Part shown: piece by piece, positions 1 to 36,650 of the stretch
Position numbering within the stretch: the stretch's first letter is position 1
Layout of the letters: every line of letters begins with the position of its first letter
Origin: Collinsella sp. An2
GTDB lineage: Bacteria; Actinomycetota; Coriobacteriia; Coriobacteriales; Coriobacteriaceae
NCBI RefSeq assembly: GCF_002160065.1
Contig: NZ_NFJW01000018.1
Location: forward strand, 1-36,650
Reading direction: 5' to 3'
Length of the DNA: 36,650 nucleotides
Program-made: the position numbers and the translations under genes
The notes under the pieces: model-generated
Told to the model about the DNA's origin: nothing
Database searches by the model: none
The model's input: the letters and a program-made list of their open reading frames with translations, nothing else

Positions 1-408
1 GAATCCTACACCTGCGGGGACGCGTCCGGAAGGCCGCCCGCAAGGGCGCGCCCCCGTCGCGCTAGGTGCGGAAACGCCCTGATCGCTCAAAGCGTTTCGC
101 TGAGGTTGAAAATCAACCGGCAACCGTCTTTTTCGCCAAAGCTCAGTTTTGCTTCAGAATCGGGGCTGACTCCGGAACATACGTGAGCGTTGACGAAGCG
201 TCAAGACATGGAGCAGAGCAGCAATGCGACGGCAGAAAATGCGCCCCATGCGAAAGCCTGTCGGTCAAGACCACGCATGCAGCAGGGCCGGCGAGCGACG
301 TCATCGCCAGCCGGCCCTGCAACAATAATCCCTATGGTCAACGCGCCTTCACTGCGCGCAAGCGCGTCGGCACAGCCACAACGTGGCGCACCGCGCGCAG
401 CCGAAGCC
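1..408. other. non-coding left edge, possible 3' end of a plus-strand gene
   Basis: No convincing complete gene lies here. Reading from base 3, an open frame enters from the left edge and stops at TAG 63-65 with a basic tail (RKAARKGAPPSR); it could be the end of a gene starting outside the window, but this is too short to judge. A second open frame stops at TGA 78-80. An 11-bp inverted repeat (282-292 with 310-320, arm GCAGGGCCGGC) lies downstream of the acetate kinase stop; it could end that minus-strand transcript but lacks a clear T-run. The plus-strand open frames running across the acetate kinase gene are shadows. Confidence 0.5.
130..203 (+). repeat. dispersed repeat, copy A
   Basis: About 70 bp here match 17169-17238 over their whole length at roughly three quarters identity. 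Shared blocks include TTTTCGCC, GCTCAGTTTTG, TTCAGAA and GAGCGTTGACGAA. Both copies are non-coding. Copy B is fused to a long hairpin that copy A lacks. Confidence 0.6.
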
Positions 409-1575
409 TTAACCCAGCAGCGCCTCGACGTCGAGAGCAATCATGAGCTCCTCGTTCGTGGGCACCACGAGCACCTTCACGCTGGAATCGGGCGTGGAGA
501 TGACGCGCGGGTCGTCGGAACGCACGTCGTTGAGCTCCGGATCGATCTTGATGCCCAGCCAACCCAGGCGCTCAACGATGGCGGCGCGGATCTCGCCGGA
601 GTTCTCGCCGATGCCCGCGGTGAAGGCCATGGTGTCCATGCCCTCCATGGAGGCGGCCATCTCGGCGATGAGCTGAGAGGCACGATAGTTGAACATGTCG
701 AGTGCCATCTGGCAGTTGGCGTCACCGTTGGCAGCACCCTCGCGCACGTCACGGGAGTCGCTCGACACACCGGAGACGGCAAGCAGGCCGGACTGCTTGT
801 TCATCATGGTGTCGATGTCATCGATGGAGTAGCCGCCCACGCGATTGAGATAGAAGACGGTGGCGGGGTCCACGGTACCGCAGCGCGTGCCCATGATGAG
901 GCCGTCGAGCGGGGTGAGGCCCATGGTGGTGTCCATGCACTTGCCGTCCTCGATGGCGCAGAGGCTGGCGCCGGAACCCAGGTGGCAGCTCACGAGCTTA
1001 TGGGTCTCATGGTTGGTGAACTCGTCGACGGTGCGCCAAATGTAGCGGTGGCTCGTGCCGTGGGCGCCGTACTTGCGCACGTGATACTTGTCCACGACGT
1101 CACGCGGCAGGGCGTAGCGCCAGGCGCGCTCGGGCATGTTGTAGTGGAACGCGGTGTCCGGGACGATGACGTTGCCCAGCTCGGGGAACATGTCGCGGCA
1201 GATCTCGATAACGTCGGCCTCGGCGTAGTTGTGCAGCGGGGCAAGCGGAGCGACCTCGCGCACCCAGCCCAGGGTCTCGTCGGTGACGACCTTGGACTCG
1301 GGGAAGTACCAGCCGCCCTGCACCACGCGGTGGCCGATGCCCTCGATGGGCTTGTCGACGGCCTCCAGGATCTCGAAGACGTGCTTGACCGCGGTCTTGT
1401 GATCGGGCATGTCAACGTCGAGCTGCTTCTTCTCACCGTTAACCGTGTAGCCGATAAACGAGCCCTCGATACCGATGCGCTCGCAGTTGCCCTTGGCGAA
1501 GACCTCGCGAGTGTTGGTGTCAAGCAGCTGGAACTTCAGGCTCGAGCTGCCGGCGTTGATGACAAGAACGTTCAT
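409..1575 (-). CDS. ackA: acetate kinase
   Basis: Interconverts acetyl phosphate and acetate with ADP/ATP, the last ATP-forming step of fermentative acetate production; cytoplasmic. The 388-residue product begins MNVLVINAGSSSLKFQL, the classic N-terminal phosphate-binding strand of acetate kinases, and carries the family motifs GIGHRVVQGG, HGTSHRY, CHLGSGAS and a C-terminal TAGIGENS. Length is normal for the family (about 400). The ATG at 1575 is chosen because it gives the canonical N-terminus and has GGGGGAG just upstream; a longer frame would add non-conserved residues. An imperfect hairpin (TTCCGCC/GGCGGAA, 1601-1620) lies in the upstream region. No phosphotransacetylase gene is adjacent in the window. 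Confidence 0.97.
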   Translation of the reverse strand: MNVLVINAGSSSLKFQLLDTNTREVFAKGNCERIGIEGSFIGYTVNGEKKQLDVDMPDHKTAVKHVFEILEAVDKPIEGIGHRVVQGGWYFPESKVVTDETLGWVREVAPLAPLHNYAEADVIEICRDMFPELGNVIVPDTAFHYNMPERAWRYALPRDVVDKYHVRKYGAHGTSHRYIWRTVDEFTNHETHKLVSCHLGSGASLCAIEDGKCMDTTMGLTPLDGLIMGTRCGTVDPATVFYLNRVGGYSIDDIDTMMNKQSGLLAVSGVSSDSRDVREGAANGDANCQMALDMFNYRASQLIAEMAASMEGMDTMAFTAGIGENSGEIRAAIVERLGWLGIKIDPELNDVRSDDPRVISTPDSSVKVLVVPTNEELMIALDVEALLG

Positions 1576-1742
1576 GGAACTCCCCCTCATAGGAAACATC
1601 GTTCCGCCCCCGAAGGCGGAAAGAACACACCCTCTTATGATACACGTACACAAGCCTGCCGGGGCGAGCACGCCCCCGAGCGGACGGGATGCATCCGCCT
1701 GCGCGCAGCGCTCAAACGCTTTGGCCGACGTCGGCGTGATGA

Positions 1743-2075
1743 CTAGATAAGGCCCTCTCCCAGGTCCTTGCCTCCCAGCACGTGCATATGGAAGTGCATG
1801 ACCGTCTGGCCGGCGGCGGCGCCGGTGTTGGCGATGACACGGAAGCCCTTGTCCAGCCCCTTGATCTTTGCCACCTCGCCGATCGCGTGCGTCATGGCCT
1901 CAAGGACGTCGCCGGGAACGCCGTCGATAATGTTCTCGTAATGCTCCTTGGGAATGACCAGCGTGTGGACCGGCGCCTGGGGATTCAGGTCGTCGAAGGC
2001 GACCACCTTGTCGTCTTCGTAGACGATGGTCGAGGGGATCTCGTGGTTGGCGATCTTGCAGAAAATGCAATCCAT
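1743..2075 (-). CDS. HIT family (histidine triad) nucleotide-binding protein
   Basis: A 110-residue small purine-nucleotide phosphoramidase-type protein (HINT/PKCI branch). It begins MDCIFCKIANHEIPS, typical of the branch, contains the HTLVIPKEHY block, and ends with the histidine triad HFHMH at residues 94-98. The family hydrolyses adenosine phosphoramidates in the cytoplasm; the physiological substrate is not known from sequence. The ATG at 2075 is preferred over upstream starts because it has AAAGGAG at ideal spacing and gives the standard family length. It lies between ackA and xseB on the same strand with gaps of more than 150 bp on each side, so co-transcription is uncertain. Confidence 0.95.
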   Translation of the reverse strand: MDCIFCKIANHEIPSTIVYEDDKVVAFDDLNPQAPVHTLVIPKEHYENIIDGVPGDVLEAMTHAIGEVAKIKGLDKGFRVIANTGAAAGQTVMHFHMHVLGGKDLGEGLI

Positions 2076-2253
2076 GGGGACTCCTTTCGCCTTGCCGCTC
2101 ATAGCGCCCACCCTGGCGCGCCGCCACGCTTCTCTTCGTGGGCGCGGCGGCCTATGCCGGGGGCGAGCAGTGGCAAGCTCGCTTGCAATACTCATGAGTG
2201 TAGCGGCATCCGCACCGCCCGAGGCGCGCAAACCCGTGCCGGGACGCTCAGCG

Positions 2254-2520
2254 TTAAAAGCTCAGCTGGTCAGAGGTATCAGCAGCCTCGACAGGAACAA
2301 GGGTCTCCATACCGTCGACGTCGGCCAGCAGCACCGAGACCTTCTGCTCGGCATCAGCCAGACGCGTGCGCAGGCTCTTGAGCAGCTCGACGCCGCGCGT
2401 GTAGCTTGCAAGCGACTCTTCAAGCTCCATGTCGCCTGACTCAAGCGCGCGGATGATGCGCTCGAGCTCCTGAGACGCCTCTTTATAGGTAAGCTCGTCG
2501 ACCGGTTTCACATCTGCCAT
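2254..2520 (-). CDS. xseB: exodeoxyribonuclease VII small subunit
   Basis: Small subunit of exonuclease VII, which degrades single-stranded DNA to oligonucleotides in repair. The 88-residue protein has the typical LTYKEASQELERII and LESGDMELEESLASYTRGVEL blocks, predicted to form two helices that coat the large subunit. It lies 101 bp downstream of xseA on the same strand, the usual order, and the two are almost certainly co-expressed. The upstream gap contains TCTTCCC-like purine-rich sequence on the coding strand, serving as a ribosome binding site. Confidence 0.95.
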   Translation of the reverse strand: MADVKPVDELTYKEASQELERIIRALESGDMELEESLASYTRGVELLKSLRTRLADAEQKVSVLLADVDGMETLVPVEAADTSDQLSF

Positions 2521-2621
2521 GTTCTTCCCTTTCTATCTGAGAGGACAGGTCCTCCATCGGTATCAGTGGTTTCAGGCGCGCCCTCGATGCCGGCGGGCGC
2601 GCAGCGAGGCATGAACGAGTT

Positions 2622-4082
2622 CTATCCAGCAGACTCCTCGGCGGGACGGACGTCGTTAACCGTACCCGTCACCTCGCCGTCTGCCATGGCGACGCGGATG
2701 GTCGCCCCCGGCTTGAACGCAGCTGCACTCGTGGCCACCCCGGCGTCGCTGTAGGCGATGGAATAGCCGCGCGCAAGCACCTTGAGCGGCGAGAGTGCAT
2801 CGAGCGAAGCGGCCTGCGAAGACAGCGCTGCTGCAGGGGCAGACAACAGGGCGCGTCCTTCATGCCCCAATCGAGACGCGGCAAGCTCCAGCGCATGGCG
2901 TTTTCCCGCAAAACCCGACGTGCTGGCCATGAGCTGAGGTACCAGCCGTGCCACGACCTCGGCGTGACGCGCCTGGTCGCGAACGATAACGCCCGCAAGC
3001 CGGTCGGTCGTCTGGTCGAGCTCGGCCGCTCGCCGGTCGACCACATAGGTCGGGTCCTGCAAGCAGGGCCGGCGCGCCGCCGCATCCAGCACCGCGCGCA
3101 GCTGGCCGAGCCTGCCGGTGGCAGCAGCCGCGACGCGCCGGGCAAACGTATCCACCTGGCTCGAGGCGCCGCGCACGATCGCCTGCGTCGCCGAACCGAG
3201 TCGGCGCTCGCGCGCCGCCAACAGCTCGGCGAGATCCGCCATGGCAGGCGCCACCGACTCCGCAGCCGCCGTAGGCGTAGAGCATCGACGGTCGCTCACC
3301 ATGTCGCAGATAGAGGTATCCGGCTCGTGGCCGATGCCCGTAACCACGGGCACCGGGCAATCGGCAACCGCACGGGCAAGTGCCTCGTCGTTGAAGGTCA
3401 TGAGGTCCTCGAAAGAGCCGCCGCCACGTACGAGCAGGATACAGTCGGGCGCGGGTTCGATCGCCGCCGCTCGGCGCAATCCCTCGATGAGCTCTGCCGG
3501 AGCACCCTCGCCCTGCACCTTCGCGCCCACGCAGACAAGTTCGACGAGCGGGTTGCGACGTCGCAGCGTGCGCTTGACGTCGTCGATCACAGCGCCGGAA
3601 AGCGACGTGACCACCGCGACGCGCGAGCAAAACGCCGGGATGCGACGCTTGCGGGACTCGTCCATAAGGCCTTCACGCCGCAGCTTCTCGGCAAGGGCCG
3701 CCACCTGCTGGCGCAGCAAGCCCTCCCCCGCCAGGGTAAACGACTTGGCAACAAAGCTCATACGGCCTGTAGGCTTATACAGATTGAAGTTGCCTGTGAA
3801 CTGCACCTGCATGCCATCGCGCAGGTCGAAGGTACGCTTGCCGTACACGCCGCGCCAAACGATGCAGTCCACCGCCGCCGCGTCGTCCTTAATCTGGAAA
3901 TAGCAGTGGCCGCTGCGTGCGTTAGGACCACGAAAACCGGTGACCTCGCCGATCACCGTAAGCAGCGGCAGCGCATCAAGCGCCCCTGCGGCCATCTCGA
4001 CCGCCTGCGACACCGAAAGAGCGTCGCCTTTGGGCGCCGCCTCTGATGCAGGCGTCGTGCCGGTAAGATTCCAGGCGCCCAT
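2622..4082 (-). CDS. xseA: exodeoxyribonuclease VII large subunit
   Basis: Catalytic subunit of exonuclease VII. The 486-residue product has an N-terminal OB-fold (about residues 20-115, including LTVIGEVTGFRG and GHCYFQIKD), then the nuclease core with VVTSLSGAVIDDV, the LVRGGGSFEDLMTFNDE motif and GIGHEPDTSICD, and a long C-terminal helical region ending in the SPLKVLARGYSI motif. The start at 4082 is chosen for its strong AAAGGAGG site; the longer frame has no conserved sequence. It pairs with xseB downstream. Length is slightly above the enterobacterial protein because of a short N-terminal extension. Confidence 0.96.
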   Translation of the reverse strand: MGAWNLTGTTPASEAAPKGDALSVSQAVEMAAGALDALPLLTVIGEVTGFRGPNARSGHCYFQIKDDAAAVDCIVWRGVYGKRTFDLRDGMQVQFTGNFNLYKPTGRMSFVAKSFTLAGEGLLRQQVAALAEKLRREGLMDESRKRRIPAFCSRVAVVTSLSGAVIDDVKRTLRRRNPLVELVCVGAKVQGEGAPAELIEGLRRAAAIEPAPDCILLVRGGGSFEDLMTFNDEALARAVADCPVPVVTGIGHEPDTSICDMVSDRRCSTPTAAAESVAPAMADLAELLAARERRLGSATQAIVRGASSQVDTFARRVAAAATGRLGQLRAVLDAAARRPCLQDPTYVVDRRAAELDQTTDRLAGVIVRDQARHAEVVARLVPQLMASTSGFAGKRHALELAASRLGHEGRALLSAPAAALSSQAASLDALSPLKVLARGYSIAYSDAGVATSAAAFKPGATIRVAMADGEVTGTVNDVRPAEESAG

Positions 4083-4314
4083 GCGCCCCCTCCTTTCATT
4101 GCCGTTCGAGACAAGCCTAGCCCGTCGTGCGGACACGCCCGCATGCGACGAGACCCCAAACATCACGCCGCAGCGAAACAACGCCCGGCAAGCAAGCAGC
4201 CGCCCCCCAAGCGCCGCGGCAACGGGACTCATGCCGGCGGGGCTCGCGCCGGCTCAGGCCGATCAGCCCCCGGCAGACCTCGCCCGGCGCGGCTCCCCTG
4301 CTTCGACCGACCAC

Positions 4315-5016
4315 CTAGTCCCGGCGGTTCTGCGTGCGGCTCACCAGGTAGATAAGCTGCAAGATCGAGGTAAGAGCCGCCGCCACATACGTCAGCGCAG
4401 CGGCCACAAGCACCTTGCGGGCGCCTCGCACGTTGACCTCGCCCATGCCCGATTCTTCGATGTAGGCCACGGCGCGGCGGCTTGCATCGAACTCGACCGG
4501 CAGCGTGACCAGCTGGAAGATCACCGAGAACGCGAAGAGCGCAATCGCGAGCGTCTGCATGCCGGCAAGGTTCATGGCAACACCCAGAATAAACACAAGG
4601 ATCCATACGTTCTGGGTGAAGTTGACCACCGGAACAAGGGCCTGGCGAAACTTCATGAAGGCATAGCCCTGCGCGCGCTGGACGGCATGTCCCGCCTCGT
4701 GACAGGCGACGGCCACGCTTGCAACCGACCCGCCCGACAGGTTGTCGCGCGAGAGATAGAGATTGTTGTCGCGCGGGTCGTAATGGTCGCTTAAGGTGCC
4801 AGGCGTGCTTTTGATGCCTACCTCGGAGCAGCCATTCGCATCCAGCATGCGGCGCGCGACCTCAGAGCCCGACCGGCCGTCGGAAGGGACGCGTAGCCAG
4901 GTCTTGTATGTGCGGTTGATGTATCCCTGGGTGGCCGCGCCCAAAAGCAGCGACACCATCACGAGCATCAGGTAGCTGATGTCGATTCCGTAGCCCAATC
5001 CGTAATACAGCGGCAT
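4315..5016 (-). CDS. membrane zinc metallopeptidase (YugP type, Zn_peptidase_2)
   Basis: A 233-residue integral membrane protein with the metalloprotease motif HEAGH at residues 106-110, which supplies two zinc ligands and the catalytic glutamate. One membrane segment precedes the motif (about 12-32); further hydrophobic segments follow it (about 125-165 and 205-225). The region before the motif (LSDHYDPRDNNLYLS) is typical of the YugP group. Substrates of this family are not established. It stands alone between xseA and the RNase D gene, all on the minus strand. Confidence 0.93.
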   Translation of the reverse strand: MPLYYGLGYGIDISYLMLVMVSLLLGAATQGYINRTYKTWLRVPSDGRSGSEVARRMLDANGCSEVGIKSTPGTLSDHYDPRDNNLYLSRDNLSGGSVASVAVACHEAGHAVQRAQGYAFMKFRQALVPVVNFTQNVWILVFILGVAMNLAGMQTLAIALFAFSVIFQLVTLPVEFDASRRAVAYIEESGMGEVNVRGARKVLVAAALTYVAAALTSILQLIYLVSRTQNRRD

Positions 5017-5179
5017 GCGTATTCACTCCTTGAATCCGTACACGGCGTCACATGAACGCCGTTCACCACCTTGTACCCAGCCGAGCCGCGAAGCCATCAA
5101 CTTCTGCAAACAACGGCGTCGAGCCCCAGGCCCTGTCCGCATGACGACGAAGACACCTGCCCATAAGGCAGCGAAGGTG

Positions 5180-6313
5180 CTAGAGCAGCTCCACGCGGCG
5201 ATCTTTGACCGTGAGGCCCATGTTGCCCGAAAGCAGGTCGTCAAGCTGCGAGCCCACCAGCTCGAAGCGCCAGCCCTCGCGAAGGCGGCTGCGTTCAGGG
5301 TGGTCGACGTAGTCCACCAGGTCGTCGCGCGAAGCGATCATGGCCGTTGCAACGTCCGAGCGCTCGGAGATGAGACGGATGAGCGCATACATGAGGTCGC
5401 TTACGCTCTCGAGGTCGCTCGACGGGGCTTTGCGCGCATGCCCCACCTCGGGCAGATGGTCTGCCGGGCACTTCCTGCCGCGGGCAATCGCCGCGAGCGC
5501 GCCCTTCACGTCCGCCTCGGAGAGCTGCTCGGTTCCGCGGATGCTGCAGAAATCCGCCGCATCGCGCGGAGAGCGCTTCACCAGCGCCAGCAGCACCTCG
5601 TCGGACATGACCCACTTGCGGGGAATATTGCTGCGCTCGGCGCGCTCTTCACGCCAAGCGGCTAGCTCTCGCGCCACGGCAAGCTGCCGACGCGTGCAGG
5701 AGGTGATCCGCTTCACGCGCTTGTACATCTCCCGCGGCTCGACGATATAGTGCTCGCAGTTGGTGATGGGGGCCATCTCGTCGAGCACCCAGGACATGCG
5801 ACCCCGCTCGGACAGGCGCTCGACCATGGCGTGGTAGGCGACGATGAGATAACGCACGTCGTCGAGCGCATAGTCGAGCTGCTTGGCCGAAAGGGGCCGG
5901 CGCGACCAGTCGGTGAGCGACTCGGTCTTGGCCAGCGTGACCCCGCAAAACGCATGCACGAGCCCGTTGTAGGAGATCTGCAGGCGCTCGCCCAAAAACG
6001 CCGCCGCCACCTGCGTGTCAAAAACCGGCGTCGGCAGGACGCCCAGCGCATGCAGCAGAACCTCGAGATCCTGCGTGCACGCGTGGAAGACCTTGACGAC
6101 GTTCGCGTCGCCCATGAGATTCGCAAGCGCAGAAAGGTCGTCGATAACCAGCGGGTCGATGGCTACGCACTCCTCGGGCGTGGCCACCTGGACAAGGCAC
6201 AGACGCGGATGATAGGTGCGCTCGCGCAAAAACTCGGTATCGACCGCGACCGCAGGAAATGCCCGCGCTCGTTCGCAGAACGCCTGAAGATCTTCAACTG
6301 TGGAAATATACAT
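5180..6313 (-). CDS. rnd: ribonuclease D-like 3'-5' exonuclease with HRDC domain
   Basis: DEDD-family 3'-5' exoribonuclease implicated in tRNA and other RNA 3' trimming. The 377-residue product has AVDTEFLRE (first acidic pair, about residues 23-30), VFHACTQDLEVL (second motif) and YALDDVRYL (third motif), followed by an HRDC-like C-terminal half. The start at 6313 (MYISTVEDLQAF) gives the standard N-terminus with AGGTGAG upstream. It diverges from the lipid kinase gene across 118 bp that contain several TATAGT/TATACG-like hexamers, so both promoters probably lie there. Confidence 0.93.
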   Translation of the reverse strand: MYISTVEDLQAFCERARAFPAVAVDTEFLRERTYHPRLCLVQVATPEECVAIDPLVIDDLSALANLMGDANVVKVFHACTQDLEVLLHALGVLPTPVFDTQVAAAFLGERLQISYNGLVHAFCGVTLAKTESLTDWSRRPLSAKQLDYALDDVRYLIVAYHAMVERLSERGRMSWVLDEMAPITNCEHYIVEPREMYKRVKRITSCTRRQLAVARELAAWREERAERSNIPRKWVMSDEVLLALVKRSPRDAADFCSIRGTEQLSEADVKGALAAIARGRKCPADHLPEVGHARKAPSSDLESVSDLMYALIRLISERSDVATAMIASRDDLVDYVDHPERSRLREGWRFELVGSQLDDLLSGNMGLTVKDRRVELL

Positions 6314-6431
6314 GCTCACCTGTCGCCTTGGTTGCACCGCCGGCTGCGGGGGTAGGATTACGTTCAACGTACTGTAACTATACGCTACGTTCGCCGAAAC
6401 TATAGCAACCCCAGAAGAAGAACGGAACGCT

Positions 6432-7346
6432 ATGCGCTGCCTGATCATCCACAACCCCGCATCCGGCCCGCGATCGGACGAAATCTACACCTTCGCACAC
6501 ACGCTGGCACAAGGCGGGGACGAGATCGTGATGCGCTTTATCGGCGACGGCATGGAGCCCGAAGACGCCACGGTAGACGCCACGGACTTCGACCGCGTGG
6601 TGGTCTCGGGCGGAGACGGCACCGTATCGAGCACGCTCGATTGCCTGCGCGACTGCGGCGTGCCGACGCTCATCTTCCCCTCCGGCACGGCGAACCTGTT
6701 CTTTTCCAACATCGGCAACGCTCCCGAGGCGGCTGCGCTCGCCAAAGCGTGCCGCGAGGGCCGCACCGCTAAGGTCGATATGGGAGAGCTGTACTGGAAA
6801 GACGAGAACGGCGAGATCCGCCGCCACGGCTTTATCATCATTGCCGGATCGGGCTTCGACGCCACCATCATGCAGAAGGCCGCGCCTTCAAAAGGCGATA
6901 TCGGCGAAATCGCCTACGTGCTCTCCGCGCTCTCGACGCCCGAGCCGCAGGTGGCTCACTTCACCATCGAGCACGACGGCGTGGTGGACGAGCTCGACGG
7001 TATCTCGTGCATGGTGGCCAACACCGCGGTCATCCAAAACGACATCAATCTCTTTCCCGGCTGCCGCATGGACGACGCCCTGCTGGACATCGCCGTGGTG
7101 GAGCCGGCGCGCCTGGTCGACCTGCTGCCCACAGCCCTTGCCGGCGTCATCGATCCCGCCGGGAAGGGGCTGGGCCGCCCGAATTTCAAGATGTTCCAGG
7201 CCAGGGAAGCCAAAATCAGCTGCACGCCGTCGCTCGGCATGCAGTTTGACGGCGAGGTGATTCCCAACAACGCCGGCGTGTTTGGCGCGCGCGTGCTGCC
7301 CAAATGCCTGGATATCATCATCGACGAGTTCTCGAACCTGGCATAG
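6432..7346 (+). CDS. diacylglycerol/lipid kinase family protein (DAGK catalytic domain)
   Basis: A 304-residue soluble lipid kinase of the DagK/YegS/BmrU superfamily. The nucleotide-binding loop SGGDGT lies near residues 59-64, and FPSGTANLF replaces the commoner GTGNDFAR block. The C-terminal half contains the FDGE motif (MQFDGEVIP) that ends the beta-sandwich domain. The substrate (diacylglycerol, undecaprenol or another lipid) cannot be told from sequence. The start codon has only a weak GAAGAAG ribosome site. It is followed by about 300 bp of non-coding DNA with a degenerate tandem repeat, so it is probably monocistronic. Confidence 0.93.
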   Translation: MRCLIIHNPASGPRSDEIYTFAHTLAQGGDEIVMRFIGDGMEPEDATVDATDFDRVVVSGGDGTVSSTLDCLRDCGVPTLIFPSGTANLFFSNIGNAPEAAALAKACREGRTAKVDMGELYWKDENGEIRRHGFIIIAGSGFDATIMQKAAPSKGDIGEIAYVLSALSTPEPQVAHFTIEHDGVVDELDGISCMVANTAVIQNDINLFPGCRMDDALLDIAVVEPARLVDLLPTALAGVIDPAGKGLGRPNFKMFQAREAKISCTPSLGMQFDGEVIPNNAGVFGARVLPKCLDIIIDEFSNLA

Positions 7347-7380
7347 GGCCAAACGGCGCGGTGCCGGCAGACGGCCCGGT

Positions 7381-7503
7381 TGCCATTCGCTGCCTCGGGG
7401 CCGCCCCGCGCGCCCGGCGCCACGCACTGCCTTGGGGCTGCCCCACGCGCCCGACGCCACTCGCCGCCCAGAGGCCGCCCACACCCCCGGCGCCGTCTGC
7501 CCC
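7381..7503. repeat. degenerate 37-bp tandem repeat
   Basis: Three imperfect units at 7381-7417, 7418-7454 and 7455-7490, plus a partial fourth, follow the lipid kinase stop. Each unit begins YGCCAYKCRC and ends in a CGCGCCCGG-like block. The units are non-coding in any convincing frame and extremely GC-rich. Function unknown. Confidence 0.55.
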
Positions 7504-7563
7504 CTCAAGGTAACTCGACGCGCCCGGTCGCCGAAACATATCGGCAATCTTTTCCCTGAAGTA

Positions 7564-7591
7564 TTGCGTCGGCACTTCGCTATGCTATAGT
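7564..7591 (+). promoter_or_regulatory. predicted promoter of the attenuated ECF operon
   Basis: TTGCGT (7564-7569) and TATAGT (7586-7591) are separated by 16 bp and lie 54 bp ahead of the leader peptide start. This is the best sigma-70-like pair in the gap. Confidence 0.5.
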
Positions 7592-7645
7592 GCCCTCAAC
7601 TACTCGAACCGGCCTTACGCCATACACTCGAAAGGAGTCACCAGC

Positions 7646-7717
7646 ATGAAGAACGCACTTTGCACCGCTCGCATGAACTGGTGGTGGCGTGATGTGAATA
7701 TGGTCGGTCGACGGTGA
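7646..7717 (+). CDS. trpL: tryptophan leader peptide (attenuator)
   Basis: A 23-residue open frame starts at ATG 7646, with AAAGGAG at 7631-7637. Its middle reads MNWWWRD: three consecutive TGG codons at 7679-7687. A peptide with tandem Trp codons, followed at once by a 9-bp hairpin (7686-7694 with 7722-7730) and then an intrinsic terminator (7752-7778), is the signature of ribosome-mediated transcription attenuation that senses charged tRNA-Trp. Unlike classical cases, the downstream genes encode an ECF transporter rather than tryptophan biosynthesis. The peptide itself is expected to have no other role. Confidence 0.85.
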   Translation: MKNALCTARMNWWWRDVNMVGRR

Positions 7718-7730
7718 GATCCATCACGCC
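7686..7730 (+). promoter_or_regulatory. attenuator hairpin 1:2
   Basis: GGCGTGATG (7686-7694) is perfectly complementary to CATCACGCC (7722-7730) with a 27-nt loop. The 5' arm starts inside the third Trp codon, so a ribosome stalled there would block it. A weaker hairpin follows, GCCTATC with GACAGGC around TTTT. I could not find a strong antiterminator that also consumes an arm of the terminator. Confidence 0.65.
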
Positions 7731-7751
7731 TATCTTTTGACAGGCTGTACG

Positions 7752-7778
7752 GGCCCCCGGGAGACCGGGGGCCTTTTT
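7752..7778 (+). terminator. attenuator terminator
   Basis: A perfect 9-bp stem, GGCCCCCGG (7752-7760) and CCGGGGGCC (7765-7773), with a GAGA loop, is followed by TTTTT. It sits after the leader peptide and 131 bp before the first ECF gene, so it would stop transcription unless antitermination occurs. Confidence 0.88.
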
Positions 7779-7909
7779 GTTATCCCCTCTCTTCCGCTCT
7801 CCGCTCCGACCAGATTCGCATCACGCGCCTCCGCTCGTCGCTTCGCGGCATTCCTCCACGTCACACACTTCGTCGGTACCGCCGGCTTCCCACAGAAAGG
7901 TTGATTACC

Positions 7910-8482
7910 ATGTCCCAGCAGAACACCACCGCCCAGGCCCGCACCGTCTCCACCACCGACCGCGGCAAGCTCGACATCCGCGGCCTCGTCCTCCTTGCGA
8001 TTCTCCTTGCCGCCGGCTTTATCCTCAACTTCACGGTCGGCCGCGCCATCAGTGGCCTCACCGGCGGTGCCATCAGCCCCGAGTTCATCATCTCGGCCTT
8101 CTGCCTCACCATCTTGGCCGTGCGTCCCAACCTGGGCCAGGCGCTCATCATCGGCCTCATCTCGGCAGCGGTGATTCAAATCACCACCACCTCGCCGTTC
8201 ATCGACTTTGCGGCCGAGGGCATCGCCGCCATGGTGATGGCACTCATCGTCAAGGCCGGCATGGCCACCCCCGCCAAGAAGGTCATCCCGCTCATCGGCA
8301 CCTTCGTGACCACGGCGCTCTCCGGCATCATCTTCATGCTCATCAAGATCGCGCTCGTGGGTGGCGCCGCCCAGCTCGCCGCCGCCATGCTCCCCGTGGT
8401 CTTTGCGACGGCCGTCTTTAACGCCATCCTCTGCCAGGCGCTCTACCTGCCTATCCGCAAGGCCCTCAAGCTCGCCGACTAG
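7910..8482 (+). CDS. ECF transporter S component, predicted tryptophan-type (S1)
   Basis: A 190-residue membrane protein with about five or six hydrophobic segments, acting as the substrate-binding subunit of an energy-coupling factor importer. The first segment (GLVLLAILLAAGFILNFTVG, about residues 25-44) and the order of segments match the second S component downstream (8706-9278), so the two are paralogues. ATG 7910 is preferred because AAAGG (7896-7900) lies 9 nt upstream; an in-frame TTG at 7901 is less likely. It is the first structural gene after the Trp attenuator, so tryptophan or a tryptophan-derived compound is the predicted substrate; this rests on regulation, not on binding residues. 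Confidence 0.85.
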   Translation: MSQQNTTAQARTVSTTDRGKLDIRGLVLLAILLAAGFILNFTVGRAISGLTGGAISPEFIISAFCLTILAVRPNLGQALIIGLISAAVIQITTTSPFIDFAAEGIAAMVMALIVKAGMATPAKKVIPLIGTFVTTALSGIIFMLIKIALVGGAAQLAAAMLPVVFATAVFNAILCQALYLPIRKALKLAD

Positions 8483-8490
8483 CACGCTTT

Positions 8491-8516
8491 CCGCCGGGGT
8501 TCGCCCCGGCGGTTTT
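8491..8516 (+). terminator. intrinsic terminator between the two S-component genes
   Basis: Perfect stem CCGCCGGGG (8491-8499) and CCCCGGCGG (8504-8512) with a TTCG loop, followed by TTTT. It begins 8 bp after the S1 stop codon and would lower expression of the downstream S2-A-T genes relative to S1, unless they have their own promoter in 8517-8705. Confidence 0.85.
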
Positions 8517-8705
8517 CGTAAGGGCTGGGGCCACGCGCATCACCGCTCGCACGACTCGGAAAACGCAGCGGGAGCTATAGCCAAACACATGCGCCCGTAG
8601 CATTTATGCAGCGCGTGCACGCAGATACCGCCGACACCGTGGCCCCGCCCATCGGTAACAACAACCTACCTCACCTAACGCCCATGCCGAAGGGATTGAT
8701 ACCTC

Positions 8706-9278
8706 ATGCCGCAACCGACCGCTCAGACCACCGCCCGCACCGTTACCACCGCCGCCCACGACAACGGACTCGTGAGCCTTCCCTCCCTCGTCCTTCTAGC
8801 CGTGCTGCTTGCCGCCGGCTTCATCCTCAACCTCACCGTGGGCACCGCGCTTGCCACCACAGGCATCCGGCCGCAGTTCGTCATCGCCGCCTACGCGCTG
8901 GCCATTCTGCTCACGCGCGCCACGGTGCCGCAGGCGCTCCTCTACGGCCTCATCACCGCCGCACTCATGCAGTTCACCACCTCCATCCCCGGGCTCAACC
9001 TCCTCACCGAGCCCGTGAGCGCCGTCATCATGGCACTCCTGGCCCGTCCCAATCTGCGTGTAGGCGGTCGCAACGTCACACCGCTCGTCTCGGCTTTTGT
9101 AACCACGCTCGTCTCGGGCGGGCTCTTTGCCGCCCTGGGCAACGTGGTCACCGGTGCCGCGCCGGCGCTCTTTATTGCAAAGCTCCCCACGGTCCTGGGC
9201 ACCGCAGTGTTCTGTGCTATCGTGGTCCAGGTGCTGTATGTGCCGCTCAACCATGCGCTTAAGCGCACCCGCGGGTAA
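8706..9278 (+). CDS. ECF transporter S component, paralogue of S1 (S2)
   Basis: A 190-residue polytopic membrane protein paralogous to S1: both have a short Thr/Gln/Ala-rich N-terminus, then LVLLAVLLAAGFILNLTVG, a TTSIPGLN-like loop matching TTSPFIDF in S1, and VTPLVSAFVTTLVSG matching VIPLIGTFVTTALSG. GAAGGGA lies just upstream of the start. It precedes the dedicated ATPase and T subunit by about 100 bp, so it is the S component most directly linked to the module. It may take up the same substrate as S1 or a related one; sequence does not decide this. Confidence 0.85.
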   Translation: MPQPTAQTTARTVTTAAHDNGLVSLPSLVLLAVLLAAGFILNLTVGTALATTGIRPQFVIAAYALAILLTRATVPQALLYGLITAALMQFTTSIPGLNLLTEPVSAVIMALLARPNLRVGGRNVTPLVSAFVTTLVSGGLFAALGNVVTGAAPALFIAKLPTVLGTAVFCAIVVQVLYVPLNHALKRTRG

Positions 9279-9380
9279 CGCCGCACGACAACCACGCACG
9301 AACCGGTGCGGGCGTCTCGCTCAGCTTGGCGCCTGCACCGAATTTTGTCCCTTCATCCGTTCCACGAGACAGGCTTTTTC

Positions 9381-11204
9381 ATGCAGGACATCATCGACAT
9401 CGACCACGTATCCTTTGCATACGCCGAAGCCCCCGAGCGTTCGCTTAACGACATCACGCTCGGCATTGCCCCGGGCGAGTTCCTGGGCATCATCGGTCCC
9501 TCCGGCGCCGGCAAATCAACTCTCTGCTCGGCGCTTTCGGGCGCAATCCCCCACCACTATGCAGGGGAGTTTTTTGGCGCGGTGCGCGTAGACGGCCAGG
9601 ACACCTGCGACGTCTCGCTCACCGACATCGCGCGCACCGTGGGCAGCGTGCTTCAGGACATCGACGCGCAGATGGTGGCCTCGGTGGTAGAGGACGAGAT
9701 GCTCTTTGGCCTCGAGAACTTTGGCGTGCCGCATGACGAAATTCCCGGTCGCGTCTCGTGGGCACTCGAGACCGTGGGCATTGCCGACCTCGTCGATCGC
9801 GAGATCGCCACGCTTTCGGGCGGCCAGAAACAGAAGGTCGCCATCGCCGCCATTCTGGCCCTGCAGCCGCGCGTGCTCGTGCTCGACGAGCCCACCGCCG
9901 CGCTCGACCCTGAAAGCTCGCGCGCCGTCTTCGAGACGCTTCGTCGCATCAACCAAAGCGAGGGCATCACCGTGGTGGTCGTGGAGCAAAAGGTGGCGCT
10001 GCTCTCTGAGTACTGCGAGCGCGTAGCAGTGATGCACGAAGGACGCGTCGAGCTTGTCGGCACGCCCGCCCAGGTGTTTTCGCATACTGAGGAGCTGCGC
10101 CGGATCGGCGTCGACAGTCCGCGCACCGTGCGCGTGTCCAACAGCCTGGCCGCCGCGGGCCTGTGCCCCGCCACGCCCTGCCTCACCGTGAACGAAGCGG
10201 CAAGGCTTATCGAGGGATTGGTGACAGCACGCGGCGCCGACAGAGAGGTTTCTGAGAGCGCAGGCTCCACATCCGCGGCAACAACGCCTTCGACCGCTAG
10301 TGCTGCGTCCGCTGCCGCGGCCCCCGCAGAATCCGGTCGCTGCGCACCGGCTACCTCTCCCCGCAATGCCGCCGGTCAGGACCCCATAGTTACCTTTGAC
10401 GACGTCACTTTCAGCTATCCGGGCGGCGGCGCCTCGGTGAACAACCTCACCTTCTCGCTCTATCCCGGCGAGACACTCGCCCTCATCGGCCAGAACGGAG
10501 CCGGCAAAACCACGGCCACCAAGCTGTTGAACGGCCTGCTCAAACCATCGTCCGGTCATGTGACGGTGGCCGGGCTCGACACGCGGACCGCGCGCACCAG
10601 CCAGATCGCGCGCCATGTAGCCACGCTCTTCCAAGATCCCGACCATCAAATCTGCAAGGACACCGTACTCGACGAGATCGCCTTTGGTCTTGAGCTTGCG
10701 GGCGTCTCTCCCGCTGAAGCGCGCGGCCGCGCCCGTGTGGCCGCGGAGCGCTTCGGCCTACCCCTTGACGAGCCGCCGTTCTCGCTCTCGCGTGGACAGC
10801 GCCAGATGGTCGCCCTTGCCTCGGTCATCGTGGTCGAGCCCGAGGTCATCGTGCTTGACGAGCCTACGAGCGGCCTCGACTACCGTGAATGCATGACGGT
10901 GATGGAAACGGTCTCCCAGATGGCCCAGCAGGGCACCGCGGTGCTCATGGTCTGCCACGACATGGAGGTCGTCTCTGACTTTGCCGACCGCGCCATGGTT
11001 ATGGCAAACGGCCGCATCCAGGGCTCGGGCGCCACGCTCGACGTCTTCACCGACCCCGACCTCATGCGCGCCGCTTGCATCGCGCCGCCGCAGGTCATCG
11101 AACTCACCGAGCGCCTGGCGCGCACCGTCTCGCCTGCGCTCCACGGCGTAAGCGAGGTAGCCGATGTTGCCCGCATGGTAAAGGAGCTGGTCCAGCATGG
11201 TTAA
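9381..11204 (+). CDS. ECF transporter ATPase, fused A1-A2 subunits
   Basis: A 607-residue protein with two complete ABC ATPase domains that power the ECF importer. Domain 1 has Walker A GPSGAGKS (residues 39-46), signature LSGGQKQ (near 150) and Walker B VLVLDEPTAALDP. Domain 2 has GQNGAGKT (near 370), LSRGQRQ and VIVLDEPTSGLD. A linker of about 60 residues rich in Ala, Ser and Thr (near residues 285-335) joins them. Most ECF systems use separate EcfA and EcfA' proteins; fused forms occur in dedicated group I systems. The start is placed at MQDIIDIDHVSFAYA, where the ABC fold begins; the ribosome site (AGACAGG) is weak. Its 3' end overlaps ecfT by 8 bp. Confidence 0.93.
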   Translation: MQDIIDIDHVSFAYAEAPERSLNDITLGIAPGEFLGIIGPSGAGKSTLCSALSGAIPHHYAGEFFGAVRVDGQDTCDVSLTDIARTVGSVLQDIDAQMVASVVEDEMLFGLENFGVPHDEIPGRVSWALETVGIADLVDREIATLSGGQKQKVAIAAILALQPRVLVLDEPTAALDPESSRAVFETLRRINQSEGITVVVVEQKVALLSEYCERVAVMHEGRVELVGTPAQVFSHTEELRRIGVDSPRTVRVSNSLAAAGLCPATPCLTVNEAARLIEGLVTARGADREVSESAGSTSAATTPSTASAASAAAAPAESGRCAPATSPRNAAGQDPIVTFDDVTFSYPGGGASVNNLTFSLYPGETLALIGQNGAGKTTATKLLNGLLKPSSGHVTVAGLDTRTARTSQIARHVATLFQDPDHQICKDTVLDEIAFGLELAGVSPAEARGRARVAAERFGLPLDEPPFSLSRGQRQMVALASVIVVEPEVIVLDEPTSGLDYRECMTVMETVSQMAQQGTAVLMVCHDMEVVSDFADRAMVMANGRIQGSGATLDVFTDPDLMRAACIAPPQVIELTERLARTVSPALHGVSEVADVARMVKELVQHG

Positions 11205-11943
11205 CGTGATTGATTACATCCCCGGGCGCACGCTCCTGCACCGCCTGAACCCGGTCACCAAGCTTGCCCTTGCCGCGAGCATCATCATCGCGACGTTTCT
11301 CGCCAATACCTTTGCGCTGCTCATCGCACTCTTGGCGCTCACCTTCTGCCTGGGCATCTATGTGCACGCCGCGGGGCGCCTGGCATCGCTGCTCAAGCTC
11401 TTGGTGCCCCTGGCGATTATCATGTTCGTGTTGCAAACAGTCTTTGTACACGAGGGACCGGTGCTCTGGGGCTTTATCACCGTGGGCGGCATGACCGCAG
11501 CGGCCAAGATGGCGTTGCGCCTTTTGGGCATCGCCCTGCCGCTTGTGCTCATGCTCATGGTGACCAAAATCACCGACCTGGCCAACGCCTGCGTCGAGGT
11601 TCTGCACGTGCCGTATAAGTACGCGTTCACCTTCACCACGGCGCTTCGCTTTGTGCCCGTGTTCAGCCAGGAGATGAACGCAATCACCGAAGCGCAGACA
11701 GCGCGTGGCGTGGAATACGACACCTCGAACCCCATCAAGAAGCTGCAGCTCATGCTGCCGCTTTGCATTCCTCTGCTCATCTCCTCGGTGGGAAAGACCG
11801 ACGCGACGGCCCTTGCCGCCGAGCAGCGCGGCTTCTACCTGCGCACCCGCGCAAGCTCGTACAAGCGCTATCCGTTCCACGCCATCGACGTAGCAGCTTT
11901 CGTGCTTTGCGTGGTGCTTATCGTGGGCGGCATCTTGCTGTAA
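11197..11943 (+). CDS. ecfT: ECF transporter transmembrane subunit EcfT
   Basis: A 248-residue membrane scaffold that couples the ATPases to the S component. It begins NVIDYIPGRTLLHRLNPVTK, typical of EcfT, has hydrophobic segments through residues 25-110 and at the C-terminus, and contains the coupling motifs AQTARGVEYD and AAEQRGFYLR, the two Ala-x-Arg-Gly-like helices that contact the ATPases. It overlaps the ATPase gene by 8 bp, showing translational coupling. It is the last gene of the operon; no strong terminator follows, only the inverted array at 11983-12168. Confidence 0.93.
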   Translation: MVNVIDYIPGRTLLHRLNPVTKLALAASIIIATFLANTFALLIALLALTFCLGIYVHAAGRLASLLKLLVPLAIIMFVLQTVFVHEGPVLWGFITVGGMTAAAKMALRLLGIALPLVLMLMVTKITDLANACVEVLHVPYKYAFTFTTALRFVPVFSQEMNAITEAQTARGVEYDTSNPIKKLQLMLPLCIPLLISSVGKTDATALAAEQRGFYLRTRASSYKRYPFHAIDVAAFVLCVVLIVGGILL

Positions 11944-11982
11944 GAGTGTGTTGCTGCGGTCGGGGCGCTCACCGCACGCCCG

Positions 11983-12168
11983 TCCGCCGGAATTGCGTAC
12001 CCCTTTCACACGTTGCGTGCACCCAGTTGAAATTGCGTACCCGTATAGTCCATTTTTCTCTAAAAATAGGGGTTCATCTGGCCGAATCGCGCACGCAACT
12101 TTCGTTGGGCGCACGTAACTTTCGTCAAGCGCACGCAGCCTTCATCGAGCGCGCGTAACTTGCATCCG
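11983..12168. repeat. inverted pair of 20-bp tandem arrays
   Basis: Left array: three 20-bp units (11983-12002, 12003-12022, 12023-12042), each with a core TTGCGTRCMC on the plus strand. Right array: four 20-bp units (12089-12108, 12109-12128, 12129-12148, 12149-12168) beginning GCGCACGYAACTTTCG in the first two and degenerating afterwards. The left units are the reverse complement of the same core (TACGCAA versus CACGCAA). A 46-bp AT-richer centre containing TATAGT and TTTTTCTCTAAAAA separates them. The seven units keep an exact 20-bp period on each side. Confidence 0.7.
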
Positions 12169-12257
12169 GGACAAGCGTCGAGAGACTCAGCCGAACCACT
12201 CGCCCGCACCACTTACCCGTGCTACTATGCCCACAACCGCGCGATGAAGGATGGGGT

Positions 12258-13301
12258 ATGGACGAAACCACCGCAACAGCCATGGACAAACGCAACGACG
12301 AGATTCCCCAGCTGCTCGTAGAGGAGCTTCCCAAGCACTACGGCACCGAGGACGAAGCTCGTATCCGCACGGGCTTCGAAGTCGCACAGAAGCGTCCGGT
12401 CACCCTGCGTGCCAACACGCTGGTGGCCACGCGCGACGAGGTGGCTTTGGCCCTCGACCAGGCACGCATATCCTGGCATGAGGTTCCCTGGTACGAGGAT
12501 GCCTTTGTGCTCCCCGACGCCTCCGAGCGGTCGGTGTGGGAGCTGCCCATCTATCAGGACGGCAAGATCTATCTGCAGAGTCTCTCGTCCATGATTCCGC
12601 CCCTTGTGCTGGCTCCGCGCCCTAAGGCAGACGTGCTGGACATGTGCGCCGCCCCCGGCGGAAAGACGTCTCAGATGGCAGCGCTCTGCAGCAAGGCACA
12701 CATCACTGCCTGCGAAATGAGCGTGCCGCGCGCCGAAAAGCTCGAGCACAACCTGAACAAGCTGAGCATCCACAACGTCAACGTCATGCGTTGCGATGCC
12801 CGCCGCCTGGACAAGTTCTTCTCGTTCGACCAGATTCTGCTCGACGCGCCGTGCACCGGCACCGGTACCGTGCGCGCCGGCGATCGACGTGCCTGCAAAC
12901 ACGTCACGCCGGCCCTTCTGGCCAAGGTGATGAAATCCCAGCGCGCGCTGCTGGACCGCGCGCTCGACGTACTCAAGCCGGGCGACAAGCTGGTCTACTC
13001 GACGTGCTCGATTCTTCCTCAGGAAAACGAAGAACAGCTAACGGCTGCGCTCAAACGTCATCGTGACTGCACGGTGGTACCGCTGACTCTGGACAACCTT
13101 GAGGCCGCCGACACGGGCGACAACATCGACCCCGCAGCCCGCCGCGCGCTCGCGTCCGATAGCCTGCGCGCCATCGTGCAAGCAGCAGCCGACGGCTCCA
13201 TCCCCACCCTGCCGAACAGCCTTGAGGGAACGCTGACCGTATGCCCCACGCAAGACTACGAGGGCTTCTTCGTGGCGGTCGTCGTCAAGCGGGAGCAGTA
13301 A
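12258..13301 (+). CDS. RsmB/NOP-family RNA (cytosine-5) methyltransferase
   Basis: S-adenosylmethionine-dependent m5C methyltransferase acting on rRNA or tRNA. The 347-residue product has the SAM-binding motif VLDMCAAPGGKTSQ (about residues 125-138), the LDAPCTGTGTVR motif (about 194-205) with its Pro-Cys pair, and YSTCSILPQENEEQ (about 245-258) with the catalytic Thr-Cys-Ser. A short N-terminal domain of about 90 residues precedes the catalytic core. The start at 12258 is chosen over a longer frame because conserved sequence begins soon after; GAAGGATGGG lies just upstream. Whether the target is 16S rRNA or tRNA is not clear. Confidence 0.92.
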   Translation: MDETTATAMDKRNDEIPQLLVEELPKHYGTEDEARIRTGFEVAQKRPVTLRANTLVATRDEVALALDQARISWHEVPWYEDAFVLPDASERSVWELPIYQDGKIYLQSLSSMIPPLVLAPRPKADVLDMCAAPGGKTSQMAALCSKAHITACEMSVPRAEKLEHNLNKLSIHNVNVMRCDARRLDKFFSFDQILLDAPCTGTGTVRAGDRRACKHVTPALLAKVMKSQRALLDRALDVLKPGDKLVYSTCSILPQENEEQLTAALKRHRDCTVVPLTLDNLEAADTGDNIDPAARRALASDSLRAIVQAAADGSIPTLPNSLEGTLTVCPTQDYEGFFVAVVVKREQ

Positions 13302-13320
13302 AAGCGTCGCGATGAACGAC

Positions 13321-13473
13321 TTAGCGCATATGACTGCCGCCACGCGGCGCATCGTTGCGCTCGCCGCGACCAAAGTGCGATTTGATTGCCGTAATCAAGG
13401 CATAGATGAGGGCTGCGGCCACGATCACACCGATGAACAGGCCGATCGGCTCGACGATATCCATGATGCCCAT
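13321..13473 (-). CDS. small single-pass membrane protein, 50 residues
   Basis: An open frame from ATG 13473 to TAA 13321, with ACAAGG 6 nt upstream, encodes a short N-terminus, one hydrophobic segment (GLFIGVIVAAALIYALITAI, about residues 11-30) and a polar, basic C-terminal tail ending in SHMR. The shape (acidic or neutral head, one helix, charged tail) is typical of genuine small membrane proteins. It lies between the RNA methyltransferase (plus strand) and the DegV gene (minus strand). I do not recognise the family. An in-frame ATG at 13464 is a possible alternative start. Confidence 0.6.
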   Translation of the reverse strand: MGIMDIVEPIGLFIGVIVAAALIYALITAIKSHFGRGERNDAPRGGSHMR

Positions 13474-13536
13474 TCGCCTTGTCACCATTCCTTATGGTCG
13501 TCCACGGCACCAGTTACATGTGACAGCTTACCAGAT

Positions 13537-13554
13537 TGTGGGCCGCGGCCCACA
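13537..13554. repeat. 18-bp perfect palindrome
   Basis: TGTGGGCCGCGGCCCACA is a perfect dyad without a loop, located between the 50-residue membrane protein and the DegV gene terminator. It could be an operator upstream of the small gene or a simple cruciform. Confidence 0.5.
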
Positions 13555-13573
13555 TGTTGCATGAAAAGAGGAT

Positions 13574-13611
13574 AGGCCCTGCGCCTGCTTCAACGACTGG
13601 ATGCAGGGCCT
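13574..13611 (-). terminator. terminator of the DegV gene
   Basis: AGGCCCTGC (13574-13582) pairs with GCAGGGCCT (13603-13611), 9 bp, 44 bp beyond the DegV stop. Read on the minus strand it is followed by ATCCTCTTTTC, a moderate U-run. Confidence 0.65.
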
Positions 13612-13655
13612 CTCCCCAGACGGCAGGCGCTCCAACCGACGCCTGCCAGGTAGCG

Positions 13656-14543
13656 CTAGTCCACGCGCTTGTCACCCATGAAGAAGAGCGCGACCGTACC
13701 CGGACCGGTGTGCGCGCCGATGACCGTGCCGATGCTAAAGATCTGGATGTTGTCCTTGAGCGCCGGCACCTGCTCGCCGATGAGGCGCGCGACCTCCTGG
13801 GCATCCTCAAGGCAGGAAGACTGGGAAATGAAGCACTTCCCCGTATAAGCAGAGCCGTTCTGAGCATGCTCGACGCACTTCTTGGCCAGCTGCACGATGG
13901 CCTTTTTCTTGGTGCGGATCTTCTCGCGCGGAATGAGCTTGCCCTGATAGTCGACGTTCATGACCGGACAGATCTTGAGCGCTGTGGCGATAAGCGCACT
14001 CGTCGCCGAGACGCGTCCTCCGCGCTTGAGGCAGTCCAGATCGGACACAAAGAACCAGTGGTTCAACTCGAGCTTGTGATCCTCGGTCCAGGCAGCAAGC
14101 TCTTCGAGCGACATGCCTGCGTCACGATGGTCGGCCATGTAGTCCAGCAACAGACCGTAGCCCGACGACGCCGCAAGCGAGTCGATCACGCGAATGGTGC
14201 GCTCGGGATACTTGTCGGCAAGCGTCTCGGCGGCCAGGCATGCCGAGTTGTACGTGCCCGAGATGCCCGAGGAGAGCGTGAGATGCAAGATGTCCTTGCC
14301 CTCCTTGAGGTACGGCTCCCAAAAGGCAACGTACTCGCCCGTTCCCACCTGAGACGTCTTCGCCTGGGCGCCGTTCTTCAACCGCGTGAAGAACGCATCC
14401 GGCGTCGTGCTTTGAAACAGGTCGTCGGTATAGGTGACGCCGTCGATCTCGTAGTGGAAGCAAACGTACGGGATATCACGGCGCTCAAAGTATTCGCGCG
14501 TCATATCGGCAGTGGACTCGCAGCTCAAAATATAGTCGGCCAT
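13656..14543 (-). CDS. DegV family fatty-acid-binding protein
   Basis: A 295-residue protein of the DegV/FakB group, which binds a fatty acid and in characterised systems presents it to a FakA kinase. It begins ADYILSCESTADMT, with the phosphate-contact Ser/Thr loop, and has LTLSSGISGTYNSA (ligand-binding helix) and DLDCLKRGGRVSATSALI, the family hallmark. AAAGGAGA lies before the ATG at 14543. No FakA homologue is next to it, so the kinase partner must be elsewhere. A terminator follows at 13574-13611. Confidence 0.94.
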   Translation of the reverse strand: MADYILSCESTADMTREYFERRDIPYVCFHYEIDGVTYTDDLFQSTTPDAFFTRLKNGAQAKTSQVGTGEYVAFWEPYLKEGKDILHLTLSSGISGTYNSACLAAETLADKYPERTIRVIDSLAASSGYGLLLDYMADHRDAGMSLEELAAWTEDHKLELNHWFFVSDLDCLKRGGRVSATSALIATALKICPVMNVDYQGKLIPREKIRTKKKAIVQLAKKCVEHAQNGSAYTGKCFISQSSCLEDAQEVARLIGEQVPALKDNIQIFSIGTVIGAHTGPGTVALFFMGDKRVD

Positions 14544-14937
14544 GAACACTCTCCTTTGCAGACAGGGCGACGAGACGTGGACTCGAAACGCCGGCACGTC
14601 CTCGCGCGCGTTCAGGTCGTATTATCGCATGTTGACGTTACGTCGCGTCTTCTCAACCGTATGAACGACGAAAACGGGCAGGTGTTGACGGCATTTCCTC
14701 ATCTGTCGACAAATCGTCAACACAATACGCAGCCTGGTACGAGGGCCGCGCGTGTCCGCTTCGCCGCCCTCGCCCCACGACGGCTGCCTCGGACCCGTCA
14801 AAACAGTCGCCCTTCAACGGCCATCCTTGCCCCGTCAAAGCGGCCGCCCTGGTCCTCCCTTGGCAAAACGGCTACACTGTGCCGATGACATACATCCCGC
14901 AAGCATCTTGCGAGCGTCTCGTCGGCAGGGAGATCCC
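14544..14937. other. divergent intergenic region with 9-bp inverted repeat
   Basis: This 394-bp gap separates the DegV gene (minus) from the first GtrA gene (plus). It holds an inverted repeat GTGTTGACG (14682-14690) with CGTCAACAC (14715-14723) around 24 bp that could be an operator. Promoters for both genes are expected but no hexamer pair stands out. No gene is supported. Confidence 0.5.
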
Positions 14938-15342
14938 ATGCGACAGCTTCTGGCACAAATCATGAAATTCGGCGTCGTGGGCGTCATCGCGTTTGTCATC
15001 GACTTCGGCGTCATGGTATTTCTCACCGAGGTCTTCGGGCTCAGCCCCGTCGTATCCGCAACCATTTCGTTCACGGTGTCGGTCATCTTCAACTACCTGG
15101 CGAGCATGCGCTACGTCTTCCGCCACCGTGAGGGCATGAGCCGTCGTCGCGAGTTCATCATCTTCGTGGTGCTCTCGGTGCTGGGCTTGCTCATCAACGA
15201 CGCGCTCATGTGGATAGGCACCGAGCGCCTCGTGCTCGACTATCGCGCCGTCAAGATCTTTGCCACCGCCGTGGTGATGGTTTGGAACTTCGTGACGCGC
15301 AAGATCTTCCTGGAAGACCACGGCGAGCAGCCGAAGGCATAG
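14938..15342 (+). CDS. GtrA family membrane protein (first copy)
   Basis: A 134-residue protein with four hydrophobic segments in the GtrA pattern: FGVVGVIAFVIDFGVMVFLT, VVSATISFTVSVIFNYLASMRYVF, a third segment with NDALMW, and a last one ending NFVTRKIFL. GtrA proteins are thought to flip or transfer polyprenyl-linked sugars used to decorate cell-surface glycans. GCAGGGA lies before the ATG. The gene converges on a GT2 glycosyltransferase 30 bp downstream, and a second GtrA gene (16657-17055) lies on the other side, so all three probably act in one surface-glycan pathway. Confidence 0.88.
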   Translation: MRQLLAQIMKFGVVGVIAFVIDFGVMVFLTEVFGLSPVVSATISFTVSVIFNYLASMRYVFRHREGMSRRREFIIFVVLSVLGLLINDALMWIGTERLVLDYRAVKIFATAVVMVWNFVTRKIFLEDHGEQPKA

Positions 15343-15372
15343 GCTCCCGGAGCGTCCATCACGCCGCAGCAC

Positions 15373-16449
15373 TTATCGCGTCGCGCCCGTAGACTCACCT
15401 TCGTCGGCAGGTCGACCCTCTTGTACGGCGCGGGGCGGCACGCCTACGCGACGCTCGACGATATAGCGCGGACGATGCTTCACTTCCAGGTAAATGCGCC
15501 CCACATATTCGCCGATAAGGCCGAGCGCAAAGAGCTGCAAGCCGCCGATGAGGCTGATGATGCACACCAAGCTCGCCCAGCCGGGCACCGCGTGTCCCAT
15601 ACAGGACACGACAATGGCCCAAATTATGAAGAAGACGCTCGCAATGGAGAGAATCCCGCCCGCCACGGCGATGAGGTGGATAGGCTTGACCGTGAGACTC
15701 GTGATGCCGTCGAGCGCCAGGGTCGCCATCGCCGGCACCGAATAGTGGCTCTTGCCCGCCAGGCGCGGCCGGCGTTCGTAGGACACGGTGGCAGAGGAAA
15801 ATCCCAGCAGCGGAATCAGGCCACGCAGGTACAGATTGGCCTCGGTATAGGATGCAAGCTCGTCCAACACGCGATGCGAGAGCAGCCGGTAGTCCGCATG
15901 GTTGTAGACGGTCTTGGCGCCCATGGCAGCCATGAAGCGATAGAAGCCCTGGGCCGTGGCGCGCTTGAACACGCCGTCGGAAGCCCGGCTCGACCGAACA
16001 CCGTAGACAACCTGCGCGCCCTGAGCATAGGCTTCGACCATTCCTTCCATGGCGCGCTCGTCGTCCTGGCCGTCGGCATCGATGCTGATGCAGATGTCAC
16101 AACACCGCCGAGCCTCCAGAAGCCCCGCCATAAGCGCGTTCTGAAAGCCGCAGTTGCGCGAAAGCGACACCCCCATGATGCGTTCGTCACGCGCCGCGGC
16201 CTCATCGATGATCCGCCAGGTGCTATCGTCGCTGCCGTCGTCAACAAAAAGGAGGCGGCTGCCGGGACTCACGCTGCCGCACGCAACCAGCCGCTCAAGC
16301 TCGTCGAGCAGAAGCGGCAGTGTGCGCGGGAGCACGGCCTCTTCGTTGTAGCAGGGAACCACGATGACGAGAACGGGCAGGCGCGGCGCATTCTGCGGCG
16401 CCTGGGGGCACTCGCCCACCATGGCATCCGAACCGGCATTCGCTTCCAT
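15373..16449 (-). CDS. GT2 polyprenyl-phosphate glycosyltransferase (GtrB/DPM1-like)
   Basis: A 358-residue membrane-associated glycosyltransferase. The N-terminal GT-A domain has VVPCYNEEAVLPRTLP (near residues 29-44), LFVDDGSDDSTW, and SIDADGQDD, the metal- and sugar-nucleotide-binding Asp motif. Two hydrophobic segments near the C-terminus (about residues 265-290 and 300-325) are typical of GtrB enzymes that charge undecaprenyl phosphate. The start at 16449 is tentative: the ribosome site GGGGTCGG is only fair and an in-frame ATG lies near 16420. The role fits with the flanking GtrA genes. Confidence 0.92.
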   Translation of the reverse strand: MEANAGSDAMVGECPQAPQNAPRLPVLVIVVPCYNEEAVLPRTLPLLLDELERLVACGSVSPGSRLLFVDDGSDDSTWRIIDEAAARDERIMGVSLSRNCGFQNALMAGLLEARRCCDICISIDADGQDDERAMEGMVEAYAQGAQVVYGVRSSRASDGVFKRATAQGFYRFMAAMGAKTVYNHADYRLLSHRVLDELASYTEANLYLRGLIPLLGFSSATVSYERRPRLAGKSHYSVPAMATLALDGITSLTVKPIHLIAVAGGILSIASVFFIIWAIVVSCMGHAVPGWASLVCIISLIGGLQLFALGLIGEYVGRIYLEVKHRPRYIVERRVGVPPRAVQEGRPADEGESTGATR

Positions 16450-16656
16450 GCCGACCCCCTCTCTCGCCGCACGAACGACGCCGGGAGACGGCGCCTGCGC
16501 ACAATTTGCAAACTTAGTATAGAACGCCCTCCGGCGCTTACAAAACCCTGACGATTACCGTATAGTACTCGTACCTTTTCGAGCGGTTTTACGCTGAGAC
16601 AACAAATTGGCGCCCCGCCGCTCACCTCACCATTGGTCTTCGTTGGAAGTGGTTGC

Positions 16657-17055
16657 GTGCAATCTGTTCTCAAGCGTCCCTCGATGCAGCAGTTCTTCAA
16701 GTTCGCCGGCGTCGGCATCCTCTCTTTCTTGGTGGATTGGCTGATGCTCATCGTGCTGGTCGAGACCTTCCACGTCGACGTTCTCATTGGCACCACGGTT
16801 TCGTTTCTTACCTCGGTCGCTCTTAACTACGTGTTGAGCATGCGCTATGTGTTCGAGCATCGCGACGACATGAGCCGCAAGCGCGAGTTCACCATCTTCG
16901 CGATTCTCTCGTGCATTGGGCTGGGGCTGAACGACCTCTATATGTTTATCGGCGTCACCATGCTGAACATTGGCTATCAGGCCATGAAGGTCATCGCGAC
17001 CTTCTGCGTGACGTGGTACAACTTCTTCACGCGCAAGAAGTTCCTTGCAAGCTAA
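16657..17055 (+). CDS. GtrA family membrane protein (second copy)
   Basis: A 132-residue four-segment membrane protein, paralogous to the copy at 14938-15342; both share the LNYVLSMRYVF/FNYLASMRYVF block, a His-Arg-rich loop before RREF/KREF, an ND pair in segment three and a FTRKKF/VTRKIF end. GTG 16657 is proposed as start because GGAAG sits about 8 nt upstream; an in-frame ATG at 16684 would shorten the basic N-terminus and lacks a ribosome site. It diverges from the GT2 gene over 207 bp and ends in a good terminator. Confidence 0.88.
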   Translation: MQSVLKRPSMQQFFKFAGVGILSFLVDWLMLIVLVETFHVDVLIGTTVSFLTSVALNYVLSMRYVFEHRDDMSRKREFTIFAILSCIGLGLNDLYMFIGVTMLNIGYQAMKVIATFCVTWYNFFTRKKFLAS

Positions 17056-17088
17056 CGGCTTCACCCTTCCTCATTGATACGAACGTCC

Positions 17089-17125
17089 AAGCGGGCGGCT
17101 CGAACAACGGGTCGCCCGCTTTGTT
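17089..17125 (+). terminator. terminator of the second gtrA gene
   Basis: AAGCGGGCG (17089-17097) pairs with CGCCCGCTT (17113-17121), followed by TGTT, 34 bp after the stop codon. Confidence 0.75.
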
Positions 17126-17143
17126 ATGCAGCTGCAAATGAAG

Positions 17144-17190
17144 CAAAACTGAGCATCGGCGAGCGCCGTTTTCGCCGACGCTCAGTTTTG
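17144..17190. repeat. long hairpin, 19-bp arms with one mismatch
   Basis: CAAAACTGAGCATCGGCGA (17144-17162) pairs with 17172-17190 except for a single A/C mismatch, around a 9-nt loop. It overlaps dispersed repeat copy B and lies just after the gtrA terminator, so it is not needed as a terminator. It resembles a REP-like or MITE-like element. Confidence 0.7.
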
Positions 17191-17238
17191 TTTCAGAACC
17201 AAAGCCGATTCTGGGGAGAAACCGAGCGTTGACGAAAC
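17169..17238 (+). repeat. dispersed repeat, copy B
   Basis: Matches 130-203 over about 70 bp. Its 5' end forms the 3' arm of the 17144-17190 hairpin. Confidence 0.6.
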
Positions 17239-17600
17239 ACCGGCAAGCGCCAACAGCAAGGCTGGATCAGGCATGCGCTTCGCACGCGCTTCGCCCTCTG
17301 GGTCACGCTCCGTCGATATGCAGCGTCATACCCTACTTGATTCACCCTTTGCCCTGTTATCATCCTGTATACAAGGGAATTTGGAGGGTACTTTTCCATT
17401 TGTTAGACCCCCTCAAATCCTTAACCTTAAAGGTGAGCTTGAACCCCCATAATTTCTTAACAACTCATAAAATCCGCTGGTAGATACCAGTGTTAAACCT
17501 TCAACTTGAGCCTTAAGGATTGCATAGGGGGTTATTTATATTTTAAGCGAAGCTATAATCGCATCAGCGTTTCAGGCAAAGCAGAATGTCGAGGACATAG
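17239..17600 (+). promoter_or_regulatory. AT-rich leader of the secreted cell-wall protein gene
   Basis: This stretch is clearly more AT-rich than its surroundings and non-coding. A consensus TATAAT at 17554-17559 lies 42 bp before the start at 17601, with only a weak -35 (TTATTT region). Farther up, AATCCTTAA is repeated as its reverse complement TTAAGGATT about 100 bp downstream, so the region may fold. I looked for a cyclic-di-AMP riboswitch pattern and did not find one. Confidence 0.5.
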
Positions 17601-18725
17601 ATGCGAGATTCAAAACGTTCCATCATCTCCGTGGTCGCTTCCCGACCCGCCCGCGCACTCACGTGCGCTGCACTCGCGGTCGCGTTTGCGGCGACTCCGG
17701 TGCTCTCCCCCGTTTCGGCGTACGCCGTCTCGGCCGAGACTCAAAGCCAGCTCTCCTCTGCCACCGAGCAGGTTGAAGCCAGCGCGAAGGCGTACGACGA
17801 CGCCGTCGCCAAGCTGAACGAGCTGCAGGCGAAGATCGATGAGAACACCGCTAACATCGCGGACATCGAGGCACAGCTCCCCGAGGCCCAGCAGCGCGCA
17901 AGCGAGGCTCTGAAGGAGCTCTACAAGTTCCAGAAGGGTTCGAACCCCCTGGCGGGCCTGGTGCTCAACTCCGAGAGCCTGAGCGACTTCATCACCACCT
18001 GCGTGTACATGAACCAGATCCAGTCCTCCAGCAACGAGGCCATCGAGAACCTCAACACCATGCAGCAGGACCTGGAGCAGCAGAAGGTCGAACTCGACCA
18101 GGCGAAGGCCCAGCTTGAGCAGGAGAAGCAGAACGCAGCCGACGCACTTGCCCAGGCTCAGGAGCTCCGCTCCCAAGCACAGGCCAAGGCCGAGGCAGAA
18201 GCTGCCGCCGAGCTTGCCGCACTTGCCGAGGACACCGCCCCTGCCGAGGGCGAGGGCGTAAGCGGCGGCAACCCCAACAGCACCGCTACCACCACCGGCG
18301 AGACCGCCAACGTGACCGTGGGCGCCGGCGGCGTTGACTGGAACATCTCCCGCGACGATTTCGTGGCCACCTGGGGCCCGCGTATCGACGCTTACCTTGC
18401 GGGCTCTCCCCTTGCCGGCTATGGCAACACCTTTGCCTCCGCCGCCTGGCAGTATGGCGTCGACCCCCGCTGGTCTCCCGCCATCGCCTGCATCGAGAGC
18501 ACCAAGGGCGCCCATTGCGCCAACAGCTTCAATGCCTGGGGCATGAGCGCAAGCGGCGGCGGCTGGCGTGCATTTGGCAGCTGGGAGGAAGCCATCAACG
18601 AGCACGTCTCCTACCTGCAGCGCGTCTATGGGTCGACCCTGACGCCCGCAGCTGCCCAGAAGTACTGCCCGCCCACCTGGCAGGATTGGTACAACAAGGT
18701 CGCCAGCCAGATGAACCTGATCTAA
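17601..18725 (+). CDS. secreted coiled-coil protein with lysozyme-like domain
   Basis: A 374-residue exported protein. Residues 1-45 form a signal peptide with a long hydrophobic core ending near AYAVSAE. Residues 50-220 are a long coiled coil rich in Gln, Glu and Ala, similar in design to the PcsB N-terminal domain that controls peptidoglycan hydrolases through FtsEX. An Ala/Glu/Thr linker leads to a C-terminal domain (about 245-374) with ACIESTKGAHCAN, likely carrying the catalytic Glu, and NAWGMSASGGGW, the pattern of lysozyme/glucosaminidase-like folds. It probably cleaves peptidoglycan at division or growth sites. It is monocistronic, with its own promoter region and a strong terminator. 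Confidence 0.85.
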   Translation: MRDSKRSIISVVASRPARALTCAALAVAFAATPVLSPVSAYAVSAETQSQLSSATEQVEASAKAYDDAVAKLNELQAKIDENTANIADIEAQLPEAQQRASEALKELYKFQKGSNPLAGLVLNSESLSDFITTCVYMNQIQSSSNEAIENLNTMQQDLEQQKVELDQAKAQLEQEKQNAADALAQAQELRSQAQAKAEAEAAAELAALAEDTAPAEGEGVSGGNPNSTATTTGETANVTVGAGGVDWNISRDDFVATWGPRIDAYLAGSPLAGYGNTFASAAWQYGVDPRWSPAIACIESTKGAHCANSFNAWGMSASGGGWRAFGSWEEAINEHVSYLQRVYGSTLTPAAAQKYCPPTWQDWYNKVASQMNLI

Positions 18726-18784
18726 TTCGCGGCACACCACAACCACACCACAAAACGCCGCAATCATCGCACGACAGCGATAAG

Positions 18785-18812
18785 AAAAAGCCCCGGGAAG
18801 CCGGGGCTTTTT
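18785..18812. terminator. bidirectional terminator
   Basis: AAAAAGCCCCGG (18785-18796) and CCGGGGCTTTTT (18801-18812) form a 12-bp perfect stem with a GAAG loop. The flanking A and T runs make it work in both directions, serving the gene at 17601-18725 and the convergent activase gene. Confidence 0.92.
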
Positions 18813-18839
18813 GGTAACCAGCACAGAAACTGAAACAGG

Positions 18840-19796
18840 CTATTTGACCTTAATCGCGCCGCGGTCGCAACGGTTGCCCCAGGAATCGATGAGGTCCTGG
18901 TCGCGATAGACGCACACGATCTCGCAGTGATTCGCGCAGTGGCCGCACACAACCTCGCGCGTGCGGAACTCGAAATCGTCGATATCGAACTTGAAGGGCT
19001 CGTCACGCATCTTGGGTGCATCGGCTGCAAGCAGGGCTGCGCCGAAGCATCCCATAAGGTGGCCGTCGGGGTCGACGATGACCTTCTTGCCGAGCGCCTC
19101 CTCAAACGCATGGACCACGCCCACGTTCTTGGACACGCCGCCCTGGAACACCACGGGGCTTTCGATCTTCTTGCCCTTGCCCACGTTGTTGAGGTAGTTC
19201 GTGGCCACCGCGCGGCACAGGCCCGCAATGACGTCCTTCTTCTCGTAGCCGACCTGCAGCTTGTGCACCAGGTCGCTCTCGGCAAAGACGGTGCAGCGCG
19301 CAGCGATGTTGGCCGGCTTCTCGGAGGTAAGGGCGATCTCGCCGAACTCCTCGACCTCTACACCCAGGCGATGTGCCTGGCTCGACAGGAACGAGCCGGT
19401 ACCAGCGGCGCACAGCGTGTTCATGGCGTAGTCAACGGCAATACCGTTCTCGATGCAGATGATCTTGGAGTCCTGGCCGCCGATCTCCAGGATGGTGCGG
19501 ACATCCGGGTGCAAAAACGTCGTGCCCACGGCATGCGCGGTGATCTCGTTTTTCACCACCTGGGCATCGAGCATGGCGCCCACCAGGCGACGAGCCGAGC
19601 CCGTGGTGCCAATGGACATGACGTGAACCTCGTTGAGGTCGATCTGCGAACGCAGGTCGTCGACCACACGACGGACAGCGCCCGATGGGTCGCCCTCGGT
19701 CCACAGGTAGGAGCGGGCGATGATCTTCTTGTCGGGACCGATCACCACGCCTTTGGTGGAAATGGATCCCGTATCGATACCAAGATATGCTTCCAT
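18840..19796 (-). CDS. acyl-CoA dehydratase activase (BadF/HgdC type)
   Basis: A 318-residue ATP-dependent activator with the ASKHA fold. Motifs include YLGIDTGSISTKGVV (phosphate 1), IGTTGSARRLVG, LEIGGQDSKII and LCAAGTGSFLSSQAHRLG. The two cysteines that bind the bridging 4Fe-4S cluster in HgdC-type activases are present in NTLCAAGTG and AARCTVFAE. Beyond the usual end there is a Cys-rich tail, CGHCANHCEIVC and GNRCDRG, which corresponds to the linker of the giant fused activase/DUF2229 proteins. It is the last gene of a three-gene operon. Such activators inject an electron into 2-hydroxyacyl-CoA dehydratases; the partner here is uncertain. Confidence 0.9.
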   Translation of the reverse strand: MEAYLGIDTGSISTKGVVIGPDKKIIARSYLWTEGDPSGAVRRVVDDLRSQIDLNEVHVMSIGTTGSARRLVGAMLDAQVVKNEITAHAVGTTFLHPDVRTILEIGGQDSKIICIENGIAVDYAMNTLCAAGTGSFLSSQAHRLGVEVEEFGEIALTSEKPANIAARCTVFAESDLVHKLQVGYEKKDVIAGLCRAVATNYLNNVGKGKKIESPVVFQGGVSKNVGVVHAFEEALGKKVIVDPDGHLMGCFGAALLAADAPKMRDEPFKFDIDDFEFRTREVVCGHCANHCEIVCVYRDQDLIDSWGNRCDRGAIKVK

Positions 19797-19945
19797 GGAG
19801 CAAACCTTTCTCTTTGAACAACGATTCCAGCAACAGGTACGAAATGCCGGGGCGGCGGCAACAAGCCTCACTATCGGGGCCCGGACGCAGCGGCGTGGCA
19901 AACGCCAGCGCCCCTCGTCCAGCAGCCCTGAGCAAACCCAGCTGT

Positions 19946-21157
19946 CTAGCGGACTTTCCGCATGGCGATCATGTCGTAGAACGCCTCGAGGCGCGTGTCC
20001 AGACCGGCGTCTGACGTCTGCGTGTCGAACGTTAGGAACAGCACCGGCACGTGGTAGTCGCGCGAAAGGCGCTGCAACACCGGCATGACGTCGATCTCGG
20101 GCGTGCACCCGGCAGACTTGATATGCACGATGCCGTCAACGCCCTGCTCGGCCGCACGCTTGGCGTAGGCAATGTTGAAGGTCGACGTAGGACCCATGTC
20201 GTAGCTGCTGTACTCGGCGATGCTCGCCTGCATGGCCTTGGCGTTGTAATGCAGATTGAAGTTGGAGATGGACATGTAGTTGGCAACCTCCACGCCCATG
20301 TCGAGCAGCTTCTGCTCGAGGTCCAGGTTGCTGTTGGGGTCCTGCGCGGTGTAGTACTCGCCCACAATGGCCACGCGCACCGGGTCGACGGGCTTACGCG
20401 TGGGCAGCGCGTCGAGCGCATCCATGGCCCGGCGGAAGCCATCTTCGATGTCGGCGTTGCAGGTGGCCGCGTTCATGGCAGAGATGAACTCCTTGCGCAC
20501 GCGATCAAACGAGCCGTGCTCGACCTCGAAGCCGGCATTGGCCAGATAGCGGTCGCGGAACGCATCGATATGCTCCACCATGCGATAGGCGCCCAGCAGG
20601 TTTTTCACGCCGTTGGGTATCGACAGGTTGGGGTTCACGACCTTCTTGCAGTAGGCCACATAGTCGCGCACCTTGCCCGTCGCCACGTCCGAGAAGTTAA
20701 GCATCTGAAAGTTGTCGTACCCAGCGTCGCGCAGGATCATCTCCTGCAGCTCGCCGTAGTAGTTGAGCCGGCAGAAGCCCGTCACCTGAACGAGCGTATC
20801 GGCTCCTTGGTCAAGCGCCGCCGCATAGTCACCGATGATGTGCTTGAAAGGCGTGCACACGTAGTCCGCGCTCATCTCCTCGCCGCGCTTGATCGTAGCA
20901 CGCGTGGGCGTGGGCGTGGGCACAAAATCCGCGTCGAGCACCTGCTCGGTGAAATACTTGAATGCGGGTTCGTAGTTGCGGAAATGGAAGAACGACACCT
21001 TGTGACGCGAGTGACGGTCGCGCTTGGGACGCTTGCCGGTAAAGAACAGCGGCCGGGGCTTGCCCTCGTTCACCGTGATGCGGCCACGCTCCTCGGAGGG
21101 GTCCTTGACGCGGGGCTCGCCGACGCCCTGCTCGGGCTGCGACTGATAGTTACGCAT
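19946..21157 (-). CDS. CoA-activase-associated protein, COG3581-like
   Basis: A 403-residue cytoplasmic protein matching the C-terminal part of the fused activase/DUF2229 proteins (2-hydroxyacyl-CoA dehydratase D-component superfamily). Visible features are DYVCTPFKHIIGDYAAAL, VTGFCRLNYYGE, VAIVGEYYTAQDPNSN and KSAGCTPEIDVMPVL, with cysteines suited to a shared Fe-S cluster. Its ATG overlaps the stop of the upstream gene by 8 bp, so the two are translationally coupled and probably form a complex. Biochemical function of this group is not established. It may form a dehydratase-like reductase with the neighbouring COG3580-like protein. Confidence 0.85.
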   Translation of the reverse strand: MRNYQSQPEQGVGEPRVKDPSEERGRITVNEGKPRPLFFTGKRPKRDRHSRHKVSFFHFRNYEPAFKYFTEQVLDADFVPTPTPTRATIKRGEEMSADYVCTPFKHIIGDYAAALDQGADTLVQVTGFCRLNYYGELQEMILRDAGYDNFQMLNFSDVATGKVRDYVAYCKKVVNPNLSIPNGVKNLLGAYRMVEHIDAFRDRYLANAGFEVEHGSFDRVRKEFISAMNAATCNADIEDGFRRAMDALDALPTRKPVDPVRVAIVGEYYTAQDPNSNLDLEQKLLDMGVEVANYMSISNFNLHYNAKAMQASIAEYSSYDMGPTSTFNIAYAKRAAEQGVDGIVHIKSAGCTPEIDVMPVLQRLSRDYHVPVLFLTFDTQTSDAGLDTRLEAFYDMIAMRKVR

Positions 21158-22151
21158 TGAGGTACCCGCCCTTCTTCTGATAGGAAAGAATGTCCACGAA
21201 GCTCTCGACGCGCGTCTCGACGCCCGCTGTACCCGCCTGTGCGTCAACGGTGAGCGTGAGGATCGGCTTGCCCTTGATGCAGCGCTCGATGGCGTCGTCG
21301 CACATGGAGTCGGGACCGCAGGGGTAGGCACTCATGAGCACGATGCCGTCGATATGGTCGTGCAGGGCCAAGATCGAGCCGATGAGCTCTCGGTTCACGA
21401 TCCAGGGAATGGAATGAGAGAACTCATAGCTTCGCTTGAGGGAGCGAGGCTTGTCCGTCTCGTCCGCAAAGAGCACGCACGCGCCCTGCTCACGAAGCGC
21501 GTCTTCCACCACGCCACCCACGAACGGGTCGTGGCTCACGTACGGATGGGCCGCGATGAGAATGGTGAGCGGGCGCTCCTGGGCGGGAAGCTTGGAGAGG
21601 TTCTTGACGAGCTTTTCCTGCTCGCGCGCCATGCTAGCGTCGTAGTCGCGCTGGGCCGCGGCAGCCGCCTTGTAGGCGCGCTTGGCCTCCTTGTGCGAGA
21701 GACCGAAGCGGGCGGCGAGCCCCAGGTAGGCGCTCTCCTCCGTCTCGCCCCGCAGCTCATCGATGCGCAGCGAGATGATCCGCACGCTTTGACCCGCGAC
21801 GGCAAACGCATTGGCCGCAAGGTCGGGCAGCGCCTGGAACTTGGTGCAGAACGTGTCGAAACGTCCATAGCCCATGAGGCTCGGAACAAAGACGGCGTCG
21901 ACGTTTTGCTCGACCAGGGCGGCAACATGGCCCAAAAACAGCTTCGAGGCCAGACAACACTCGTCTACCGAGAGATGGTCGCCCACCTCGAGCGTGCCGC
22001 GGTCGGACGGGGCATCCAGCACAACCTCGCAGCCAAGCTGCTCAAAGAAGGTGCGCCAGGCAATGCCATAGCGATAGTACAAAAGCGCGCGGGGAATGCC
22101 GACGCGGCGAACATCGGCAAGGTCAGCGCGCCGACCGAAGTCCAAAGACAC
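21150..22151 (-). CDS. CoA-activase-associated protein, DUF2229/COG3580-like
   Basis: A 333-residue protein, first gene of the three-gene operon. It has RVGIPRALLYYRYGIAW, the family start motif, then SVDECCLASKLFLGHVAAL with a Cys pair, FVPSLMGYGRFDTFCTKFQ, AHPYVSHDPFVGG, and SAYPCGPDSMCDD. The spacing of cysteines suggests an Fe-S cluster as in dehydratase D components. The start is GTG at 22151, supported by an excellent AAAGGAGGA site. In many clostridia and other anaerobes this, the next protein and the activase are one polypeptide. Confidence 0.85.
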   Translation of the reverse strand: MSLDFGRRADLADVRRVGIPRALLYYRYGIAWRTFFEQLGCEVVLDAPSDRGTLEVGDHLSVDECCLASKLFLGHVAALVEQNVDAVFVPSLMGYGRFDTFCTKFQALPDLAANAFAVAGQSVRIISLRIDELRGETEESAYLGLAARFGLSHKEAKRAYKAAAAAQRDYDASMAREQEKLVKNLSKLPAQERPLTILIAAHPYVSHDPFVGGVVEDALREQGACVLFADETDKPRSLKRSYEFSHSIPWIVNRELIGSILALHDHIDGIVLMSAYPCGPDSMCDDAIERCIKGKPILTLTVDAQAGTAGVETRVESFVDILSYQKKGGYLNA

Positions 22152-22240
22152 AGATTCCTCCTTTTACTCAATAAGCTGCTATTGTACTCGTGCTTGTGGC
22201 AGATATAGACAACTCGTCAAAAAAGCAGGGTGCGGGGCGC

Positions 22241-22344
22241 GGCGGGTGCGGGGCGCGCTGGCTGCGCGGAGTGTGGCCAGCGCCTTCTCGGGCGCGGGCG
22301 CGCCGTTCTCGGTGGCGGGTGCGGGGCGTGCTGGCCGCGCGAAG
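22241..22344. repeat. 31-bp direct repeat pair in a GC-rich spacer
   Basis: Copies at 22241-22271 and 22314-22344 begin GGCGGGTGCGGGGCG and differ at about three positions. They lie in the 271-bp gap between the kinase gene 3' end and the dehydratase-like operon. No gene is supported there. Confidence 0.5.
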
Positions 22345-22422
22345 CGGATGTGCCGACTTTGATGACGCGCCAGACATAACTCTCGGCGACTGGCGCCAGC
22401 ATCATGGGAGGCGCGGGCGACG

Positions 22423-23880
22423 CTAGGAGATAACAGCCGTGCAGACGAGCAGAACGAAAAAGAGCAGCAGAAGCATGAGGACATATGCCTTGAGGTCTTG
22501 CCGCCATGTGCGCGACGCCAGCGACGGAACACGCCGATAGAGCCGGCGTTTGTCTGCAGCAAGGTAGGCGGCGCCCAAGCAGGCTGGATAGACAAAACCA
22601 AAGGCAATCACGGCCACATACCAGATGGGCTTGCCCACATTGCTGCCCGTTGGATGCTGAACAGCATTGACGAGCGCTGGCGCCAGTATCACGCAGAGCA
22701 CTAAAAGCACTACGTTGCGCACCCGTCCGGCACGTTCAGAACGGCGGCGCGTCGCCGGCGTCGAGACATCGGCGGCAAGGCCCACCGAAACGGCGTGCGG
22801 GGCCGCCGAAGCGTCCACCGCCGCTGTACGTGAGGTCGGCCCGATCTGCTGGGGTGTGACGTCAGATGAAGCGACAGACGCACGCAGCGCAGATGCGGCT
22901 GCTCCGCCCGAAGCGGATTCGACACCGTCAGACGTTGGGGCGGGCGCATGTTCCGGAGAAGCCGTGCGCGGCTCGCTCGTCTTCTCGAGCGCAGCAACAA
23001 GCGCGACCCGGAAGGCACGGGCCGTGGGATAGCGATGGTCGGGGTCGAATGCGGTCGCAGTCTGGATCACCTCGGCCAAGGCGTCGGATACGCCGGCCGC
23101 TCGCAGGGTCGCAGTGTCGAGCTTACCTGCGGGTTCGATTCCCGTCAGGCAAAACCAGAGCAGCATGCCCAGCGCGTAGACATCGCTGCGCACGTCTGTC
23201 TGACCGAAGCCAAACTGCTCGGGCGGAGCATAGGCCCGCGTCCCCAGATGCACGGTATCCGACGAGGCGTCCGGACGATGTCGGCGGGCGATGCCCAGGT
23301 CGATGAGCGTCACCGAAGAGCCCTCCCCCACCACCACGTTGCGTGGTGTGAGATCGCGGTGGATAAGCGGAGGGTCAAGCGCGCCATGGAGTTCTACGAC
23401 CGCGTCGCAGAGAGCGGGCGTGACACGGGCAGCAAGGTCGTAAGAGCCGCCCGCACGGCGCACCAGCTCTTCAAGGGTCTCCCCGGGGACATACTCGCTT
23501 ACGACTGTGAGTTCGTGGGCGCTCTTGTAGCAATCGACGAGGCGCGGCAGATGGACAAAACGCCTTCCCGCACGCTGCAGACGCATGAGCTCCTCATAGC
23601 CAACACCAAGGCCATCCCCCAAAGGAATGCGCTTACGGACCAACGGCCCCAGCTCCGCCCCGTTCGCGCCCACAAACATCACAAGGTCCGTGGTGCCGGC
23701 GCGGCCGAGCGGCCGGACCACGCGATAGCAGTCATCCCGCCTCACCGAGGCCAGGTAGGCATCGAGCTCCTCGTGAAGCGAGGCGCGAGCGGCATCCTGT
23801 GTGGTCGCGTCGCTCGAAATCGCGCCCGAATCATTCTGTGCCGCGTGATATGTGGAATCTGCCTCTTTCATAGTGCCCAT
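22423..23880 (-). CDS. membrane-anchored Ser/Thr protein kinase
   Basis: A 485-residue eukaryotic-like kinase. The kinase domain covers about residues 40-290, with the catalytic loop HRDLTPRN (near 173), DLGIAR in place of the usual DFG, the YAPPEQFG activation-segment end and SDVYALGMLLW. The glycine loop is degenerate (PLGRAGTTDLV) but a lysine remains in VRKRIPL. A Ser/Ala/Thr-rich linker leads to three hydrophobic segments at the C-terminus (about 383-485). No extracellular sensor such as PASTA is present. The start is uncertain between 23907, 23880 and 23871, as none has a clear ribosome site. It follows an HTH gene on the same strand. Confidence 0.88.
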   Translation of the reverse strand: MGTMKEADSTYHAAQNDSGAISSDATTQDAARASLHEELDAYLASVRRDDCYRVVRPLGRAGTTDLVMFVGANGAELGPLVRKRIPLGDGLGVGYEELMRLQRAGRRFVHLPRLVDCYKSAHELTVVSEYVPGETLEELVRRAGGSYDLAARVTPALCDAVVELHGALDPPLIHRDLTPRNVVVGEGSSVTLIDLGIARRHRPDASSDTVHLGTRAYAPPEQFGFGQTDVRSDVYALGMLLWFCLTGIEPAGKLDTATLRAAGVSDALAEVIQTATAFDPDHRYPTARAFRVALVAALEKTSEPRTASPEHAPAPTSDGVESASGGAAASALRASVASSDVTPQQIGPTSRTAAVDASAAPHAVSVGLAADVSTPATRRRSERAGRVRNVVLLVLCVILAPALVNAVQHPTGSNVGKPIWYVAVIAFGFVYPACLGAAYLAADKRRLYRRVPSLASRTWRQDLKAYVLMLLLLFFVLLVCTAVIS

Positions 23881-23988
23881 GGTAGCAGACGGTGCGGACA
23901 CGCCCATGCACCTGCGCCGGAACGGTTTTTGAGGCCCGGCGGCAGCGCAAACGCCCTCACCGCATCAGCCAAACCGCGCGATACAGGC

Positions 23989-24450
23989 TCAGCCTCCCAG
24001 CGGCTCCTCGCCAAACCGATAGAGCTCCTCGTTGAGTTCGAGCAGTCCCAACCCTCGATCGATGCAGAACAGGATGATCGCGTCGCGACGATCTTTGCAG
24101 TACAGCTCGTTGACACCAGCTGCCTTAAGCAGGCGGTTTGTCTCAAGCAGATCGCAGCCCATAGCAAGCGCGAGCTGCAGGACCTTGTCACGCGAGGGGT
24201 TGCGCTGCCCCTTGAAGATCTGGTAGCCGAAGGTCTCGTTGATGCCGGCAGCACGCACCACGTCCGCCCGCTTAAGCCCCTTCGCCTCGAGCAGCTGGTT
24301 CAGATACTCCGCCAGGCTCCGATGGGTAATGCCGCGAGCCTCGGTGAAATCAATCGGGCTGGGAGATGAAAGGAGCTCGTGCAGCAGCTCGTCGGTCAGT
24401 GGCTCGTCAGCACTTTGCGCGCCGGCGCCCGTCGTCTTGTCGCCTGTCAT
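23989..24450 (-). CDS. XRE-type helix-turn-helix protein paired with the kinase
   Basis: A 153-residue DNA-binding-type protein. A helix-turn-helix of the Cro/C1 type spans about residues 45-110 (SLAEYLNQLLEAKGLKRADV, INETFGYQIFKGQRNPSRDK), followed by a C-terminal helical region (LYCKDRRDAIILFCIDRGLG). GGAGGTGG lies before two adjacent ATGs (24453 and 24450); the second has the better spacing. The gene is 108 bp upstream of the kinase gene and in the same direction. HTH-kinase neighbours of this shape are common in Gram-positive genomes, and the HTH protein is a plausible phosphorylation target, which is inference. Confidence 0.82.
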   Translation of the reverse strand: MTGDKTTGAGAQSADEPLTDELLHELLSSPSPIDFTEARGITHRSLAEYLNQLLEAKGLKRADVVRAAGINETFGYQIFKGQRNPSRDKVLQLALAMGCDLLETNRLLKAAGVNELYCKDRRDAIILFCIDRGLGLLELNEELYRFGEEPLGG

Positions 24451-24511
24451 CATCCACCTCCCCATGCCCTTCGTGCCGTCCATCTTATCTAACCGAGCCC
24501 GTTTGCGCACC

Positions 24512-24546
24512 CGCGACCGGGCGCGCGTCTCACGCACCCGGTCGCG
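24512..24546. repeat. 10-bp inverted repeat between two minus-strand genes
   Basis: CGCGACCGGG (24512-24521) pairs with CCCGGTCGCG (24537-24546). No T-run follows on the minus strand, so it is a weak attenuator or an mRNA-processing stem rather than a full terminator. Confidence 0.5.
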
Positions 24547-24601
24547 ATTCCTCTCCTCGGTATGGGGATGGCGAAAACCCGGTCTTTTTCGCGGCATGGC
24601 G

Positions 24602-25348
24602 CTATGCGAGCGTCCAGCTTGCCGTGGGCGTATCCGAGAGCATGGAGCTAAAGTAGAGCGCCATGACCGTATCGCCCGCAAAGTAGATATTGCCCGTCAC
24701 GCTGCCTCCGGCCGCAAGGGTCCCCGCGGAAAGCTGGTTTGTTCCGTCGGCGTAGTAGATGCTGGACTCCTGCGCACCCTGGGCGTCCTGCCCCTTCCAG
24801 TCGTAGGGGTTGTAGTTTGCGCCCTCGTCGCCGTTGTTCACATAGGTGACCTGAATGCCCACGACACTCGAGCCGTCGTAATTCGTAAGGCCGGCCTGAA
24901 CCGAGTCGACGGTAACGACAAGCCCGTTCTCCAGGTTGACCGACGTGCCCACAGCCAGATCGGTGTAGTCCTCCGCAGCGCCGGCGCCTGCGGCATCTGT
25001 GGACTCATCGGTCGCGGTCGTGTCGTTTGAGGGCGCGTCGTCAGAGGTCGACGTGGAGCTAGCCGCAGGCCCATCGATGGCGGCCCCGTACATGCTCTGC
25101 GTACCGAACACAATGGCAAGCGCGACGATGTTCACGATAAGTCCGGCGATGGCAGGGCCCCTGCCCGCCTTCTCGCCGTTTCGCGTCCCCACCAGCCCGA
25201 CGATGGCAAACACGACACCGACGATACCCACGACGAACGCGAGATTGTTGACGATGGGTATCCAGGAGATGATGACCGCGATGATACCCAGCACGAGGCC
25301 CACGATGGCCGCCACGGAGCGCGGCTGGCGCCGAATCAAATCCGACAT
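24602..25348 (-). CDS. DUF4190/DUF4352-like membrane-anchored protein
   Basis: A 248-residue protein with two N-terminal hydrophobic segments (about residues 11-32 and 35-55) and a third (65-85), matching the DUF4190 pattern. A low-complexity Ser/Thr/Asp/Ala linker (about 92-130) follows. The C-terminal domain (about 135-248) resembles extracellular DUF4352 immunoglobulin-like domains, with GLVVTVDSVQ and a GIQVTYVNNGDEGANYNPYDW core. It is likely displayed outside the membrane; function unknown. GGAGGGAAGGA precedes the ATG. It could share a transcript with the HTH and kinase genes, 151 bp downstream. Confidence 0.8.
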   Translation of the reverse strand: MSDLIRRQPRSVAAIVGLVLGIIAVIISWIPIVNNLAFVVGIVGVVFAIVGLVGTRNGEKAGRGPAIAGLIVNIVALAIVFGTQSMYGAAIDGPAASSTSTSDDAPSNDTTATDESTDAAGAGAAEDYTDLAVGTSVNLENGLVVTVDSVQAGLTNYDGSSVVGIQVTYVNNGDEGANYNPYDWKGQDAQGAQESSIYYADGTNQLSAGTLAAGGSVTGNIYFAGDTVMALYFSSMLSDTPTASWTLA

Positions 25349-25440
25349 GGTAACCGTTCCTTCCCTCCCGACGTGCCCTTGGCAGCCAGGAGCATGCGTT
25401 GCTTCCCAACAAGCCCCAGCATAGGGATTTGGCCGGTTGG

Positions 25441-25465
25441 TTTCATTAGCTGGGAGCTAATGAAA
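25441..25465. repeat. 11-bp perfect inverted repeat
   Basis: TTTCATTAGCT (25441-25451), GGG, then AGCTAATGAAA (25455-25465), about 93 bp upstream of the DUF4190-like start. No T-run follows, so an operator or mRNA leader hairpin is more likely than a terminator. Confidence 0.6.
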
Positions 25466-25563
25466 AGCTCTGCAGCACGCTGGAACGCCCGTGGACGGAA
25501 TTTCATATTTCCGCAGATAGATCGCTTGATATTGCAACACTCTCCTTCATTGGCTTGCAGCCT

Positions 25564-25584
25564 GGTACGAATCCGGTACGAATC
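25564..25584. repeat. tandem 10-bp direct repeat
   Basis: GGTACGAATC occurs at 25564-25573 and again at 25575-25584, an 11-bp period that places both on the same helix face. It may be a binding site. Confidence 0.55.
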
Positions 25585-25723
25585 GTGCCAGAGCCTTGCG
25601 TTGGGCCTCTTTACGAGCCATCGGAAAACCTCGGTCGCAGAATCGGCGATGACAAGCAAATCAATGCCGAACAGCACGTCCGAGTAGCCGGACAGCACGC
25701 TCGAGCAACTGAAGCCATACAAA

Positions 25724-25760
25724 GACATGTCCCGGACATCCCTTGGTGGGGACATCCGGG
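25724..25760 (-). terminator. probable terminator of the pectinesterase gene
   Basis: An imperfect stem of about 17 bp pairs CATGTCCCGGACATCCC (5' arm) with GGGGACATCCGGGGCATG (3' arm) around TTGGT, 63 bp beyond the pectinesterase stop. On the minus strand it is followed by TCTTTGT. Confidence 0.55.
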
Positions 25761-25822
25761 GCATGCACGTTTTACGCTCGTCTGAAAGCGCCTCGGTTAG
25801 GCCGGGCGCAAGGAGCGGTGTC

Positions 25823-28800
25823 CTATTCCTGCGACTCCGACAGGCGCATCATGAGCGCAGCGATCTGGGCGCGCGTAATGGCTTGCTTGGCATCCAGCGT
25901 GCGCGAACCGTCCGAATGTTCCGCGCCCCTCAGAACGCCCTCGGCGACCGCCCACGACAGGGCGTCCTGTGCCCAGCTGTCAACATCGGTGCCGTCGGGG
26001 AATGTGCTAAGGTCGGCGCGGGCCGACGTATCGACCCCCATCGCTTCTGCACAGCGCATAAGCACCACAGCGGCCTGCTCGCGGGTGAGCGGATTGTCCG
26101 GCCCGAAGGCGCCCGAGCCGTCGGAGTAGCCCATGAAGATGCCGTTCTCTGACGCCCACGCAACCGCGTCGAGATACCAGCCGTCGCCTGCGAGGTCGGT
26201 GAATTCAGAGGACGAGGGTGTGCCGACGTCGGGCTTGCCGGCGATGTTGTAGAGTACCGCCGCCATCTGCGCGCGCGTCAGCTCGTCATCCGGGCCGAAG
26301 GTCGGCTCCGACACGTTCCCGTACCCCGTCATGACACCGTTCTCCACAGCCCAGTCGACCGCATCGTGGTACCACTGAGCCTCATTGACATCCTCGTAGC
26401 CGTGCGCGACACACAGGTCACCGCCGTCGCAGCCAAAGACGACCTCGATGGTGACCGCGCCCTCGGGCTGTACGAAGCTGTAGGTGCCGTCCTCGTTTAC
26501 GGTCACCTCGACCGAGTTGCCGTCGGCGTCGGTGACGAGGACGTTGCGCACCTCCTGACCCGCGTCGGGGTTCGCAGAAATCACGACCTGGTCGCCCGCC
26601 TCAGGCTTCTCGGTGCTGACCGCGACCGTGCCTTTACCTGAGCCGCCCTCTTCGATGGTCGGCTCGTAGTCCGGAGTCTCGGGCGTCCCGGTCGACCCGC
26701 CGCCCACAGGCGGGACCACGACCGGCGGGTTGGTCGGCTCGGTTCCGGGCCAGACGGCGCCGCTGTCGTCGTAGGGCAAACTGCTGGCGATGGTCTTGGG
26801 GTTCCAGGCTCCGTCCATGAGCATGGCCGAGTAGCAGGAAGCGGCGGTAACGGTATCATCGAACTTTCCGGGAAGGATGGGGCCCTCGGCGTTTCCGCCC
26901 GGATAGGTGCAGTTTGACTCCACAAAGCGGACATCACTAATAAACGAGATGGAATGGGTATCCTTGCCGTCCTCCGTCCTGCCCATCCAGGGACTCCAAT
27001 GTTCTTTGGACAGGTTCGAAGGCATGGTGCACCCGATGAAGGTCGTTGCGGAGGAGACGTTCGCGTAGCTGGGATGTTTGAGGCCGGCATTAAAGCCCTC
27101 GTAAATCGTGTGGCCGTCGTCATCCACATGCTGCCCCTCGTAGTAGCACAGCGTCTGCCAAGGCCTGCCAAGGTAAACATCCTTCAACGAGGAGTCCGCG
27201 GTCAGCGTGCAGTCGTTGAACACGAGACCGGTGTAGCCCTTCTTCGTGTTGGGCGCAGTGTAGTAACCGCTCGTGCGGCCCGGGAATGCCACCATGTTAA
27301 TGGTGCACTTGTCGAAATAGGCATCCGCGTCGCCGAAGATGAAGTCGACAGTTCCGTCGATCCGACAGTTCTCCGCGTACACGCGGTTGCCCGCACCCTC
27401 AACGTAGAGCGTGTCCTGACGACCGATGAAACTACAATTGCGAAGCACGATCTTGTCCGCCTTGGAGTCGAACGCCACAGCGGGCGTCTGCTTACCCTCC
27501 TCTGCGTGGTCGACGACGTTGTAATCGTTCTGGAAGGTAATGCCGTAGGCAGTGAAGCCGGTGCCACTCGCCCTCACGAGTACCGTCGCGCACTCTGCCG
27601 TGCCGAGGTCGTAGTCATCCTTGGGAGCGTAGTTATTATCCGCATCCCACGTGTTCCCTGAGTAGTACGACGCGCGGATGGTGACCGTCTGCTGTCCCGA
27701 CTCATCAGCATTCTGGAAGATGACACCAGGCTGTTTTACCTCAACTCGCTCATAGTAGTCGCCAGGAGCAATGCTCAAAACGAGGTGATCCTTGAGGGAA
27801 GACGTCTCATGCTCGAGCGCGTCGCTAATCGTCTGATAATTGCCGTCCTTGCCGACGGTAACGATATGGCTGGTCTCCTCGTCATCAGAAGCATAGTCGA
27901 GCGAGATGCCCGTCAGGTATGTGCTTGTAGAGCCGGTGCCACCCTCGGGAAGTCTGAACTCAAGCTTGATGTAGCGCGCCGTCCTCGACGCGTCAACCGT
28001 GATGTCTCTACCGAAGGAGGCCTTCGCACCGTCCACGTAGAGGTCTGTGCCAACGGTCCCCGTCGCCTCGATGCGCAGAGTCGCCGAATCCCCAGCGGCC
28101 AGTGGCACATAAACAATCGTCCCGCTGTTCACCTGGGTATCCCCGTTGCCCGGGCGTCCAGAGAATTTGCCGCCGCGCGAGGCATCGATACGCAGGCCCG
28201 ACCAGTCGCCTCGCGTGCCGTTGATATCGGGCAGTGAGGTGCCCTCGGTCGCCGCGAGATTCCAGGTCATGTCCTCCGCCTCGACGCCATCGGGTGCGCC
28301 CGGGTACGTCGAGGTGTCGGAAATGTAGTCGAGCGATATGAGCTTAAGGTAGCTCATATCGGTGAACTCCACCTTTACGTAGCGGGCGCTGCCTGCGGGA
28401 ATAGTGTATACACCGTTAACAGCCTCAAGGGTCACATCGCCGTCCGTCACATTGAAAGTAGCCGTGGAGTTCTCAGTTATAACCAGCTCGGCAGCATCTG
28501 AGTCCGCAGCGACAGGAATGTAGACTATCGTGTTTGCGTTCACCTGGACATCAGAGCCTCTAAGGTCGAACTTGGCACCTGATGACGATGCATCGATCTT
28601 GAGTCCGTCGTGCTCCCCGGTCGTTTTCTGGATCCCGCCGCCGTCGTCATCAGGCGTACTCGTGAAGTCCCACGACGTGTCGCGTGGCTCGATGTCGGTA
28701 GGCGTTCCGGGAAACTGTTCGGAATCCTCGTTGAACGTGAGAGACATAGAAGCGAGATAAGACTTCTCAGAAGTGAACTCAATCTTCACGGTCGTCGCGG

Positions 28801-29260
28801 TGCTGCTAGCGGGAACGGTGATGGTGGGATTACTCGACTCGACGGACACGGGAGCAGCATCTCCCACAGAAGCGTCAGCCGTCGTAGAACCACCGGACAG
28901 CGTGATCGAGAGCGTGGCGACCTTCTCCGAGGGACCAACCACGACCGAGAGAATCGTACCCGCATTGACCTGCGTATCGCCATAATCTGAACGAGGAGCG
29001 AACTTGCTCTTATCTGCTGTCGCGTCGATGCTGATTCCGTCGTACTTCCCCTCAGAACCCTCAAGAGGAGCGGTGTTCTTGAGCTCATCGTTTTCATTCG
29101 GATCAAACGACCAGGTCTTATTCTCTGTAAAGACGCTACTTGCCGCTACGGAAGCCTCCCCCGTGTCGGGAAGCGCGAAAGCAACCCCCGGCACCGCGGC
29201 GGGCGCCATCATCGTCGCCACCAAAGCGGCGGCCACGACCCCGCGGTAGCTTGTGTTCAT
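25823..29260 (-). CDS. SLH-anchored cell-surface pectinesterase
   Basis: A 1145-residue secreted protein. Residues 1-30 are a signal peptide. Residues about 45-460 hold three related beta-rich repeats, each starting near a Trp-containing TW(S/D/N)F/L motif and ending in a YVKVEF/YLKLISLDY-like strand; they look like carbohydrate-binding modules. The pectin methylesterase domain spans about 468-760, with GRQDTLY (near 612), GTVDFIFGDAD (near 640, catalytic Asp) and YLGRPW (near 698, substrate Arg). A bacterial-repeat-like domain follows (about 865-945), then three SLH repeats (about 950-1140) for cell-wall attachment. It would remove methyl esters from pectin at the cell surface. GGGGGG precedes the ATG. 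Confidence 0.9.
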   Translation of the reverse strand: MNTSYRGVVAAALVATMMAPAAVPGVAFALPDTGEASVAASSVFTENKTWSFDPNENDELKNTAPLEGSEGKYDGISIDATADKSKFAPRSDYGDTQVNAGTILSVVVGPSEKVATLSITLSGGSTTADASVGDAAPVSVESSNPTITVPASSTATTVKIEFTSEKSYLASMSLTFNEDSEQFPGTPTDIEPRDTSWDFTSTPDDDGGGIQKTTGEHDGLKIDASSSGAKFDLRGSDVQVNANTIVYIPVAADSDAAELVITENSTATFNVTDGDVTLEAVNGVYTIPAGSARYVKVEFTDMSYLKLISLDYISDTSTYPGAPDGVEAEDMTWNLAATEGTSLPDINGTRGDWSGLRIDASRGGKFSGRPGNGDTQVNSGTIVYVPLAAGDSATLRIEATGTVGTDLYVDGAKASFGRDITVDASRTARYIKLEFRLPEGGTGSTSTYLTGISLDYASDDEETSHIVTVGKDGNYQTISDALEHETSSLKDHLVLSIAPGDYYERVEVKQPGVIFQNADESGQQTVTIRASYYSGNTWDADNNYAPKDDYDLGTAECATVLVRASGTGFTAYGITFQNDYNVVDHAEEGKQTPAVAFDSKADKIVLRNCSFIGRQDTLYVEGAGNRVYAENCRIDGTVDFIFGDADAYFDKCTINMVAFPGRTSGYYTAPNTKKGYTGLVFNDCTLTADSSLKDVYLGRPWQTLCYYEGQHVDDDGHTIYEGFNAGLKHPSYANVSSATTFIGCTMPSNLSKEHWSPWMGRTEDGKDTHSISFISDVRFVESNCTYPGGNAEGPILPGKFDDTVTAASCYSAMLMDGAWNPKTIASSLPYDDSGAVWPGTEPTNPPVVVPPVGGGSTGTPETPDYEPTIEEGGSGKGTVAVSTEKPEAGDQVVISANPDAGQEVRNVLVTDADGNSVEVTVNEDGTYSFVQPEGAVTIEVVFGCDGGDLCVAHGYEDVNEAQWYHDAVDWAVENGVMTGYGNVSEPTFGPDDELTRAQMAAVLYNIAGKPDVGTPSSSEFTDLAGDGWYLDAVAWASENGIFMGYSDGSGAFGPDNPLTREQAAVVLMRCAEAMGVDTSARADLSTFPDGTDVDSWAQDALSWAVAEGVLRGAEHSDGSRTLDAKQAITRAQIAALMMRLSESQE

Positions 29261-29755
29261 ATTGCATTCCCCCCATCAGGCGTACATGGCAAGCCGACTC
29301 TCGGCCGCCATAAAGCGAAACGGAATAGTTTGTTGCACCGCTCTCGTCGAGGCCAGAAAGCCCCGACCGTGCACGGGTGAAAAATCTAGTCACCTCGCGT
29401 TTTCGCCTGTTGGGATTTGCGTAACGTGCGCCCACCGTTTACCGGTTTGACAGATAATCGTCACATAAATTTAACCCCCTACCAAACTATTGTTTGAGGG
29501 GGACAACTGGAATTTGCCGAGGTACAACGCGTGCTCGACTTCCCTAGAAAAGTTGAAAGCAAACGGTCAACGCAGGGTCATAAATCGCATCATTTAGCCA
29601 CGAGTCATCTGAAGCGGCACGCCCGCGAACCTCAAGCCCCCAAGACAACTGACCCCGCATACGGAACCACAACAACCGCTCCCCCACCCTCTGGCTTGCA
29701 CGAAGACCGGCGGTGCTATGGTCGAAGCGTTCGCCCTATGGGAAGGAGAGCAGCT
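29261..29755. promoter_or_regulatory. divergent promoter region of two SLH protein genes
   Basis: This 495-bp region separates two oppositely directed SLH-protein genes and has no supported gene. TTGACA at 29447-29452 is a good -35, but no strong -10 follows at ideal spacing. A hairpin lies at 29475-29502: CCCCCT with AGGGGG and, inside it, AAAC with GTTT. A second weak promoter for the plus-strand gene may be TTGCAC with TATGGT near 29696-29722. Confidence 0.45.
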
Positions 29756-31408
29756 ATGCGAAAAAAGCGAACGGTTATTGCGGCCCTCGCCGCGGCGATC
29801 CTGGCAATCGGGTCGCTTGCGACACCGGCACCGGCGTTTGGCACCGAATTCTCGGATGTTTCCAGCAGCCACTGGGCATACGACGTCATCGATCAGGCGT
29901 CGGATGAGGGCATTCTAACCGGCTATGACAACGGAGCCTTTGGACCGGACGATTCCATCTCGCGCGGCCAAGTCGCCACGGTCATGTGGCGCATCGCAGG
30001 AGAACCCGAGGCAGACGCCCCCGATTTCCCCGACGTCGACTATTCCTGGTTCTATGGGAAAGCCATTGAGTGGGCACGCTCTGCCGGCGTCATCAACGGC
30101 TATCCGGACGGCCGGTTTGGCCCGAACGATCCGATCACTCGCGAGCAGCTCGCAGCGGTTCTGTGCAATTACAGCGAGGCAAACGGGGCGGACACGGCAA
30201 GCGATGCCGACCGCCTGCTCAAGTATCCCGACCACACGTCAGTTTCGACCTGGTCGTCATCGGCCATTTCCTGGGCCGTCGAGCAGGGCATTATGGGCGG
30301 AGCAAACAACCTCAACGCCACCTCTGGCGCAAGCAGGGCTGAGGCCGCCAAGATGTTCCTCGTCTTCAAACACGGCGGGAACAAACAGCCGGCGCTCTAC
30401 AAGAGCCATTTCATCGACGTCGGCCAAGGGGATTCGGCCTTTATTGAGCTCGGTAATGGGCAGACCATGCTCATCGATGCGGGAACCGCCCGCTATGGGA
30501 GCACCGTTGTGGACTACATCCGCAACCTTGGATACAGCCGCATCGACTACGTGGTCATGACGCACCCGGATGCGGACCATATCGGCGGCATGGCAACGGT
30601 CATCAACTCGCTCGATGTCGGGAAGCTCTATGCGCCGAATTGCGGCAATACGACGATTACCTGGGAAGTGCTGCTGGATACCATCGCGTCCCATGGATTG
30701 ACCATCACCGAGGCAAAGGCCGGGACGACGATTGTAGACACCGACGACCTCTCGGTGCGTTTCGTCGGGCCGCAGTCGATTGGAGACGATTCCAACGACA
30801 ACAGCGCGGTGGTGTGGACCGACTACGGTGGAAAGACATTTTATTACACGGGCGATGCGAGCGCAAGCGAGCTCACGTCGTACGCGCCCGGCCACGCCGA
30901 CGTGCTCAAGGTGAGCCACCACGGGTCGAACACGGGCACCTCTGCCTCCCTGCTGGCAAAGACCACGCCGACGTTCTCGGTCATCTCGGTCGGGGCGGGA
31001 AACTCGTATGGGCACCCGACGCAGTCTGTACTCGACCTGCTCTATGGCAGCGGGTCCCAAGTCTTCCGAACCGATACACAGGGCTCCGTCACGGGGTATT
31101 CCGATACCTCCGCAGTTTGGTTCTCAACAACGCCCACGACGCCTCCGGAGCCGGAACCCGAACCGACTCCTGAACCTGAGCCGGCGCCCGAGCCGGAACC
31201 CACGCCTGAGCCAGAACCAACGCCCGACCCGACGCCTAATCCGGGCCCCAGCCTCAACACCACTGTCTATGTGACTAAGTCGGGCAGCAAGTACCACCTG
31301 AGCTGGTGCCCAACGATCAAGCGCTCCAAGAACCTGCGCTCCATGACCGCCGCTCAGGCCCTGTCGCAGGGCTACGGCGCCTGCAAGGTCTGTCGGCCGC
31401 CGGCGTAA
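29756..31408 (+). CDS. SLH-anchored ComEC-like metallo-beta-lactamase protein
   Basis: A 550-residue exported protein. A signal peptide (1-30) is followed by three SLH repeats (about 32-215), here at the N-terminus. A metallo-beta-lactamase domain of the ComEC/Rec2 type (about 215-455) starts FIDVGQGDSAFIELGNGQ, has the metal motif THPDADHIGG (near 266) and ends with KVSHHGSNTG (near 385). A repeated Pro-Glu linker (about 462-495) leads to a small domain (about 502-550) with WCPTIK and CKVCRPP, a Cys pair set suited to metal binding. It is probably a wall-attached nuclease or phosphodiesterase. GGAAGGAGAG precedes ATG 29756. A DUF3006 gene follows. Confidence 0.88.
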   Translation: MRKKRTVIAALAAAILAIGSLATPAPAFGTEFSDVSSSHWAYDVIDQASDEGILTGYDNGAFGPDDSISRGQVATVMWRIAGEPEADAPDFPDVDYSWFYGKAIEWARSAGVINGYPDGRFGPNDPITREQLAAVLCNYSEANGADTASDADRLLKYPDHTSVSTWSSSAISWAVEQGIMGGANNLNATSGASRAEAAKMFLVFKHGGNKQPALYKSHFIDVGQGDSAFIELGNGQTMLIDAGTARYGSTVVDYIRNLGYSRIDYVVMTHPDADHIGGMATVINSLDVGKLYAPNCGNTTITWEVLLDTIASHGLTITEAKAGTTIVDTDDLSVRFVGPQSIGDDSNDNSAVVWTDYGGKTFYYTGDASASELTSYAPGHADVLKVSHHGSNTGTSASLLAKTTPTFSVISVGAGNSYGHPTQSVLDLLYGSGSQVFRTDTQGSVTGYSDTSAVWFSTTPTTPPEPEPEPTPEPEPAPEPEPTPEPEPTPDPTPNPGPSLNTTVYVTKSGSKYHLSWCPTIKRSKNLRSMTAAQALSQGYGACKVCRPPA

Positions 31409-31452
31409 ACCAGCGGGCTTCTGCGGCTTTTTTAAACGAAGGAGTTACATCC

Positions 31453-31671
31453 ATGAGAGGCATCGTTGACAGAATCGAAGAAGGCTATGCGGTCGTCGAG
31501 CACGATGACCTGACCTTTTCTGATATTCCGCTGCGCGAGCTGTCTCCCGAGATAGCGCAGGGAGACTGCATTCACCTCGTGGATGGCCGCTGGACGATCG
31601 ACCGAAACCGCACCGAATCTCGCAAGCGGCACATTACAGAAAAGATGCGGCAGCTGTTTAGGGAGAGCTGA
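31453..31671 (+). CDS. DUF3006 family small protein
   Basis: A 72-residue acidic-to-basic soluble protein with the DUF3006 pattern: RGIVDRIEEGYAVVEHDD at the start and GDCIHLVDGRW in the middle, ending in a charged helix. GAAGGAG precedes ATG 31453. It lies 44 bp after the ComEC-like metallo-beta-lactamase gene. DUF3006 genes are typically neighbours of such genes, so the pair is an established combination whose joint role is unknown. Confidence 0.88.
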   Translation: MRGIVDRIEEGYAVVEHDDLTFSDIPLRELSPEIAQGDCIHLVDGRWTIDRNRTESRKRHITEKMRQLFRES

Positions 31672-31783
31672 GGCGCTTTTTGGCCATCCTTGCCTAGCTA
31701 TTGGTGCTGTAGCGGACAACTGGGAATCGCTCGATATGAAGAAGCGGGGGCCGCGCATGGATTGTGCGACTCCCGCTTGGCAG

Positions 31784-31921
31784 CTCGTTTCGTTATTATG
31801 CAGTTGATTTACGACTTGCCGAGTAGACCCCGTTTTTGGCGACACGCGACCTGCGCTTTTGTTGCCCAAAATCGCGGTGTACTCGGCACTTTTCGAATTA
31901 ACTGCATAAAACCGAAACGAG
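31784..31921. repeat. 138-bp MITE-like inverted repeat
   Basis: The ends are CTCGTTTCG (31784-31792) and CGAAACGAG (31913-31921). Pairing continues inward: TTATGCAGTT (31796-31805) with AACTGCATAA (31900-31909), then TGCCGAGTA with TACTCGGCA, giving arms of roughly 55 bp at about 80 percent complementarity. No transposase or other gene fits inside. It looks like a miniature inverted-repeat element or a very long hairpin RNA. Confidence 0.7.
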
Positions 31922-31932
31922 TTTCTGCCCGG

Positions 31933-32001
31933 ATGCGATTACGTGCGACTGTCCTAGCATTTTTCCCAGTTTTGGCGAGGTGCGAGCTGTTCCTCGGCTA
32001 G
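31933..32001 (+). CDS. possible tiny peptide upstream of orphan antisense element 1
   Basis: An open frame of 22 residues (starts MRLRATVLAFFPVL) ends 31 nt before the GAACAGCCG stem of element 1. The two better-supported tiny peptides end 28 and 32 nt before the same stem, which is the only reason to list this one. It has no clear ribosome site, no LexA box and no CCCTCC leader at the expected distance. It may be a remnant or chance. Confidence 0.2.
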   Translation: MRLRATVLAFFPVLARCELFLG

Positions 32002-32025
32002 ACCGAGGGCGGGTGATGCTCGACG

Positions 32026-32116
32026 CATAAGAGAACAGCCGCCTCTGGCAAGACGGCTGTTCGGCGTGGGCTCACCCACCAAGCATTATCCACAGGAGGG
32101 CTTAAAACCTTCTGCT
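32026..32116 (-). ncRNA. three-hairpin antisense-type RNA, copy 1 (orphan)
   Basis: Read on the minus strand, TATACT (32129-32124) is followed by exactly 8 nt, then a hairpin CAGAAGG/CCTCCTG, a hairpin GTGGG/CCCAC (32066-32079) and a terminator-like stem CGAACAGCCG/CGGCTGTTC (32033-32062) followed by TCTTAT. The same layout recurs in two other places in the window. Here the usual LexA box and leader upstream are missing. Confidence 0.65.
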
Positions 32117-32123
32117 TGCTACG

Positions 32124-32129
32124 AGTATA
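32124..32129 (-). promoter_or_regulatory. -10 element of RNA copy 1
   Basis: TATACT on the minus strand, 8 nt before the predicted RNA start. The same hexamer stands at the same distance in all three copies. The -35 region is weak. Confidence 0.55.
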
Positions 32130-32185
32130 CCCCTCGTTCTACGCCAAGGTGAGGCGCTGTCAGGTTTCGCAATCTGCCTTGAGTT

Positions 32186-35100
32186 CTACACCAATCTATC
32201 CAGCCCGCTTATACGGCACACTTCTTGATACAAATCGTGAGCAACCTCGGCGCTGTCAATCCGAATACTGCTTGCCTCAGATGAAGGTCTGCCCAGCAAT
32301 GGCAGGTCACCATACCAGGTGATCTTCTCATCGAAGACGGCAAGCCCCGATCGAATGACGCGCGCTGGAACAACCTTACAGCCAGCCTGTTCGAAGGTGC
32401 GGACAGGCTGCGCGTCTTCACACACATGCGAGCGGCCGCGAGGTGCCCTCCTGCCGATATAACAAGAGATCCGGATTCCTCTGCTCACCGCTTGCTCAAG
32501 CACAGGCGCGAGCATGCGCGCGCATTCCATATCAACGCAAGGGGCAAACACCTCGATTGAACGAAGGGTAGCCTGGACATCCCGGGTGAAACTCTCAGCC
32601 CACGTCGCGGCGTCGACAAATGAGCCACGCGGGCCATCTGATGCCTCTGAGCCTCCAGCAACCTCGTATCCTAAGGATGCATAGACCTTAAGACGCCGCT
32701 TGTAAGAACGCTCGAGCTGCGGAATTGAAATGTCAACATAATCGTAAACCGTAACGGCAGATTTGCCCGGCATCACTCGGTGCAACCGGCCCACCTGCTG
32801 AATGACAACGCCGGAATACGAAACCGGAGTCGCCATAAACAGCGCGGTCAGCTCGGGCATATCAAATCCCTCTCCAAGGCAACTCTCAGTGGCAACAATC
32901 ACAGGCAGGACTGCTGACACATTTCGAGCGTCGCACCCCGAGGACACATCTGACGTCGCGCCAGGGTTATAAAACTTCTCCATAGCATGATGGGCCTCGG
33001 CCACAATTCGCTGACGTGACCGTTGGGTTCCATCGCCCGTTATCTGATACGGCTGTAGGCCGGCTTCCTTAAGCCTCCTTGTGAGGTCACTCACATGTTT
33101 TCTACGTTTAGACATAACCAGCGCGGCCGCCCCGGAGCGAACCGCACGGACAACATCATCCACAATGAGAGCGTTGCGCGCCTCGCTTTCGCACAACAGA
33201 TCCAGCACTTGGTTGTGCGTCATGCCAACTTCATAGCCTGGGTAACGCACGCCCGTAAACCGCGTCACAAGCAGACGAGCGAATCCCTGGCGTCGCGCCT
33301 GCTCCTTTGGGTCCACGGCATAACGGATGGGGCCACACACCATCGAAAGCGTTCGATCGAGTCCATCGGAACGTCGAGGCGTCGCCGAAAGGCCAAAGAT
33401 TCGATGCGCTGACACCCGCTTGAGCACAAATTCGAGCTGAGGCGCTGCGGCATGATGGCATTCGTCAACAATCACCATGCCGTACGACCTGGCCTCGGGC
33501 AACAGGTATCGAACGCCATGTGTATCTGTTTTAGTCAGTGATTGGAATGTTGCGACATCGACCACCCCAGTGAGCCGCGCTTTTCCGCCCCCAAGCACAC
33601 CGACCTCGAACTTACCGTCGGGCCCTAAAAGAAATCCGGACAAGCTCTTACGCCACTGTGACAAAAGAGCCGTTTTAGGAACGACTACCAGAGTGGAAAC
33701 CTTCTCCCGCGCTATCAGCCACGCTCCGATAACCGTTTTGCCAAAGCCGGTTGGCGCCGAAAGGATGCCGCCATCGTACTTCACCAATGCCTCCGCGGCC
33801 TCTTGCTGGTCAGGGCGCAATTCGCCGACAAACTCAAGCTCGACGGGTTTGCCGCTTGTCCGCATATCTCGGATGTCAAAATCCACCCCGGAAGCCTTAA
33901 GAAGCTCGACAAGCTCATCACGACATCCACGGGGAAGCGCTACAGCCCGTTCGGAACCATCCACCAACTCAGCAGGAACGCCCTCGTGTGCACTACCTGC
34001 TCCAGCAAATGCATCCGAGAGGTCCCTCGTCTCGCCAACATATATGTAGCGAGATATGTTGTAGACAGAACGACCCTGCGCTTGCGCACGATAGAACTCC
34101 GGATTGGCATAAGCGGCAATCCACCTAATGCGGCTAAGCGCCGCGGGTGACAACCCAGCCTCGGGCACATAGAGCATGTCGGACAGGACAATTGAGAGAT
34201 GTCGAGGGAAGTCCCACGCATCAAGCGCGGCATCGCCGCAGGAAACCGGCCGATTTCCTTCCACAGCGTTGTCAGATTCCGTCTCTGCAGACTGCTCGCG
34301 GCAGCTCCTCGTCAGCGAGCGTAACGAAGCCTGAGCGCTGCCATGAGCTCTCCGTATGAGGTTCTCAACCCCTTGCTTGCCCACCTTGGTAACACATGAG
34401 AGATACGCCCACTGATCCGCATACGCTTGAAACTCATCATCCACAAACACGCTGTTACCCTTGGCAACCGCTCGGCCTTGAAGTGGCAGAGCAATCAGGT
34501 TGCCAAAACCGCCCTTAGGCATTATGTCCTGCGATGGGAAGAGTCGGTCAAACGATGAGAAGCCAACTGTTTGTGTTCGAGACATCGCCTCAGCAAGCAG
34601 CCGCGTCCCCAATCGGCGGGCGTCGCGTGCAGAGACAGGCTCGGCAAAGAACAGCCACACGTGAGCCCCATTGCCCGAACGCGAACGCTCTGTTGCCGGA
34701 TCGAGCCCATGGGCACGCGCTGCATCCCGGTATGCGCTTGCTGATTCGCGCCAACCCACACCATCGAAGTCCGCAACGAGCACCGACGTTGTGTCGTCTG
34801 GTGGAAGCAACACGTATATACCGACAACGTCGCGCAGCCGCTCATCTTCACCCTTGAAATGAGCAACAAGAACGCGGTCGGTAAGTTTGCGAAACGCCCG
34901 CCGGTCGCATCGACCACATTCAACCCGCGCACCCAGGCATTTTGGACAGATGCCACGCGCGTATTCATTCGCACACGCCGGCGCGTACCCAATACCGCCA
35001 TCCTTTCGACGATAGCCATGGGCATACACGTCGCTGCGGGCCTGGAAAAGCGATTTGAACAACGCGACCTTATCCGCAGTCGAACTCGCCGACGTCACGA

Positions 35101-35365
35101 TTCCCGTATTTGGTCGCATATCGTTTGGAATGCTTGCATCTCCCTGCAATGGGAGCTGGCGCTTATCATCTTGAGACCCAGTCGACGCTTGGTGCGCATC
35201 TGCCAGCCATTCCTCTTGTGGTAAGTAGAACAGAGCACCGGCATCATCTTTGCACAGGACGATAGCCTGCTCTCCGTCGTCTGCATGAGGTGCATGAGTC
35301 ACAAACTGCAGCAATCGCCCCTCGCGGCGTACTCGCTGGGGAAATCCCTGGGGAACAGCGCCCAT
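32186..35365 (-). CDS. TOTE-type primase / SF2 helicase / PLD-like conflict protein
   Basis: A 1059-residue protein. A zinc ribbon (Cys 140, 143, 150, 153) leads into an archaeo-eukaryotic-primase domain of the TOTE group (about 100-340) with ADFDG (199-202, catalytic acids) and RSGNGAHVWLFF. An SF2 helicase follows (about 515-900): SAPTGFGKT (Lys 543), DECHH (634-638), LSATPRR and QQVGRLHRV. The C-terminus (about 930-1059) matches the PLD-like end of related proteins (VFDEKITWYGDLPLL), but the His-x-Lys expected just before it reads RSGLAVFDEK, so the nuclease looks inactive. GAGG precedes ATG 35365. TOTE systems are predicted anti-invader defences; the gene stands alone here. Confidence 0.85.
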   Translation of the reverse strand: MGAVPQGFPQRVRREGRLLQFVTHAPHADDGEQAIVLCKDDAGALFYLPQEEWLADAHQASTGSQDDKRQLPLQGDASIPNDMRPNTGIVTSASSTADKVALFKSLFQARSDVYAHGYRRKDGGIGYAPACANEYARGICPKCLGARVECGRCDRRAFRKLTDRVLVAHFKGEDERLRDVVGIYVLLPPDDTTSVLVADFDGVGWRESASAYRDAARAHGLDPATERSRSGNGAHVWLFFAEPVSARDARRLGTRLLAEAMSRTQTVGFSSFDRLFPSQDIMPKGGFGNLIALPLQGRAVAKGNSVFVDDEFQAYADQWAYLSCVTKVGKQGVENLIRRAHGSAQASLRSLTRSCREQSAETESDNAVEGNRPVSCGDAALDAWDFPRHLSIVLSDMLYVPEAGLSPAALSRIRWIAAYANPEFYRAQAQGRSVYNISRYIYVGETRDLSDAFAGAGSAHEGVPAELVDGSERAVALPRGCRDELVELLKASGVDFDIRDMRTSGKPVELEFVGELRPDQQEAAEALVKYDGGILSAPTGFGKTVIGAWLIAREKVSTLVVVPKTALLSQWRKSLSGFLLGPDGKFEVGVLGGGKARLTGVVDVATFQSLTKTDTHGVRYLLPEARSYGMVIVDECHHAAAPQLEFVLKRVSAHRIFGLSATPRRSDGLDRTLSMVCGPIRYAVDPKEQARRQGFARLLVTRFTGVRYPGYEVGMTHNQVLDLLCESEARNALIVDDVVRAVRSGAAALVMSKRRKHVSDLTRRLKEAGLQPYQITGDGTQRSRQRIVAEAHHAMEKFYNPGATSDVSSGCDARNVSAVLPVIVATESCLGEGFDMPELTALFMATPVSYSGVVIQQVGRLHRVMPGKSAVTVYDYVDISIPQLERSYKRRLKVYASLGYEVAGGSEASDGPRGSFVDAATWAESFTRDVQATLRSIEVFAPCVDMECARMLAPVLEQAVSRGIRISCYIGRRAPRGRSHVCEDAQPVRTFEQAGCKVVPARVIRSGLAVFDEKITWYGDLPLLGRPSSEASSIRIDSAEVAHDLYQEVCRISGLDRLV

Positions 35366-35557
35366 ATCGAACCTCGTCTCGCTAAAACCTGGACAACGAG
35401 CACTTCTCTATGGTGGCACAAGGTTTAATGTATAAGGAGATATTTCTTGCCGGCGCATCTCCGGACTACGAGTCTATTGTTTTTTTATAGATGAGATCGG
35501 GTGCTCCTTGGCTTCAAGATACCCCAACACGACAGGGCGCATGATGATTGATTTCTA
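35366..35557. promoter_or_regulatory. divergent region between the TOTE gene and tiny-peptide module 2
   Basis: AT-rich gap of 192 bp. TTTTTTTATAG lies in the middle. A 20-residue open frame starting ATGTATAAGG (near 35428) ends at TAG but resembles nothing and is not called. No LexA box faces the helicase gene. Confidence 0.4.
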
Positions 35558-35571
35558 CGAACATGTGTTTC
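35558..35571 (+). promoter_or_regulatory. LexA/SOS box of module 2
   Basis: CGAACATGTGTTTC fits the Gram-positive LexA (DinR) consensus CGAACRNRYGTTYC at every position. It ends 19 bp before the TATAAT of the tiny-peptide gene, covering the -35 area, a position suited to repression. Confidence 0.78.
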
Positions 35572-35590
35572 TTCTTGCAGGTACATGCAC

Positions 35591-35596
35591 TATAAT
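35591..35596 (+). promoter_or_regulatory. -10 element of module 2 peptide gene
   Basis: Consensus TATAAT. The LexA-box-to-hexamer distance is identical in module 3, where the hexamer is TAAACT. Confidence 0.7.
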
Positions 35597-35617
35597 GTAG
35601 ATACGCGAGCGGGCGGT

Positions 35618-35649
35618 GCCCTCCGAGTCCAGCAGGGTGGAAGGGAGGG
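35618..35649 (+). promoter_or_regulatory. 5' UTR cis anti-Shine-Dalgarno, module 2
   Basis: CCCTCC (35619-35624), inside the block GGTGCCCTCCGAGT conserved between modules, can pair with GGAGGG (35644-35649), the ribosome site of the tiny peptide. This would make the primary transcript poorly translated, as in many type I toxin mRNAs. Confidence 0.55.
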
Positions 35650-35654
35650 ATCCC

Positions 35655-35744
35655 GTGATCGCAGAGCTCACCGAGCTGTCGAGGGCGCTCGCCGTCCTCG
35701 CAGCCATGACGATCATCCTGATCCTGCTTCTAAGGAAGAGGTGA
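35655..35744 (+). CDS. tiny hydrophobic peptide, predicted SOS-induced type I toxin (module 2)
   Basis: A 29-residue open frame starting GTG 35655, 5 nt after AGGGAGGGA. The peptide has a short acidic N-terminus (IAELTEL), a continuous hydrophobic segment ending IILILLL, and a basic RKR tail: a single membrane helix. It is preceded by a perfect LexA box and TATAAT, and followed convergently by the three-hairpin RNA copy 2. Size, shape and SOS control parallel TisB of E. coli (29 residues, LexA-regulated, antisense-controlled), but I see no sequence relationship. Expected action would be membrane depolarisation after DNA damage; this is inference. Confidence 0.68.
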   Translation: MIAELTELSRALAVLAAMTIILILLLRKR

Positions 35745-35765
35745 TCCGACCGGGTGGGACCGCGC

Positions 35766-35860
35766 GATAAGGGAACAGCCGCCTCTGGCAAGACGGCTGT
35801 TCGGCGTGGGCTCACCCACAAAGTCAGTTGTTAAAACAGGAGGGCTAAAAACCTTCTGCT
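35766..35860 (-). ncRNA. three-hairpin antisense-type RNA, copy 2 (predicted antitoxin)
   Basis: On the minus strand TATACT (35873-35868) is followed by 8 nt, then hairpin GCAGAAGG/CCTCCTG with loop UUUUUAGC, hairpin GTGGG/CCCAC (35806-35819), and stem CGAACAGCCG/CGGCTGTTC (35773-35802) with a CCUUAU tail. It lies convergent to the tiny-peptide gene and entirely inside the predicted peptide mRNA, which would end at 35914. Its CCCUCC (opposite 35839-35844) could also pair with the peptide's GGAGGG ribosome site. Confidence 0.7.
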
Positions 35861-35867
35861 CGCGTAC

Positions 35868-35873
35868 AGTATA
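35868..35873 (-). promoter_or_regulatory. -10 element of RNA copy 2
   Basis: TATACT on the minus strand, 8 nt before the RNA start as in the other copies. It lies inside the 5' arm of the plus-strand terminator at 35869-35914. Confidence 0.6.
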
Positions 35874-35914
35874 CCCGCTGGCGCCCCTGCTTGCCAGCGG
35901 GTATACGCCTTTTT
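35869..35914 (+). terminator. terminator of module 2 peptide mRNA
   Basis: GTATACCCGCTGGC (35869-35882) pairs perfectly with 35893-35906, 14 bp, followed by GCCTTTTT. It ends the plus-strand transcript after it has crossed the whole antisense RNA. Confidence 0.75.
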
Positions 35915-36163
35915 CGGCAACCCCGCCCCCGCCCCCCGCCGGCAGAAAGACAGATAGATTGTCGATCTCAAGTTTATCAAGGCGGCCGGGGGCAGCACGG
36001 CTGAGACGCCGCTAGATAACACATGAGTCGAGAGCCGGAATACCCGCCAGTAATCTCATTAGCGAATTCTTTCCTAAACGGCTTTTCAGAAATCGAGCGC
36101 ATTACAGCCGTGAGGCGAAGGGCCAACAAAGCGCCATTCGTTAGCGAAGCTCTCTATAGTTAT
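35915..36163. other. spacer between modules 2 and 3
   Basis: No gene is supported in these 249 bp. They begin GC-rich and become AT-rich towards the module 3 promoter; TATAGTTAT near 36156-36164 adjoins the LexA-like box. Confidence 0.45.
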
Positions 36164-36177
36164 CGAACATATGTTTT
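36164..36177 (+). promoter_or_regulatory. LexA/SOS-like box of module 3
   Basis: CGAACATATGTTTT fits CGAACRNRYGTTYC at 13 of 14 positions and lies at the same distance from the -10 element and from the peptide start (96 versus 97 nt) as in module 2. Confidence 0.7.
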
Positions 36178-36196
36178 ATCTAGCAGGTCAACATGG

Positions 36197-36202
36197 TAAA
36201 CT
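36197..36202 (+). promoter_or_regulatory. -10 element of module 3 peptide gene
   Basis: TAAACT at the position equivalent to TATAAT in module 2. Confidence 0.5.
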
Positions 36203-36223
36203 GAAGTCAATCGAGCGGGCGGT

Positions 36224-36254
36224 GCCCTCCGAGTTTAACGGGATAGACGGGGGG
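36224..36254 (+). promoter_or_regulatory. 5' UTR cis anti-Shine-Dalgarno, module 3
   Basis: The conserved GCCCTCC (36224-36230) can pair with the GGGGGG ribosome site (36249-36254), using one G-U pair. The leader block is kept between modules while the ribosome site changes in a compensated way. Confidence 0.5.
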
Positions 36255-36259
36255 ATCTC

Positions 36260-36343
36260 TTGCAGAAGCTCGCCACGCTGCTGCTCGCGGCAGCGATTCT
36301 TCTTGCGCTGGTTCTGCTGGCGCAAGAAGTCATGTTCGGTTAA
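36260..36343 (+). CDS. tiny hydrophobic peptide, predicted SOS-induced type I toxin (module 3)
   Basis: A 27-residue open frame starting at TTG 36260, 4 nt after GGGGGGA. It has a short polar head (QKLAT), a nearly continuous run of Leu, Ala, Ile and Val (LLLAAAILLALVLLA), then QEVMFG: one membrane helix. It differs from the module 2 peptide in almost every residue, yet the promoter, leader, spacing and downstream RNA are shared. That pattern is expected for paralogous toxin loci with a conserved regulatory frame. The TTG start is weaker evidence than the GTG of module 2; no better start fits the frame. Confidence 0.6.
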   Translation: MQKLATLLLAAAILLALVLLAQEVMFG

Positions 36344-36368
36344 TCCGAAACTAAATGGGTAATGTCTA

Positions 36369-36462
36369 CGCATGAGAACAGCCGCCTTTGGTGGAGACGG
36401 CTGTTCGGCGTGGGTATCACCCACAAAAGCAACACTAGCAGGAGGGCTCAAAACCTTCTGCT
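36369..36462 (-). ncRNA. three-hairpin antisense-type RNA, copy 3 (predicted antitoxin)
   Basis: Minus-strand order: TATACT (36475-36470), 8 nt, hairpin GCAGAAGG/CCTCCTGC with loop UUUUGAGC, hairpin GTGGG/CCCAC (36410-36424), stem CGAACAGCCG/CGGCTGTTC (36376-36406). The stems are kept although the spacer between the first and second hairpins differs from copies 1 and 2. Confidence 0.68.
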
Positions 36463-36469
36463 TTATATG

Positions 36470-36475
36470 AGTATA
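36470..36475 (-). promoter_or_regulatory. -10 element of RNA copy 3
   Basis: TATACT on the minus strand, 8 nt before the RNA. A possible -35 with a TGAC core lies about 18 bp upstream on that strand. Confidence 0.58.
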
Positions 36476-36553
36476 CCCCAACGATGTCCCGTTCGTCACA
36501 GGGTATGCTCGGCTCTTCAAGGTCGTCTCAGCGCGTTTGATTTGCAAGTTCAT

Positions 36554-36609
36554 CGAAACGCTTCCAGGACTCAGCGGGACATGTCCCGCTGAGTCCTGGA
36601 AGCGTTTCG
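36554..36609. repeat. 56-bp perfect palindrome
   Basis: Bases 36554-36581 are the exact reverse complement of 36582-36609, without a loop, centred on GGGACATGTCCC. No T-run follows. It lies just right of module 3 and no gene is supported in the rest of the right edge (36476-36650). Confidence 0.85.
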
Positions 36610-36650
36610 CGCTAGCCTCCCGGACGGGGGCCGGATCGGCCGGCCCGCGA

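Follow-up and report, generated by a model that had tools for sequence, protein, structure and literature searches.

In Escherichia coli, the trpL leader consists of a leader ORF containing Trp codons, a Shine-Dalgarno (SD) sequence, a hairpin over the Trp codons and a terminator before the first gene. The trp attenuators of Corynebacterium and Streptomyces are described as classical, carry the triple gGCC-rGCy-GGCC and precede trp operons or trpS (PMC1262725). Trp attenuators of actinobacteria are also the subject of Korolev et al. (2015), a work cited in PMC4833913. The trpB motif of Firmicutes and Fusobacteria is described as a riboswitch candidate with an antiterminator in P1 (PMC11109978). 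Bacillus subtilis TrpP is regarded as an ECF S protein, and tryptophan is listed among the ECF substrates (PMC11487621). The locus compared with these systems lies in a 36,650-nucleotide stretch of DNA from Collinsella sp. An2 (contig NZ_NFJW01000018.1, positions 1 to 36,650), referred to here as the window. Comparative analysis indicates that its leader likely works by ribosome-mediated transcription attenuation in response to charged tRNA-Trp, and that it governs a tryptophan ECF transporter by pairing an element within the leader ORF (A) with its partner in the terminator (A').

The original prediction placed three Trp codons, a 9-bp hairpin starting in the third of them and a terminator ahead of the S gene in this leader, and all three are present (Table 1). 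The terminator, with a T-run behind it, is located between the leader ORF and the first gene, and terminators were found in all WWW-leader loci that were parsed. RNA 7620-7782 folds better than its shuffled versions (z = -2.98). Rfam searches of the window at gathering and relaxed thresholds returned nothing useful, including no match to the T-box (RF00230). Upstream, degenerate GC-rich repeats occupy positions 7380-7510, downstream of a diacylglycerol-kinase-like gene (6432-7346).

Table 1. Features of the leader and operon in the window.
Feature	Position	Strand	Basis
Probable promoter (TTGCGT, 16 nt, TATAGT)	7564-7591	+	By-eye reading; weak, consensus scan without a call
SD (AAGGAG) of leader ORF	7632-7637	+	Sequence; GGAG-type SD in almost all homologous leaders
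Leader ORF MKNALCTARMNWWWRDVNMVGRR-stop	7646-7717	+	ATG 7646, UGA 7715-7717; WWW-x6-G[RQ]-x-stop spacing conserved
Regulatory codons, three consecutive UGG (Trp)	7679-7687	+	Sequence; conserved
Protector hairpin 1:2, strand 1 GGCGTGATG	7686-7694	+	9 bp; begins within third Trp codon
Protector hairpin 1:2, strand 2 CATCACGCC	7722-7730	+	Sequence; permutation and covariation tests
Putative antiterminator element A (UCGGUC), within leader ORF	7704-7709	+	42-leader alignment, partner permutation
Possible alternative hairpin 2:3 (GCCUaUC...GAcAGGC)	7728-7745	+	Fold; weak comparative support, 19/5000
Intrinsic terminator hairpin GGGCCCCCGG-GAGA-CCGGGGGCCU	7751-7774	+	10 pairs, loop GAGA; U-tract to 7778
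Element A' (GACCGG), partner of A	7763-7768	+	Terminator loop plus upper 3' arm
S component 1 (S1), TrpP-like, 190 aa	7910-8482	+	Start ATG 7910; Pfam TrpP below cut-off, fold
Possible partial terminator between S1 and S2 (hairpin followed by T-run)	8491-8512	+	Sequence
S component 2 (S2), TrpP	8706-9278	+	Pfam TrpP above cut-off; 46% identical to S1
Fused EcfA-EcfA' ATPase, two ABC domains	9306-11204	+	TIGR04520/TIGR04521
EcfT transmembrane component	11197-11943	+	Pfam CbiQ, E 1e-27

The search for Trp-rich leaders ahead of homologous S genes, suggested with the original prediction, was positive at 79 of the 80 S1 loci taken from named genomes, each with a WWW leader and a terminator, so the leader in the window is not a product of chance. 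The remaining locus is the end of a short contig that bears the label Lachnospiraceae. Counted from the first Trp codon, the stop codon is at +36 in 78 of the 80 loci. In a sample of the class, almost all of the Coriobacteriaceae and Atopobiaceae loci examined had the WWW leader. A covariance model (CM) built from 42 leaders had matches at E <= 0.01 in 130 of 298 genomes sampled from the class, the weakest of these matches being noise. The weak matches judged to be noise are G046:C7, G275:C2, G128:C1 (which overlaps a tRNA-like sequence), G203:C58, G473 and G432, together with most of the additional weak R2 matches. The model found no convincing match outside Coriobacteriia in a 198-genome sample of the phylum, and no WW leader was parsed at the full trp operons L182-L201. 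The 30 best-scoring actinobacterial trpE loci likewise lacked a WW leader within 600 nt upstream, a weak null result from a scan that required an SD and did not include the published examples by name.

The genes behind the WWW leader and terminator form an S-S-A-T operon for an ECF transporter, which agrees with the predicted placement of uptake, and not biosynthesis, under a Trp-codon attenuator. The S family had been taken as unassigned, and this part of the prediction does not hold. S2 scores 31.1 bits against Pfam TrpP (PF17099), over the cut-off of 27.2, S1 reaches 21.7 bits (E 2e-4) and stays under it, and 17 of 25 homologues match the profile at E <= 0.001. The AF2 model of S1 has a pLDDT of 85, and its best 11 Foldseek matches in the PDB are all ECF S components (probability up to 1.0, E-values > 0.001). 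By profile score and modeled fold, the S genes are thus relatives of Pfam TrpP with an S-component fold that adjoin EcfA and EcfT, and these matches together with the literature on TrpP (PMC11487621) mean that the family was already assigned. The closest named relatives of S1 are from an uncultured Coriobacteriaceae bacterium (96%) and Enorma burkinafasonensis (85%). The tandem arrangement of S genes (7910-9278) varies among relatives, several having one S gene and others two, and the hairpin between S1 and S2 may leave S2 and the ECF module less strongly expressed than S1. The 2.54-Mb host assembly lacks trpD (TIGR01245) and has no match to trpE (TIGR00564), so that Trp synthesis by the usual route is impossible; a TrpB2-type enzyme is retained. 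Judging from the missing trpD and trpE, the host cell is probably a Trp auxotroph.

The covariance model located the same architecture ahead of TrpB2 and ahead of an SNF-family transporter, the latter in a Slackia-like genus of an Eggerthellaceae-like family. The elements corresponding to A and A' in these leaders are altered on both sides, as in CGGAC/GUCCG, CGGAUUA/UAAUCCG, CGGGUCUC/GAGAUCCG, CCGGGUCA/UGACCCGG and UUCUGGGUCU/AGAUCCAGGG. In four of the six SNF leaders (L102-L106, L059) the stop codon is 18 nt further upstream, at +18, and CGGUC is kept outside the ORF. The host genome has a second WWW attenuator outside the window (G000:C5:33345-33456), with a leader ending in AAAWWWNNGMRPLSD, that precedes TrpB2 and carries the CGGAC/GUCCG pair. 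Another family (f4; L108, L381) has one WWW attenuator followed in the same orientation by TrpB2 and then by a TrpP S gene, and in L108 the S domain is apparently fused to the ATPase. Three loci in genomes of the Eggerthellaceae-like family (L369, L372, L373) have leaders ending in GAWWWNK(K/R)H with terminators that look degenerate; an ABC ATPase gene starts 53 nt past the match in L373, and L372 likewise has ATPase ORFs of this kind further downstream.

The original prediction stated that the antiterminator was not obvious and that the switching mechanism might differ from the E. coli scheme. The first statement is superseded by a pairing with comparative support, and the second is supported by the position of that pairing on the 3' side of the terminator. 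Alignment of the 42 leaders revealed two conserved segments that complement each other, CGGUC within the leader ORF and GACCG across the terminator loop and 3' arm, and A:A' is paired in 98.4% of cells in the ECF leaders. The loop ends in a conserved GA that is unexplained by the terminator stem and is explained by pairing with the leader. The number of loop nucleotides paired in A:A' was 2.76 with a leader's own partner and 1.43 with permuted partners (0/20000, all leaders); the same test gave 0/20000 for the TrpB2 leaders alone and a marginal 629/20000 for the ECF leaders alone. In duplex energy, too, A:A' with a leader's own partner beat permuted partners (0/5000 overall, 1/5000 within ECF leaders). 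The covariation score was 0.360 compared to 0.172 for shuffled alignments (0/500), and it exceeded that of every slid version. This covariation stems mainly from the TrpB2 and SNF leaders. There is none within the ECF leaders alone, where the pair is conserved and hardly variable and testing is therefore low in power. For hairpin 1:2, own partners beat permuted ones (0/5000), and shuffles reached its covariation in 9/500, with the slid versions again scoring lower. The leader, the terminator, hairpin 1:2 and A:A' are thus supported by comparison.

A classical antiterminator of the E. coli type would pair the stop-codon region (B) with the base of the terminator 5' arm (B') and leave A:A' a secondary role. 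GAGUC is complementary to GGCUC of the 5' arm in many ECF leaders, folded antiterminators often nest the B:B' helix inside A:A', and a classical scheme, built on a conserved triple of complementary segments, is what has been described for the known trp attenuators of actinobacteria (PMC1262725). The window has no clear GAGUC/GGCUC pairing, and permuted partners equaled the B:B' pairing in a marginal 236/5000 cases overall and in 3101/5000 within the ECF leaders, against 0/5000 and 1/5000 for A:A'. B:B' is therefore unsupported as the main antiterminator within the ECF leaders, and the classical arrangement is considered unlikely. A pairing of the SD with the terminator (GGAG with CUCC) fits relatives and not the window, and was dropped by inspection.

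The conserved distance from the Trp codons to the G[RQ]x-stop end of a short Trp-containing leader could also point to a nascent-chain sensor of free tryptophan, resembling TnaC, that stalls when Trp is abundant. The residues outside WWW vary in these leaders and the nucleotides are kept. The leader Gly codon is GGT in 55/55 unique leaders compared to about 7% of Gly codons in S genes, and the codon before it encodes V, I, A, L, N, P or F with a third base that is always C or T. Counted from the first Trp codon, element A is found at roughly +19 to +37. The stop is not fixed and ranges between +36 and +18, and in the four SNF leaders the conserved CGGUC falls outside the ORF. Variable residues with fixed nucleotides, together with CGGUC outside the ORF, indicate a constraint on the nucleotide sequence and not on the peptide. 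A stall induced by Trp would moreover switch uptake on when Trp is plentiful, and a sensor of this type is highly improbable.

The footprint of a ribosome extends about 18 nt to the 5' side of its A-site codon and about 12 nt to the 3' side. Given this standard footprint and the positions of A in those leaders whose A:A' helix could be parsed, a ribosome that has reached the stop codon would overlap A, sometimes only in part, and a ribosome on WWW would leave A free. With a stalled ribosome and A' just emerged, the median A:A' probability is 0.99 in the ECF leaders; in the nascent RNA of the window it is 0.91 with the stalled ribosome versus 0.0001 without it. For many relatives A:A' is predicted with no ribosome present as well (median 0.85), and a default-off state is therefore not shared by all leaders. 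Once complete, the terminator exceeds the antiterminator in stability by a median of 5.8 kcal/mol, and by about 13 kcal/mol in the window, which means that antitermination must be kinetic. A:A' and the terminator share the 3' arm and are mutually exclusive there; the lower stem could coexist with A:A' as a pseudoknot. A:A' might accordingly be a loop pseudoknot over an intact lower stem that tunes termination and is not an antiterminator, a reading consistent with A' spanning only the loop and the upper 3' arm and not directly covering the basal stem beside the U-tract. The position of A, which would be masked at plentiful Trp and free at scarce Trp, argues against it, as does the predicted folding at the moment A' has just emerged, when the antiterminator equals or approaches the minimum-energy structure (median gap 0.0 kcal/mol). 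The pseudoknot reading is judged quite unlikely.

The preferred reading, with A:A' as the antiterminator, predicts the following sequence of events. When Trp is sufficient, the ribosome would reach the UGA and cover A, the terminator would form and transcription would stop. When Trp is short, the ribosome would stall on the three UGG codons and cover strand 1 of hairpin 1:2, leaving A exposed to pair with A' once it is transcribed. This pairing would prevent the terminator stem from nucleating and allow RNA polymerase to continue into the S-S-A-T genes. With no ribosome on the window leader, hairpin 1:2 would hold A in its loop and termination would be the default, a behavior absent from the models of many relatives. 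From sequence comparison and predicted folding, we infer the ribosome occupancy, the direction of regulation and the kinetic blocking step.

The orthologous ECF-TrpP operon of Eggerthellaceae has a different leader. Ten loci of the Eggerthellaceae-like family lack WWW, and nine of these have GTATCTGGACCG and AAGGTGGCACCGCAG upstream. Rfam T-box (RF00230) matches with E-values of 8e-11 to 2e-13 were found before the S gene in the six loci scanned (L053, L054, L057, L058, L060, L061), and reading of the sequences by eye placed UGG at the specifier position. Because these matches score under the gathering cut-off, they would go unnoticed in standard annotation. The string PSIWTVSLR upstream of Eggerthellaceae S genes, considered as a second leader peptide, is the T-box specifier region. 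An azaaromatic riboswitch aptamer (RF01764, 61.9 bits) lies near another ECF-TrpP locus (L062:8152-8252). Homologous operons with a terminator and no Trp-rich leader had been named at the outset as evidence that would count against tryptophan; Eggerthellaceae have such operons, but the UGG T-box in them favors Trp and is an independent sign of a Trp signal. By comparison, then, one transporter appears to be controlled by two unrelated RNA devices, both pointing to Trp. Membership in the TrpP family, the TrpB2 and SNF leaders, the UGG T-box and the missing trpD and trpE uphold the proposal that tryptophan is the likely substrate of the ECF transporter.

The overall assessment is that the window holds what appears to be a real Trp attenuator, representing ribosome-mediated attenuation in a new form whose function is deduced from sequence; open-licence literature was searched, and an earlier description may exist. 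With somewhat less assurance than the attenuator itself, the Trp regulon of Coriobacteriales (ECF-TrpP, SNF transporter and TrpB2) is proposed to use a separate class of amino-acid attenuator, in which an antiterminator directed at the terminator loop and 3' arm blocks nucleation and a ribosome at the stop codon masks the leader element. The analysis supports tryptophan as the substrate of an ECF transporter that is widespread in gut Coriobacteriia without trpD, and suggests that uptake, use of indole by TrpB2 and the SNF transporter are joined in a single regulon for Trp starvation. Should the 3'-side antiterminator prove real, competition for the terminator 5' arm, the rule given in textbooks, would not be universal, and tools that seek only 5'-arm competitors would miss such switches.

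Each of the known systems shares part of this arrangement. B. subtilis TrpP has the family (PF17099) and the S-component fold in common with the S proteins of the window, whose operon differs in having a dedicated ECF module (fused A-A' and T) and two S genes. The T-box is found at the orthologous operon in Eggerthellaceae and answers to the same presumed signal, but it reads the tRNA directly and has no leader peptide. The trpB motif is also a cis element with a terminator that is tied to trpB and amino-acid transporters, but it is reported from other phyla and is not described as a WWW leader, the two being set apart by description and not by sequence (PMC11109978). The Corynebacterium and Streptomyces attenuators resemble the window in being actinobacterial leaders with a double or triple UGG and a GC-rich terminator (PMC1262725). 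E. coli trpL shares the leader ORF, SD, protector hairpin and intrinsic terminator with the window leader, which differs in that its predicted antiterminator takes the terminator loop and 3' arm in place of the 5' arm and in that the attenuator would govern uptake and not biosynthesis.
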